The notes under the pieces: model-generated
Database searches by the model: none
What the model saw: the letters and a program-made list of their open reading frames with translations, nothing else
Told to the model about the DNA's origin: nothing
Position numbers and translations under genes: made by a program
Shown: positions 1-46,910 of the stretch, piece after piece
Numbering within the stretch: position 1 is the stretch's first letter
Layout: each line of letters starts with the position of its first letter
Origin: Zetaproteobacteria bacterium CG06_land_8_20_14_3_00_59_53
GTDB lineage: Bacteria; Pseudomonadota; Zetaproteobacteria; Mariprofundales; Mariprofundaceae
Assembly: GCA_002779605.1 (NCBI GenBank)
Contig: PEWE01000027.1
Location: 1-46,910 of the forward strand
Direction of reading: 5' to 3'
DNA: 46,910 nt

Positions 1-1361
1 GTCCAATCGGTCTGACCGGTGCTGATGGTGCCGTTGGCCCTCAGGGTCCGATCGGTCTGACCGGCGCTCAGGGACCGCAGGGCCTGAAGGGTGATACCGG
101 CGCAACCGGTCCGCAGGGTCCGGCTGGTATCGATGGTGTGAACGGTGTTGACGGAGCAGTTGGCCCGCAGGGCCCGATTGGTTTGACCGGCGCGACTGGT
201 GCTACCGGTGCTACCGGTGCTACCGGTGCAGTTGGCCCACAGGGTCCGGCTGGTATCGATGGTGTGAACGGTGTTGACGGAGCAGTTGGCCCGCAGGGTC
301 CGATTGGTCTGACCGGAGCGACTGGTGCAACCGGAGCGGTTGGTCCGCAGGGCCCGATCGGTTTGACCGGCGCGACTGGTGCTACCGGTGCTGTTGGCCC
401 GCAGGGTCCGAAGGGTGACACCGGCGCGACTGGTGCAACCGGCGCCGTTGGTCCGCAGGGCCCGATTGGTTTGACCGGCACAACTGGTGCTACCGGTGCT
501 GTTGGCCCGCAGGGTCCGGCTGGTATCGATGGTGTGAACGGTGTTGACGGAGCAGTCGGTCCGCAGGGTCCGATTGGTCTCACCGGTGCTGCTGGCCCAC
601 AGGGTCCGATTGGCTTGACTGGTGCTACTGGTCCTCAGGGTCCGATTGGCTTGACTGGTGCTACTGGCGCAACCGGCCCACAGGGTGTTGCAGGCATTAA
701 TGGTACAAACGGAGTTGATGGCGCTGTTGGTCCGATGGGTGCTGTTGGTCCGCAGGGTCCGATTGGCCTAACCGGTCCGCAGGGTCCACAGGGTGTTGCT
801 GGTGCCAGCATTGTTGGTCCGCAGGGTCCGGTTGGTCCCGCAGGTCCGCAGGGTCCCATTGGAACTGGCGGAGTCACGCTTGTGGATGCTGCCGGAACGA
901 ATATGGGTCAGATCTACGGGTTCAATGGATTGGTATACTATGTGGTGTATAATCAGGCTTCCTATGCTGTTAGTCAGGCCGACGGAGGTGCGTTCACTCC
1001 ATATACAGGTGCTCTGGTTGGGACAATCACACACATCATGTATACCGGAACCGGCTGTACCGGCACGGCATATTATTACACGGGGAACACCTCGGTAGCG
1101 GGTGCACATGTCATGAATAATTCCATCGGGACTTATGGTGCTTCCCCGGTTTACAATCTTCCTGCGCGGGCGCTTAATACCACGCCGTTTGCAAGCTTAC
1201 ATTCGCTTGGTACTTCAACAGTTATGTGCACAAACCCGGTATGGAACGTGGCTGCCAATAGTTACTTCGTCACGCCGGTGTCCGGTGTAGGCCCGGCATT
1301 GAATGTCGATCCATCATACGTCCAGAATCCAGTGCTGCCGATTGGTCCCAAGTTGCAATAA
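1..1361 (+). CDS. Collagen-like (Gly-X-Y) protein, 5' end outside window
   Basis: The reading frame is open from the window edge, so the start and any signal peptide are not visible. About 290 residues are uninterrupted Gly-X-Y triplets built from [13 protein letters not shown]-type units. A non-collagenous C-terminal domain of about 160 residues follows, rich in Gly, Thr, Tyr and Asn, with two cysteines. Bacterial collagen-like proteins are usually surface or spore-appendage fibres, so an extracellular or biofilm role is inferred. No LPXTG or autotransporter domain is visible. A strong terminator follows 22 bases after the stop. A second collagen-like gene with a different C-terminal domain lies 1.9 kb downstream. 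Confidence 0.85.
119..570 (+). repeat. DNA-level repeats inside the collagen-like gene
   Basis: A block beginning TCCGGCTGGTATCGATGG and running about 54 bases occurs near-identically at 119, 245 and 515. The offsets are 126 and 270 bases, both multiples of 9. The copies are close to identical at synonymous positions, which suggests recent duplication or gene conversion and possible length variation between strains. Confidence 0.7.
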
Positions 1362-1383
1362 GCCGGTTGTAACGTTTCGGAAC

Positions 1384-1418
1384 AAGAGCCACCTCCCAAA
1401 GAGGTGGCTCTTCTTTTA
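1384..1418 (+). terminator. Rho-independent terminator after the first collagen-like gene
   Basis: A perfect 12-bp stem (1384-1395 with 1401-1412) has a 5-base loop and is followed by a T-rich tract. A weaker GCAA-loop hairpin (about 1460-1473, then CCCTTTTC) follows it and resembles the one at 4403-4437. Confidence 0.85.
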
Positions 1419-1514
1419 TGCGGAAGGAACAAGCACGGGTGAGTCGGTCGGTATGGCTTGCAGCGCAAGCTGCGGCCCTTTTCTTTGCTTGGGAGGTCAC
1501 TCAGCTGAGCTGGG

Positions 1515-2285
1515 TTATGAATCCTTCTTCGTGAAGCCTGCCTCCAGCAGCATGTCACGGATCACAAAACCGGCGAGCATGAAGCCGAAGATATTCGGCA
1601 TGTAGGAGATGGTGCCGTTCACAGCGCGCGGCTGGGCATCCGGATCACCGGGAATCGGCTGCTGCGGGAGTGGCTTGATCGCAGGCTCGGGGGAGAACAC
1701 CACCGGATAGTCGAGCGAGCAGCCCATGCGGCGCAGCCGCCTGCGCAGGTTGAAGGCCAGACCGCAGGTATGTGTGTCCTTCAGGCGGGTGATGCAGGCC
1801 TGCGTGACATCCAGCCTGCCACCTGCACCGAGGCTGGAGGCGACCGGGATGCCGAGCCTCTGGCAGCTTGCCACCAGATCAGCCTTGCAGGACACCGAGT
1901 CGATACAATCCAGCACATAATCGAATCGTGCCGTGGACAGCCTGTCGCGGATGTTTTCAGGATTGAGGAACTCGCTCCACATATCCAGTTTGAGTTCCGG
2001 ATTAATGTTTTGAATCCGCTGGCCCATGATCACCGCCTTCGGGCAGCCGAGCGCATCGAGGGTGCAGACCAGTTGCCGGTTCAGATTCGATAGTCCGGCC
2101 TTATCGTAGTCCACGATGGTCATGTGTCCGACACCGGCGCGTGCAATGGCTTCGGCTGCAGCGCCACCCACACCGCCCAGACCGATCACGGCCACATGCC
2201 TGCCCGCAAGAAATTCGAGGCCTGCACGGCCGAGCAGGATCTCGGTGCGTTCATGCGCGATGCGCGCGTCGTATGCATGGCTCAT
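1515..2285 (-). CDS. tcdA: tRNA threonylcarbamoyladenosine dehydratase (ThiF/E1-like)
   Basis: TcdA (CsdL/YgdL) is an ATP-dependent E1-like enzyme that cyclises t6A37 of ANN-decoding tRNAs to ct6A. The 256-residue product has the Rossmann motif GLGGVG at about residues 35-40, the adenylation-type NLNRQ segment near residue 67, and a C-terminal SYMPNIFGFMLAG hydrophobic segment typical of the family (E. coli protein about 268 aa). The ATG at 2285 is chosen because it forms an ATGA overlap with the upstream tatD stop and begins the conserved region. Two-gene operon with tatD. The assignment rests on recalled family features; a related ThiF-family member is the main alternative. Confidence 0.85.
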   Translation of the reverse strand: MSHAYDARIAHERTEILLGRAGLEFLAGRHVAVIGLGGVGGAAAEAIARAGVGHMTIVDYDKAGLSNLNRQLVCTLDALGCPKAVIMGQRIQNINPELKLDMWSEFLNPENIRDRLSTARFDYVLDCIDSVSCKADLVASCQRLGIPVASSLGAGGRLDVTQACITRLKDTHTCGLAFNLRRRLRRMGCSLDYPVVFSPEPAIKPLPQQPIPGDPDAQPRAVNGTISYMPNIFGFMLAGFVIRDMLLEAGFTKKDS

Positions 2286-3037
2286 AAGCGGAACAACTCC
2301 CGTACATTGGCATTGCATCGCTCTGCCAGCTGGCTGGCCGGAAGTCTGCGAATCCCGGCCAGCGCATCAAGTACCCCGAGCAGTGCAGCCGGTTCATTGT
2401 GTCCGTGTAGGACTCCGGGCAAGGGTTGGTCCGGCGCATCGGTTTCAAGGCAGATGCGCTCGATGGGCAGTTCGCGCACGATCTCGCGGAGCCGACGGGC
2501 TTCAGGTCGGGCGATACGCGTGCCGATGCCCAGGTGATAGCCCATGGCGACCAGCTGCCCGGCCTGTTGTCCGCTCCCTGCAAAACCGTGCACCACACCG
2601 CGCAGGCCGGGGAAGGGTTTCAGTTCATGCATCAGCCGATCCAGTGATTTGTGCGCATGCAGGATCACAGGAAGGTTTATCTCTTTCGCAAGCTGCAGTT
2701 GGCGATGCAGCCAGCGGACTTGTGTGGCTTCATCCGGCCGGTCCGGAGCGAAATCCAGACCGCATTCACCGAGCGCGATAGCCTCGCGCAGATAGGTTCG
2801 TAGCTGTGCGAAATCGGTTTCCGTATGCTGATCGCAATACCATGGATGGATGCCGAAGGCGGCATAAATGCCGTCGTTACGACGGGCCAGATCGGCAAGC
2901 GGCTGCCATTCGGAGGACGCCGCGGACGGCACAACCCAGCCGACCACCCCGGCAGTGCGGGAGCGCAGGATGATGGTCTCCGCATCGCCCGCGATGCGCG
3001 GGTCGGCCAGATGGCAATGGGAGTCGATCAGCTGCAT
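2282..3037 (-). CDS. tatD: TatD-family metal-dependent deoxyribonuclease
   Basis: A 251-residue TIM-barrel hydrolase. The N-terminal IDSHCHL supplies the metal-binding HxH. Later landmarks are GECGLDF, PVILHAHKS, GVVHGF and CLETDAP, the usual order of TatD/YcfH-type 3'-5' exonuclease signatures. The start at 3037 places HxH at residues 7-9, as in relatives; a longer in-frame extension upstream is not family-like. It overlaps tcdA by 4 bases, so translation is probably coupled. Confidence 0.88.
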   Translation of the reverse strand: MQLIDSHCHLADPRIAGDAETIILRSRTAGVVGWVVPSAASSEWQPLADLARRNDGIYAAFGIHPWYCDQHTETDFAQLRTYLREAIALGECGLDFAPDRPDEATQVRWLHRQLQLAKEINLPVILHAHKSLDRLMHELKPFPGLRGVVHGFAGSGQQAGQLVAMGYHLGIGTRIARPEARRLREIVRELPIERICLETDAPDQPLPGVLHGHNEPAALLGVLDALAGIRRLPASQLAERCNANVRELFRL

Positions 3038-3120
3038 GGATGAACGATGCCAAATCAAAGTAACGTACTCCAGTGTCGGCAAGTTTTCGGATGGAGTCCA
3101 CCTAGTCCTTTCGGACGATG

Positions 3121-3190
3121 GTGAAAAATTTTCACGGGTGCAGATTCGACGATGCGATAAAGAATGACGTTTTGAACGGGGAAACGTTCA
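3121..3190 (+). promoter_or_regulatory. Two palindromes upstream of the second collagen-like gene
   Basis: GTGAAAA-A-TTTTCAC (3121-3135) is a perfect 7-1-7 palindrome. TGAACG-N6-CGTTCA (3173-3190) is a 6-6-6 inverted repeat ending 36 bases before the start codon. One may be an operator and the other an operator or leader hairpin. The regulator is unknown. Confidence 0.4.
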
Positions 3191-3226
3191 TCTGTTTATT
3201 CCAATCAGCATCGCGAGGGGACGCTT

Positions 3227-4363
3227 ATGACATCCATATCGATCAAGGGGATAGCCCTGTGTACGGGACTGCTGTTCGCAGTGGCGGCATTTGCCCAGCC
3301 GTCGGTTGCAGATAACGACCGTGACAAAAACAAGAAAGAAGGCCATGAAACCAAGGTCATCAAGCTTGTCGGTCCCGCCGGTCCGCAGGGACCGATCGGC
3401 TTAACGGGTGCAACGGGCGCGACCGGATCAACCGGTCCGCAGGGTCCGGCTGGCCCAGCAGGCGCTGATGGTGCAACGGGACCGCAGGGGCCGATCGGCC
3501 AGACCGGTCCACAGGGTCCGGCAGGCGCTGATGGTGCAAACGGTTTGGATGGTGCGACAGGCCCACAGGGTCCGGCAGGCGTTGATGGTGCAACCGGCCC
3601 GATGGGTCCTCAGGGACAGCAAGGTCCAGTCGGTGCGACCGGCCCGATCGGCCCACAGGGTCCGGCGGGTGCTGACGGTGCTATCGGTCCGATGGGGCCA
3701 GTGGGTCCGGCAGGCGCAGATGGTGCAACCGGCGCGACCGGTGCAACCGGTGCAACCGGCCCACAGGGTCCGGCAGGTCCGCAAGGCATCCAGGGTCCTC
3801 TGGGATTGCCGGGTGCGGATGGTGCACAGGGTCCGGCAGGTCCCATGCCGGGTGTCGGTCAAAGCTGTCCGACAGGGCAGGCTGTTACCGGCTTCGATGG
3901 CAGTGGCAATCTGATTTGCGCCGCATTTATTTCTCCCATCAATCTGTCCGGCGTGGTTTCGACCTATGCCTCGGCCGGTCGCAATGTGCACATCTTCAAG
4001 ACCACACAGTGCGCCGATCTCAGTCTGCCCGAGAACCAGACCTTCTGTGAGTCGCGTGGTCTGAAGTGGTGGAAGCCGAAGGATGCCGCCGATGCACAGT
4101 TGCTGGTGACGAATGCCTATGCACTGGACAACTACCACACCTGGATTCAGGTGAACGGCGTGACCACTGCTACCGGAAATCCCGCGATCATTGACGGGTT
4201 TGCAGTAACGGTGGATTCCCCGACATGCGTTGCGGGTTCAACCGCAGGTTTTGCCGGTTTCCGCAAGTGGGGCTGCTCGCTGGGCGATCCGGAGGCCTAC
4301 GGCAACAAGAGCTGCGTCTGGGATACCAGTCATGCCTACGACTGGTTTGTCTGCGAGGAGTAA
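3227..4363 (+). CDS. Secreted collagen-like protein with cysteine-rich C-terminal domain
   Basis: A 378-residue protein with a signal peptide (about 1-30, hydrophobic core [16 protein letters not shown]), a short Lys/Asp-rich linker, then about 160 residues of Gly-X-Y repeats. The last 165 residues are globular with eight cysteines, suggesting disulfides in an exported protein. The start has a purine-rich GAGGGGA ribosome site. The domain layout (signal, collagen stalk, globular head) suggests a surface fibre, possibly for attachment or biofilm. The C-terminal domain is not one I recognise and is unlike that of the first collagen-like protein. Confidence 0.85.
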
Positions 4364-4402
4364 TTTGCAGCAAGGCTGATCATTGCTGACACTGCGTGTG
4401 TC

Positions 4403-4437
4403 AAAACGGGCCGTAGCGCAAGCTGCGGCCCGTTTTA
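4403..4437. terminator. Bidirectional terminator with GCAA tetraloop
   Basis: The hairpin AAAACGGGCCG / CGGCCCGTTTT has an inner AGC-GCAA-GCT and A/T tracts on both sides. It lies between the plus-strand collagen-like gene and the minus-strand methyltransferase gene, so it can end both transcripts. Confidence 0.85.
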
Positions 4438-5148
4438 TTTGATCTGAAAGCTTGTGACGCGGTAAAAGCTGTTGAAGCAGTAGGCACGGGATTCGGCTGC
4501 AATGGATTTTCCGTGTATGTGTAGCGACTCATCAAACGAAACCTTGATATCGTGCCGCCAGAAGTCGGGTAGGAAGGGTTCGAGCCTGCCGAGGATCCAG
4601 CGGGTGAGGGGGAAGCGGTAGAGCAGGTGTTGTTCGGGCAGTGGCGCATATTCGCTGAGGATGATGCTGCCGCCGGGGCGAAGCACGCGGGCGATCTCTG
4701 CGATGCTGCGCTCTCTGGCATCGTGCGGCATTTCGTGGAACAGGAAGAAGACGATGATCTGATCGAAGCTGTTGTCGGCAAAGGACAGGCTTTCGGCGTT
4801 CAGGCGAACACAGTGCAGCGGGTGTCCGATGCTTGCGGTCCTGGTCTGCGCGAGCTGCATCTGGGCTGTGCATGCATCGACAATGAACATCCCCTGCGGA
4901 AGGCGTTGCAGTAATTTACCGGTGAGTTCTCCGTACACGCAGGTTAGCTGCAGCACGCGGTGTGTCGGCTCGGTGGTCACATGCGGCAGGGTCATGGCCT
5001 GCAGCTTGCGGTAGTGGCCGAACAGGATGGCATTGATGATCGGCTGGTGATCGAAGAACCAGATGCTCCGCTTCCACAGATAGGCCCACCAGTAATGCCG
5101 CGCCAGATACCACGGCACACCATCCTGAAAGTGCTGGTATAGCGCCAT
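4435..5148 (-). CDS. rquA: RquA-like rhodoquinone biosynthesis protein (class I methyltransferase fold)
   Basis: RquA converts ubiquinone to rhodoquinone using SAM as amino donor. The 237-residue product carries what I recall as RquA hallmarks: VPWYLxxxYWWAYL (11-24), FFD then INAILFGHYRKL (31-49), VLQLTCVYGELT (65-76) in place of the usual GxGxG SAM motif, SFDQIIVFFLFHEMP (127-141), RVLRPGG (154-160) and LEPFLPDFWRHDI (189-201). Length fits the family. The start at 5148 overlaps the upstream TPMT-like stop (TGATG), so the two are translationally coupled. The alternative is an uncharacterised UbiE-like quinone methyltransferase. Assignment is by motif memory, not by alignment. Confidence 0.75.
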   Translation of the reverse strand: MALYQHFQDGVPWYLARHYWWAYLWKRSIWFFDHQPIINAILFGHYRKLQAMTLPHVTTEPTHRVLQLTCVYGELTGKLLQRLPQGMFIVDACTAQMQLAQTRTASIGHPLHCVRLNAESLSFADNSFDQIIVFFLFHEMPHDARERSIAEIARVLRPGGSIILSEYAPLPEQHLLYRFPLTRWILGRLEPFLPDFWRHDIKVSFDESLHIHGKSIAAESRAYCFNSFYRVTSFQIK

Positions 5149-5723
5149 CAGATCCGGGTCAGTTGATACCCGAGTTCGAAGCGTCCGTTGCGGTGCGGTG
5201 TGAATACAGGCTCGATCACCGGCCATTGCCAGCGCGATTCGGGGAACAGGCGGCGCATGGCCAGAAGATCGCAGTGAAAGGGAGGTCCGCTCTCGGCTCC
5301 GGTTTGCATGAACAGGGCGAACAAGGTGCCGCCCGGCTTGATCCAGTCATGCAGCAATGCCTCATAGGCTTCACGTTGCCCCGGTTGGATGGCGCACAGA
5401 CAGGTCTGCTCGTAAACCGCATCGAAAGGGACGTCAGGTTTGAATGCGAACAGATCGGCGAGCAGCACCTCCGCATTCAGGCCCTTTCCGGTAAGCTCCT
5501 GTTGCAAGTGGCTGACGGCGGAAGGCGCGATATCGATGCCGGTGACATCAAAGCCGACTTCGGCCAGATGCACCACTTCGTGCCCGCGTCCGCACCCCGG
5601 AACGAGGATGCTGGCATGGCTATCCAGGTTTGCTGTTTTCAGCCAGACAGAAAGCGCCGGGCTGGAAGCACCCCGGTCCCAGCCGGTTTCTCCGTTCTGA
5701 TAGCGCGATTCCCAATCGTTCAT
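5148..5723 (-). CDS. TPMT-like SAM-dependent methyltransferase
   Basis: A 191-residue class I methyltransferase of the thiopurine S-methyltransferase family. The N-terminal WESRYQNGETGWDRG is the typical opening of this family. SAM motif I is VPGCGRGHE (about 41-49), then GIDIAPSAV. Bacterial members methylate metalloids (Se, Te) or small thiols, and the substrate here is unknown. It is cotranslated with the rquA-like gene, which is curious because no quinone role is known for this family. Confidence 0.8.
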   Translation of the reverse strand: MNDWESRYQNGETGWDRGASSPALSVWLKTANLDSHASILVPGCGRGHEVVHLAEVGFDVTGIDIAPSAVSHLQQELTGKGLNAEVLLADLFAFKPDVPFDAVYEQTCLCAIQPGQREAYEALLHDWIKPGGTLFALFMQTGAESGPPFHCDLLAMRRLFPESRWQWPVIEPVFTPHRNGRFELGYQLTRI

Positions 5724-5750
5724 ATTTCTTCCACCTCTGTGTACCTGTGA

Positions 5751-6239
5751 CTACTGGCGGTAACTCGCATGACACTCGATGCAATAGTTCATGGTTCGAT
5801 GCAGAGCCCGCAGAGATTGCTCAGGGTCTTTGCTTTTCAGGGTCTCGCCAAGTTCATCGGCACTCTGGTGGAAGGCCAGTCCCATGGCTCTGAAGTCCTG
5901 ATTCTCGAACATATTGCACATCTGCTGCATTTCCGGTGTCAGGCCGAGTTTCTGGTGCGCAACAGTCGAGGCCTCGTCGAAGCGTTTGTCAGCGATCAGG
6001 CCTGCGATATCCTGCACGGCTTTTAAATGTGAACGCATATTGCTCAGTTGATGCTGTTTCTGCATCGGGCCGAGGCCGAGGGAGATCCTCGTATCATCGC
6101 TGCTGTTCGAAGCCGGATGCATTCCATCGGCATGCATCATGTGAGCTGCCGGCATGGCGGCGTGTGCAGATTCTCCGGCTTGTGCCGGCAGCGAACCAGC
6201 AGCAAGACCGATGCAGGCAAGCATGAGCCAGTGCTTCAC
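5751..6239 (-). CDS. Cytochrome c-prime/c556-like (class II) exported cytochrome
   Basis: A 162-residue protein with a signal peptide (1-21, ending AQA|GE), a His/Met-rich linker, a helical body and a single heme c site CIECH five residues from the C-terminus. A C-terminal heme site on a four-helix body is characteristic of class II cytochromes c. Such proteins bind NO or carry electrons in the periplasm. The linker (residues 26-45, several His and Met) might bind metal. The start overlaps the AhpD-like gene by ATGA, so they form one operon. Confidence 0.8.
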   Translation of the reverse strand: MKHWLMLACIGLAAGSLPAQAGESAHAAMPAAHMMHADGMHPASNSSDDTRISLGLGPMQKQHQLSNMRSHLKAVQDIAGLIADKRFDEASTVAHQKLGLTPEMQQMCNMFENQDFRAMGLAFHQSADELGETLKSKDPEQSLRALHRTMNYCIECHASYRQ

Positions 6240-6586
6240 TTATTTCCGCCTGAAAATTCCTCGAAGGCCTGCATGGCCTCGGCGGCATACATCAGGGACG
6301 GACCGCCGCCCATGTAGATGGACATACCCAGCACCTCGACGAGCTCTTCGCGGGTGATACCGAGCGCGATCAGCGACTTGATGTGGAAGCCGATACAACC
6401 CTTGCAGTGGGTGGCAACGCCGATGGCCAGAGCGATCATTTCCTTGTTCTTCTTTGTTAGAGCACCGTCTTCCAGTGCCGCGCCGGCCATGGCCGAAAAG
6501 CCTTTCATCACATCGGGGATATCCTTGCGGATGCCGCCGATGGTGGCGGAAAGTTCCTTTGTCAGTTTCTGATATGCATCACTCAT
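6236..6586 (-). CDS. AhpD/carboxymuconolactone decarboxylase-like protein
   Basis: A 116-residue all-helical member of the CMD/AhpD superfamily with the redox motif HCKGCIGFH (CxxC followed by His), as in AhpD-type peroxidase partners. The ending SIYMGGGPSLMYA is typical. A peroxide or disulfide reduction role is plausible but unproven. It lies between the bd-operon tail and the c556-like gene. Confidence 0.82.
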   Translation of the reverse strand: MSDAYQKLTKELSATIGGIRKDIPDVMKGFSAMAGAALEDGALTKKNKEMIALAIGVATHCKGCIGFHIKSLIALGITREELVEVLGMSIYMGGGPSLMYAAEAMQAFEEFSGGNK

Positions 6587-6630
6587 GCTGTCTCCTTATC
6601 TGTTCGGGTCGGGTTTGTGCTTTCGGGCGG

Positions 6631-7101
6631 TCAGGGCCGGGAAACCAGCGGGGCCTTCTCGCCCTGCTTGATCAACCGCACCAATACTACCGCCTCAAGG
6701 GCAAGGCCTGCCATCGAAATCGCGCCCAGTCCTTCATGCTTCAGCCACTGGCAGAACATCACCCAGGCTACGATCAGAAACAGCACGGCAAGTCCGGTGA
6801 TACCCTGAGCCAGTTCGCGCAGGATGACGGGCAGGCGCGAGGCCAGCTTGAGCATCTTGCGGAACGGCCAGCTGATGACGGCCTCGAAACGCTCGAAGGC
6901 AGTGATGCGTTTGGTCAGTAACCAGCCGATGGCGATGACCATCAGTGCAAAGATGCCGTAATCCACGATCAGCCAGGTGACATCAACACCGTCCATCCAT
7001 GGCGGCGGACCCTGCCGGGTGGTGTAGGCCTCTCCCTTGTCGAGCGGATCGGCAGTGGCGGTGATGGGCAGTAAAGCGGCCAGACTGATTATTTTTCGCA
7101 T
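6631..7101 (-). CDS. Small membrane protein of the bd operon, unknown function
   Basis: A 156-residue protein with a signal-like N-terminus (MRKIISLAALLPITATA) and three likely membrane segments (about 43-62, 99-117 and 128-144). The ATG at 7101 lies in the 3' end of the preceding gene (13-base overlap), which argues for coupled translation. The far longer upstream extension in this frame is a shadow of the neighbouring gene and is not used. I do not recognise the family; its place after cyd and trx suggests a respiratory envelope role. Confidence 0.65.
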   Translation of the reverse strand: MRKIISLAALLPITATADPLDKGEAYTTRQGPPPWMDGVDVTWLIVDYGIFALMVIAIGWLLTKRITAFERFEAVISWPFRKMLKLASRLPVILRELAQGITGLAVLFLIVAWVMFCQWLKHEGLGAISMAGLALEAVVLVRLIKQGEKAPLVSRP

Positions 7102-7406
7102 GATGATCTCTCCGTTTTTTGTTGTTCTTCGAATCGCCGCATCGCATCCAGTCCGATGGTCATGGCGATCAGGATGCCGCCCGCGGCCGTGGCATGCCAG
7201 CCCAGATTGTTCACCCGATGGCAGAGCATCAGCCAGATGATCGCCAGCGGCGCAAAGCGCAGCAGCTGTCCCCAGAAGCCCTTGCCGTGCAACAGACGAT
7301 AAAGCATCTGCGTCAGCAGCGGCATCCACATGCTCCGCCCCTGGTATCCGCGCCAGCAGGCCACGGCGATGGCAACCAGAAAGGCGATATCGAGTGCGAT
7401 CAGCAT
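7089..7406 (-). CDS. Small membrane protein of the bd operon, unknown function
   Basis: A 105-residue protein with three hydrophobic segments (about 2-18, 46-64 and 71-89) and a charged C-terminus ending CEK. It starts 4 bases after the preceding gene's stop and overlaps the next gene. The family is not recognised. Codon use matches its neighbours. Confidence 0.65.
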   Translation of the reverse strand: MLIALDIAFLVAIAVACWRGYQGRSMWMPLLTQMLYRLLHGKGFWGQLLRFAPLAIIWLMLCHRVNNLGWHATAAGGILIAMTIGLDAMRRFEEQQKTERSSCEK

Positions 7407-7410
7407 GCCC

Positions 7411-7659
7411 TCATCCGCCCTTACGCTGCGGAATGTTGCAGGCGGCCGATGCCGGCACGAAATAGCGCAGCAGCAACCATAGAATCGGCCACGAATGCCA
7501 GAAGATATCGAACATATCGACCGGCCGCAGGGTCTCGCCATTGAGCAACATGCGCGCCTTTTCCAGCAGATGGGGCTCGGGATAGAAGGGCGCAAGCCCC
7601 AGCAACACCGCCGCCATGATCAGCATCGGTAGTGATGGACATCTCAACCAGTTCAACAT
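7411..7659 (-). CDS. Small membrane protein (FYPEPHLLEKARML type)
   Basis: An 82-residue protein with two hydrophobic segments around the amphipathic PEPHLLEKARMLLNGETLRPVDMFD. I recall short proteins with this motif in proteobacteria, often labelled only as small transporter-like or hypothetical. A strong AGGAGAGG ribosome site lies 4 bases upstream. It is the first of three small membrane genes after the thioredoxin gene. Confidence 0.7.
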   Translation of the reverse strand: MLNWLRCPSLPMLIMAAVLLGLAPFYPEPHLLEKARMLLNGETLRPVDMFDIFWHSWPILWLLLRYFVPASAACNIPQRKGG

Positions 7660-7669
7660 TTTCCTCTCC

Positions 7670-8116
7670 TTATGCCGCAGCGTTCAACCAGGGCTGCAGA
7701 CGCTGTGCAATGATGCCGGCAGGCATCGCACCACTGAGCATCTCGACCTGCCTGCCGTCCTTGAAGAGCAGCATGGTGGGCACCGAGCGGATATTGAACC
7801 GCCCGGCAAGCTGCGGATTCTCGTCGATATTCACCTTCACCACCCTGAGCCTGCCGGCATGCACTGACGCCAGCTTTTCAAGCTCCGGGCCGAGTGAGCG
7901 GCACGGCGCGCACCACGGTGCCCAGAAGTCCACCAGCACCGGCAGCGGCGATTGCAGCACGGTGGCAGCAAAATCCCCCTGCGTGCAGGTGCCGACGGAG
8001 CCTGCGTCAAGCTCCGCAGCGCATTTGCCGCAGCGCAGTTGCTTGCCTGCACTTGCCGCAGGGACCCTGTTCCGCGTGCCGCATTTAGCGCAGCGCAGCA
8101 TGATGCTTTGTGTCAT
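7670..8116 (-). CDS. trxC: Thioredoxin 2-type protein with N-terminal zinc finger
   Basis: A 148-residue protein. Its N-terminus has two CxxC pairs (CAKC at 9-12, CGKC at 29-32), the Zn-binding module of TrxC. The thioredoxin domain has the active site WCAPC instead of the usual WCGPC and the cis-Pro SVPT. A cytosolic disulfide reductase is expected. It follows cydX by 10 bases, which links thiol redox control to the bd oxidase operon. Confidence 0.85.
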   Translation of the reverse strand: MTQSIMLRCAKCGTRNRVPAASAGKQLRCGKCAAELDAGSVGTCTQGDFAATVLQSPLPVLVDFWAPWCAPCRSLGPELEKLASVHAGRLRVVKVNIDENPQLAGRFNIRSVPTMLLFKDGRQVEMLSGAMPAGIIAQRLQPWLNAAA

Positions 8117-8126
8117 GCCCGATGCC

Positions 8127-8204
8127 TCAGGCGATGTTGCGGGCGCTCTTCACGCCCATATAGACGGCCAGCGCCGCTACACACAACCAGATCAGATACC
8201 ACAT
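8127..8204 (-). CDS. cydX: CydX, small subunit of cytochrome bd oxidase
   Basis: A 25-residue single-helix protein beginning MWYLIW, the typical CydX/YbgT opening, with an AGGAGA ribosome site. It lies 11 bases after cydB. CydX stabilises the CydAB heme centres. It is shorter than E. coli CydX (37 aa), lacking most of the cytosolic tail. Confidence 0.88.
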   Translation of the reverse strand: MWYLIWLCVAALAVYMGVKSARNIA

Positions 8205-8215
8205 GTCAGTCTCCT

Positions 8216-9352
8216 TTAGTACGAGGTGTGTTCGGTGTTGCGAATATGGCTGACCGTGACCCTGCCGCGCAACACGTGGAAGACCCAGGATGTGTAAGCC
8301 AGAATCAGCGGAACAAAAATCACAGCGGCAACCAGCATCAGGAACAGGGTCTGCTCGCTGGATGTCGCATCCCACATAGTCAGGCTGTGCGCGGGATGGG
8401 TCGAGGATGGAAGCACGAAGGGGAACATCGCGACACCTGCGGTGGCGATGATGCCTGCCACGCCGAGACTTGAAGCGATGAAGCGGATGCCGTCACGCTG
8501 CAGCACGAATACCGCCAGCGAGCCGAGAATGCCGATCGCAGGGACGACCCATAGGACCGGTGCCTGATGGAAATTCCCCATCCATGCGCCGCTTTGCATG
8601 CTCACATCCTTGAGCAGCGGATTGGACGGTCCGCTATGCGAGAGAGCGGAGGCAAGCTGGAAACCATCCAGCCCGAAAGCCACCCAGATGCCGGCCACCA
8701 CGAACAGCAGCGCGGTGAGCAGAGCCGATGCTCTGGCCACCTTATGCGATCTTGCGTACACATCGTGATCGGTTTTCACGCTCAGGAAGGATGCTCCCTG
8801 CATGACCAGCATGGACACCGACACAAGCCCTGCGAGCAGCGCGAACGGGTTGAGCAAGTCGGGCAGCCCGCCGGTATAGAAGCTGCGCATGGTGTCGTCG
8901 AAGTGGAACGGAACGCCCTGCAACAGATTGCCGAAGGTCACGCCGAAGATCAGCGCCGGAACCAGGCCGGACACGAACAGGCTCCAGTCCCAGAGCGAAC
9001 GCCACGCAGGGCTGTGCAGCTTGCTGCGATAATCGATGGCGACTGGACGCAGGAACAGCGCGAACAGCACGATCAGCAGCGCGGCATACAGACCCGAGAA
9101 GGCCACGGCGTACACAGTGGGCCATGCGGCGAGCACAGCGCCGGCACCGAGGATCAACCACACCTGATTGCCGTCCCAGGTCGGGCCGATGCTGTTGAGC
9201 AGAACCCTGCGTTCTTCATCCGTGCGTCCGACGAAGGGGTGCAGCGTTGCCACGCCCAGATCGAAACCGTCCATCACGGCAAAGCCGATCAACAACACGC
9301 CGACCAGTGCCCACCAGATAAACCGCAATGCTTCGTAATCAAGGAATTCCAT
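8216..9352 (-). CDS. cydB: Cytochrome bd ubiquinol oxidase subunit II
   Basis: A 378-residue polytopic protein matching CydB across its length: FIWWALVGVLLIGFAVMDGFDLG at the N-terminus, then PTWDGNQVWLI and AFSGLYAALLIVL. CydB is the heme-free partner that supports CydA in the inner membrane. The start follows the cydA stop directly. Ends with the expected ANTs-like charged tail after TM8 to TM9. Confidence 0.97.
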   Translation of the reverse strand: MEFLDYEALRFIWWALVGVLLIGFAVMDGFDLGVATLHPFVGRTDEERRVLLNSIGPTWDGNQVWLILGAGAVLAAWPTVYAVAFSGLYAALLIVLFALFLRPVAIDYRSKLHSPAWRSLWDWSLFVSGLVPALIFGVTFGNLLQGVPFHFDDTMRSFYTGGLPDLLNPFALLAGLVSVSMLVMQGASFLSVKTDHDVYARSHKVARASALLTALLFVVAGIWVAFGLDGFQLASALSHSGPSNPLLKDVSMQSGAWMGNFHQAPVLWVVPAIGILGSLAVFVLQRDGIRFIASSLGVAGIIATAGVAMFPFVLPSSTHPAHSLTMWDATSSEQTLFLMLVAAVIFVPLILAYTSWVFHVLRGRVTVSHIRNTEHTSY

Positions 9353-10903
9353 TTAAGCCTCCGTGGTTTCGTAGTGATAGCGGCCGGTATGCAGGCTGCT
9401 GGGCCCGAGCCGCGCGTATTTGATCATCAGGAACATCTCCACTGCGAAAAGTGAGATGTACATCAGCGCGAAGGCGGCCAGGCTGTTACGCACCTGATCG
9501 AAGCTTAGCGAGGAGATGCTCAGGTGAGTCGGAAGAATACCGTAGATGGTCCAGGGCTGACGTCCGAATTCGGCAACGAACCAGCCGAACTCGGCAGCCA
9601 CCCATGGCAGGGGAAGGGCGAGAAGCGCCATCCACAGCAGGCTGCGACGTTGTTCGATGCCGGCTTTGCGGGACGCGATGAAGGACCACAGCATTAGCAC
9701 AAACAGCGCCATGCCGATACCCACCATGATGCGGAAGGTCCAGAACATCGGAGCCACTGCCGGCACGGTGTCGCGCGCTGCCTGATGAATCTGCTCATCA
9801 CTGGCACCGGCAACATCCTCGGTGTATTTCTTCAGCAATAGCCCGTAGCCGAGATTGTCCTGATGCGCTTCGAACTGCGCTCTGGTCGTCTCCGATTGAT
9901 CGCCTTCGCGTATGGCGCGCAGCGCACTCCAGGCGATCATACCGTCGCGGATGCGCGCATCGTTGGCCTCGATCAGGTTGGCGATGCCGGGAACCTGCTT
10001 ATCCAGCGAACGGGTGGCGATCATGCCGAGTGCGCCCGGGATCTTGATGGCCATATGAGTGCTGGCCGATGATTCATCCGGCAAACCGATCAGGGTGAAC
10101 GCAGCCGGTGCCGCTTCGGTTTCCCATTCGGCCTCGATGGCAGCCATCTTTTCCGGCTGGTACTCGGCTACATGGAAACCGGATTCATCGCCCAGCATGA
10201 TAGCCGAGACGGATACCACCAGGCCGAAACCGGCAGCCACGGCAAACGAACGACGCGCGAATTCGATATCCCGGCCGCGCAGCAGGTAGAAGGCGCTGAT
10301 GGCCAGCACGAACACGGCGCCGGTCAGGTAGCCGGCGGACAGGGTGTGCAGGAATTTCACCTGTGCCACAGGGTTGAACAGCAGTTCAGTGAAGCTTGCC
10401 AGCTCGGTGCGCATGGTATCCGGATTGAATTCCATGCCGACCGGATGCTGCATCCAGCCGTTAGCGATCAGTATCCACAGGGCGGAGAGATTGGATCCGA
10501 AGGCCACCAGGGCTGTGACCATCAGATGCTTGCCCTTGCTCAACCGGTCCCAGCCGAAGAAGAACAGACCGACAAAGGTGGATTCCAGGAAAAAGGCCAT
10601 CATGCCCTCGATGGCCAGCGGCACGCCGAAGATGTCACCGACATAATGCGAGTAGTAGGCCCAGTTGGTGCCGAACTGGAATTCCATGGTCAGGCCGGTG
10701 ACCACCCCCATGGCGAAATTGATGGCGAACAACTTGCCCCAGAAACGGGTCATGTCCTTATAGATCTCCTTGCCGGTGATGACATAAAGACTTTCCATCG
10801 TGACCAGCAGCAGGGATAGGCCCAGGGTCAACGGTACGAACAGGAAATGCGTCAGTGCCGTAAAAGCGAATTGTAATCGTGATACATCAACCAGTGCTTC
10901 CAT
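9353..10903 (-). CDS. cydA: Cytochrome bd ubiquinol oxidase subunit I
   Basis: A 516-residue CydA carrying hemes b558, b595 and d. It is of the long-Q-loop (E. coli-like) type, with GYGLLLKKYTEDVA and a 120-residue loop before FRIMVGIGM. The b595 ligand His19 sits in LTHFLFVPLTLGLS, and GRQPW and the tail LGPSSLHTGRYHYE are present. It reduces O2 to water with quinol at high affinity and without proton pumping. The enzyme resists sulfide, which fits the sulfur locus upstream. A good AAGGAGA ribosome site is present. Confidence 0.98.
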   Translation of the reverse strand: MEALVDVSRLQFAFTALTHFLFVPLTLGLSLLLVTMESLYVITGKEIYKDMTRFWGKLFAINFAMGVVTGLTMEFQFGTNWAYYSHYVGDIFGVPLAIEGMMAFFLESTFVGLFFFGWDRLSKGKHLMVTALVAFGSNLSALWILIANGWMQHPVGMEFNPDTMRTELASFTELLFNPVAQVKFLHTLSAGYLTGAVFVLAISAFYLLRGRDIEFARRSFAVAAGFGLVVSVSAIMLGDESGFHVAEYQPEKMAAIEAEWETEAAPAAFTLIGLPDESSASTHMAIKIPGALGMIATRSLDKQVPGIANLIEANDARIRDGMIAWSALRAIREGDQSETTRAQFEAHQDNLGYGLLLKKYTEDVAGASDEQIHQAARDTVPAVAPMFWTFRIMVGIGMALFVLMLWSFIASRKAGIEQRRSLLWMALLALPLPWVAAEFGWFVAEFGRQPWTIYGILPTHLSISSLSFDQVRNSLAAFALMYISLFAVEMFLMIKYARLGPSSLHTGRYHYETTEA

Positions 10904-10935
10904 GTTTTTTCTCCTTGTGGGTAGGGTTTTGAGGG

Positions 10936-11064
10936 TTAAAAAAGGTTTTTGACCGGTTCAACGACCGGGTTGGCTGCGGAGAAGAACAACTTCCAGATCA
11001 CAGCAATGGCGATCACCTTCAGTGCGATGATCACGCTCAATTCTTTCGCCAGTTTGGATTGCAT
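10936..11064 (-). CDS. cydP: CydP-like small subunit of cytochrome bd
   Basis: A 42-residue peptide (MQSKLAKELSVIIALKVIAI...) with one membrane helix, preceded by GAGGAGATCCT and located 32 bases before cydA. The N-terminal SKLxKEL followed by an ALK-type helix is what I recall for CydP, which precedes cydAB in many proteobacteria. Confidence 0.8.
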   Translation of the reverse strand: MQSKLAKELSVIIALKVIAIAVIWKLFFSAANPVVEPVKNLF

Positions 11065-11080
11065 AGGATCTCCTCGAAGC

Positions 11081-11116
11081 AATTAAAATATTATATAACG
11101 ATATTCTTATATATAT
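11081..11116 (-). promoter_or_regulatory. AT-rich promoter/operator of the cyd operon
   Basis: Read on the minus strand the block is ATATATAAGAATATCG then TTATATAATATT. It contains a perfect -10 hexamer TATAAT about 20 bases before cydP. The TAAGAATAT(AT)C(A/G)TTA core also occurs at 19787-19812 beside the ArsR-family gene, so it may be a repressor site. Confidence 0.55.
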
Positions 11117-11120
11117 GGGT

Positions 11121-11141
11121 AAAAAAAGGGCGGATACCGCC
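11121..11141 (-). terminator. Terminator upstream of the cyd promoter
   Basis: On the minus strand GGCGG-TAT-CCGCC is followed by seven T residues. It ends transcription of the small remnant gene and insulates the cyd promoter. Confidence 0.75.
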
Positions 11142-11164
11142 GGGGCAGCCGCCTGTTGTCTATC

Positions 11165-11293
11165 TTATTTGACGGGCCCGATGCCATGAGCTCCTGAAAT
11201 GCCTTCCTGTCGCACGTTCCGCACACGATGATTTTCATCCCGCGCGCGAAAGACTTTTCGATATCCTGTTTGGACAATCGTATCCGCTATCAT
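11165..11293 (-). pseudogene. Probable frameshifted remnant of a DsrE-like sulfurtransferase gene
   Basis: An ATG with a strong GAGGAGAGG site (start at 11293) gives a 42-residue frame that looks unlike a protein after MIADTIV. The neighbouring frame reads SKQDIEKSFARG then MKIIVCGTCDRKAFQEL, resembling the GVKILVCGTC core of DsrE/YedF-like proteins. One frameshift near 11270 would join the two. The context of rhodaneses and a sulfur permease supports this. It could also be a genuine 42-residue peptide. Confidence 0.4.
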
Positions 11294-11363
11294 AGTGTTC
11301 CTCTCCTCTACGGGGCCACGTCTGCGTGTTACCCAAAGTGCCTGTCCTTGCTGGCAGGAAGGC

Positions 11364-11389
11364 GGGGGGCCGGCATGCTCCGGCCCCCC
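11364..11389. terminator. GC-rich hairpin after the sulfur operon
   Basis: A perfect 10-bp stem GGGGGGCCGG/CCGGCCCCCC has a 6-base loop. It lies about 100 bases beyond the last gene of the rhodanese operon. It lacks a clear T run, so termination may be Rho-assisted, or the hairpin may protect the mRNA 3' end. Confidence 0.5.
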
Positions 11390-11488
11390 TTCCCCACACA
11401 GCCGTCCGGGTGTTTTGATGTCAAAACGCGGCTGGGTGGAAACTTGCAGGCGTCCGGTTACTGCCGGGCGCCTGTAATCTTGTGGTGC

Positions 11489-11680
11489 TCAGCGCAGCCT
11501 GATGCCTGTGCGATAACCGGCCATGGCATACAGCGGGCAGAAGCCCTGCCAGGCGGTGGCAATCATCATCATGCCCAGCAGGCTCCATGGCAGCAGATCT
11601 ACGTTCCGGATACTGCCGACGATCATGGATGCTCCCAACCAGACACGGACGGATTTATCAAGTCTGCCGAGGTTGTTCAT
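11489..11680 (-). CDS. DUF2892 (YgaP-type membrane domain) protein
   Basis: A 63-residue two-helix protein of the type attached to rhodanese in E. coli YgaP. It opens MNNLGRLDKSVRVWLG and ends GFCPLYAMAGYRTG, where CPLY is a common signature. It follows the cytosolic rhodanese gene by 2 bases, so the two genes together equal a split YgaP. A role in sulfane sulfur or thiocyanate handling at the membrane is inferred. Confidence 0.8.
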   Translation of the reverse strand: MNNLGRLDKSVRVWLGASMIVGSIRNVDLLPWSLLGMMMIATAWQGFCPLYAMAGYRTGIRLR

Positions 11681-11682
11681 AC

Positions 11683-12024
11683 TCAGGCCTGCTCGACGGG
11701 GTAGCCGGCCTTGATCCAGGCCATGGTGCCGCCGACGATATTGACCAGATTGCCATGACCGTGCACACGGCTTAAGTAATCCATCGCCTGCATCGAGCGC
11801 ATGCCGCCCTGACAGATCAGATAGACCGGCTTGTCGCGTGCGATGACATTGGCCGCGCCCGGCAGGCCGTCCAGCGGCACCAGACGTGCGGATGGCACAT
11901 GCCCCTGACTGTATTCAGATGGTGAGCGCACATCGATAATGATGCATTCCTCTCCCTTCTCGCCGGCGGTCAGCCAGCGCGGGTAGAGTACGTCAACCGT
12001 GATATGAGCATTGTTCTGTTGCAT
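11683..12024 (-). CDS. Cytosolic rhodanese-domain sulfurtransferase
   Basis: A 113-residue single rhodanese domain with IIIDVRSPSEYSQGHVPSA and the active-site loop CQGGMRS, whose Cys would carry persulfide. No signal peptide is present. The start overlaps the upstream rhodanese stop (TAATG). With the adjacent DUF2892 gene it forms a two-gene equivalent of YgaP. Confidence 0.85.
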   Translation of the reverse strand: MQQNNAHITVDVLYPRWLTAGEKGEECIIIDVRSPSEYSQGHVPSARLVPLDGLPGAANVIARDKPVYLICQGGMRSMQAMDYLSRVHGHGNLVNIVGGTMAWIKAGYPVEQA

Positions 12025-12437
12025 TAGTGAACCACCTCATAGCCGGCATCTTTCCATGCCTCGATGCCTCCCTGTATGTTTTCGATACGTGTGAAACCGT
12101 GTTCGATGAGCATCTTTGCCGCCTTTGCCGAGCGCTTGCCGGAATGGCAGTACACATACACCTGCTTGTCCCTAGGGATGTCCGCGAAGTGTTTCTCCAG
12201 CACATCGACAGGCATCAGTCGCGCGCCCTTGATATGACCCGATTTGAATTCCTCGACGGTGCGCACATCGATCACCACGAACGGGATCGGTGAGGCATCA
12301 CCCATCACCACATGTTCGTGCACATGCGATACCGGTGCGTTCTCATAGCCATCGGCACTCATCTCGCCGATACCGCAGGCTGTTGCCATCAGCGGCATGG
12401 CCGCGATCAGTGCGATACTCAGTAACAATCGTTTCAT
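12024..12437 (-). CDS. Exported rhodanese-domain protein
   Basis: A 137-residue protein with a signal peptide (MKRLLLSIALIAAMPLMATAC; possible lipobox ATAC) and one rhodanese domain with active loop CHSGKRS. It is probably periplasmic or lipid-anchored and accepts sulfane sulfur from sulfide or thiosulfate oxidation. The 112 bases between it and the upstream permease gene show no clear promoter. Confidence 0.83.
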   Translation of the reverse strand: MKRLLLSIALIAAMPLMATACGIGEMSADGYENAPVSHVHEHVVMGDASPIPFVVIDVRTVEEFKSGHIKGARLMPVDVLEKHFADIPRDKQVYVYCHSGKRSAKAAKMLIEHGFTRIENIQGGIEAWKDAGYEVVH

Positions 12438-12549
12438 GTTTCAGCTCCTTTGCGCGTTTCCGACCGGTGTATGTTGGCCGGTGATGCATGACAGTTCTGT
12501 GAGTTTGTCACCTTCAAGCCCATGCGTGTTTTCCGGATTTCTGTATGCC

Positions 12550-13314
12550 TCATGACTGCATATCGAATATATGTGTCTTATACAGCATCCATACAGCCAG
12601 CATGCACAATGCGAAGCTGAAGCCTTGCTGCAACTTGGCAGTCTTGACCCTGCTGGATATCCATCCACCGATCCAGACCCCCAGTCCGGCAAGGGCGAGG
12701 AGCATCAGGACAGGCTTCCAGGTGATGGAAAAATAATCGTAATAACGCACAGAGGCGGCCAGAGAGCTGGATATGATCAGCAACAGGGAGTGCGCTACTG
12801 CGGCCTGATGATTGGCCACACCCAGCAGCATCAGGATCGGGACAATGATGAAGCCGCCACCGACACCGAGCAGGCCTGTGATGACGCCGGAAGCAAAGCC
12901 GGCAAACAATGCGAGCATGCAGTTGCATGATGTGTTGACCGCTTCCCGCGCCAGTTTTTTTATTGAATTGCTGTTGATCCACCATGCGATAAGCAGCACC
13001 AGCATGGTAAACAGCATGGCCTGCACCTTTTCCGATATTTCAAGCCCGATAGCCGCTCCGGAGAATCCGCCAAGGATGGCGCCGACGGCGAAGAAACGGT
13101 GTAGGCGCCAGTTGATAAGCCGCCAGCCTTTTTTCTGGATCAGCGCGATCAAGCTGGTAGAGGCGACAATCATCAGGCTTGCCGCAATGGCTTGCTTGAG
13201 CGGCATGCCGAGCCCCGCATTCAGCAGCGGGACGGCAACGAGTCCTCCGCCGGCCGCGAACAGCGACAACAGCAGGCCTATCAGCGGCGCCACCAGCAGG
13301 ATGGACAGGCTCAT
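12550..13314 (-). CDS. TSUP (TauE/SafE/YfcA) family sulfur-anion permease
   Basis: A 254-residue, eight-helix protein with the repeated TSUP signatures AAGGGLVAVPLL (near residue 20) and LLGVGGGFIIVPILML (mid-protein). The ATG at 13314 begins MSLSILLVAP and lies 4 bases after the rhodanese stop; a much longer frame upstream is rejected because it overlaps that gene. Family members move sulfite, thiosulfate, sulfoacetate or similar anions. The setting suggests export or import of a sulfur-oxidation product. Confidence 0.85.
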   Translation of the reverse strand: MSLSILLVAPLIGLLLSLFAAGGGLVAVPLLNAGLGMPLKQAIAASLMIVASTSLIALIQKKGWRLINWRLHRFFAVGAILGGFSGAAIGLEISEKVQAMLFTMLVLLIAWWINSNSIKKLAREAVNTSCNCMLALFAGFASGVITGLLGVGGGFIIVPILMLLGVANHQAAVAHSLLLIISSSLAASVRYYDYFSITWKPVLMLLALAGLGVWIGGWISSRVKTAKLQQGFSFALCMLAVWMLYKTHIFDMQS

Positions 13315-13318
13315 GCAG

Positions 13319-13729
13319 TTACCTTCCGGATTTGACCGGCAGGCCGGCACTGCGCCATGCACCCATGCCGCCGGAAAAGTTGTACACCGGCGTGAAGCCG
13401 CGTTTGGCCAGTGCGGTGGCAGCCATCGCAGAGCGGTTGCCGGAGGCGCACACCACAACCACCGGCTTTCCCGCCGGGATCTCCTGCATGCGGCGATTGA
13501 TGTCGCCCAGGGGGATGTGCATGGCCTTGGGGGCATGGCCCGATGTCCATTCGGCATCGCTGCGCACATCCAGCAGCACATGGTCGCTGTTGCGCAGCGC
13601 CATATAGTCGGCGGCATCCAGGCGTTTCACGCCGGACAGCATCGGGGCGATCAGTCGCTGCCACAGCATCCAGCCTGTCAGCAGGGCAAGAAAAAGGTAT
13701 ACGGCGTTGGCTTGCATCCATTCACTCAT
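13319..13729 (-). CDS. Membrane-anchored rhodanese
   Basis: A 136-residue protein with an N-terminal transmembrane helix (about 9-27, VYLFLALLTGWMLWQ) followed by a rhodanese domain with active loop CASGNRS. This resembles E. coli YibN. The domain most likely faces the cytosol. It is part of the sulfur operon and directly precedes the TSUP permease gene. Confidence 0.85.
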   Translation of the reverse strand: MSEWMQANAVYLFLALLTGWMLWQRLIAPMLSGVKRLDAADYMALRNSDHVLLDVRSDAEWTSGHAPKAMHIPLGDINRRMQEIPAGKPVVVVCASGNRSAMAATALAKRGFTPVYNFSGGMGAWRSAGLPVKSGR

Positions 13730-13853
13730 GGTATTCGATCTCCGGTTTAAGATTTGTTCGGGGGATTGCTTATAAAGGCGGCAGGCACGGACGAGGTCCA
13801 AGGGGAGGGAGGGATGGGTGAGTCGTCCGCACCTGCCATTCGGTGAAGGGGGG

Positions 13854-14075
13854 TTACCCCTTGGAGCAGCAGGACTTCATGCCGCAGGCCTTCAGAATCT
13901 TTTCCATCAGGCACCACTGTGTGAAGCCGGACTGCAGCAGGTTGGCACCGACAAACAGCGTGAACCACAGCCAGGTCGGGGAGGATAGCTGCACGCCGTT
14001 GTACACGGAGGACAGGAAGATGGAGAGCAGGATGAAGCTGCCTGCGATGATGCGGATGGTGCGTTCAATCGTCAT
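13854..14075 (-). CDS. DUF2892 two-helix membrane protein
   Basis: A 73-residue protein opening MTIERTIRIIAGSFIL, with two membrane helices and the signature CLMEKILKACGMKSCCSKG. The C-terminal CCSKG is a typical cysteine-bearing tail. It lies 2 bases after the RND pump gene, so the sulfur genes are probably cotranscribed with the pump. Confidence 0.85.
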   Translation of the reverse strand: MTIERTIRIIAGSFILLSIFLSSVYNGVQLSSPTWLWFTLFVGANLLQSGFTQWCLMEKILKACGMKSCCSKG

Positions 14076-14077
14076 GG

Positions 14078-17000
14078 TTAGGCTCCTGTAGTTTGTGTGT
14101 TATCGGTGTTTTTCCATGGCTTGTTGCGCTGCCACAGGTAATACACCAGCGGGATGATGAACATGGTGAGCACCGTCGCGGCGATGGTTCCGAAGGCCAT
14201 GGAGACGCCCAGTCCGCCGAATACCGGATCGGAGATCATGATCGAGGTGCCGGCCACCACGGCCAGTGCGGTAAGCAGGATTGGTCGCGCACGCACGGCA
14301 CCGGCTTCGAGAACGGCCGTCTTCACATCATGTCCGCGGTTGCGATAGTCGATGATGAAATCGATGAGCAGGGTGGAGTTGCGCACCACGATGCCGGCCA
14401 AAGCGATCATGCCGATCATCGAGGTGGCGGTGAACGGCTGGCCGGTGACCAGATGGCCCGGGAAGATGCCGATCATGGTCAGTGCGGTCGGTGCCATCAC
14501 CAGCATCGGCAGGATGAACTGGCCGTAGTAGGCCACCATCAGCAGATAGATCAGCAGCAGAGCCACGATAAAGGCGGCACCCAGATCGCGAAACACATCC
14601 AGGGTCAGGCGCATCTCGCCGTTCCACAGCATGTGGTAGCCGGCGGTGTCCTCGGGTGCGGTATCGGTGAAGCGCATGCCGCCGGTTTTCAGCTTGTGGC
14701 CGGGAAGTAGTTCGACACCGTCGAGTTTCTTGTCCATATCAAGCAGTGAATACACCTGCGAGCCCAGTTTGGGTTCGCCCGTTACATACACCACCGGATG
14801 ACCGTCCTTGGAGAACACCGGCTTGCTGGCGATCGAGCGGCGCAGTGTGGCGATGCTGGAAAGCGGCACAGCTCCCTGACTGCCGGACACATAGATGCGA
14901 TCCAGATCCTCGACATGGGCACGCATGGCACGCGGCAGCTGCACATGCATGCGGATGGAATGACGCTCATCCGGGGAGTGTACCGCGCCCAGATCATAGC
15001 CCTGCAGGAAATCGCGCAGCACATTCTCCACGCTGGCGGTATTGATGCCCAGACGCGCGGCCTTTTCCTTGTTGATATCAACCGTCCATTGTTCCTGGTC
15101 ATCGCCCACAGAATCGTCCACATCCACAACATCGTAGGTGGATTCGAAGGTGGATCGAACCTTGCCTGCCATCTGGCGCAGCACGTCGTAATCCGGGCCA
15201 TACAGCTCGGCCAGCAGGGTGGCGCGTACCGGCGGTCCGGGTGGATCCTCGACCAGTTTGATGTTGGCCTCCGGATGCGCCTTGCGTACGGCTTCGAGCA
15301 TGCCGCGCAGCTCCAGCACGATGTCGGAGGACTGCTCGGAACGCTCGCGCTTGTCGATCAGATTCACGCGTATCTCGGCGAGATTCGGGCTGCTCCTGAA
15401 CAGGGCGGCGCCCCTGAGCATGCCGTTGAAATCGATCGGTCCGGGTTGACCTGTGAAGCTTTCATAATCGGTGACATGCTTATGGGTACGCAGCACATCG
15501 CCGATGTCGCGCAGCACGCGGTCGGTCTGCTCAAGCGTTGCTCCCTCAGGCATATCCACGGTGATGTTGAATGTGTTCTGGTTGCCCTTGGGCAGCATCT
15601 TCAGTTCCACTGTGCCTGCGGTCAGCGGGCCGTTGATGCCGGACGGGCGGACGAACTGCCAGAGCGGTTCCCACATCGCGGCGACGAACAGCACAGCGAC
15701 GACGATCCAGAACATCTTGCGGGTTTTCGGGTTCTCGATCAGCGGGGTGGCCAGCTTCATGTAACCGCGATGCACCCAGTCCTGAGTCTCTGCGTCCTTC
15801 TCCTCAAGGTTCGGCTCGCTCATTTTGCAGGGCAGCCAGCGCTGGGCGATCCACGGGGTGAGCATATAGGCGATGACCAGCGAGGCGGCCATGGCCAGGG
15901 GGGCGTTGAACGGGATCGGACCCATGTACGGGCCCATCATGCCGGTGACGAAGGCCATCGGGATGAAGGCCAGGATCACCGCGATGGTGGCGATGATGGT
16001 CGGCCGCCCCGTTTCGTTGGTGGCTTCGATGATCAGGCGCGCCTTGTCTTTCAGATCCCGTGCACCCTTGTGCAGGTGGCGATGGATGTTTTCCACCACC
16101 ACGATGGCATCGTCCACCAGCAGGCCGAGGGCCAGGATCAGGGCGAACAGCGTGATGCGGTTGATGGTCTGATCGGCGAGCAGGCCGATGGCCAGCACGA
16201 TGAACAGGATCAGCGGGATATTCATGGTCACGATGCTTGCTTCGCGCCAGCCCAGAAACAGCAACAGGATGATGATCACGCTGGCGATGGCGATGCCCAG
16301 ATGCTCGACCAGCATGTTCACGGCGGCATCGGCGCGCAGGCCGGAGTCGCGGCTGATGGTGACATGCACATTGTCGGGGATGAAGTCGCCTTCCAGTTCG
16401 GCAAGTTTTTTCTCGATACGACCGGTGACGACCACCGCGTTGGTATGCGGTTTTTTGGCCAGGGTGATGGAAACCGCAGGGATTTCCGGTTCGCCGGACA
16501 GTTTTGCTTCTGCGGCAGGACCGAAACCGATGCGGTGCAGCGTGGTGACATCGGCGGGGCCATCGCTGACGTGAGCGACATCGCCGAGATAGATCGGTCG
16601 GCTGTTGGCACCGTCCACATCGCGGCGTTCGCCGACGATCAGACGGGAAACCTGCTGAGCGCTGGTCAGATAGCCGTCCAGCCAGATGCGACTGACCTTG
16701 TTGTCGCCGACCAGCGTGCCCACCGGGCCGCCGGCATTGGCGCTGGTGAGCACCTGATGCAGCTGATCCAGTGAGATGTGGTAAGCAGCAAGTTTGGCCG
16801 GATTGAGATCGATACTGATCTCGCGCTTGCGGCCACCGATGATGTCGGCCACCGATACGCCCTCAAGCGGGGCCAGCTGTTCACGGACGCGCTCTGCCAA
16901 CTGGCGCAGGGCCAGCCCGTCGAGCTTACTGGAAGCCAGGGTGATCACCGAAACCGGCACATCGTCCACATCCATCGGCTTGACCAGCGGCTGGGATGCT

Positions 17001-17392
17001 CCCGGCGGGATGCGGTCCAGATTGTGCATCACGCGGTCGTAGAGCTTCACAAGGCTGGCTTCCTTGTCCTCGCCGACCTTGAACATCACGGTCACCACGC
17101 CCATCGAATCCATGGCTGCGCCGAAGGTATGGTCCACACCGTTCATTTCGCGCAGCACCATTTCCATCGGGCGCACGATCAGGTTCTGTACCTCTTCAGG
17201 GCTGGCGCCCTGCATCTGCACCAGCACATTGGCTGCCGGCACATCGATCTGCGGATTCTCCTCGCGCGGTGTGACAAACAGGGCCACCACGCCGATCAGG
17301 AAGATCAGGATGCTGATGATCGGGGTGAGGTGGGATTGCATTGCCGCCGCACCCAGACGACCGGCGATGTTCATGTTGGGTTTCCTGGCCAT
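14078..17392 (-). CDS. RND efflux transporter (HAE1/AcrB superfamily)
   Basis: A 1104-residue inner-membrane antiporter with the RND layout: TM1 near residue 25, a large periplasmic loop, TM2-6, a second loop from about 560, TM7-12. The TM4 relay motif LLVDDAIVVVENIHRHL has DD where AcrB has GIVVDDAIVVVENVER. An N-terminal extension (MARKPNMNIAGRLGAAAM) precedes TM1. It is distinct from CusA (no Met-rich copper relay is seen). It works with the adjacent MFP and TolC. The substrate is unknown; the sulfur genes downstream suggest thiol or sulfur stress compounds. Confidence 0.93.
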   Translation of the reverse strand: MARKPNMNIAGRLGAAAMQSHLTPIISILIFLIGVVALFVTPREENPQIDVPAANVLVQMQGASPEEVQNLIVRPMEMVLREMNGVDHTFGAAMDSMGVVTVMFKVGEDKEASLVKLYDRVMHNLDRIPPGASQPLVKPMDVDDVPVSVITLASSKLDGLALRQLAERVREQLAPLEGVSVADIIGGRKREISIDLNPAKLAAYHISLDQLHQVLTSANAGGPVGTLVGDNKVSRIWLDGYLTSAQQVSRLIVGERRDVDGANSRPIYLGDVAHVSDGPADVTTLHRIGFGPAAEAKLSGEPEIPAVSITLAKKPHTNAVVVTGRIEKKLAELEGDFIPDNVHVTISRDSGLRADAAVNMLVEHLGIAIASVIIILLLFLGWREASIVTMNIPLILFIVLAIGLLADQTINRITLFALILALGLLVDDAIVVVENIHRHLHKGARDLKDKARLIIEATNETGRPTIIATIAVILAFIPMAFVTGMMGPYMGPIPFNAPLAMAASLVIAYMLTPWIAQRWLPCKMSEPNLEEKDAETQDWVHRGYMKLATPLIENPKTRKMFWIVVAVLFVAAMWEPLWQFVRPSGINGPLTAGTVELKMLPKGNQNTFNITVDMPEGATLEQTDRVLRDIGDVLRTHKHVTDYESFTGQPGPIDFNGMLRGAALFRSSPNLAEIRVNLIDKRERSEQSSDIVLELRGMLEAVRKAHPEANIKLVEDPPGPPVRATLLAELYGPDYDVLRQMAGKVRSTFESTYDVVDVDDSVGDDQEQWTVDINKEKAARLGINTASVENVLRDFLQGYDLGAVHSPDERHSIRMHVQLPRAMRAHVEDLDRIYVSGSQGAVPLSSIATLRRSIASKPVFSKDGHPVVYVTGEPKLGSQVYSLLDMDKKLDGVELLPGHKLKTGGMRFTDTAPEDTAGYHMLWNGEMRLTLDVFRDLGAAFIVALLLIYLLMVAYYGQFILPMLVMAPTALTMIGIFPGHLVTGQPFTATSMIGMIALAGIVVRNSTLLIDFIIDYRNRGHDVKTAVLEAGAVRARPILLTALAVVAGTSIMISDPVFGGLGVSMAFGTIAATVLTMFIIPLVYYLWQRNKPWKNTDNTQTTGA

Positions 17393-17395
17393 TGT

Positions 17396-18424
17396 TTAAG
17401 ACCCGGAAGCCTTCATGCCGGAGACTATGTCGGGGCGGATTTCAGCGGCAATGCGGTCGCCGTCGGAAAGGCCGGCCAGTGCTTCGGTACCTCCGTCGGT
17501 GCTGTTGCCGGGGCGGATCAGGCGGTAGTGCAGAATATTGTTGCTATCGGCGATATACACGCCGTGCAGACCGTGGCGCTGTACGATGGCAGCCGAAGGT
17601 AGCAGTAGTGCACGGCGCGAGCCGATGGCGAAGCGCACCTCGGCGAACATGCCGGGAAGCACCTCGGCCATTTGCGGCAGGCTGAGCTTGACCAGAAACT
17701 GATGGGTCAGCGGATCGGCTGCCGGCACCACCTGACGTATCACGGCTTTGACAGGGGTGGGCAGGGACGCCAGTTCCACGGTGGCTTCATCGCCTTCGTG
17801 GATGGCTGCAATAAAGCGTTCGGATACATGGGTTTCAACCGAAAGCTGCTGGGCATTCTCAAGCACCAGTACGGTCGCGCCCGGGGAGGCCAGATCACCG
17901 GTATTGAGAAGTTTCTTGACCACAGTGCCGTCCACCGGGGCTTTCACTTCAGCGTACTGCAGCTGGTTTTCAGCCTGCGTCAGTTTCGACTTGGCCAGTG
18001 TGAAGCGCAGCCTGACCTTGTCGAACTGTTGCTTACTGACGGCATTTTCCTTGAGCAGCGATTCATAGCGGGCCAGATCAGCCTCGGCATCGCGCAGGTC
18101 GGCCTTGGCCTGATTCACAGCCTGCATGACGTCCACAGGATCCACACGGAACAGGGCATCGCCCTGCTTCACGCTGTCGCCTTCTCTTACCGTGATGTTG
18201 CCGATGTAGCCGGAGAGACGGGATGCAATGGAGATGCGTTTGTCGGAGGTCACGCTGCCGCTGCTGATGGTGTGTTCGGCGACATCCTCCGCCATGATAC
18301 TGATCAACGGGACGGCGATGCTGCTTACCTGCAGTTCGTTGTTTTCCTCATCATGGGAACAGCCAGCCAGCATGGCGATCATGGGCAACAGGGCGATGAC
18401 ATTCCTGAATTTATTGGGCTGCAT
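17396..18424 (-). CDS. Periplasmic adaptor (HlyD/AcrA-type membrane fusion lipoprotein)
   Basis: A 342-residue adaptor. The lipobox LAGC at about residue 22 anchors it to the inner membrane. A split lipoyl motif (SGYIGNITVREGDSVKQGDAL and VKAPVDGTVVKKLLNTGD) brackets a coiled-coil hairpin, and a beta-barrel follows. The start at 18424 has GGAGG nine bases upstream and overlaps the tolC-like stop by 14 bases; a 16-residue longer form is less likely. Confidence 0.9.
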   Translation of the reverse strand: MQPNKFRNVIALLPMIAMLAGCSHDEENNELQVSSIAVPLISIMAEDVAEHTISSGSVTSDKRISIASRLSGYIGNITVREGDSVKQGDALFRVDPVDVMQAVNQAKADLRDAEADLARYESLLKENAVSKQQFDKVRLRFTLAKSKLTQAENQLQYAEVKAPVDGTVVKKLLNTGDLASPGATVLVLENAQQLSVETHVSERFIAAIHEGDEATVELASLPTPVKAVIRQVVPAADPLTHQFLVKLSLPQMAEVLPGMFAEVRFAIGSRRALLLPSAAIVQRHGLHGVYIADSNNILHYRLIRPGNSTDGGTEALAGLSDGDRIAAEIRPDIVSGMKASGS

Positions 18425-19826
18425 TGAGAACCTCCGGGGTAAGGTGGCCGGCAGCGAGCAGCAGGGCTGCACGGCTGACAGTCAGATTGAAACGGGCGTC
18501 GATGTCGTTGGCCACGGCGCGGTCGTTGCGCGTGTGGGCATCCAGCACATCGGTACTTTTTTCCAGACCCTGCTCGAAGCGCAGCTTCTGGATACGCAGC
18601 GATTCGGCGGTCTGGCGAAGCGTGTCCCGACGGGCGGCTGCGGCTTCATCGGCCTCATGCAGCTGGCGCCATGCATCGAGCAGTGCATCACGCAGAGCCT
18701 GACGTTCGTCCTGCAGCTGATACTGCAGATGCGCAAACCGTGCCTGAGCGGCATGACGTGCGGCCATATCGGAGCCGCCTGCGAACAGATTGATGCTGAC
18801 CTCTGCGCCGATGCTGGTGTTCGGGTTTCGCGGAGACGCTGTCTGGCTGTTCCATTCCTGTGCAGCCAGCAGACTCACATTCGGACGCAGGCCGGCCGAG
18901 GCCTCGCTGATGCCGGCGCGCGCCGCATCAAGCTGGCGTTCCAGCGCGGCGATTCGCGGGTGTCCGGCGATGATCGCATCGGCATCCATGGTTTCGTTCA
19001 TGCCCTGCAGATGGATGGCCGGGGCGGATTGCGCGTTGACCAGCATCGTTGATGGCTGTCCGTTTCCAAGCTGGCGATTCAATTCATCCATGGCACGCAG
19101 ACGGGCGTTGCGTGTTTGCGTCAGGCCCAGACGGGTATCCGACAAATGCGCCTGTGCATCGAGGATATCGCTCTGGATGCCGATACCGCGATCGAGCAGG
19201 GCGGCTGTCTGGCGAAGGTGGCTTTCTGCGGCGTTGACGGCACTTTGCGCGGCGTCTTCGCGGGACTGCAGGCGCAGTACGTTGGTGTAGGCGAGTACCA
19301 CGGCGAATATGGTCTGCTGGCGGGCAAGCGCCACCTGATGACGGGTAGCCTGTTCAGTCTGCTCCGCCCGGTCTTTTGCGGCCCATGCCCGGCCACCCTG
19401 ATAGACAGGTGCTTCCAGTGTCAGACGGTTATGATAGTTGTTCAGATAGCTCGGGTTGTTCAGCACGGCCGGCGCAAAGTCCGCAGATGTAACGCGCTGC
19501 TGCAGCAACTTGCCGGCAAAACTGCTCATCGAGGAGTTGGAGCGGGAAACACCCGAAGCTGCATTGAGGCGAGGCATCAGCATGCCGTTGCTCTGTGCGC
19601 TGTTCGCCAAGGCTTCATCCAGCCGCGCATCTTCGGCAAGCAGCAAGGGATTGTTCTGCAGGGCCAGCGACACAGCCTGTTGCAGGCTCAGCGAGCCCGG
19701 AGCCATATCCGAGGCGATGGCAAGTGAGGAGCTGAAGAAGGCCAGGGGGCCGAGCAGCAGGCGCAGGGCAAGGCTCTTGATAAAAGTATTCTTATTTAAT
19801 GATATATTCTTACAAAAAAAAGGCAT
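18411..19826 (-). CDS. TolC-family outer-membrane efflux protein
   Basis: A 471-residue protein with a signal peptide (cleavage near AIAS|DMA), then the TolC repeat structure: LSLQQAVSLALQNNPLLLAEDARLDEA at the N-terminus and VSINLFAGGSDMAARHAAQARF in the second repeat. It is the outer-membrane channel for the adjacent RND pump. It begins 10 bases after the ArsR-family stop. Its first codons are unusually AT-rich and may hide a regulator site (19787-19812). Confidence 0.92.
   Translation of the reverse strand: MPFFCKNISLNKNTFIKSLALRLLLGPLAFFSSSLAIASDMAPGSLSLQQAVSLALQNNPLLLAEDARLDEALANSAQSNGMLMPRLNAASGVSRSNSSMSSFAGKLLQQRVTSADFAPAVLNNPSYLNNYHNRLTLEAPVYQGGRAWAAKDRAEQTEQATRHQVALARQQTIFAVVLAYTNVLRLQSREDAAQSAVNAAESHLRQTAALLDRGIGIQSDILDAQAHLSDTRLGLTQTRNARLRAMDELNRQLGNGQPSTMLVNAQSAPAIHLQGMNETMDADAIIAGHPRIAALERQLDAARAGISEASAGLRPNVSLLAAQEWNSQTASPRNPNTSIGAEVSINLFAGGSDMAARHAAQARFAHLQYQLQDERQALRDALLDAWRQLHEADEAAAARRDTLRQTAESLRIQKLRFEQGLEKSTDVLDAHTRNDRAVANDIDARFNLTVSRAALLLAAGHLTPEVLNAAQ
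19787..19812. promoter_or_regulatory. Possible repressor site overlapping the tolC-like start
   Basis: TATTCTTA occurs twice in direct repeat 18 bases apart (19787-19794 and 19805-19812), with TTTAATGA between. The reverse-strand core TAAGAATATATCATTAAATAA closely matches the cyd promoter block at 11091-11111. It lies inside codons, so coincidence with low-GC codon use is possible. Confidence 0.35.
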
Positions 19827-19836
19827 GGGAAACCCC

Positions 19837-20148
19837 TCAGTCCAGGTCCGGGCAATCGTCCGGGCAGTACATGCGGCGCAACGCCACGAGCAGGCCGCCG
19901 ATTTCCGGTGAGGCGATCGAATAGATCACGCGTTGGCCGTCTTTCTCGGTATTGAGCAGGCCCATCATACGCATCTTGGCCAGATGTTGCGAAAGATTGG
20001 ACTGCGAAGTTCCGGTGGCCTGCATCAGTTCCTGGACGCACAACGGTCCGTTCATCAGATGGCAGAGCACGGAAAGGCGGACTTCATGCGCCAGAGCGCG
20101 AAGGCCCTCGCTGGCGGATCGGATTTTTTCTTCAGGTATGGCTTGCAT
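19837..20148 (-). CDS. ArsR-family repressor with SqrR/BigR-like cysteine pair
   Basis: A 103-residue winged-helix protein. The recognition helix region SQSNLSQHLAKMRMMGLL and wing KDGQRVIYSI are typical. Cys29 (SVLCHL) and Cys95 (RRMYCPDD) are 66 residues apart, the same spacing and helix positions I recall for the persulfide sensors SqrR (C41/C107) and BigR. Extra cysteines are at 37 and 99. It heads the operon with the efflux, rhodanese and TSUP genes. The start at 20148 begins the conserved region. An As/Zn-sensing ArsR is less likely, since no CxC metal motif is seen. Confidence 0.8.
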   Translation of the reverse strand: MQAIPEEKIRSASEGLRALAHEVRLSVLCHLMNGPLCVQELMQATGTSQSNLSQHLAKMRMMGLLNTEKDGQRVIYSIASPEIGGLLVALRRMYCPDDCPDLD

Positions 20149-20151
20149 GAC

Positions 20152-20194
20152 GCGAAATATATTCAACCCGGCTAATATAAGCAATGGCTAATAT
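20152..20194 (-). promoter_or_regulatory. Promoter/operator region of the ArsR-family operon
   Basis: The region immediately upstream of the repressor start contains GAAATATATTC and two direct copies of GGCTAATAT (20170-20178 and 20186-20194; period 16). These AT-rich elements are good candidates for autoregulation. Confidence 0.45.
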
Positions 20195-20270
20195 GTGCCC
20201 GGTATCTTTGCGATTCTTTGAGGCTGATTAGCGCGCAGCAGCGGGTTCCGCTCCTTGCGGTGAAAGGTAT

Positions 20271-20301
20271 CCCCGGTTCCGGCAAGGCGGAGCGACCGGG
20301 G
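20271..20301 (-). terminator. Probable terminator of the cytochrome c peroxidase gene
   Basis: CCCCGGT (20271-20277) pairs with ACCGGGG (20295-20301), with a partial inner stem. It lies 8 bases after the peroxidase stop. The T tract is weak. Confidence 0.5.
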
Positions 20302-20308
20302 TCGTTGT

Positions 20309-21301
20309 TCAATCCCTGAAGTCCAGCGCCTTGCCTGAAGGGCGCGGGAGGAGCGGGTAGGTTACCCGTGGTTGCTTGCCGGTAAGGGTGTTGAGAAAGG
20401 CAACGATATCCGAGGCGTCCTTGTCCGACAGATCGGCATCAAGCTGCTTTTTGGCCATGACGCGCACGGCCTGATTCAGCGTGGCGATCGAACCGTCGTG
20501 GAAGTAAGGGGCGGTCAGGGCGATATTGCGCCAGGATTGTACGCGGAACAGGTGGTCGTCCTCGGCATTGCCGGTGACAGCCTTGCGGCCAACATCCGTG
20601 CCGTAGTCGAAGCGCTGGAAGCTGTTATCGGTAAATAGCGGGCCTGCATGGCAGCCGGTGCAGCCGAGCTCCTCTACCTTGTACATACCCCGCTTGGCGG
20701 CAGCTGATATTTTTCCCTCTCCCCGCGCATACAGGTCGAAAGGAGCATCAGGGGTGATCAGGGTGCGTTCGAAGGCGGCAATCGCCTTGGCCATATTGTC
20801 ATAGGTCAGGGCATTTTCACCGAACACTTCGCTGAACAGTGGTTCATAACCGGCATCCTTCAGGCGGGCTATCAACTGCTCGGCAGTGTCGTCGGCCATT
20901 TCTAGCGGATTCATCGGCGGGCCCTTGGCCTGATCCTCCAGTTGTGCGGCACGTCCGTCCCAGAACTGCGAGCTCCAGAATGCAGCATTCAGAACGGTGG
21001 GAGCATTGCGACCGCCACGCTGCCATTGATGTCCGATAGAGAAACGCTGGTTGTCCACTCCTCCGTTGGCAAGATTATGGCAGGAATTGCAGGAAACATT
21101 GCCGCTCTTGGAAAGCGCAGGGTCGAAATACAATTGCTTGCCGAGTTCGATCTTCCGCGTGCTCGCCGGGTTGTCTGCGGGGGCGGGCACCACACCCGGG
21201 AGCGGCCCCATGCCGGCAGGAATATCGGCCGGCACCCCGTCTGCAAAGGCTGGTCCTGCAATCAGCAGGGTGAGGGCGAGAAAACAAAGCGAGCGTGACA
21301 T
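20309..21301 (-). CDS. ccpA: Diheme cytochrome c peroxidase (MauG/CcpA family)
   Basis: A 330-residue periplasmic enzyme with signal peptide (1-20, AFA|DG) that reduces H2O2 to water with c-type cytochrome electrons. It has two heme c motifs, CNSCH at 71-75 and CTGCH at about 214-218, plus family segments RNAPTVLNAAF, QFWDGRAAQLEDQAKGP and FRVQSWRNIALTAPYFHDGS. It is divergently oriented from the 21529 cytochrome operon. The promoter region carries a 24-base perfect palindrome. Confidence 0.95.
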   Translation of the reverse strand: MSRSLCFLALTLLIAGPAFADGVPADIPAGMGPLPGVVPAPADNPASTRKIELGKQLYFDPALSKSGNVSCNSCHNLANGGVDNQRFSIGHQWQRGGRNAPTVLNAAFWSSQFWDGRAAQLEDQAKGPPMNPLEMADDTAEQLIARLKDAGYEPLFSEVFGENALTYDNMAKAIAAFERTLITPDAPFDLYARGEGKISAAAKRGMYKVEELGCTGCHAGPLFTDNSFQRFDYGTDVGRKAVTGNAEDDHLFRVQSWRNIALTAPYFHDGSIATLNQAVRVMAKKQLDADLSDKDASDIVAFLNTLTGKQPRVTYPLLPRPSGKALDFRD

Positions 21302-21372
21302 GGTGGCTCTCCTGATGGCTTGAAGCTGTAATCACAATAGGTTCTGCACTGCTGCTGTCAATGTGGCGGTCA

Positions 21373-21396
21373 GACCATGTAACTATATACATGGTC
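21373..21396. promoter_or_regulatory. Perfect 9-6-9 palindrome between divergent operons
   Basis: GACCATGTA-N6-TACATGGTC lies 72 bases upstream of the peroxidase start and 133 bases upstream of the cytochrome gene at 21529. The length and symmetry suit a dimeric regulator binding site. I cannot match it to a known regulator. The rest of this 227-base gap shows no further gene. Confidence 0.6.
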
Positions 21397-21528
21397 CGGG
21401 TTCGGGATGCTCAGTAAAGGCAGGGTTTGCCGCAGAGTGGAAGGCTATGTTAAGCTGCCGCCTCCGCGCAACCGGGTGCCGGAAAAAGCTTAAGTCACCA
21501 TACCTATGATCAACAGAGAGATTGTTTT

Positions 21529-22149
21529 ATGGCCAGTACAAAACAGCCACTGAAGCCCGGCGAGAAGATCCTCTTTACCGTAGCCGGCGCGTTCGTTGTG
21601 TTTGCAATCATCGCTTACATCATCATGCAGATCGTGATTGCCAATTCGGACAAACCCCTGTTCGAAGTCAAAACGACGGCGAACCTGTCAGCTGAAGGGC
21701 AGCGCGGTTCCTATCTGTTCCGCACTAATGGTTGCACCACCTGCCACCGCGCCTTGCGTAACGGCACGAATATGGGTCGGACGGCCGACCTGGACGGTAT
21801 CGGCTCGCGCCGCACGATGCTGTGGATGTATGCCTTCCTGCAGGACCCGGAAGCAAATTATCCTTCGAAGACCATCGATCATGCCCCCGGCCAGCGTTCT
21901 GCCGCTTATGTGGCTGCGCTGCCAGCTGAAGACCTGCACGCTATTGCAGTGTTTCTCTCCGAGTTGAAGTCAGAGCAGGGGTCGTCCTCTGCACCGATTC
22001 CGCCGAAGGGTGACTCGCCGTTCATCGACTCGATGGTGAAAACCTGGGCTCCGAAGGAATGGAAAGAGAAATACAAAGATGTGCGGGATGATCCCGAAGC
22101 GTTCAAGCGTGCCAATGATGCTGCTGCCGAGGAGTTGAAGAAGCCATGA
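21529..22149 (+). CDS. Membrane-anchored monoheme cytochrome c (NorC/CcoO-like)
   Basis: A 206-residue protein with one N-terminal transmembrane helix (about 14-36) and a periplasmic cytochrome domain with heme site CTTCH (about 69-73), LDGIGSRRTMLWMYAFLQDPEANYP and a downstream ELHAIAVFLSEL-type helix. A charged tail of about 60 residues follows. The single helix plus one heme resembles NorC. It is ATGA-coupled to the four-helix CcoN-like gene, so the pair mimics a miniature NorCB. Function unproven. Confidence 0.85.
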   Translation: MASTKQPLKPGEKILFTVAGAFVVFAIIAYIIMQIVIANSDKPLFEVKTTANLSAEGQRGSYLFRTNGCTTCHRALRNGTNMGRTADLDGIGSRRTMLWMYAFLQDPEANYPSKTIDHAPGQRSAAYVAALPAEDLHAIAVFLSELKSEQGSSSAPIPPKGDSPFIDSMVKTWAPKEWKEKYKDVRDDPEAFKRANDAAAEELKKP

Positions 22150-22664
22150 GTCAATATCAGCCGTGGGAAGAAGAAGAGTATGTTAAATATACATTGTGGT
22201 TTGTCTTTGCCTGTATAATTTACAGCATCATCGGGTTTTCCTGGGGCGCGCTGATGGGCGGCATCCATGATTTCCGCCACTTCGTTGATCATCGTATGTT
22301 CGGCAAGCTGATCGTGCGGGCCCATACCCATATCAATCTGCTGGGTTGGGTGGAAATGGCCATCTTTGCAGCCGTTTACTACATCATTCCCCGTCTGGTC
22401 CGTAAGCCGATCTACAGCCTGAAGCTGGTGAAGGTGCATTTCTGGACCCATAACTTCGGTCTGCTCGGTATGGTGGTGTTCTTCAGTACCGCAGGAACCA
22501 TCGGTGGTATGGCCAGTGTGACCATGATGCCGGCTGAGGTGGAATTGCTGGTGCGCCCGTGGCTGGCCGTGATGGGTATATTCGGAACGCTGGTGCTGCT
22601 GGCTAACTGTATCTGGGCCTACAACATCTTCCGGACCTGTGCCGGATGGCGGAAAGCACGATGA
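22146..22664 (+). CDS. Four-helix CcoN/NorB-like membrane protein
   Basis: A 172-residue protein with about four membrane helices (19-41, 60-82, 98-120, 138-160). The second carries RAHTHINLLGWVEM, matching the CcoN helix with the low-spin heme b ligand (QVHVHAVIFGWIAM in ccoN here). H98 and H102 could supply another ligand. It lacks the CuB-site helices, so it is not an oxygen reductase by itself. It may be a b-type cytochrome electron carrier for its NorC-like partner. Similar in kind to the protein at 37343-37882. Confidence 0.75.
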   Translation: MSQYQPWEEEEYVKYTLWFVFACIIYSIIGFSWGALMGGIHDFRHFVDHRMFGKLIVRAHTHINLLGWVEMAIFAAVYYIIPRLVRKPIYSLKLVKVHFWTHNFGLLGMVVFFSTAGTIGGMASVTMMPAEVELLVRPWLAVMGIFGTLVLLANCIWAYNIFRTCAGWRKAR

Positions 22665-23176
22665 GATCCCTTGCACTGGGCTTGATGCTGCTGGCAGTAG
22701 CTTCGTTATCTGCCTGCGATATGGATTGGGGTAGTGTCGGCGGTGGCGGTGTGTTCATGCAGGGCAAGCCTGTGCCGTCGCTGAAAACCAAGACGTTAGC
22801 CGATGTGGGCGGCGATATGTCCAAGCTGACCAGTTACCGTTACCCCGATCCGCGCATGTATGAATTTTCCGTGGATGAAGCACTCAAACAGGGTAAGCCC
22901 ATGGTGCTCGAGTTTGCCACGCCGGGGCACTGCACACAGTGCGACAAGCAGTTGCAGTTGATGAAAGAGATGCTGAACAAGTATGAGCATAAGGTTCTCT
23001 TTCTGCATATGGATCAGTACTACAACCCTGAAGCCTACGATGCCTTTCAGGTTCGCGGCGAGCCATGGACCTTTGTGATCAATGCCCAGGGTAATGTTGA
23101 GGTGGTATATCCCGGTCGGATGTTGTATCAGGAGATTGATCCGATACTTGCCGATCTGACAGGGCAGGGGAAGTAA
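22661..23176 (+). CDS. Thioredoxin-fold lipoprotein
   Basis: A 171-residue protein with a lipobox (SLSAC, about 15-19) and a thioredoxin-like domain whose redox motif is HCTQC, followed by DKQLQLMKEML and a GEPWTFVI cis-Pro-like segment. The start at 22661 is chosen for the ATGA overlap with the preceding stop. A periplasmic thiol or heme/copper delivery role in assembling its neighbours is plausible. TlpA or Sco proteins are the nearest functional parallels, but the motif is not CxxxC. Confidence 0.78.
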   Translation: MRSLALGLMLLAVASLSACDMDWGSVGGGGVFMQGKPVPSLKTKTLADVGGDMSKLTSYRYPDPRMYEFSVDEALKQGKPMVLEFATPGHCTQCDKQLQLMKEMLNKYEHKVLFLHMDQYYNPEAYDAFQVRGEPWTFVINAQGNVEVVYPGRMLYQEIDPILADLTGQGK

Positions 23177-23641
23177 ATGGCTCGCGACTGGCAGGAAGTT
23201 CAATGTGATCTGCATCCCGACAAGGTGGGTGCCTTGTGGGATCTGGCTTTGTATGTGCCGACAGTCGGTGTATTGCTGCTGTGGGGCCTGAAGCTATGGT
23301 ATGCGGGTGGCGATGATCATTGGATCGGCTATGCGCTGATGTTTCTCGGTTTCTTTTTTATGATGGTCGGTGGCGGCCGCATGATGCGTCGCTTGCTTGT
23401 TCATCCCATGGCCCCTGTATCGCTCGACATCAACAGGGAGCGGGTACGCATGAAGCTCAAAGGCGGGCAATATGCTTCCCTGATGAAGGAAATTCGATTC
23501 TACGCGGATCAGGCCGGCAAATCGTTCGGTCTTACCGGCATGGATGCGACCGGAAATAAAAGACAATATGTTTTTCACCGCAAGCAGTTCATCGAAGAGG
23601 ACTTTATGGCGGTGGTCAAGGCGCTTGATAAGTACAAGTAG
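23177..23641 (+). CDS. Two-TM protein with a C-terminal cytosolic domain
   Basis: A 154-residue protein with two hydrophobic segments (about 21-41 and 50-68) and a soluble C-terminal half. It starts directly after the preceding stop. The segment RRLLVHPMAPVSLDINRERVRMKLKGG suggests a PH-like membrane-proximal domain, but I do not recognise a family. It is the last gene of the four-gene operon. Confidence 0.7.
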   Translation: MARDWQEVQCDLHPDKVGALWDLALYVPTVGVLLLWGLKLWYAGGDDHWIGYALMFLGFFFMMVGGGRMMRRLLVHPMAPVSLDINRERVRMKLKGGQYASLMKEIRFYADQAGKSFGLTGMDATGNKRQYVFHRKQFIEEDFMAVVKALDKYK

Positions 23642-23672
23642 GTGCTTGTTTATCAAGGCGCTTGTTAAGTAC
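23615..23672. repeat. Short imperfect duplication at the gene end
   Basis: The 21 bases at 23615-23635 (TCAAGGCGCTTGATAAGTAC core) recur at 23652-23672 with two differences (period 37). CTTGATAA and TTATCAAG also pair as an inverted repeat between the copies, so the block may act as a bidirectional terminator between the convergent genes. Confidence 0.5.
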
Positions 23673-23856
23673 GTCTGTTGAGAATGGCTTCCCTGATGAA
23701 ATAGGTTTCGACCGCTGCAGCAATGATGACAACTGCTGCGATCAGGATGGTTTCAAGCTGTTCGCTGACCAGGCCGCCGACAAACATATGAACGCTGTAG
23801 CCGAAAACGACCAGCGAGGCCGAGCAGCTGACCACGTAGATAAGTATCTCTTTCAT
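23665..23856 (-). CDS. Small two-helix membrane protein, unknown
   Basis: A 63-residue protein with two hydrophobic stretches (about 5-27 and 35-54) and a polar end IREAILNRRT. It is convergent with the preceding gene. No good ribosome site is seen upstream of the ATG, which weakens the call. The composition is strongly membrane-like. No family recognised. Confidence 0.5.
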   Translation of the reverse strand: MKEILIYVVSCSASLVVFGYSVHMFVGGLVSEQLETILIAAVVIIAAAVETYFIREAILNRRT

Positions 23857-23949
23857 TCGCGCATGATGAGTGGAAGCTGGTTGACGGGCAAGGATCGGTC
23901 AGTTTCAGGGTGCTGTATGTTCTCGGGCTGAATCTTGCGCCGGCCAGCT

Positions 23950-24000
23950 TACCCCATGGGGTATCACGGCGCTTGACATGAATCGGGCTGGAGATAAGGT
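23950..24000 (+). promoter_or_regulatory. Candidate promoter and palindrome of the oxidase operon
   Basis: TTGACA (23973-23978) and TAAGGT (23995-24000) are spaced by 16 bases. The perfect 14-base palindrome TACCCCATGGGGTA (23950-23963) ends 9 bases upstream of the -35. It could be an activator site or the tail of the upstream transcription unit. Confidence 0.45.
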
Positions 24001-24057
24001 TCCGGTTTGATTAAAGGGAATTCATCTTGAGTTCATAGAAAGGAAGAGGAGGGCTGA

Positions 24058-24324
24058 ATGAAAAGTTCAATCTGGTTGACGATTGTTGCTGGTTTTACCA
24101 CTGGTATGGGCAACGGGTCGGTGTTTACCGCAGCGTTTCTGCTTGCTGTGGGCCGCGGCCCGTTCGGTGAAGCTGGTCTGTGGTTTATGGATCCGTATGA
24201 TCCACGTACCTATCAGGGTACAGCTGACTGGATCATGTTTATTTTCGGTTTCGCTTTTGTGATGATTTTGGGTTATGCGCTCAAGCAGCATGCTTTGCTT
24301 GAAGGCCTGCGGAAGGAGGAATAG
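24058..24324 (+). CDS. Small membrane protein heading the cbb3 operon
   Basis: An 88-residue protein with two hydrophobic segments (about 5-29 and 58-76) separated by a short loop containing WFMDPYDPRTYQG. A GGAAGAGGAGGG ribosome site precedes the ATG. I do not recognise the family. Its place as first gene before ccoN suggests an accessory subunit or assembly factor of this oxidase. Confidence 0.72.
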   Translation: MKSSIWLTIVAGFTTGMGNGSVFTAAFLLAVGRGPFGEAGLWFMDPYDPRTYQGTADWIMFIFGFAFVMILGYALKQHALLEGLRKEE

Positions 24325-24327
24325 AAA

Positions 24328-24435
24328 ATGGATACGATTGCTTCAATTCTGGGTGTTTTGCTTGCTTTTTCGAGTATGTGGTTTGCTTGGTATCTGCTGA
24401 TGCCAGGTCAGCATGACGAAGAGCAAGATGATTGA
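24328..24435 (+). CDS. 35-residue single-helix membrane peptide (CcoQ-like)
   Basis: It opens MDTIASILGVLLAFSSMWFAWYLLMPG, one helix, then an acidic tail ending DEEQDD. It starts 3 bases after the previous stop with AGGAGGAATAG upstream. The size, topology and position next to ccoN fit a CcoQ/CcoH-type stabilising peptide. Confidence 0.7.
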   Translation: MDTIASILGVLLAFSSMWFAWYLLMPGQHDEEQDD

Positions 24436-24483
24436 GTTGTTGATGAAATCCGTGTTTAAAATCTCTAGGGGGTCTTTTTAAAG

Positions 24484-25890
24484 ATGCTGAAATACTTGTT
24501 TTCAAAAGAAGATGATATCCCGCAGGGCACTGCGGCGATATTCTTTGGTGTGTCTTCCATTGCCTGGTTCATTATCGGAACCGGCCTTGGTTCATTCAAT
24601 GCTGCCAAACTCGCATTTCCTGACTTGTTCCATGGTCTGTACTCGCTGCAGTTCGGTCATGTGCGTCAGGTTCACGTTCATGCCGTGATTTTCGGCTGGA
24701 TTGCCATGGCTTTCGCTGCCTCCATGATGTACATCACCCCGGCTCTGGGTAACACCAAGTTGTGGTCCGAGAAGCTCGGCGTGTGGAACTGCATGCTGTA
24801 TAATGTGGGTCTGTGTCTTGCTCTGGCGCTGCTGTGGGCCGGTGTGACCTCGGGCCGTGAGTATTCCGACCACATCTGGCCGATTGATCTGTACATCGCC
24901 TTCGTGATGGTGGTGCCATGGTGCTTGAACGTTTGGATGACCGTGATCAACCGCCGTACTCAGGGTATCTACACCACCAACTGGTTCTTCGCTGGCTGCA
25001 TGTTCATGACAGTGATCGTGTTCCTGGTTGGTAACATGCCTGAATGGCTGCACCTGACCGGTCTGAACGAGGCATACATGACCTGGTGGTTCGCTCACAA
25101 TATTCTGGGTCTGCTGATTACCCCTGTGGCTGCTGCTATCACCTACTACATCGTTCCGAAGATCACCGGTAACCCGCTGTATTCGCATCGTGTGGGTCAT
25201 CTGCACTTCTGGTCGATCGTGGTGTTCTACTCCACACCGGCAGCCCATCATCTGATGAGTTCTCCGCTGCCGGAATGGCTGAAGTCTTTCGCATCCGTGG
25301 AAGGTGTGCTGATCCTAGTGCCGGCTGTTGCATATGTTTGCAACATCCTGCTGACCATGCAGGGTCGCTGGGCCATGTTCGTGGAAAACATCGAGATCAA
25401 GTTCACCATTACCGGTGTGCTGCTCGCCATTCCGCTGAACATGCAGGGCGGCTTCCAGCAGACGCGTGCTATCAACTGGTACATCCATGGTACCGGCTGG
25501 ATTGTGGCTCATGCTCATCTGGCGCTGCTCGGCTTCTCGACCTTTGCTGAGGCTGCTTCCGTGTACTACGGCATGCAGGTTCTGCTGCGTCGCAAGCTGT
25601 GGTCTGCATCGCTGGCTAACTTCCACTTCTGGATGCTGCTGATCGGCTTCTCCCTGTACTGGACCTCGATGACCATTTCCGGTCTGATCCAGGGCGCCGC
25701 CAAGATCTACGAGGTTCCATACGTGGACGTGGTGATCGCGGAGCATCCTTACATGATCGTACGCTGGCTGGGTGGTACCATGGTGTTCTTCGGTAACATC
25801 ATCTGGCTGTACAACATGATCATGACCGCACGTGCCGGTGACCCGGTGCCTGTCGGTCGTCAGCCGGCTGAAATCGCCTACACGCGCTGA
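24484..25890 (+). CDS. ccoN: cbb3-type cytochrome c oxidase catalytic subunit I (divergent)
   Basis: A 468-residue heme-copper oxidase subunit with 12 helices. Ligands can be placed: HVHAVIFGW (64-72, low-spin heme b), H205 (FAHNILG) and H255-H256 (AAHH) for CuB, and VAHAHLALLG (341-350) for the hemes. Tyr249 lies six residues before the HH pair, as in the cross-linked active-site Tyr of cbb3 enzymes. It therefore looks catalytically complete. The sequence is clearly divergent from classical CcoN. High-affinity O2 reduction at the inner membrane is expected. Confidence 0.93.
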   Translation: MLKYLFSKEDDIPQGTAAIFFGVSSIAWFIIGTGLGSFNAAKLAFPDLFHGLYSLQFGHVRQVHVHAVIFGWIAMAFAASMMYITPALGNTKLWSEKLGVWNCMLYNVGLCLALALLWAGVTSGREYSDHIWPIDLYIAFVMVVPWCLNVWMTVINRRTQGIYTTNWFFAGCMFMTVIVFLVGNMPEWLHLTGLNEAYMTWWFAHNILGLLITPVAAAITYYIVPKITGNPLYSHRVGHLHFWSIVVFYSTPAAHHLMSSPLPEWLKSFASVEGVLILVPAVAYVCNILLTMQGRWAMFVENIEIKFTITGVLLAIPLNMQGGFQQTRAINWYIHGTGWIVAHAHLALLGFSTFAEAASVYYGMQVLLRRKLWSASLANFHFWMLLIGFSLYWTSMTISGLIQGAAKIYEVPYVDVVIAEHPYMIVRWLGGTMVFFGNIIWLYNMIMTARAGDPVPVGRQPAEIAYTR

Positions 25891-25904
25891 TAAGCAAACT
25901 TGAA

Positions 25905-25924
25905 GGGCCGGCTACGGCCGGCCC
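25905..25924 (+). terminator. Hairpin between ccoN and ccoO
   Basis: A perfect 8-bp stem GGGCCGGC/GCCGGCCC with loop TACG is followed by CTCATTATAAATTT rather than a clean T run. It may be a partial terminator or a 3'-protecting element that sets ccoN levels above those of the other subunits. Confidence 0.5.
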
Positions 25925-25961
25925 CTCATTATAAATTTATTAATATAGGGAGGAGATTTCC

Positions 25962-26897
25962 GTGGCATTTAGAGAATATAGAATCGGATGTGTGATGTTT
26001 GGCGTGGCACTCAGCTTGTCGATGTTCATTACCATCGTGCTGCCAGGTATTGATATTTCGTCGATGTCGTCGACCAAGATCGCTCTGGAGAAACAGTTGA
26101 CCTACGGTTGGGAGACCGGTTTCAACTACTATGACCCGTTCCTGCAGGGTAAGGATAAGCCGATCAAGGTGACCCTCACCAAGGACCCGATGTCGGGTGC
26201 GGCCATCGACAAGACTGATGCATTTGTCTTTCCTGCCGGTACACATTTTCCGAACGGCCTGACCCACGACAATATCCTGGGTGATGACGTTCAGAAGGCA
26301 TCGGTCGAGGTTGGTAAGATTGATCAGGCCAATGAAGAACAGGGCGGTGTGTTCCTGGTTCGTGCAACGGCTGACGATGTTCCTTACATCGAGTACGCCA
26401 CTACCACCAAGGGCTGGACCGTCGATGCGACCCTGAAGGCTGCCGATGAGCAGTTCCTGGCAGGTTCAGGTAAAACGATGTTCGTGCGTGAAGGTTGCTG
26501 GTGGTGCCATACCCTGCTGCCTGAGCAGACCCAGGACTGGCAGTCCTTCGGTCGTCCGCCGCTGGTGGGTGACTTCAACGGAGAGAGCCCGACCACCTTC
26601 GGTTCCGACCGCAAGGCCCCGGATCTGTTGCATGTCGGTTCACGCAACTCTTCACGTGAGTGGATGGTGATGCACTTCTTCAATCCGCGTCTGGTACAGC
26701 CGCATTCGATCATGCCGCGCTACGATTATCTGTGGGGCAGTGTCGATGCAAATGGCCAGCCGATCGATCTTGCAGCATGGGATGAGGCCTATCTGGCCTA
26801 TGACAACGGTGAGTCCATCAATGCACCAGTAGTTCCGCTGCCGGCTGCAGACAGTGAAGCTCGCATGCTGATCGACTTCATCATCAATCTGAAATAA
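25962..26897 (+). CDS. ccoO: cbb3-type oxidase monoheme subunit II, enlarged
   Basis: A 311-residue subunit with an N-terminal helix (about 9-28), heme motif CWWCH (179-183), and the CcoO landmarks DRKAPDLLHVGSRNS, FFNPRLVQPHSIMPRYDYLW (likely Met ligand). Classical CcoO is about 200-245 residues with the heme near residue 70, so about 110 extra residues lie between the membrane helix and the heme. GTG start with GGGAGGAG upstream. It carries electrons from periplasmic cytochromes to CcoN. Confidence 0.9.
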   Translation: MAFREYRIGCVMFGVALSLSMFITIVLPGIDISSMSSTKIALEKQLTYGWETGFNYYDPFLQGKDKPIKVTLTKDPMSGAAIDKTDAFVFPAGTHFPNGLTHDNILGDDVQKASVEVGKIDQANEEQGGVFLVRATADDVPYIEYATTTKGWTVDATLKAADEQFLAGSGKTMFVREGCWWCHTLLPEQTQDWQSFGRPPLVGDFNGESPTTFGSDRKAPDLLHVGSRNSSREWMVMHFFNPRLVQPHSIMPRYDYLWGSVDANGQPIDLAAWDEAYLAYDNGESINAPVVPLPAADSEARMLIDFIINLK

Positions 26898-26908
26898 GGG
26901 AGAAGACA

Positions 26909-27562
26909 ATGGGATGGACATTTAATAATCCGCTGTATTCGCTGACTACAAAAGATCAGAACGAAGCGGCACAGCATGTCTGGGAGCACGAAAGCCTCGG
27001 CGGCATCGCAGAGAACAACAATCCTCTGCCACGTCCGGTGATCGGTCTGCTGCTGCTGACCTTTGCAACAGCAATCGCCATTACCTTCCCTCTGTATGGT
27101 CAGCGTCCTACAGCGGCGATATATCTTGACTATGTTTCGCTGATGAACAGCACCATGGTTCAGGAAGTGATGAACGATCGTACGATCACCCATCACGAAG
27201 CCAACGCCAAGGCAATGAATCTGATCACCGATGCTCTGGCACACTTCGACTCGAAGTACTCCTTCCAGCGTGATCAGCATCCGATCGATCTCGATCAGCT
27301 GCGCGTGATTGCTCCTAAGATTATCGAGCTGCAGCGTGCCGGTGTGGATCTTGAAGAGTACAACATCGTTGGGCCTGAAGTGATCAAGTCCAACTTCTTC
27401 AATATTCAGCCGGATGGCACTGTGATCGCCAAGCAGCCTTGGTGGGATAAGGGCTACCAGATTTCTTTCTGGTACTTTATCGGCTTCTGCCTGGCTGTGA
27501 TTATAACTGTGAAGCGCCTGCCACATTTCTCATGGCGCCCAGACCACTCGATTGCACACTAA
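26909..27562 (+). CDS. CcoP-like subunit lacking heme c motifs
   Basis: A 217-residue protein. The segment HESLGGIAENNNPLPRPVIGLLLLTF (31-56) resembles the CcoP N-terminal motif (WDGIxExNNPLPRWW) with its following helix. A 120-residue soluble loop follows, then a second helix (about 184-203). There is no CxxCH anywhere, whereas normal CcoP has two heme c domains. It sits in the ccoP position directly after ccoO with GGGAGAAG upstream. It may be a structural subunit whose electron role is taken by the separate cytochromes encoded downstream. Confidence 0.75.
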   Translation: MGWTFNNPLYSLTTKDQNEAAQHVWEHESLGGIAENNNPLPRPVIGLLLLTFATAIAITFPLYGQRPTAAIYLDYVSLMNSTMVQEVMNDRTITHHEANAKAMNLITDALAHFDSKYSFQRDQHPIDLDQLRVIAPKIIELQRAGVDLEEYNIVGPEVIKSNFFNIQPDGTVIAKQPWWDKGYQISFWYFIGFCLAVIITVKRLPHFSWRPDHSIAH

Positions 27563-27572
27563 GGAGATATAG

Positions 27573-27707
27573 ATGATTGATTTGGATAGCCCGTTTGTCG
27601 CCGGTATGCTCTGCACCTCGATTGCACTGCTTGTACCGATTCTCTACAGCTTCTTCGTGGATAATCATAAGAAGGGAAGCCCTGATCCTCGTAAGAACAC
27701 GTTCTGA
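27573..27707 (+). CDS. 44-residue single-helix membrane peptide
   Basis: One helix (about 8-28, VAGMLCTSIALLVPILYSFFV) and a basic tail ending SPDPRKNTF. AAGGAGAT ribosome site, 10 bases after the previous stop. Position and size suggest a CcoQ-type oxidase stabiliser. Last gene before a terminator. Confidence 0.7.
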   Translation: MIDLDSPFVAGMLCTSIALLVPILYSFFVDNHKKGSPDPRKNTF

Positions 27708-27728
27708 TCAGGTTTGACCGTGCTACGC

Positions 27729-27760
27729 ATAGCGCCGCCCCTAGGGCGGCGCTATTGCTT
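27729..27760 (+). terminator. Terminator of the oxidase core operon
   Basis: ATAGCGCCGCCC pairs with GGGCGGCGCTAT over 12 bp, with loop CTA, followed by TGCTTTGAT. Confidence 0.8.
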
Positions 27761-27850
27761 TGATAGACGGTGTATAGTTTACCTTGCTTGCAAATTTCAT
27801 GTATGCTGCAGCCCCGTTACCAACTGGCGTTACAATCAGGAGCTCTAAAG

Positions 27851-28159
27851 GTGCGATTGCACATTCTTACCCTTATCTTATCCGGCCTGATGTCGAGCAA
27901 TGCTCTGGCTGAGGATAACTACCAGAATTTCGATCTGGGTATCGAGAGCATGCGCAGTCATGGGTACAGCGTCGCCATCTTTATTTTTATGATGATTGCC
28001 ATCGCGGTGTTTGTCGGCATCATCTGGGCTTTTATAAGTATGACGAAGGGTGAAAAGATCAAGCGGGGCGAAATGGTCCTTTTCGGGATGATTATTTTCG
28101 GTGTGATCGCCGCGTCGATTTTTGCTGCTGTGCAGCTACTTGAAGGCGTTTTATTTTGA
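27851..28159 (+). CDS. Exported/two-helix membrane protein, unknown
   Basis: The GTG at 27851 follows an AGGAG site and gives 102 residues with a signal peptide (cut ALA|ED) and two helices (about 38-60 and 75-97). A longer ATG start at 27770 is possible but lacks a ribosome site and a signal-like N-terminus. First gene of the long assembly/cytochrome operon. No family recognised. Confidence 0.68.
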   Translation: MRLHILTLILSGLMSSNALAEDNYQNFDLGIESMRSHGYSVAIFIFMMIAIAVFVGIIWAFISMTKGEKIKRGEMVLFGMIIFGVIAASIFAAVQLLEGVLF

Positions 28160-28192
28160 TTCATAAATCAAAGATTGCATGGAGGTTTGAGT

Positions 28193-28465
28193 ATGTTTGG
28201 AATTGAATTGCAGGATGGTTGGACCATTTATATCTGGCTGATCAGCGGCGCAGCCATTCTTGTCGGTGTGGTGTTCGGCATCCGGTGGGCGGCGCGTAAC
28301 GAGCAGTTCGATGAAGATATCAAATATCTGGTTTTCGATGAGAACGACAAGGATAAGATGAAGCCTGAGGAGTATCAGAAGTCCCAGTCGGTCAATGCCC
28401 AGCAGGAAAAAAGGCGTGCCGAAGTGCTGGCGGAAAAAGAGGCTGCAGCCCGGGCGCAGCGCTAA
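28193..28465 (+). CDS. ccoS: CcoS-like cbb3 assembly protein
   Basis: A 90-residue protein with one N-terminal helix followed by RWAARNEQFDEDIKYLVFDEND, matching the CcoS pattern (WAVRSGQFDD...ILFDDD). It carries an extra charged C-terminal tail of about 40 residues, rich in Glu, Lys and Ala. CcoS is needed for cofactor insertion into CcoN. GGAGG ribosome site at 28181. Confidence 0.85.
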   Translation: MFGIELQDGWTIYIWLISGAAILVGVVFGIRWAARNEQFDEDIKYLVFDENDKDKMKPEEYQKSQSVNAQQEKRRAEVLAEKEAAARAQR

Positions 28466-28468
28466 TCC

Positions 28469-28960
28469 ATGTGGGATAGAATCAACTGGTTGACCGTGAT
28501 TAACACGGTCATCCTGCTATTTGCAGGCGCACTCGTCGTGGCGATTGTGCAGTCCATGCTGAAACCACAGGTTCAGGAATCGAAGAATGAGCTGCCGTTT
28601 TACACAACGGCTGATCCTGCTCTGGAACGTGCAGGTTCCGATCTCTATCGCAGCCTGCAGTGTCGTAACTGCCATACCATCTGGTCGGTGAAAAGCGTCT
28701 ATCAGGCGGTTCCCGCGCCCAGCCTTGATGGCATCGGGTCTTTGCGTAACGAAGAATGGCTGTACAGATATTTTTCTGCCGAGAATCCGCAAGCCATTCT
28801 GCCTTCACGCATGAAGGAGAAGTACAGGATGCCTTCCTATGCATCCCTTTCGGAGTCAGAACGTCGCACTCTGGCTGAATATTTTGCCAGCCTGCGCGTT
28901 AGAGACTGGTATCTGGATGAGACTATCAGTGCCGAGCAAAAGAAGCTGACCGGCAAATAG
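28469..28960 (+). CDS. Membrane-anchored monoheme cytochrome c
   Basis: A 163-residue protein with an N-terminal helix (about 8-28) and one heme site CRNCH (about 65-69), then PSLDGIGSLRNEEWLYRYFSAENPQAILPSRM. The layout resembles the cytochrome at 21529-22149. It starts 3 bases after ccoS. It could supply the electrons that a normal CcoP would deliver to CcoO/CcoN. Confidence 0.85.
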   Translation: MWDRINWLTVINTVILLFAGALVVAIVQSMLKPQVQESKNELPFYTTADPALERAGSDLYRSLQCRNCHTIWSVKSVYQAVPAPSLDGIGSLRNEEWLYRYFSAENPQAILPSRMKEKYRMPSYASLSESERRTLAEYFASLRVRDWYLDETISAEQKKLTGK

Positions 28961-29010
28961 ACACAGCGGTAGCAACTGCCGGCATGTGCAGTAGATCAGG
29001 AGTTTCAGTC

Positions 29011-29526
29011 ATGGGTAACAAGCAGAACAAGTCCGCATCAGCTGTGGGCTATACATGGGCACCTTACTGGATGCGCGGTTCGATCGCATTCGTTGTCGGT
29101 GGTGTGCTGTATGAAGGAAGTATGCGTCTGTTGGGTGTGCATCTGGAGTTTTTCACCGGCTTAAGCGGCTTCAACTTCTCCTGGATACTGGGCATGAGTC
29201 TCGTGCCGGTCGCCGTCGGTGTCGTGATTGGTTTGATTTACGGCTTCGGCGGGAAATATCTGGCACATTTCCCTCCGGCTCTTGTGATGCTGTGGCACTT
29301 TCAACATGTGGATTTTGCCGAGCTTCCGGCAGGGGCGCATCTTCTTCCCTGGGGTATGTGGATCATGTTTGTGATCCTGCAGATGGAGTTTTGCGCCATC
29401 GGCGGCTTTATCGGCGAGATCCTGATACGTAAACGCCATGCATGGGATAACGGCACTGTGCATCTCGCAGACTCCGAAGCCCTCCCGGAGGACGATTTCG
29501 ATTCGAATAGCGGGAAATCCGTTTGA
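29011..29526 (+). CDS. Polytopic membrane protein, unknown
   Basis: A 171-residue protein with three or four helices. It carries LVMLWHFQHVDFAELPAGAHLLPWGMW, with several His that could bind heme or metal. The ATG at 29011 has AGGAG upstream. The end overlaps the next gene (TTGA). No family recognised. Confidence 0.65.
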   Translation: MGNKQNKSASAVGYTWAPYWMRGSIAFVVGGVLYEGSMRLLGVHLEFFTGLSGFNFSWILGMSLVPVAVGVVIGLIYGFGGKYLAHFPPALVMLWHFQHVDFAELPAGAHLLPWGMWIMFVILQMEFCAIGGFIGEILIRKRHAWDNGTVHLADSEALPEDDFDSNSGKSV

Positions 29527-30563
29527 AGCGATCTGTTGTATCTCCTGCCGAGAGGCGCCGGCGTAAACGCTGGCTGATGGCTACGCTGGTCGTCTGCATC
29601 ACTATCGCCATGGTCGGCGGATCGCTGCATGTCATGGAGCTTGGCTCGATGCGTATGGACGAGATGCGTGGCAAGGCCGGCTATGATGTTCAGGATATGC
29701 ATGAACATATCCGGGCTGCCGGCGAAGAGATCTATGTGCAGGAAGCCAATGAAAAGAATGGTGCCGGTATGCGCACCTATACGCCAAGTGAGGCTGAAGC
29801 CCTGCTGGGCGAAGAGCAGTGGCGGGATGTCTCATGGATGGTTTCCATCCCTTCAGGTGTGTTCACCATGGGTAGCGACGATCCCCGTACCAACGAGCAG
29901 AACCGGCCGGCTCATCAGGTGCAGACCCGTGCGTATCGCATCGACAAGTTTCCGGTGACCCAGGCTCAGTACGCGAGATTCGTGGCGGCCAAAAACTATC
30001 GTCCGCCATTGAACTGGAAGGACGGCAAAATCCCCCGGGGGCTCGAACTTCATCCCGTGACCATGGTGTCCTGGCATAATGCTCGGGACTACTGCACCTG
30101 GGCCGGTAAGCGACTGCCGACTGAGGCGGAGTGGGAAAAGGCCGCGCGCGGAACCGATGCGCGCAGCTGCCCCTGGGGCAACGATATGCATCCGGAGAAC
30201 CTGAATACCTACTACAAGGTGGGTCGAACGACTGCAGTGAACGCCTATCCGCAGGGTGCAAGTCCCTATGGCGTGATGGACATGGCGGGCAATGTGCAGG
30301 AATGGGTGGCAGACCAGTTCTCGGCATATCCCGGAACCCCTGCACCCGGCGAAATCTTTCACGCCAAGGAAATCGACCCGAGTTATCAGCGGGGTTCGGA
30401 TGAAGAAGAGCGTTTAAGCTACTATGTCATGCGAGGCGGTTCGTGGAAAAGCGATCCGTTTTCGACCTATACCTTCCATCGCAATTATTCACTGCCAAAT
30501 TATGCCTCCGACTTTTTCGGGTTTCGTTGTGCCTCCGATATGCCGGCAGGCAAGGAGAAATAA
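29523..30563 (+). CDS. Membrane-anchored FGE/SUMF1-fold protein without the catalytic Cys pair
   Basis: A 346-residue protein with a basic N-terminus, a signal-anchor helix (about 18-36), then a formylglycine-generating-enzyme fold domain from about residue 105: [80 protein letters not shown]. True FGE has two Cys shortly after GGSW; here that stretch ([18 protein letters not shown]) has none. The role is therefore probably not sulfatase activation. TTG start overlapping the previous stop. Confidence 0.85.
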
Positions 30564-30821
30564 ATGAACCGGATATTTCTTGCTCTGTTTGCGACCTTGC
30601 CCTTGCTCTGGTCCTCTGACGCGCAGGCTGTGGACAGCTACCGCTACCTGCATGTCACCATCGATACACCGTGGATGATTTTCGTGTTTCTGTTCTTTCT
30701 GGTCTTCGCCCCGATGATTCTTTCGGCGATTCTGCACCTGCGAAACGCTATGCGGCGCGACAGGGAGGAAGACAAAGCGGAAGCCGCGGCTGATGCAACC
30801 GGGGATTCGAAGCATGATTGA
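30564..30821 (+). CDS. Small exported/membrane protein, unknown
   Basis: An 85-residue protein with a signal peptide (cut AQA|VD), one helix (about 36-57) and a charged tail with DREEDKAEAAADA. It starts right after the FGE-like stop and overlaps the next gene by 8 bases. No family recognised. Confidence 0.68.
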   Translation: MNRIFLALFATLPLLWSSDAQAVDSYRYLHVTIDTPWMIFVFLFFLVFAPMILSAILHLRNAMRRDREEDKAEAAADATGDSKHD

Positions 30822-31215
30822 ACGCTTGCGTATGCTTCTGTTGCCCGTGTTCATGCTGCTGTGTGTGGTCTGTGTATTGCCGGGGCAGGGAGCCTTGGCC
30901 GCATCTCCGGTGTCTTCCGGGGCGGCAGGTTCGGTCAGCGGCAGCATGCAGTCATCCGAGGCGGTGATGCAGCAATTCGCCGGCGATGACGAGGTGGCAC
31001 CCGAAAGGCGCATCGAAACCAAACGCAAGCACCAGATCCTTTTTATCATGGGTATTTCCCTGCTTGTTCTGCTGTTTGTCACAGGAACGCTCGGTATCGC
31101 CATGGTTGCCTTCGATAAGGATGTCTTCGTGCCGCATATGATCTTCGCCGGCCTGAGTCTTACCTTGGCGGCGGCGCATGCCGCGACTTCCATCGCCTGG
31201 TTCTGGCCGTACTGA
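30814..31215 (+). CDS. Membrane protein with signal peptide, unknown
   Basis: A 133-residue protein with a signal peptide (cut ALA|AS), a Ser/Gly-rich linker and two or three helices in the C-terminal half, with a VPHMIFAGLSLTLAAAHAAT segment. The start at 30814 is chosen for its overlap with the preceding stop. No family recognised. Confidence 0.65.
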   Translation: MIERLRMLLLPVFMLLCVVCVLPGQGALAASPVSSGAAGSVSGSMQSSEAVMQQFAGDDEVAPERRIETKRKHQILFIMGISLLVLLFVTGTLGIAMVAFDKDVFVPHMIFAGLSLTLAAAHAATSIAWFWPY

Positions 31216-31240
31216 TTACTCCGGCGTATTCGGAGTTTTG

Positions 31241-33892
31241 ATGAACCAACGCTCCCGTCTGCTCTTGCTGCTGATCTACGGCGGTACGGGAGTCACTGCG
31301 CTGGCTTACGAGATTCTCTGGACGCGCATGCTTTCGCTGCTCTTCGGTATCAGTATTTTCGGAGTGGTACTTACGGTGACCGCTTTTATGGCTGGCCTTG
31401 GCGCAGGGAGTATATTCGGTGCGCGCCGTGCCCAAATATTCAGCGCTTCACGGTCGCTGGCTTTACTGGCCATCCTTGAGGGTGGCATTGCACTGTATGC
31501 CCTGTTGCTCCCCCTGATCATGCCCCGGCTGGATGGCCTGCTTCTGGGAATCGGAGGCGCGCTTTCCATCGGCATGTGGCAGGGCCTGCAGGGTGCGATG
31601 CTGCTACTGCTGCTGTTTCCTGCGGCGATGGCCATGGGCTTTGCATTTCCGCTTGCGCTGCGCTGTGCCCGATCGCTCGGGCTTACGCTGGGCGGCATGT
31701 ACGGTATCAATGCGCTGGGTGGAGCGCTCGGCGCTGTTCTTCCGCTGCTTTTACTTCCTTCTTTTGGTTGGCGTGCTTCACTGATTGGCGTGGCGGTATT
31801 CGGCCTGTTGCTGGCGGGGCTGGCATGGATGCTTTCCAGGCAGCTTGCAGGGTGCGATGTCGGACACACGTCCGGGTCTGCACCTTCTGCAGGTCATCGG
31901 CCGGCGTTTGTCGACCTGCTGGCCTATGCCGGTATCGGGGCGGCGGCACTGATTCTGGAAATCGTGTGGAGCCGGGTTTTCGGCATGGTGTTGTTGCGCA
32001 CCGAATATGTGCTGGCGGTTCTGCTGTTGGTGTATCTGGCAGGTATCGGTCTGGGCAGTGTGCTAGCTCGTCGTTGCGAGCCCGGACGATTACGGTTCTG
32101 GCTGAGTATATTGCCGTCTGCTACCGCTCTGCTGGCCATTGCGGGACAGTATGCACTACCCGCCGTCAGTCAGTGGGCCAATAGCAGTGAATATACCTCG
32201 CTGTTGCAGGGCCTGATCCTGCAGGGCGGCGCTGTGCTATTGCTGACACTGCCGGTGACCCTGGCATTCGGTGCGTGGCTGCCGCTTCTGGCGCGACGTT
32301 TTTCCGCATCGGGTTCTGATCGTTCGAATGCCGAGGGTGGCTGGTGGTACGGGGCGAATAGCATGGGTGCCGCACTCGGTGCTTTGCTGGCCGGGTTTGT
32401 GTTGCTTCCGTCTATCGGTGCTACATCCACGCTCGGTGTCGGTGCCATGCTTCTGCTGTTGTGCGGCATGCGCTGGGTAGAGGATAAGCGGTTCTGGTTT
32501 GTCCTGCCGGTTGCCTTGTTGCTGTTCTGGCCGGTGCATCGTCTGCCACCTGTTTCCAGCCTGCTTCCATCGCTGGCGGATGTGCATGACATGTCGGTTT
32601 ACGAAGATGCCGTCGCGCTGACGCATGTCGTCGAGCAACCTTCCGGCCAGCGCCTGCTGCTTTCAGATCTGCAGCGCATGGATGCCTCCAGCGATCCCAC
32701 CGCCGTGACCGTGCAGAAGAATCAGGCGCGATTGCCGCTGCTGCTGCATCCGGATGCACACTCCATCCTGTTTCTCGGTCTCGGCACAGGGATCACCGCG
32801 TCGGGGTCGCTCCCCTTTGCCGGCCTGCAGCGAACAGCCGTGGAGTTGTCCGCCGGCGCGATCAGTGCAGCACAGACCGCCTTTGACGCGGTGAATGGCG
32901 GTGTGGTGCCGGATATGCGGGTGCTACGTGACGACGCCCGGCGTTTTCTGCGTGCGGATACAGCGCATTACGATGTGATTGTCGGCGATCTTTTTCATCC
33001 GGACATGGTTGGCAGGGCCAATCTGCTATCTGTTCAGCAATTCACCCGCGCCAGGGAGCGGTTGGCCGCGCATGGTGTGTTTGTGCAGTGGATCGCGCTC
33101 AATCAATTCGATGTGCCGATGCTCAAAGTGGTGTTGAATACATTCCGCACTGCTTTTGCTACCGGGCAGGGAAGGGCGATACTGTTTGTCGACGGGTATC
33201 GTGTTGCTCTGGTTGGCCTCAAGGATGCCGGTATCGAGAGCGACAGGCTTGTCGAGCGCTGGCGGAATATGCCGGCAGATGCGGCCTCCGAGGCGTCGGG
33301 AGGCGAGGGTATCTGGACCTGGCTGGGACGTTACTGGGGAGAGATTCCGCGTTTCGCCCCGAATGTGCCCGTGCAGGACGAATGGGCGCCGGTCATTGAG
33401 TATGCCCTGCCGCGTGTGCGCTACGCAGGTAGTGTCGATCCCGTAGCGATGTGGCACTGGTTGCTGTCGTGGCGGGAAACAGCCGATCAGGCCGGAAGCG
33501 CATTGCAGGTCCGGTCTGGTGATTTCACCGACTTCAAGCGGGCCTGGGTGGCAAGTGCATTGGATGTGCGTCTGTGGCTGGCGGAGTTGGATGGTGATGA
33601 TCGCAAGGCTGTTGAGTGGGCGCAGCTGGCACATCGTGGTAATGCGAAAGACCGCTGGCCTGCCTTTGCACTGGCCGACCGGATGTTCGACAGCCTGCAG
33701 GCAGGCAGTCCGCAGGGTCTGGATCGTGAACAGGCATTACGCCGCATCGTGGAGCTCAGGCCGGATCATGAAGGTGCATTGCGCGCATTGATGCGGCTGG
33801 CGCAGGATTCCGGTGATGCGACTCAGGCCGAGGCATGGCGCGCGCGTCTTGCCGCCGTCAGTCCTCTGGCTTTTGATGTGCGCCAAAGATAG
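31241..33892 (+). CDS. Fused membrane/spermidine-synthase-like protein with C-terminal TPR-like region
   Basis: An 883-residue protein. Residues 1-460 form about 12-14 helices of the MFS-like module seen in membrane-bound SpeE homologues (opening LLIYGGTGVTALAYEILWTRML). Residues about 500-690 are an aminopropyltransferase-like Rossmann domain (LFLGLGTGITASG, VELSAGAISAA, VIVGDLFHPDMVGRANLLS). The last 120 residues look like TPR helices. Free-standing spermidine synthesis is doubtful: members of this family are often found near cytochromes with unknown substrates. Part of the oxidase-associated operon. Confidence 0.82.
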   Translation: MNQRSRLLLLLIYGGTGVTALAYEILWTRMLSLLFGISIFGVVLTVTAFMAGLGAGSIFGARRAQIFSASRSLALLAILEGGIALYALLLPLIMPRLDGLLLGIGGALSIGMWQGLQGAMLLLLLFPAAMAMGFAFPLALRCARSLGLTLGGMYGINALGGALGAVLPLLLLPSFGWRASLIGVAVFGLLLAGLAWMLSRQLAGCDVGHTSGSAPSAGHRPAFVDLLAYAGIGAAALILEIVWSRVFGMVLLRTEYVLAVLLLVYLAGIGLGSVLARRCEPGRLRFWLSILPSATALLAIAGQYALPAVSQWANSSEYTSLLQGLILQGGAVLLLTLPVTLAFGAWLPLLARRFSASGSDRSNAEGGWWYGANSMGAALGALLAGFVLLPSIGATSTLGVGAMLLLLCGMRWVEDKRFWFVLPVALLLFWPVHRLPPVSSLLPSLADVHDMSVYEDAVALTHVVEQPSGQRLLLSDLQRMDASSDPTAVTVQKNQARLPLLLHPDAHSILFLGLGTGITASGSLPFAGLQRTAVELSAGAISAAQTAFDAVNGGVVPDMRVLRDDARRFLRADTAHYDVIVGDLFHPDMVGRANLLSVQQFTRARERLAAHGVFVQWIALNQFDVPMLKVVLNTFRTAFATGQGRAILFVDGYRVALVGLKDAGIESDRLVERWRNMPADAASEASGGEGIWTWLGRYWGEIPRFAPNVPVQDEWAPVIEYALPRVRYAGSVDPVAMWHWLLSWRETADQAGSALQVRSGDFTDFKRAWVASALDVRLWLAELDGDDRKAVEWAQLAHRGNAKDRWPAFALADRMFDSLQAGSPQGLDREQALRRIVELRPDHEGALRALMRLAQDSGDATQAEAWRARLAAVSPLAFDVRQR

Positions 33893-33914
33893 CATTTAAG
33901 AAATGGAGTCGCAG

Positions 33915-35240
33915 ATGTCCGCCAACGAAATTCTCAGCAAAATTTCGGTGATTGAAGAGCATGTCCCGGGCGCGAAGACGCTGGGGCCGATGCGCCGTTA
34001 TGCACAGATCACCACGCTCGTGCTGTTGGTGCTGATCCCTGCCAGCGGCCTGTTCCGCATCGATGTACCTGCCGGTGGCGTGCTGATGTGGGATCGCTTG
34101 GTCTGGTTCTCCGATATTTTCATCATCATGGGGTTCTGGATCTTTATCGCCAGCCTGCTGGTGATGATGTACTCACTGGTGGGGTCGGTGTTCTGCGGCT
34201 GGATGTGCCCGCAGAATACGGTTTCGGAGTGGGCCAACACGCTGACCGACCGGCTGCTCGGCAGGCGTGCGAAGATGATGGATATGACCGGAAGCCGCAT
34301 GCAGGTCGCGGTGCGCCGCAAATCCTTGCTGAATTACGTTATTCTCGGTTCGCTGCTGTTTGGGGCATCGCTGGTGTATGCATTGATCCCGATGTTCTAT
34401 TTTTACTCGCCGCAGGCCATATGGTCGTTTGTTTCCTTCCAGTACGATCCTGAACTGGCAGGCGCTCTGCACTGGATCTACATGGTCTGTGTGTTCGTCA
34501 TGCTGATCAATATCGTCGCCATCCGTCATCTGATGTGCAAATACATGTGTATTTACCGTGTCTGGCAGCATTCCTTCAAAACCCGCGATACGCTGCATGT
34601 ATCCTATGATGCCACCCGTGCAGATCACTGTACCAACTGCCGCTACTGCGTTGATTCCTGCTTCCTCGATATCGATCCGCGCCAGCCGGAGGTGTTCGAC
34701 AGCTGCGTGAATTGCGGAGCATGCGTGGTGGCATGCGATGCATTACACAGCAAGAGTAAAAAGCTCGAGGGGCCGGGTCTGCTCCGGCTCAGTTTCGGCG
34801 ATGAGTGGAAGGGGAAATACCGCGGCGCGCTTGGCTCATTTTTCAATCGCGCGCGTACCGCGACATTGGCTACCGTGATCGGCGCGGCCATGCTGGTTTT
34901 CGGGCTTGTCACCTATGAACCGGCATCGTTTTCGGTGTATCGCGGCGAGTCGCAGCAGGGTTCACAGCTGATTGATTACCGCATCAACCTGGCCTACAAG
35001 GTGAACCATCCCGAGCAGATGCATATTCGAGTCGAAGGGCTGGATAGCAGTCAATACACGCTTGAAAAAGATGTGGTGCAGTTCGAGCACGCAGGACGGC
35101 AGGATGTGGTGCTGCACATTCGCGATGGGTTGCCTGAAGGGTTGTATCGCTTCCGGGTGGTCGTGACGGCGGATAACGGCTGGTCGCGGGTTTTCAGCGT
35201 AGTACATTTCGCCACTCCACAGCATCAGTCAACATCCTGA
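33915..35240 (+). CDS. ccoG: CcoG/RdxA-type oxidase accessory ferredoxin
   Basis: A 441-residue membrane protein with FixG landmarks: FCGWMCPQNTVSEWANT, two 4Fe-4S cluster motifs (CTNCRYCVDSC and CVNCGACVVAC) and a C-terminal Ig-like periplasmic domain (from about 330). CcoG is thought to reduce Cu(II) for delivery to CcoN. The ATG at 33915 is preferred (GGAG six bases upstream); an ATG 12 bases earlier is possible. Confidence 0.93.
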   Translation: MSANEILSKISVIEEHVPGAKTLGPMRRYAQITTLVLLVLIPASGLFRIDVPAGGVLMWDRLVWFSDIFIIMGFWIFIASLLVMMYSLVGSVFCGWMCPQNTVSEWANTLTDRLLGRRAKMMDMTGSRMQVAVRRKSLLNYVILGSLLFGASLVYALIPMFYFYSPQAIWSFVSFQYDPELAGALHWIYMVCVFVMLINIVAIRHLMCKYMCIYRVWQHSFKTRDTLHVSYDATRADHCTNCRYCVDSCFLDIDPRQPEVFDSCVNCGACVVACDALHSKSKKLEGPGLLRLSFGDEWKGKYRGALGSFFNRARTATLATVIGAAMLVFGLVTYEPASFSVYRGESQQGSQLIDYRINLAYKVNHPEQMHIRVEGLDSSQYTLEKDVVQFEHAGRQDVVLHIRDGLPEGLYRFRVVVTADNGWSRVFSVVHFATPQHQSTS

Positions 35241-35266
35241 ACTGCAACCGACAGGAGGCATGAAGT

Positions 35267-35698
35267 ATGAATGATAAGTCCACGAACGAGATTCCGGCAG
35301 GCGCTCCAAGGCCTTCATCTCCGGTGACCAAGGAATGGGGCAAGATACCTGAGGACCACTTCGGTTATGCCTCCGATGAGGACCGCAAGAACAAGCGCGG
35401 CCTTGAGGACTGGGAACTGGTCGAGAACATTCCGGATTCGCAGCGTCATGTGCCGACGTGGTTTATCGGCATCATCATCGTGGTGCTTCTGGTTGCCTTC
35501 GGACTCACCCTGCCTTTCTGGGGGGATCGTCCGGATGCTCCGCGCGCTTGGTTCACCTGGGGACATGTGGCTGCGGCTGTTTATGCCATGATCGCGGCCG
35601 GATTTATCTATTTCATGACTACCCTGTATGGCTCCAGGCATGCGGGTCGCCTTGATAGCGATACGCATGAAGACGACGATATCGATATGCCCAAATGA
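35267..35698 (+). CDS. Two-TM protein with charged N-terminal domain, unknown
   Basis: A 143-residue protein with a polar N-terminus of about 60 residues, then two helices (about 67-85 and 100-121). AGGAGG lies upstream. It may be a peripheral oxidase subunit by context. No family recognised. Confidence 0.68.
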   Translation: MNDKSTNEIPAGAPRPSSPVTKEWGKIPEDHFGYASDEDRKNKRGLEDWELVENIPDSQRHVPTWFIGIIIVVLLVAFGLTLPFWGDRPDAPRAWFTWGHVAAAVYAMIAAGFIYFMTTLYGSRHAGRLDSDTHEDDDIDMPK

Positions 35699-35997
35699 GG
35701 GGCGCGGCCTTCTTTTTTGTCGGGGTGGCCGCATTGGAGCTGGCCGCCTGCGATGCTTCTTCCAACAGGACGCATACGGACTATCCGGATGAACAAAGCG
35801 AGGCGTTTAATGTCTATGCGCGGAATTGTTCAGAGTGCCATGCGCCGCCGTTGCCGAGTGCCCATCCGGCTGAAGAGTGGCCGAATGTGATTGCACGCAT
35901 GCAGCAGCATCTTGTGCATCGCAGCATGGCGCCGATTGCGGTCGCGGATATTCTGGTGTTACGCGAGTATCTTGAGACCCATGCGGCAGGTAAGTAG
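35695..35997 (+). CDS. Small monoheme cytochrome c lipoprotein
   Basis: A 100-residue protein with lipobox LAAC (about 16-19) and one heme site CSECH (45-49), then a helix WPNVIARMQQHL with likely Met ligand. It overlaps the preceding gene by ATGA. It is periplasmic, membrane-tethered, and probably an electron shuttle. Confidence 0.82.
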   Translation: MRGAAFFFVGVAALELAACDASSNRTHTDYPDEQSEAFNVYARNCSECHAPPLPSAHPAEEWPNVIARMQQHLVHRSMAPIAVADILVLREYLETHAAGK

Positions 35998-36001
35998 GAC
36001 T

Positions 36002-36388
36002 GTGCGCAAATTAATTTTCATCTCCTGTCTTGCCCTGCTGGCAGCCTGTTCACCGGATGTGCCCGAGTGGACCGCGCCTGCGCAGCAGTGGCGTGATTTG
36101 TCCATCCGTATCGAGACTCGGCCGACGGTGCTGAAGCCCGGCATGAACGAGTTTCTGGTGATCGCAAACAAGCAACAGCGGAGTTTCTCATCGGACTTGA
36201 TGGTTGATGTGCGTACCGAGAACTCGAGCTGGAAGCAGGCCATGCCGGACGGTGCACTCGGAGTTTTCCGTCGCGCCTTGCCGGTCAAGGATGTGCAAAG
36301 GGATCATCTGTATGTGCGTCTGGTGCGTCAGGGCGAACAACACGAGATGATGTTTGATCTGGCCCCCAAGGCAAGCGGAACCCGATGA
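36002..36388 (+). CDS. FixH/YtkA-like lipoprotein
   Basis: A GTG start at 36002 gives 128 residues with a lipobox (LLAAC, about 14-18) and an all-beta domain (IRIETRPTVLKPGMNEFLVIANK...). This shape resembles the FixH/CcoH or YtkA domain of oxidase assembly loci. Identification is by fold impression and context. It overlaps the next cytochrome gene (ATGA). Confidence 0.6.
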   Translation: MRKLIFISCLALLAACSPDVPEWTAPAQQWRDLSIRIETRPTVLKPGMNEFLVIANKQQRSFSSDLMVDVRTENSSWKQAMPDGALGVFRRALPVKDVQRDHLYVRLVRQGEQHEMMFDLAPKASGTR

Positions 36389-36753
36389 GCATCCCCCGAT
36401 TTTTACTGGCTGCTGTGCTGTTGCCCGCTCCCTGGATGGCTTCAGCCGCAGAGGCCGGCGATGCGGATCGCGGAAGGATCATTGCCGGGGTGCGTTGCAT
36501 GCCCTGCCATCATCTGCACCTTGAATCGAAGCTGATCGGGCCGGGTTTGAAGGGCATATTCAACCGCGTGCCGCGAATCGCAGGTGTACCCTTCGAGCGC
36601 TGGGACGATGCCTCGCTGGAGGCATGGCTGAAAGCACCGCGCAGCATCAAGCCGAACACGACCATGGCGATTCCACCGATTGCCGAGCGTGACCGGACGG
36701 ATCTGATTGCCTATTTCAAACGGGATGAGAACAGCGAAGCAGCTGATCGATAG
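36385..36753 (+). CDS. Class I cytochrome c (periplasmic)
   Basis: A 122-residue protein with signal peptide (cut ASA|AE) and one heme site CMPCH (38-42), then GPGLKGIFNRVPRIAGVPFERW and the axial Met region TTMAIPPI. Typical class I fold; candidate electron donor to the oxidase. Last gene of the long operon. Confidence 0.88.
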   Translation: MSIPRFLLAAVLLPAPWMASAAEAGDADRGRIIAGVRCMPCHHLHLESKLIGPGLKGIFNRVPRIAGVPFERWDDASLEAWLKAPRSIKPNTTMAIPPIAERDRTDLIAYFKRDENSEAADR

Positions 36754-36797
36754 TTGATTTTTAGAGGGATGACAGCCGTTTGCTTGTTTCGGCCGGA

Positions 36798-37346
36798 TCA
36801 GTCTTTTTTCTGTTTATCCAGACGATGCTGCAGCTTGGCACTCTTCACCCAGTGTCTGAGCAGCAGAATCTTGATGCCGCCACGCTCTTCCTTGCATCGC
36901 GGGCAGGTCAGATAGCAGAGAAACAGCTCCTTGGGCATCTTCGCCTCATCCAGCAGGGCTGATTGCATGGTCTGCACGGCCCCTCTGATGCCTCCGCCGA
37001 TATCGCCGTGTATCAGTTTGCTGCGTACATAATAAGGGTTGGCAAGGCGGAAGGTGCGTCGCGCAGGTGAGGTATCCTCACTGAGCGGGCAGAGGATACG
37101 GCCGCGGAAGGCGGCAGACTGTGTGAGCACAAAGCCCGGCCAGCGTTCGGTCAGGTGCAGGCGTTTGATGTCCTTGTGCTGGCGGTCCAGCGCTGCTTCA
37201 TAACCGATAGGCATATGCAGAAACATGGGGACACCCTGTTCATGCACCAGCCATGCACCGAGATCGATATCCTCTCCATCCCAGTCGGGAAACACGGAAG
37301 GGCATCCGCATTCCAGCATGCCCTGCAATTCGGGTTCAGCACTCAT
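36798..37346 (-). CDS. Unknown cysteine-containing protein coupled to a short CcoN-like gene
   Basis: A 182-residue soluble protein. Visible features are ECGCPSVFPDWDGEDIDLG at the N-terminus, LCYLTCPRCKEERGG near the C-terminus (CxxxxCxxC, possible metal site) and a basic tail. Its start overlaps the CcoN/NorB-like stop (ATGA). It may be a metal-binding partner of that membrane protein. No family recognised. Confidence 0.65.
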   Translation of the reverse strand: MSAEPELQGMLECGCPSVFPDWDGEDIDLGAWLVHEQGVPMFLHMPIGYEAALDRQHKDIKRLHLTERWPGFVLTQSAAFRGRILCPLSEDTSPARRTFRLANPYYVRSKLIHGDIGGGIRGAVQTMQSALLDEAKMPKELFLCYLTCPRCKEERGGIKILLLRHWVKSAKLQHRLDKQKKD

Positions 37347-37882
37347 CTGGACGGGGTTTTATATATGTCCTTCAGGGTAAGCATGACATTGGCCAGATAA
37401 ACCCAGAAGCCCACGGCGAGAATGGTGGCGGTTACCGAGATCACCGGACCGTAGAAACGGTGCACCGCAGGTACCTGTGACGGGTCAGTCAGCCACAGAT
37501 TGCCTTCGATGAATCCGAAAATAAGCAGTGCAGTGTAGAAGCAGCTGACACCGATCGCCGTCCACCAGAAGGAGTGCTCGGCCATGCGATGCGAATGGAT
37601 ATGCTTACCGGTGATCTTTGGCAGCATGTAATAGGTGACAGCCATGCCCAGGATGGTGACGCCGCCGACCAGATTGATATGGGCATGCGCCAGTGGATCG
37701 ATCATGTGGCCGGGGCCGCCATAGGGGCTGCCGATAGAGTCCAGCCATGCGCGAACGGACGGAATCACCTGTAAAAGACCGTGCACAGTACCGATGAAAA
37801 ACGAGACGACCGACATGATCAGAAATTTGACCAGATAAAGGTGTTCGTTGCGTGAATTGACGGGGTAGGCGTGTGTTGACAT
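37343..37882 (-). CDS. Five-helix CcoN/NorB-like membrane protein
   Basis: A 179-residue protein with four or five helices. The segment PLAHAHINLVGGVTILGMAVTYYMLPKITGK (63-93) matches the NorB/CcoN helix that carries a heme b ligand; HSHRMAEHSFWW (96-107) resembles the CcoN SHRVGHLHFW segment. It lacks the second half of a catalytic subunit. A stand-alone b-heme or accessory protein is likely. The start at 37882 is preceded by an 11-base element shared with the divergent gene. Confidence 0.75.
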   Translation of the reverse strand: MSTHAYPVNSRNEHLYLVKFLIMSVVSFFIGTVHGLLQVIPSVRAWLDSIGSPYGGPGHMIDPLAHAHINLVGGVTILGMAVTYYMLPKITGKHIHSHRMAEHSFWWTAIGVSCFYTALLIFGFIEGNLWLTDPSQVPAVHRFYGPVISVTATILAVGFWVYLANVMLTLKDIYKTPSR

Positions 37883-37888
37883 GCGATG

Positions 37889-37975
37889 GCAGGCTAGCGG
37901 CGGGAATCCTCTGTGCAAGAATTGTTATTGCGTTCAACAGCCTGCTGCCACGCGAGGGGAATGTCGCTAGCCTGC
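37889..37975. promoter_or_regulatory. Shared 11-base element in front of two divergent genes
   Basis: CGCTAGCCTGC lies 6 bases before the minus-strand start at 37882 and again 5 bases before the plus-strand start at 37981, making an 11-bp inverted repeat 65 bases apart. Neither gene has a normal Shine-Dalgarno sequence, so the element may be a ribosome-access or regulator site. Confidence 0.6.
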
Positions 37976-37980
37976 GTGTC

Positions 37981-38364
37981 ATGAAATTATCGGTCATTCT
38001 TGTTCTGGGCAGTTTTGTCGTGATGGCACTGGCCTATTATCTTCGCAGGCAGCACCGCTGGCATGTTGCGCTGATGGGCAGCGTGATGCTGTTCGATGTC
38101 TTGTTTCCCATCTGGCTTTATCTTACGCATGACTGGAAGCGCAGGCTGATTGATGACGGGGAGTTGTTTTCATTTCTGGTCTGGACGCACCTGTTTCTGA
38201 TTCTGACGTTGTATTCGCTGTATGTTCTGCAAGGTCTTGCAGGGCGTCAGCTGCTTGCAAGAATGGATGAAGCCCGTGAATCACATCGGGTGCAAAGCAG
38301 GGGGATATTCATTATCCGTACGTTCGTGTTTCTGACCGGTGCCTTGCTGATTGCGCCCGATTAA
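37981..38364 (+). CDS. Four-helix membrane protein, unknown
   Basis: A 127-residue protein with four helices (about 4-20, 30-50, 66-88, 110-124). It contains VWTHLFLILTLYSLYVLQG and resembles small heme-copper-oxidase-associated proteins (DUF420/CtaG-like) in size and topology, but no sure family match. Divergent from the short CcoN-like gene. Confidence 0.65.
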   Translation: MKLSVILVLGSFVVMALAYYLRRQHRWHVALMGSVMLFDVLFPIWLYLTHDWKRRLIDDGELFSFLVWTHLFLILTLYSLYVLQGLAGRQLLARMDEARESHRVQSRGIFIIRTFVFLTGALLIAPD

Positions 38365-38498
38365 TGGCGTGCTAAAGTGCCGCTCTACGGGTCGGGTTCA
38401 CTCGGGACATTAACAAACGATTAATTTTGCTCTTGCCTTTTTTAATTTGGTGTGCAGAGTTCATTTTTTATTAGAGAAATCTACAGGGAGGTCAGATA

Positions 38499-38636
38499 AT
38501 GGTTGCTCATTTCTTAGAGGCTTCGGTCATGTTTCAGACTAACGATGTGCTGATTGCTTACGGTATTGTGTTTGTTGCATTGTCGATCATATGCGGCGCA
38601 ACATATTTTTCTGCCATGAAAACCAAAGTCGAATAG
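38499..38636 (+). CDS. 45-residue single-helix membrane peptide upstream of cytochrome c4
   Basis: One helix (about 18-38) with a GGGAGG ribosome site 8 bases upstream. It starts 25 bases before the next gene and is probably cotranscribed with the diheme cytochrome. No family recognised. Confidence 0.65.
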   Translation: MVAHFLEASVMFQTNDVLIAYGIVFVALSIICGATYFSAMKTKVE

Positions 38637-38660
38637 TTTCAAAATTCAGGAGGGAAGTGC

Positions 38661-39449
38661 ATGAAACGGATAATTATTACCGCGAGTTTTGTGGCAGTTG
38701 CTGCGTTGTACGCTGCGCCGTCGGCGATGAGTGCAGAGGAGACGCTGGGCAATGTGGACCGGGGCCGCGTTATTTACCAGTTCGGTAAGGGCGACGATGT
38801 TCCGGCCTGCCAGGGTTGCCATGCTCCGGATGGTCTGGGTGACGATAATGTGGGTACCCCGCGTCTGGCTTACCAGATTGATACCTATGTCTTGAAGCAG
38901 CTGGCTGATTTTGCAGCAGGCAGCCGTGTTGATGACACGATGTATCAGATGAATGACATTTCCAAGGCTTTGACCGAACAGGACATGAAGGATGTGGCTA
39001 GTTATGTTCACACCCTGAAGACCCCTTACATTGGCTCCAACCTTGATCAGCTTCGTCGTGATGGTGCTGAAGTCGGCGATCCCGAGAAGGGTATGATGAT
39101 TGTCGAGTACGGTGCAGCCGATCATGGCGTGCCTGCCTGCCAGAGCTGCCATGGCTTCAATGGTCGTTCAGCCGGCCGTATGTATCCGGCCGTTGGTGGT
39201 CAGAACTACGTTTACCTGCAGCATGAGTTGACGTCGTTCCGCAATGGCGCTGAAGCCTACGGTTCAAGCACACTGACTGCAGATCAGATGGCTTCTAAGG
39301 AAGACAACCAGCGCGTCAATGACTTCATGGGTCAGATGCGTGCAGTAGCCAAGAACCTGACGGATGAGGACATCAAGAACGTCGCTGCGTTCCTGACTCT
39401 GGCCAAGCCGACAACGCCGGGTAACCCGCGTTCGCCTAGCCGCCAGTAA
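38661..39449 (+). CDS. Diheme cytochrome c4-type protein
   Basis: A 262-residue protein with signal peptide (cut MSA|EE) and two class I cytochrome domains, heme sites CQGCH (about 50-54) and CQSCH (about 157-161). The domains repeat the same order (GKGDDVPACQGCHAPDG, EYGAADHGVPACQSCHGFNG), as in cytochrome c4. In Fe(II) oxidisers a c4-type (Cyc1-like) cytochrome passes electrons from the outer membrane to terminal oxidases; that role is inferred here. AGGAGGG ribosome site. Confidence 0.9.
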   Translation: MKRIIITASFVAVAALYAAPSAMSAEETLGNVDRGRVIYQFGKGDDVPACQGCHAPDGLGDDNVGTPRLAYQIDTYVLKQLADFAAGSRVDDTMYQMNDISKALTEQDMKDVASYVHTLKTPYIGSNLDQLRRDGAEVGDPEKGMMIVEYGAADHGVPACQSCHGFNGRSAGRMYPAVGGQNYVYLQHELTSFRNGAEAYGSSTLTADQMASKEDNQRVNDFMGQMRAVAKNLTDEDIKNVAAFLTLAKPTTPGNPRSPSRQ

Positions 39450-39471
39450 TAACTGTAAACTGTTGTATCAG

Positions 39472-39499
39472 CGAGGGGCTTCGGCCCCTCGTTTTTTTT
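39472..39499 (+). terminator. Strong terminator after cytochrome c4
   Basis: CGAGGGGC-TTCG-GCCCCTCG with eight T residues. The UUCG loop is exceptionally stable, which suits a highly expressed gene. Confidence 0.92.
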
Positions 39500-39566
39500 G
39501 TGCCCAATGGAGCGGGATAACGCTATGTTGCGGGCTTCAAATCATCGTTTGTTAGCGGAGTTGGAT

Positions 39567-39881
39567 ATGGGTGTGTGTTTGTATTGTGGACAGGAAACAG
39601 TTGACGCGAAGAAGGCATGTCAGCCATGTCGTGAAAGCCTGGCCGCGAAGATTTGGAAACGGCAGATGCGGACGTACGGCATTTTTATTGCATTGGGTAT
39701 GCTGATGCTTGTTTATGCATATTTTCAGTTTACCAGCCACCATTACAATATAGGGGATGCCCCCTTGCTGCTTAAGCTGGCCACTGTTCTGGGCGGGCTC
39801 GGGTTGATGGGCGGTCTCTTCGGTCTTGCTCTGGCAGTCTTTTTCAACATCTGGCACGGGCGCAGCGCTGCCGCCAAATAG
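39567..39881 (+). CDS. Zinc-ribbon plus two-helix membrane protein, unknown
   Basis: A 104-residue protein opening MGVCLYCGQETVDAKKACQPC, a CxxC...CxxC zinc ribbon, then two helices (about 36-55 and 72-95). The ATG at 39567 is chosen because it directly precedes the zinc ribbon and has a GGAG site; earlier in-frame starts fall in the terminator region. Function unknown. Confidence 0.7.
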   Translation: MGVCLYCGQETVDAKKACQPCRESLAAKIWKRQMRTYGIFIALGMLMLVYAYFQFTSHHYNIGDAPLLLKLATVLGGLGLMGGLFGLALAVFFNIWHGRSAAAK

Positions 39882-39927
39882 CATTCATGACGCCCGGTTA
39901 TGCCTTTATGGACATGAGGGCAGGGGT

Positions 39928-39994
39928 AGGCCGGGAGCCGGCCTCGGCGATTAGTACAGGAAGCATCATCTCATGCTGGAATAATCTTCCAGCA
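39928..39994. other. Two hairpins in a convergent intergenic region
   Basis: AGGCCGG-GAG-CCGGCCT (39928-39944) and TGCTGGAA-TAATC-TTCCAGCA (39974-39994) lie between convergent genes. They lack T tracts, so they may be weak or Rho-assisted terminators. Confidence 0.45.
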
Positions 39995-40014
39995 CCTACG
40001 AACCGGTTTGATGG

Positions 40015-41433
40015 TTAATGGGGCTTTGCCACGCCATCCGGGTTGTTTGCTGTCTTTGCTTTCAGAACTACACCGCCAGCATGCAGTGCGATCGTCTCAA
40101 AGCTGTCGCTCATGGCCGCCGCATTTCTGGAGAGTGCGTGCATGCTTTCCTGATGGGGATTGAAGATCATATGGGTCAAGCCTCTGGTTTGCTTGCGGAA
40201 TACCGCGACATCTTCAGTTGCCGGTGGCAGAGGGAGGACGTCCCTGCGGCAGGCCAACAGGGTTCGCGCAGGCCACTGGCTGGCGGCCAGGAATATTTCA
40301 TCGGTGTTCCCGGCATCTCTTTCCACGACCGAGATCAATGCATCGACAGGACTCTTCATGTGTTGCTTGGAAACAAGACCGATCTGCCGCGTGTTTACCA
40401 TTGAGATAGTGGCGATGCTGAACACCATGATTAACAGAAGGCCACGCTGTCCCAACAGGCTGCGGTTACCGATGCGCTCGTTTAATTCGATAAGCAGTGG
40501 AAGTCCGAGATAAAGTGTCGTGGCCCAGCAGACCAGAGCCCAAGCATGGTCGGCATGCAGCAGGCCAATCAGGCTGGCACAGATCAGCATGATGGAGACA
40601 GGGTCATTGATCCTTCTCCACGCATGTACGGCAATGGAGAGCATTAAAAGAGCTGCGATCAGAATACCAATCCCTGTTGCGGGTTCATGTAGAAGTGGTG
40701 ATCCGAGCAGGCTGTCTCCCAGAATCGACAGTGGATTGGCGGCTGCGGCATCAATCCCGTACCAGCCCCATCGCACGAAAAGCATGAATAATGTTACAAA
40801 GGCGATACTTCCGATGATTCTGCGTGCCTGACTCATGTGCGATGTTTTTCGCAGCCAGTGAATGCTCAGTGCGAGCGGAACTGCCAGCCCCATGGGGTGC
40901 ATGCTTACTGCCATTGCTGTCACCAGTAATTGCAGGAAGAACCAACTGGGCAGCGTCTTGTCGCTATCGTGCACCATTTGATTCAGCCAGCCGATGACGA
41001 CAAAGCAGAACAACAGATACACGCCGCTGCCGATAGCATCGGTTTGCATCAGGGCAATGGGAGCGATCAACAAGAGTGCGGTTGCCATCATCGACGACTC
41101 GCCGCTGTGTACCTCGGCGCTCCATTTGTACATCATCAGAGCAGTGCCGAACAGGATATACATGGTGAACACCTTGACGGCGATCAGGCTGCCGGCCCAG
41201 TACATGTCGAGCGGTATGAAGAACACGGCGCGAAGATCCGGAACACCGAAAAATGCCACCGGGCTGGCTATCTGATGCACGATGGACCAGTTCAGCAGGA
41301 TATCCAGCGCGGCACTTTCCTCGATGCCGTAGTTGTCGTAGCGGAACATGGAAAGGAACGCCCATGCCAGAAGGCAAAGGCCGATCATGCCTAGATATCG
41401 GGGTTGAAACGCTTCCTGCAGCTTGGACATCAT
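40015..41433 (-). CDS. Polytopic membrane protein, GT-C/PMT-like glycosyltransferase
   Basis: A 472-residue protein with about ten helices. The first periplasmic loop begins FRYDNYGIEESAALDILL, with acidic residues as in GT-C enzymes (ArnT/PMT type), and the C-terminal soluble part starts near residue 370. The family is assigned only by topology and the loop. Possible transfer of sugar to lipid or protein. Confidence 0.55.
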   Translation of the reverse strand: MMSKLQEAFQPRYLGMIGLCLLAWAFLSMFRYDNYGIEESAALDILLNWSIVHQIASPVAFFGVPDLRAVFFIPLDMYWAGSLIAVKVFTMYILFGTALMMYKWSAEVHSGESSMMATALLLIAPIALMQTDAIGSGVYLLFCFVVIGWLNQMVHDSDKTLPSWFFLQLLVTAMAVSMHPMGLAVPLALSIHWLRKTSHMSQARRIIGSIAFVTLFMLFVRWGWYGIDAAAANPLSILGDSLLGSPLLHEPATGIGILIAALLMLSIAVHAWRRINDPVSIMLICASLIGLLHADHAWALVCWATTLYLGLPLLIELNERIGNRSLLGQRGLLLIMVFSIATISMVNTRQIGLVSKQHMKSPVDALISVVERDAGNTDEIFLAASQWPARTLLACRRDVLPLPPATEDVAVFRKQTRGLTHMIFNPHQESMHALSRNAAAMSDSFETIALHAGGVVLKAKTANNPDGVAKPH

Positions 41434-41659
41434 CAGTTATTCACCTTTTTACGGAATTGTTGATTGGACTGGATATCTGTGAAGTAGGCGATTGTAACGC
41501 CATGCATCATAGGGGCAATGTGCAGTGCATTCCGGTGGTTGGCTGAATGAACTTCTCCTGTCAGTCTATACTGCGACGTGAGGGTGGGGATGGCTGTAAC
41601 TTTATCACTGAACTTCATCACCGTTTAATAAATGCTTAACAAAGCCAAAAGATATAGAT

Positions 41660-41670
41660 AAGATGCATCT
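41660..41670 (+). promoter_or_regulatory. NsrR-type half site upstream of the multicopper oxidase
   Basis: AAGATGCATCT matches the E. coli NsrR half-site consensus (AAGATGCYTTT), 55 bases before the start of the ncgA-like gene. The rest of the 291-base gap (41434-41724) contains no gene; it holds divergent promoters. Confidence 0.5.
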
Positions 41671-41724
41671 AACTGTGCCATCTGTGTCCGATAAGGCTGA
41701 TGAGGCATAAATCAGGAGGTAGTA

Positions 41725-42795
41725 ATGAGAATGAGCAGAATTTTATTTGTTCCTTTGGTTGCACTTTTAACATGGCTGATGGCCGGCACGCCGGTACAGG
41801 CCCAAACACTTGAAATGAACATGACCATCGATGAAGTCGAGCTGGCTGTTGCTCCTGATCTGAAATACAAGGTGTTCGCCTTCAACGGTCAGGTTCCAGG
41901 TCCGCTTATTCATGCCAGGGAAGGCGACGATCTGGTCATCAATGTGAAGAACAATACTTCGCTGTCACATACGATTCACTGGCACGGCTTCCACCAGACC
42001 AACTCCTGGCGCATGGATGGTGTGCCGGATATCACCCAGCCGGGCATCAAGCCGGGCGAAACCTTCACCTACAAGTTCAAGGCCGATCGCCCGGGCACCC
42101 TCTGGTACCATTGCCATGTGAACGTCAACGAGCATGTCGGTATCCGCGGCATGTGGGGTCCGGCGATTATCGATCCGGCCAACCCGACCGATCTGGAGAA
42201 GAAGGTTAATCGCGAAGTGCTGATGATGTTCTCCACCTGGGAGTCGGCCAATGCCGAAAAGTACGGCACGGGTTCTACGCCATATGATGTCGAGGACTAT
42301 TTCAGTGTGAACGGGCGTTCGTTCCCTTATACCCAGCCGATCCGCCTGAAGACGGGTGATGTGGTCCGCGTCCGTGTGTTTGGTGCTGGTGGTGCTATTC
42401 ATTCGATGCATATCCACGGGCACGACTGGACGGTCACCCACAAGGACGGCTTGCCTTTGGCCTCACCGTATATGTCCGAGACCGTTTTGTTCGGGCCTGG
42501 CGAGCGCTACGACTTGATCTATAATGCCAACCACAAGGAAGGTCGCTTCATTTTCCACGACCATGTAGATAAGCATGTCACCGCACGCGGCAAGCACCCG
42601 GGTGGTCCGATTACCGTGCAGGAATATGAAGGCACGCCAATGGACGACTGGTATGTCTGGAAGAACAAGGACTTCGATCCGGATTTCTTCTACACCGAGT
42701 CAATGAAGAAGGGTTATGGCCTGTTTGAGCAGCCCAAGCTTCGCGGCACGAAGCCTGCCACGCAGGAGCGTGGTCACCGCAGCAACGCGGGCTGA
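41725..42795 (+). CDS. ncgA: Two-domain multicopper oxidase (NcgA-like)
   Basis: A 356-residue protein with signal peptide (cut VQA|QT) and two cupredoxin domains. Domain 1 has HTIHWHG (82-88) and WYHCHVNVNEHVGIRGM (127-143), giving type 1 copper ligands Cys130, His137 and Met143. Domain 2 has HSMHIHGHDW and IFHDHVDKHV, where Asp replaces the Cys, so type 1 copper is only in domain 1 (type C two-domain MCO, as in the Nitrosomonas blue copper oxidase). NirK is unlikely because its HCAP..M motif is absent. AGGAGG ribosome site. Confidence 0.82.
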   Translation: MRMSRILFVPLVALLTWLMAGTPVQAQTLEMNMTIDEVELAVAPDLKYKVFAFNGQVPGPLIHAREGDDLVINVKNNTSLSHTIHWHGFHQTNSWRMDGVPDITQPGIKPGETFTYKFKADRPGTLWYHCHVNVNEHVGIRGMWGPAIIDPANPTDLEKKVNREVLMMFSTWESANAEKYGTGSTPYDVEDYFSVNGRSFPYTQPIRLKTGDVVRVRVFGAGGAIHSMHIHGHDWTVTHKDGLPLASPYMSETVLFGPGERYDLIYNANHKEGRFIFHDHVDKHVTARGKHPGGPITVQEYEGTPMDDWYVWKNKDFDPDFFYTESMKKGYGLFEQPKLRGTKPATQERGHRSNAG

Positions 42796-42797
42796 AG

Positions 42798-43535
42798 ATG
42801 AAACGGTTTCTTTTACTCGCTGCTATTGTCGCCTTTGTGACCCCTGCACCGGCCGGTGCAGGGGAAGCAGGCACAAAGATTTTGCAGAATCGTTGTGCTT
42901 CATGTCATAACCTGACGGGTCCGTCTCCGCAGACGATTCGGGAATTGTGGAAGCGCGATGCCCCGGATCTGTTCTATGCCGGGAATAAATTCCAACGCGA
43001 ATGGCTGGTGGAATGGTTGCAGAAGCCGGTTCGTATCCGTCCGGCGGGTGTCAATTATCTGCGTACGATCAATTCTGCTCCCGCTCCCAAGGAAGGCGAG
43101 AAGCAGAAGGAATACGATGTGCTCTATGGCCCGGTTCTCAGGCCTCTGCAGCACCTTACGTTGAAGCCGGCGGAGGCTGAAGAGACAGCGGATGCCCTGA
43201 TGGATCTGAAAGCCGGAGATAGTTTTCTCGCGGGTATGATGCTGGATAATAGCAAGCAGGTGAGTCTTGAAGAAGGCGAAGTGCTTTTCGACAAGGTTTA
43301 CGGATGCTTGTCCTGCCATCAGATCGAGCCGAACTACGGCGGTTTTACCGGACCGGAGGTCTATACCGCCGGTCGCAGGCTGACACCGGAATTTATGCTC
43401 AGCTACATCACTCGTCCCAAGAACTGGGATTCGAAAATCTGGATGCCCAACGGTAATGTGAAGCCGGCGGATCTTCAGAAGATCGTCAATTACCTTATTT
43501 TGCTTTCAAAGGAGAACTTCAATGCAGCCAATTAA
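42798..43535 (+). CDS. ncgB: Diheme cytochrome c (NcgB-like)
   Basis: A 245-residue protein with signal peptide (cut AGA|GE) and heme sites CASCH (33-37) and CLSCH (about 172-176). A central region holds PVRIRPAGVNYLRT. It follows the multicopper oxidase by 2 bases and overlaps the next cytochrome by 14 bases. The gene order multicopper oxidase, diheme c, monoheme c is that of ncgABC next to nirK in Nitrosomonas. The assignment is mainly by this order. Confidence 0.75.
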   Translation: MKRFLLLAAIVAFVTPAPAGAGEAGTKILQNRCASCHNLTGPSPQTIRELWKRDAPDLFYAGNKFQREWLVEWLQKPVRIRPAGVNYLRTINSAPAPKEGEKQKEYDVLYGPVLRPLQHLTLKPAEAEETADALMDLKAGDSFLAGMMLDNSKQVSLEEGEVLFDKVYGCLSCHQIEPNYGGFTGPEVYTAGRRLTPEFMLSYITRPKNWDSKIWMPNGNVKPADLQKIVNYLILLSKENFNAAN

Positions 43536-43899
43536 GATTCTTTTTGCTATTGCCGCACTGATGTTTGTCGTAGCACCTGCTGCGATGGCCGAAGAGGCAT
43601 TCCTGAACTACAAGAGCTACTGCATGCAGTGTCATGGCATGCACGGCAAAGGTGATGGTGTGAATGTTCCGGCAATGAATGTGCGCCCGCGCGACCATAG
43701 TGATAATAATTACATGATGACGCGTACCAACTCCGAGATCTTCAAAGCCATTAAATTCGGTGGTCAGGCAGTGAATAAGTCGGTGAAAATGCCGGCATGG
43801 AGTGATACGTTCACCGATGATGAAATCACTCAGATGGTGGGACATATCCGTACGCTCTGCTGCGAAAAAGAAATCATTCGCGGTGTGAATTTCAAGTAA
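43522..43899 (+). CDS. ncgC: Monoheme cytochrome c (NcgC-like)
   Basis: A 125-residue periplasmic cytochrome with signal peptide (cut AMA|EE) and one heme site CMQCH (34-38), followed by GMHGKGDG and the likely Met ligand in VKMPAWSD. The C-terminus has a CC pair. It is the third gene of the ncgABC-like operon; no nirK follows. Confidence 0.82.
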   Translation: MQPIKILFAIAALMFVVAPAAMAEEAFLNYKSYCMQCHGMHGKGDGVNVPAMNVRPRDHSDNNYMMTRTNSEIFKAIKFGGQAVNKSVKMPAWSDTFTDDEITQMVGHIRTLCCEKEIIRGVNFK

Positions 43900-43935
43900 A
43901 GTGCAACAACCCGTGGGCGATCAGCCCGAAAATAG

Positions 43936-43968
43936 ACCGTCTTGCTTGCTCAGAAGGCGGTTTTTTTT
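43936..43968 (+). terminator. Terminator of the ncgABC-like operon
   Basis: ACCGTCTT pairs with AAGGCGGT (one T-G pair), 10-base loop, then eight T residues. Confidence 0.85.
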
Positions 43969-44042
43969 GTTTCTGTAGAAAGCCGCAAATGTGTGTGTAT
44001 TACTTGATGCTGGTTGAGATGCTACAGATGAATAAGCTGATA

Positions 44043-44504
44043 CTAGATAGCAACTCGTTTCTGCTCGCTTTTGACTTCAAAGATACGGATGATGTCGGCT
44101 GACCGGTTGCCGATGGCATCGGCAAGCGTGTGCTGATCCAGTACATCCATGAATGCTTTGCGTGCCTGATGTCGCGTTCGTTTCAGGCTGCATGCAGGGC
44201 TGATGACACATTTATCATTCGGATTATCGAAACATTCCAGAAGATTCATATGCGGTTCGGTCTGGCGGATGATTGTGCCGATATTGATCTGATGCGGCGG
44301 GAATGCCAGATGCATGCCGCCGCTTTTCCCCCGGATCGTGGTAATCCATCCATTGCTGGAAAGCTGATGTACCACCTTCACCAGATGATTGCGTGAGATG
44401 TCGTAGGCTTCCGAAATCTCGCTGATGGTGGTGCGACGATCCTGATTGAGGCCCAGATAAATGAGCACCCGCAAGGAATAATCGGTGTATTGCGTCAGTT
44501 GCAT
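44043..44504 (-). CDS. nsrR: NsrR, Rrf2-family NO-sensing repressor
   Basis: A 153-residue protein opening MQLTQYTDYSLRVLIYL, as in E. coli NsrR, with helix-turn-helix SRNHLVKVVHQLSSNGWI, wing RGKSGGMHL, and three cluster cysteines at 91, 99 and 105 (LECFDNPNDKCVISPAC). These bind a NO-sensitive Fe-S cluster. The start at 44504 begins the conserved region; an ATG 15 bases earlier is also possible. It is divergent from the haemoglobin genes and close to the ncgABC-like operon. Confidence 0.9.
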   Translation of the reverse strand: MQLTQYTDYSLRVLIYLGLNQDRRTTISEISEAYDISRNHLVKVVHQLSSNGWITTIRGKSGGMHLAFPPHQINIGTIIRQTEPHMNLLECFDNPNDKCVISPACSLKRTRHQARKAFMDVLDQHTLADAIGNRSADIIRIFEVKSEQKRVAI

Positions 44505-44568
44505 GAACAAATCATACATTGGGTTGACATCTTTTGTCCAGCAGGGCTATTCTCCGCCTTCATGGTAA

Positions 44569-44587
44569 CATCCATGTAAAATACATC
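44569..44587. promoter_or_regulatory. NsrR box in the nsrR-haemoglobin intergenic region
   Basis: Read on the minus strand, GATGTATTTTACATGGATG matches the recalled NsrR consensus GATGYATTTTAAATRCATC at 16 of 19 positions. It lies 18 bases before the haemoglobin start codon. The palindrome ATGTA-AAA-TACAT is the centre. Confidence 0.65.
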
Positions 44588-44604
44588 AAACGATGGAGGG
44601 TGGT

Positions 44605-44970
44605 ATGAGCACAGTTTATGAGCAGTTGGGCGGAGAGGCCGCGATTAACGCAGCCGTTGATGTTTTCTATCGCAAGGTGCTGGGTGACCATTATGTGAAC
44701 CGATTCTTTGCCGGCGTGGACATGTCCAAGCAGGCCGCCAAGCAGAAGGGTTTTCTCACCATGGTGACCGGCGGGCCGAATAACTATACAGGCAAAGACA
44801 TGCGCGAAGGCCACAAGCATCTGGTGAAAATGGGTCTGAACGATGCGCATTTCGATCATATTCTCTGCCATCTGCGTTCCACGCTGGCCGAGTTGGGTGT
44901 CGCCCAGGGTTTGATTGATACGGTTATCAGCGTTGCCGAGAGCACCCGCGCTGACGTACTGGATCGCTGA
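44605..44970 (+). CDS. glbN: Group 1 truncated haemoglobin
   Basis: A 121-residue protein with the family opening MSTVYEQLGG, B10 Tyr (F21-Y22), and proximal His70 in MREGHKHLVKMGL, the same number as in Synechocystis GlbN. Where GlbN has a distal His46, Lys is present, so the haem iron is probably open to ligands. NO dioxygenation or NO reduction is likely, given the NsrR box. GGAGGG ribosome site. Confidence 0.92.
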   Translation: MSTVYEQLGGEAAINAAVDVFYRKVLGDHYVNRFFAGVDMSKQAAKQKGFLTMVTGGPNNYTGKDMREGHKHLVKMGLNDAHFDHILCHLRSTLAELGVAQGLIDTVISVAESTRADVLDR

Positions 44971-44971
44971 T

Positions 44972-45469
44972 ATGCATGTCGAGACATTTCTCCCCGCTTT
45001 TCTGATGTTTACTGTACTGGGGCTGGTCCTGCCGGTGATTCTCTCCAAGGTGGCCATGGACGGACGCCTGATGCCGGAAGATACCCGTGCCAAACCGAAA
45101 GCAGCTGCCAGCGTTTACGATCAGATCGGTGGCACTGCTGCCGTTGATGCTGCGGTGGATGTGTTCTATCGCCGCGTGCTTGCCGATGCCTATGTGAACC
45201 ATTTTTTTCAGGGCGTGGATATGTCCAAGCAGGCTGCAAAGCAGAAGGCTTTCCTCACCATGGTGATGGGCGGCCCGCACAATTACACCGGCAAGGATAT
45301 GCGTGAGGGCCACAAACATTTGATCAAGATGGGGCTGAATGACAGTCATTTCGATCATATTCTGATGCATCTGCGTGCCACCCTTGCCGAACTCGGCGTG
45401 CCGGAAAATCTGATCCAGACGATTATCGGTGTGGCGGAAAGCACGCGCGATGATGTGCTGGATCGCTGA
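44972..45469 (+). CDS. Membrane-anchored group 1 truncated haemoglobin
   Basis: A 165-residue fusion: an N-terminal transmembrane helix (about 5-24, MHVETFLPAFLMFTVLGLVLP), a linker to residue 46, then a complete truncated globin with B10-type Tyr and MREGHKHLIKMGL. It begins 2 bases after the soluble globin. The anchor sequence nearly matches the separate peptide at 46664-46771. It is likely exposed on the cytosolic side, at the membrane where respiratory NO forms. Confidence 0.85.
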   Translation: MHVETFLPAFLMFTVLGLVLPVILSKVAMDGRLMPEDTRAKPKAAASVYDQIGGTAAVDAAVDVFYRRVLADAYVNHFFQGVDMSKQAAKQKAFLTMVMGGPHNYTGKDMREGHKHLIKMGLNDSHFDHILMHLRATLAELGVPENLIQTIIGVAESTRDDVLDR

Positions 45470-45502
45470 AACTGTTTCATAGCTTGACCATGATTGTCGG
45501 AG

Positions 45503-45525
45503 AGGGCCCTTTACGGGCCCTTTCT
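45503..45525 (+). terminator. Terminator after the haemoglobin pair
   Basis: AGGGCCC-TTTAC-GGGCCCT followed by TTTCT. Confidence 0.75.
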
Positions 45526-45577
45526 ATTGCTGAGAATGAAGTGCTATACAAGAACAAAACAATTTCGGGAGCAGGCC

Positions 45578-46549
45578 ATGCCCACGATCACCTTTGAAGG
45601 AAAGGACTTTTTCTGTGCGGATGATGAAACAGTACTGGAATGCATGACCCGTCACGGGGTGCTGCTTCCGTCATCCTGCCAGAGTGGGGCATGCCAGACT
45701 TGCATGATCCGCGCTGTTGAAGGGACACCGCCCCCTGAGTCGCAGAATGGTTTGAAGGATACACTCAAGGCACAGAACTATTTTCTTGCCTGTGTCTGTA
45801 AGCCTTCCGGTGATATGAGTATCGGCCTGTCCACGGTATCGCCGCGATACAAGATTGCGCTGCTGCATAAGGAGCTTCTCAATGAAAGCGTGGTGCGCCT
45901 GCGCCTGGAACGACCGGCGGGCTTTTACTATCGGGCAGGCCAGTTCATCAATCTTCTGCGTCCTTCGGACGAGTTGACGCGCAGTTATTCACTGGCCAGC
46001 ACCGCGGACGAGGATTTTCTAGAGCTGCATGTCAAAAGGGTGCCTGAAGGCAAGATGAGCAACTGGGTGTTTGACGGCTTGCAGGTCGGTGACGAGGTGG
46101 TGTTTTTCGGACCGGCGGGGGACTGTTTTTACGTTCCGGGAAAACCCGAGCAACCGCTGTTGCTGGTGGGCACCGGTACCGGGCTTGCCCCGCTGTACGG
46201 TATTCTGCGCGATGTGCTGAATTATGGTCATCTCGGCCCGGTACATCTGTTGCATGCAAGTCTTGCTGCCCCCGGCCTGTACCTTGAGCCGGAGCTGCGC
46301 GCTCTTGATGCCCGGAATGACAACCTTTCCTACATACCCTGCGTCCTGCACGGGGACGCACCAGAGGGCGGCATACAGGGTAATATCGCCAATATCCCCT
46401 CGCAGCTATTGGGCACGCTGAAGGGCTACCGGGTGTTTCTGTGCGGTGATCCGCCGATCGTGAATGCCCTGCGCCAGAATGTGTTTCTGGCCGGCACCTC
46501 GATGCAGGATATCTTCTCCGATCCGTTCGTGTTTTCACCACACGACTGA
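45578..46549 (+). CDS. [2Fe-2S] ferredoxin-FAD/NAD(P)H reductase
   Basis: A 323-residue protein. Plant-type [2Fe-2S] domain at the N-terminus (C34, C39, C42, C72), then an FNR-like domain with RSYSLAS (FAD), GTGTGLAPLYG (NAD) and CGDPP. Domain order is that of phenol hydroxylase/CDP-deoxyglucose reductase-type enzymes. As the nearest reductase it is a candidate electron donor to the two haemoglobins, though a terminator separates it from them. The start is the ATG at 45578 with GGGAGC upstream. Confidence 0.88.
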   Translation: MPTITFEGKDFFCADDETVLECMTRHGVLLPSSCQSGACQTCMIRAVEGTPPPESQNGLKDTLKAQNYFLACVCKPSGDMSIGLSTVSPRYKIALLHKELLNESVVRLRLERPAGFYYRAGQFINLLRPSDELTRSYSLASTADEDFLELHVKRVPEGKMSNWVFDGLQVGDEVVFFGPAGDCFYVPGKPEQPLLLVGTGTGLAPLYGILRDVLNYGHLGPVHLLHASLAAPGLYLEPELRALDARNDNLSYIPCVLHGDAPEGGIQGNIANIPSQLLGTLKGYRVFLCGDPPIVNALRQNVFLAGTSMQDIFSDPFVFSPHD

Positions 46550-46663
46550 TAAGATGCTTGCCTGCAATACTTGCCGGCCTTGCTGCATGCATTACATGTT
46601 CTTGCATCGCACCGGTTCGGGCGATACAGTGGCGCGAAGCTAAATTAGGGAGGCTTGAAAATT

Positions 46664-46771
46664 ATGCATTTTGAAACCTTTGTTCCTGCTTTTCTTTTGT
46701 TTGCAGTGCTCGGACTGGTTCTGCCGGTTGTCCTGTCGAACATCGCTATGAATGGCCGCACGCACGGCTGA
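46664..46771 (+). CDS. 35-residue membrane peptide, free-standing copy of the haemoglobin anchor
   Basis: It opens MHFETFVPAFLLFAVLGLVLP and ends NIAMNGRTHG, matching the first 32 residues of the membrane-anchored haemoglobin (MHVETFLPAF..., VAMDGR) at about two-thirds identity. GGGAGG ribosome site and a strong terminator support expression. Function unknown. Confidence 0.75.
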   Translation: MHFETFVPAFLLFAVLGLVLPVVLSNIAMNGRTHG

Positions 46772-46793
46772 TTAAAGCCAGATAAAACAAAAC

Positions 46794-46825
46794 AGCCCGG
46801 CGGGAAACTGTCCGGGCTTTTTTTT
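46794..46825 (+). terminator. Terminator after the anchor peptide
   Basis: AGCCCGG pairs with CCGGGCT, 11-base loop, then a run of T residues. Confidence 0.88.
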
Positions 46826-46828
46826 GGT

Positions 46829-46909
46829 TCATCGCGGAAGTCCGGGAAAGGCGGCTTTGATTTTGAGGAAGAAGTATTCGTTATCGCGGAACCCATAGGC
46901 CATGCGTTT
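46829..46909 (-). CDS. 3' end of a probable transposase gene (partial)
   Basis: The last 26 codons read KRMAYGFRDNEYFFLKIKAAFPG. This resembles the C-terminus of ISL3-type transposases (NRxAxGxRNxxxFxLRI). The rest lies outside the window. Terminal inverted repeats cannot be judged. Confidence 0.45.
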   Translation of the reverse strand, partial: KRMAYGFRDNEYFFLKIKAAFPGLPR

Positions 46910-46910
46910 G

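Follow-up and report, generated by a model that had tools for sequence, protein, structure and literature searches.

RquA is the enzyme which, with SAM and Mn2+, converts ubiquinone into low-potential rhodoquinone, and rhodoquinone is regarded as rare. The locus described here raises the question whether a member of the iron-oxidising Zetaproteobacteria carries such an enzyme. In the window, which is the whole stretch of 46,910 nucleotides that was analysed, an rquA-like gene had been pointed out in a preliminary description, and the four motifs quoted there were all found again in one open reading frame, located on the minus strand, which that description had left unstated. The frame starts with an ATG at 5148, and the resulting protein of 237 amino acids contains YWWAYL at residues 19–24, VLQLTCVYGELT at 65–76, FFLFHEMP at 134–141, and LEPFLPDFWRHD at 189–200. 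SAM motif I is degenerate, with VYG in place of GxGxG within VLQLTCVYGELT. The gene and the genes preceding it are the following:

4435–5148 (stop codon included), minus strand: RquA-like (sister-clade) SAM-dependent enzyme, 237 amino acids, assigned by profile match, tree, conserved residues, and fold model
5148–5723, minus strand: TPMT-like class I methyltransferase, directly upstream of the rquA-like gene (PF05724, E 2.4e-31)
5751–6239, minus strand: cytochrome c'-like protein, a weak match (PF01322, 25.5 bits, just under the cut-off of 26.5)
6236–6586, minus strand: carboxymuconolactone decarboxylase/AhpD-like protein, conserved across the rquA-like cluster of zetaproteobacteria (c31)
6631–7329 (extent of the reading frame; translation probably begins further downstream), minus strand: membrane protein, likewise conserved in that cluster (c44)
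7411–7659, minus strand: small membrane protein, also conserved in that cluster (c22)
8216–9352, minus strand: CydB, cytochrome bd oxidase subunit II (context of a low-oxygen quinol oxidase)
9353–10903, minus strand: CydA, cytochrome bd oxidase subunit I (context)

From 18,950 NCBIfam models the best match of the window protein was RquA (NF038261) with 161.5 bits and an E value of 2.4e-47, leading the next family by more than 110 bits. The MenG/MenH/UbiE subfamily model yielded 47.9 bits against a cut-off of 158, and the UbiE equivalog model 44 bits against a cut-off of 378; with these scores and without the GxGxG of motif I the protein falls outside UbiE/COQ5. The score also fails the curated cut-off of the RquA equivalog model, which is 175 bits. 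Compared with an orthologue from the same genus (L005, 79% identity), the gene has a dN of 0.15, a dS of 0.86, and a dN/dS of 0.17, and is under purifying selection. An AlphaFold model (pLDDT 89, pTM 0.88) predicted a class I SAM fold, with SAM-bound yeast Coq5 as the best match in the PDB (TM 0.62); a search of the PDB by sequence found no solved RquA structure. A chance reading frame was ruled out by the E value of the RquA match, the dN/dS, and the confident model.

With the RquA model, 399 genomes from the phylum were searched, together with 229 from the class of G257 (probably Gammaproteobacteria) and 240 from that of G376. Two main score populations emerged, canonical RquA mostly at 200–318 bits and another at 155–186 bits, which straddles the cut-off and for which the label Z-type is coined here. 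Among the relatives in the class of the window 15 score 177–186 bits and the other full-length members 155–173. Score alone is no clean separator: three divergent proteins (L103–L105) reached 187–201 bits and were not placed in the tree. In two trees canonical RquA and Z-type were split by one long branch with support values of 100 and 100/100, and the window protein fell on the Z-type side, outside the canonical clade. Rooting with UbiE was unreliable owing to very long branches, so that only the unrooted split is relied on, and the canonical rows are genome proteins matching NF038261, among which the RquA of Rhodospirillum rubrum itself was not identified. On these trees Z-type is a distinct clade, sister to canonical RquA with support of 100/100. 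The window protein stays under the cut-off because it belongs to this clade, through the middle of which the current RquA cut-off passes. Of the identification as rquA, then, the part naming RquA as the best family stands, and so does the placement on the RquA side rather than with UbiE, which the residues bear out; with a score below the cut-off and a position in the sister clade, the gene is not safely called rquA outright.

Residues were compared among 124 Z-type, 43 core canonical RquA, and five UbiE sequences. Thirty-four positions are conserved to at least 90% in Z-type and canonical RquA alike, and most of them differ from the five UbiE proteins; they include Y14, W21, A22, Y23, Q67, C70, Y72, and Q96, and further H138, E139, P141, Y167, E190, and W197. 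The HExP motif is invariant in Z-type, with histidine and glutamate at 138 and 139 replacing arginine and asparagine of UbiE in 124 of 124 sequences. Aspartate 91 of the window protein corresponds to the SAM-site residue D118 of R. rubrum RquA and is aspartate in all 124 Z-type proteins. The equivalent of the second SAM-site aspartate, D143, is asparagine 117, because the 25-residue spacing from D118 in the canonical proteins fits; it is asparagine in 115 of the 124 Z-type sequences (93%), whereas 42 of the 43 canonical proteins have aspartate in this column. One of the five UbiE proteins has asparagine there, and therefore asparagine need not preclude SAM binding. The RquA double mutant D118A/D143A is inactive, and no single mutants of either residue were found in the available portion of the same paper (PMC9814641). 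Ten columns (34, 38, 43, 45, 69, 117, 166, 193, 228, and 230) are fixed differently in Z-type and canonical RquA, the changes being mostly conservative.

Taken as a whole, the window protein resembles RquA, of which groups A and B have been described (PMC5953543), in the predicted class I SAM fold, the lost GxGxG with CVYG, the D118 equivalent, YWWAY, HExP, and LEPF, and is 29–34% identical to the aligned canonical members; homology and signature are thereby established. It differs in its sister-clade position under the family cut-off, in asparagine for D143 and glutamate in the D166 column, in the absence of an N-terminal extension and the presence of extra C-terminal residues, and in FYRV where canonical RquA has GLYQK. 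With the UbiE/COQ5 C-methyltransferases, within which RquA is thought to have originated (PMC5953543), it has the fold and the SAM-site aspartate in common, but it departs from them at about 20 positions besides motif I and HExP, and UbiE is encoded separately in the host genome. These RquA-specific residues, the profile scores, and the separate UbiE ruled out a misannotated UbiE, in agreement with the earlier view of the gene as RquA-like and not UbiE.

The genome carrying the window encodes UbiA (341 bits, over the cut-off) and this separate UbiE (293.6 bits). MenD had no match in it and none over the cut-off in the class, weaker matches being taken as other TPP enzymes, which ruled out menaquinone by the Men route. 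From these genes ubiquinone is expected to be available as a substrate and menaquinone by the Men route is not. Most canonical RquA occur together with an oxygen-independent ubiquinone route (73 of 84 genomes; PMC11707229). UbiV is absent from the host genome, and therefore this route is not required for retention of the gene; it is also absent from 74 of the 78 genomes of the class, and with UbiV in only four a tie to this route was ruled out for zetaproteobacteria. UbiV was found in 12 of 20 other Z-type hosts examined, nearly all outside the class and including both Ferrigenium. The host has one SdhA, next to which SdhC, SdhD, SdhB, and bc1 genes were read by eye, and no second FrdA indicating a dedicated fumarate reductase was found in it. 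Genomes of the class have as a rule one SdhA and one lower match (about 350 bits, taken as NadB), by which a dedicated fumarate reductase was ruled out for the class. Besides CydAB, the window encodes a COX1-family oxidase subunit (24484–25887), cbb3-like and adjoining small cytochrome c genes.

The end of the TPMT-like frame overlaps the start of the rquA-like gene by 1 bp, and therefore the two are probably co-translated; a TPMT-like gene also adjoins rquA in other zetaproteobacteria (L125, L147, and L151). A thioredoxin gene is found among the neighbours together with CydBA. The cluster is shared in part by five other zetaproteobacteria, in which it comes with rhodaneses and TauE, as judged by eye, and with a gene resembling type III sulfide:quinone reductase (90 bits, under the cut-off). 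In L147, L149, L151, L170, and L175, genes for rhodanese, TauE, DUF302-like, sulfide:quinone reductase-like, AhpD-like, and small membrane proteins were seen beside the rquA-like gene. On the plus strand of the window two frames with collagen-like Gly-X-X repeats occur (138–1361 and 3227–4363), the second adjoining the rquA-like gene in convergent orientation.

Elsewhere the gene keeps other company. In five related gammaproteobacterial loci the Z-type gene precedes genes for 2-oxoacid:acceptor oxidoreductase subunits and for a GltD/PorD-like flavoprotein. Four of these loci also have malate dehydrogenase, and citrate synthase lies downstream in those where the stretch extends far enough. The Z-type gene heads the oxidoreductase operon in the gammaproteobacterial L213, L214, and L216 (metagenome-assembled genomes) and in an alphaproteobacterium (L217), where an NfnA/NfnB-like pair and the oxidoreductase genes follow. 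One Gallionella has genes of this type one gene away from rquA on the opposite strand. These oxidoreductase neighbourhoods, about three independent cases, fit a low-potential, low-oxygen setting and are no proof of it. In most Gallionellaceae loci the neighbours resemble, by eye, housekeeping genes and an SDR; a short-chain dehydrogenase-like gene lies directly upstream of rquA in many of them (L109–L154; cluster c2, 20 loci).

The best reading of the window gene, with a probability of roughly 0.65, is that it encodes an RquA-type enzyme of a third clade which would make rhodoquinone. By homology with RquA we infer that the enzyme would bind SAM, most likely via D91, and move the amino group of SAM to ubiquinone, displacing a methoxy group. 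The invariant H138 and E139, which stand in place of the UbiE residues, would be the likeliest metal or substrate residues. Rhodoquinone would then provide a second, lower-potential pool for electron transfer at low oxygen in a microaerophile in whose genome ubiquinone genes were found and MenD was not. In reverse electron flow, a use suggested in the preliminary description, the energy gap between Fe(II) and NAD+ would stay the same as a whole, and a lower-potential quinone would only transfer uphill work from complex I to bc1 or ACIII; fumarate reduction would need the single succinate dehydrogenase to run backwards, because no second FrdA was found. In favour of rhodoquinone count the lead of more than 110 bits, the 34 shared positions, the D118 equivalent in 124 of 124, the structural match to SAM-bound Coq5, the dN/dS of 0.17, UbiA and UbiE without MenD over the cut-off, UbiV in 12 of 20 hosts, and the 2-oxoacid:acceptor oxidoreductase, Nfn/GltD-like, malate dehydrogenase, and citrate synthase neighbours seen in some relatives among the gamma-, alpha-, and betaproteobacteria. 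Against it count the score below the cut-off, the long branch with 100/100 support, asparagine for D143 in 93% of the clade, and the lack of UbiV and of a dedicated fumarate reductase in the host genome, as well as a desulfobacterial rquA, its clade not assigned, which yielded no rhodoquinone in E. coli (PMC13386864).

A SAM enzyme acting on ubiquinone or another lipid quinone might also release a different product, such as a methylated quinone, a demethyl-quinone, or an amino-quinone other than rhodoquinone. This is a minority possibility, to which the differences fixed across the clade at the ten columns, the longer C-terminal region with FYRV replacing GLYQK, and the different gene company in zetaproteobacteria lend some weight, whereas the mostly conservative nature of these differences speaks against it, as does the fact that motif I and HExP keep the RquA form where UbiE has another. 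It is improbable that the protein is a non-catalytic paralogue with a SAM fold, such as one with an accessory or regulatory part in quinone metabolism: degenerate motif I, missing UbiV, and the lack of a fixed operon partner common to all lineages would suit it, but D91, H138, E139, and Y72 show little or no variation across a large divergence, and canonical RquA is equally degenerate at motif I and yet active (PMC9814641). Loss of GxGxG, the far higher RquA score, the host's own UbiE, and the exchange of arginine and asparagine for histidine and glutamate throughout the clade make an ordinary UbiE/COQ5-group methyltransferase misread as RquA highly improbable, in spite of the common fold, weak UbiE-family scores (48 bits), and Coq5 at the top of the PDB matches.

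The zetaproteobacterial origin given in the preliminary description agrees with the named members of the host class, Mariprofundus and Ghiorsea. The Z-type gene occurs in 31 of the 78 genomes of this class (19 of 39 among good genomes); in the 229 sampled genomes of the class of G257, 18 have Z-type and nine canonical RquA, assigned by their side of the split in the tree. Among the best 80 of 463 relatives, the named zetaproteobacterial carriers are Mariprofundus micogutta ET2, Mariprofundus spp. EBB-1 and KV, and Ghiorsea; the Gallionellaceae are represented by many Sideroxydans and Gallionella metagenome-assembled genomes and by Candidatus Ferrigenium straubiae and altingense, and the others are Rhodospirillaceae and gammaproteobacterial metagenome-assembled genomes. 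As judged from sequence, the clade recurs in two unrelated iron-oxidising lineages, many gamma-, and some alphaproteobacteria. A topology test rejected the zetaproteobacterial sequences as one clade (p-AU 9.6e-6), and the window gene pairs with L108 in a group with Gallionellaceae sequences (support 98/82); the gene has thus been exchanged horizontally between the two iron-oxidising lineages and others.

A 2018 survey listed seven RquA orders, neither Mariprofundales nor Gallionellales among them, and rquA in two of 2493 gammaproteobacterial genomes (PMC5953543). In line with the preliminary description, a literature search of partly accessible sources found no report of rhodoquinone in Zetaproteobacteria; it found no paper on rhodoquinone in Gallionella either. 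A 2026 survey infers rhodoquinone in 24 orders (PMC13386864); Z-type may be a previously uncounted sister branch of RquA, or the supplement of that survey may already count it. The wider proposition, that a third RquA clade makes rhodoquinone or a close aminoquinone, is horizontally exchanged among neutrophilic Fe(II) oxidisers (Zetaproteobacteria and Gallionellaceae) and many environmental Gammaproteobacteria, and renders low-potential benzoquinones far commoner than the reported rarity of rquA suggests, is evenly balanced. Current schemes of electron transfer in microaerophilic iron oxidisers show one quinone pool (PMC4643136), to which a low-potential quinone would have to be added if Z-type makes rhodoquinone; if its product differs, a new SAM-dependent quinone chemistry would exist beside RquA. 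Cultured carriers of the Z-type gene exist. One genome (G056), the assembly of which has 5% contamination, contains two Z-type copies (G056:C8 and G056:C4), and in another (G041, L014/L151) the rquA-like gene has an in-frame TAG, either a pseudogene or a sequencing error.

Follow-up and report, generated by a model that had tools for sequence, protein, structure and literature searches.

What could be the function of an ncgABC operon in an organism which has no nirK? In Nitrosomonas europaea the genes form an ncgABC-nirK operon (NE0924-0927; PMC10781756, PMC4940428). According to the passages available on it, the presence of nirK reduces fitness in the absence of ncgABC (PMC5080386; the mutant result is taken from citing papers), NO scavenging has been proposed (PMC10781756), and the role of ncgABC was described in a paper of 2020 as not fully elucidated (PMC6967387). 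In that organism the function of ncgABC is entangled with NirK; genomes which contain the trio and no nirK separate the two naturally, and a NirK-independent function should therefore be directly assayable. The stretch analysed here (46,910 nucleotides, called the window) is an entire contig (C28) of such a genome, which has a size of 2.37 Mb, is 99.95% complete and has its relatives in the Zetaproteobacteria. The reading to be developed below is that the operon may have outlived its nirK and may serve a microaerobic zetaproteobacterium as a module against nitric-oxide stress; as a whole we give it an even chance. A role of the trio in NO or nitrosative stress, taken by itself, appears probable. 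The features on which the argument is based are as follows.

24484-26897, plus strand: divergent cbb3-type CcoN/CcoO-like pair (TIGR00780 243 bits, TIGR00781 70 bits, both below cut-off)
41434-41590: presumed site of the lost ncgB2-ncgC2-nirK block, between a membrane protein gene (40015-41433, minus strand) and the ncgA promoter
41649-41671, plus strand: predicted NsrR-type operator, AAGATATAGATAAGATGCATCTA, 53 nt upstream of the ncgA start codon
41725-42795, plus strand: ncgA-type two-domain multicopper oxidase (MCO), type C; 356 aa; PF07732/PF07731/PF00394
42798-43535, plus strand: ncgB-type diheme cytochrome c; 245 aa; two CXXCH; C-terminal Cytochrom_C/CBB3 Pfam
43522-43899, plus strand: ncgC-type monoheme cytochrome c; 125 aa; one CXXCH; Pfam CBB3
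44043-44519, minus strand: Rrf2-family regulator, probably NsrR; transcribed towards ncgC and away from the globins
44593-44970, plus strand: truncated haemoglobin 1; PF01152
44978-45469 (start may be 44915), plus strand: truncated haemoglobin 2, with N-terminal hydrophobic segment; PF01152
45578-46549, plus strand: 2Fe-2S/FAD/NAD oxidoreductase, probable globin partner; PF00111, PF00970, PF00175

The genes thus follow each other in the order ncgA, ncgB, ncgC, nsrR (minus strand), two truncated haemoglobins and the reductase. Only 2 nt separate the ncgA stop from the ncgB start, and ncgB and ncgC overlap by 14 nt. The CXXCH counts (two and one) agree with the diheme and the monoheme cytochrome c which the first-pass annotation had placed beside the oxidase. 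The reading frame of the reductase opens at 45494; its start was set at 45578 by comparison with locus L014, and its relatives begin with MPTITF or MPTIHF.

The closest solved protein to NcgA is 2zwn, a two-domain laccase (533 bits) and hence a relative that reduces O2; next comes the MCO 3g5w (376 bits), which has the same ligand set and architecture and lies on a long branch. We take 2zwn to be mgLAC, of metagenome origin and studied as a laccase, and 3g5w is presumably a two-domain MCO from N. europaea. 2zwn falls inside the NcgA tree and shares fold family and ligand set with the NcgA of the window. Thirteen candidate copper-site residues (H82, H85, H87, H129, C130, H131, H137 and M143 in domain 1; H229, H231, H233, H278 and H280 in domain 2) are shared by 82 of 82 aligned relatives, both structures among them; the roles of such His, Cys and Met residues in type 1 and trinuclear copper sites are known from the MCO literature. 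Since the sole conserved Cys of the 82-row alignment is located in domain 1, type 1 copper should be confined to that domain, as had been claimed before; at the sequence level NcgA therefore has the features of a type C two-domain MCO (two cupredoxin domains, type 1 site in domain 1), with a complete set of trinuclear-site His contributed by both domains. This complete set, which distinguishes NcgA from NirK, is the reason why NcgA should reduce O2 rather than nitrite. NirKs of relatives have HCG or HCA, the second His being lost, where NcgA keeps the pair in HCH.

Known MCO families with other substrates were considered as candidates and rejected. NirK structures matched NcgA with at most 121 bits and the NirK model TIGR02376 with 75-78 bits (cut-off 296), which together with the HCH pair speaks against a copper nitrite reductase. 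No family model for CopA/PcoA, CueO or ferroxidase-type MCOs reached its cut-off; the scores were 134 of 479 bits for CopA and 61 of 525 bits for CueO.

An NcgA tree of 82 rows was constructed, from which L014 (lying on the genome stretch already represented by L020), L016 and L017 (parts of a single gene found on two contigs), and L060 and L062 (both cut) had been dropped. The NcgA of the window belongs to a zetaproteobacterial clade of 21 (support 100), and the oxidase groups with MCOs heading ncgABC-nirK operons, not with unrelated laccases or ferroxidases, so that the earlier identification as an ncgABC-type operon is borne out. When loci with nirK or with at least 3.2 kb of downstream sequence were counted, nirK followed directly behind ncgC in 46 of 47 loci outside the class, nitrite oxidisers included (L039, a zetaproteobacterial locus outside both clades with nirK behind ncgC, is counted among the 47; the sole exception, L080, has nirK nearby on the other strand). 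The corresponding values were 2 of 5 in a second zetaproteobacterial clade and 0 of 17 in the clade of the window. These data bear also on the proposal that NcgA is a periplasmic ferroxidase or an oxidase handling Cu(I) or other metals, with the cytochromes carrying electrons from Fe(II) or Cu(I) inwards. A laccase-like MCO with cytochromes in a class of iron oxidisers would suit it, and MCOs have been proposed for Fe(II) oxidation there, but those are of the PcoA and OmpB/MofA types in the part of the source available (PMC5566968). Considering the low CopA and CueO scores, the nirK neighbourhood of the outside relatives, the absence of ncgA from 46 of 78 genomes of the class and the NsrR-type site upstream, we regard this proposal as unlikely; the copper or iron handling which the first-pass annotation had suggested found no support.

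The nirK gene is absent not only from the locus, as had been noted, but from the whole genome: a profile search with TIGR02376 returned only NcgA itself (75 bits). That this search works is evident from 20 of the 78 genomes surveyed in the class, in which it recovered real NirKs (121-490 bits). Because nirK is neither adjacent nor present anywhere in the genome, the locus is, by its predicted gene content, a nirK-free variant of ncgABC and not a nirK cluster itself. The suggested check for norCB gave a similar picture, since a cNorB query found no match in the genome of the window; cNorB is present in the nearest relative (82%). PF00115 matched four places in this genome, which are a true CcoN, a divergent CcoN-like protein and two short partial proteins. 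A hidden cNOR was rejected as an explanation for them, since the divergent protein keeps the Tyr of helix VII and the other places are true CcoN or partial. The true CcoN is encoded on contig C17; the CcoN-like protein (window 24484-25890) scored 243 of 583 bits with the ccoN model and is located next to a CcoO-like protein, and the two short proteins (22209-22589 and 37343-37918) match only the C-terminal third of PF00115 (positions 309-435).

How nirK was lost can be followed among the congeners, 3 of 3 of which carry the block ncgB2-ncgC2-nirK beside ncgA. In L072 the order is membrane protein gene (minus strand), ncgB2, ncgC2, nirK, nirK, ncgA, ncgB, ncgC, nsrR (minus strand), globins and reductase; L016 and L020 have the same block next to ncgA (with one extra gene between nirK and ncgA in L016), and in genome G002 (locus L015) the block is oriented divergently to ncgABC. 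The window and L022 have no such block between ncgA and the membrane protein gene, and about 130 nt upstream of the window's ncgA align with the nirK-ncgA gap of L020. At this place L021 has an open deletion chimera, in which ~130 N-terminal residues of NcgB2 are joined to ~60 C-terminal residues of NirK; since L021 comes from a metagenome assembly, the chimera should be viewed with caution. The simplest reading would be that one deletion took out nirK together with its own pair of cytochromes. One ncgB homologue is left, and no second ncgB was found in a search of the whole genome. Another sign of nirK loss is a remnant with stop codons in a relative which keeps ncgA (G101:C35:40613-40878).

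One could ask if the remaining trio is a mere relic, i.e., a leftover of the nirK operon which is under loss and has no present function; nirK, ncgB2 and ncgC2 were deleted right beside it, and the state of nirK varies among near relatives. The pN/pS values in comparison to L020 (ncgA 0.116, ncgB 0.175, ncgC 0.075) show that all three genes are retained under purifying selection, which contradicts a relic. The invariant ligands, the retained operator and a whole subgroup without nirK behind the trio, in which ncgB and ncgC became fused, argue in the same direction, and we consider a relic very improbable. The trio remained intact beside genes for coping with NO after the loss of nirK, and therefore probably has a job of its own.

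A survey of the class extended these findings. With a threshold of at least 55% identity and at least 170 bits, ncgA was called in 32 of 78 genomes; 16 of these contain nirK as well and 16 do not, and nirK without ncgA occurs in 4 (Fisher p 5.7e-5). Of the 16 nirK-free genomes, G095 contains a nirK-like fragment at the edge of a contig, and G101 the stop-ridden remnant. When only genomes of at least 90% completeness and at most 5% contamination were considered, nirK was missing in 7 of 16 genomes with ncgA. Isolates such as Mariprofundus erugo P3 also keep ncgABC without nirK. Genome-wide searches in the clade of 21 detected some nirK in 7 members (L020, L022, L024, L027, L036, L037, L058) and no complete nirK in 14; L035, one of the latter, is ambiguous and was excluded from the state count, since a nirK-like fragment lies there where a contig ends. 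The state of nirK differs among near relatives and changed at least 5-6 times on the NcgA tree, with outside rows coded as present by neighbourhood; the genome-wide search covered 33 of 80 named loci plus G000-G003, and for the other 47 loci the call was made from the gene neighbourhood alone. Since 16 nirK-free genomes retain the trio, and since it appears re-wired in its clade, with nsrR, truncated haemoglobins and reductase, or a cbb3-type oxidase cluster as partners, the conclusion that its job no longer depends on NirK is well supported. The earlier suggestion that the trio may work alone is backed by the same links and by the loss of nirK in half of the genomes with ncgA.

A connection to nitrite remains, since ncgA and nirK co-occur above chance over the class, 16 of 20 genomes with nirK having ncgA. 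Nitrite could still be the substrate if the trio served an unrecognised nitrite reductase or were one itself; a query for nirS (PF02239) returned nothing from the 78 genomes, as did the control query, so that absence of nirS is not inferable from it. Against such a role stand the O2-reducing trinuclear His set of NcgA, its HCH in the place of the HCG or HCA of NirK, and the fact that ncgB2, which belongs to the pair staying with nirK, was lost together with it. Nitrite reduction by the trio, which had been envisaged at first, is thus not supported, and a nitrite substrate in this wider sense seems to us improbable.

The Rrf2 regulator fits NsrR best: it scored 143 bits with the NsrR model PRK11014 (below the cut-off of 182), 114 with RirA and 50 with IscR, its best solved match is NsrR (5n07), and it has three Cys in the spacing C-x7-C-x5-C. 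The presence of nsrR and haemoglobins near the trio, as noted in the first-pass annotation, therefore holds with the reservation of the model cut-off. A "half site" for NsrR had also been reported; a site upstream of ncgA does exist, but it is a full dyad of 23 bp (41649-41671) with 17 of 18 conserved positions, which 0 of 100 mononucleotide shuffles equalled. It matches the published NsrR consensus gATGyAT-N5-ATrCATc (given in the available part of PMC1274295) in 12 of 14 positions, and the 2.37 Mb genome contains its core pattern only 4 times, two of the other three copies being inside ORFs and one perhaps intergenic. Strong NsrR-type sites, defined as being matched by at most 1 of 100 shuffles, precede ncgA in 13 of 21 members of the clade. 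The 8 members without a strong site are five with ncgA behind the reductase gene (fre), where sites between nsrR and the globins are mostly weak, plus L023, L034 and L058; in L023 (M. erugo) and L058 no nsrR was found near the trio within the flank examined. A weaker second site lies between nsrR and glb1 in the window (14 of 18 positions; 2 of 200 shuffles as good) and is not conserved in L020, L022 or L072. From the predicted operator and the presence of the regulator gene, NsrR is a putative regulator of ncgABC.

The association with globins can be more intimate than in the window. In L026, L027, L030, L035 and L036 the order is nsrR, followed by glb-glb-fre-ncgA-ncgBC in divergent orientation (one glb was detected in L026), with only 22-54 nt between fre and ncgA, and in these five loci the globin-reductase run and ncgA likely form one operon. 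As proof of function this link has limited weight: the reductase occurs in 28 of 32 genomes with ncgA and in 27 of 46 without it (78 genomes of the class), and since it is common also without ncgA, the link is in part shared synteny. The best solved matches of truncated haemoglobin 2 are group 1 truncated haemoglobins and cyanoglobin, by which the pair is assigned to group 1. In four other zetaproteobacterial loci (L023, L058, L075, L076) ncgABC is located directly before a cbb3-type CcoN/CcoO-like cluster, whose homologues in the window are found at 24484-26897.

The cytochromes of the window differ from those accompanying nirK. Its NcgB belongs to a paralogue clade distinct from the nirK-linked NcgB2, and its NcgC to a clade of its own (12 members, support 100). 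NcgB and NcgC are one triheme frame in 14 of 14 zetaproteobacterial loci L025-L038, which belong to the NcgA clade of the window and have no nirK behind them (337-360 aa, e.g., L025:10220-11248; 13 loci were flagged, and L035 was added because of a frame of 323 aa with three CXXCH); the remaining loci showed no fusion. This consistent fusion suggests that the two cytochromes act as a single unit with NcgA. At the usual place of nirK behind ncgBC, 12 loci encode a protein of 241-257 aa without Pfam family (e.g., L036:12246-13019), with a hydrophobic helix at the N- and the C-terminus; its model (pLDDT 78) resembles the E. coli lipoprotein YceB and, weakly, lipid-binding BPI-type folds, and the YceB-like fold gives no clue to the role of the oxidase. 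Between the window on the one side and L015 and L016/L017 on the other, all of one genus, the oxidases at this locus derive from two distant NcgA clades (57-63% identical). The adjacent ncgB and ncgC remain orthologous (69-76%), which looks like an exchange of the oxidase only.

The following sequence of events could be envisaged. NO, either external or formed when nitrite reacts with Fe(II), would relieve NsrR, and NcgA, NcgB and NcgC would be produced as periplasmic proteins. The cytochrome c pool might then deliver electrons via NcgB/NcgC to the type 1 copper of NcgA, from where they would reach the trinuclear site and reduce O2, a direction which we propose tentatively, with somewhat less than an even chance. 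NcgABC would provide an electron outlet still running while NO blocks the haem oxidases, NO could possibly be oxidised along this route, and the cytoplasmic globin-reductase set would convert NO to nitrate. In iron oxidisers, haems are attacked by nitrite and NO, which also react with Fe(II) (PMC10734462, available passages). In its most explicit form, which is speculative and rather unlikely, NcgABC would be a periplasmic copper "alternative oxidase", i.e., an NO-tolerant multicopper cytochrome c:O2 oxidoreductase induced via NsrR, freed from nirK in the Zetaproteobacteria and condensed there to NcgA plus a fused triheme NcgBC; if true, it would sustain respiration when NO blocks cbb3 oxidases. 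NsrR regulons include an alternative oxidase in Vibrio fischeri and a glbN-reductase pair in Legionella, according to the part of PMC1274295 at hand, and such passages on ncgABC, NO and NsrR regulons are the reason for favouring an NO-stress module with an O2-reducing NcgA.

The main rival assigns to NcgA the oxidation of NO itself to nitrite in the periplasm, with electrons going to O2 or via NcgB/NcgC to the respiratory chain; the trio would be a direct sink for NO, with NirK only one of its sources. The harm done by nirK without ncgABC in N. europaea (PMC5080386) and the scavenging already proposed (PMC10781756), both as given in the passages available, agree with this, as do the NsrR-type operator and the retention of the trio where nirK and cNorB are missing. 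No NO-binding feature is readable in NcgA, its nearest solved relative was deposited as a laccase, and two or three haems would be superfluous if O2 were the acceptor; we therefore consider NO oxidation possible, but doubtful. Sequence alone does not distinguish it from the O2 outlet, which we prefer.

Among known systems, the operon of N. europaea shares with the window the three genes and their order, the NcgA-type MCO with cytochromes c, a nearby nsrR and NsrR control, which is only predicted in the window; the window differs in the lack of nirK from operon and genome, in its B and C cytochromes from a separate paralogue clade, and in the adjoining haemoglobins and reductase. A zetaproteobacterial contig from Loihi contains the same gene families, namely nirK, NcgB, NcgC and two NcgA-like MCOs, for which a role in detoxification was considered; unlike the window it has nirK, and an uncoupling from nirK is not described in the available part of that paper (PMC3603346). 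The NsrR target glbN-ferredoxin reductase of Legionella, read as an NO-oxidising pair, resembles the window in having a cyanoglobin-type globin and a reductase next to NsrR, and differs by having no MCO or cytochromes (PMC1274295, same passages). As far as these sources extend, ncgABC and its connection with NsrR are already known, as are nirK-ncg clusters of Zetaproteobacteria (PMC3603346). The accessible passages of the open-licence literature contained no mention of a nirK-free ncgABC, of an NcgB-NcgC fusion or of a joint operon with haemoglobins, nothing which joins MCO, truncated haemoglobin and NsrR, and nothing on type C MCOs. With the triheme fusion and the operon shared with globins and reductase, the guess about ncgABC would narrow to NO stress and to electron flow in iron oxidisers living under microaerobic conditions.

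Apart from the genes discussed here, the window encodes collagen-like proteins with GXX repeats at 1-1361 and 3227-4363.
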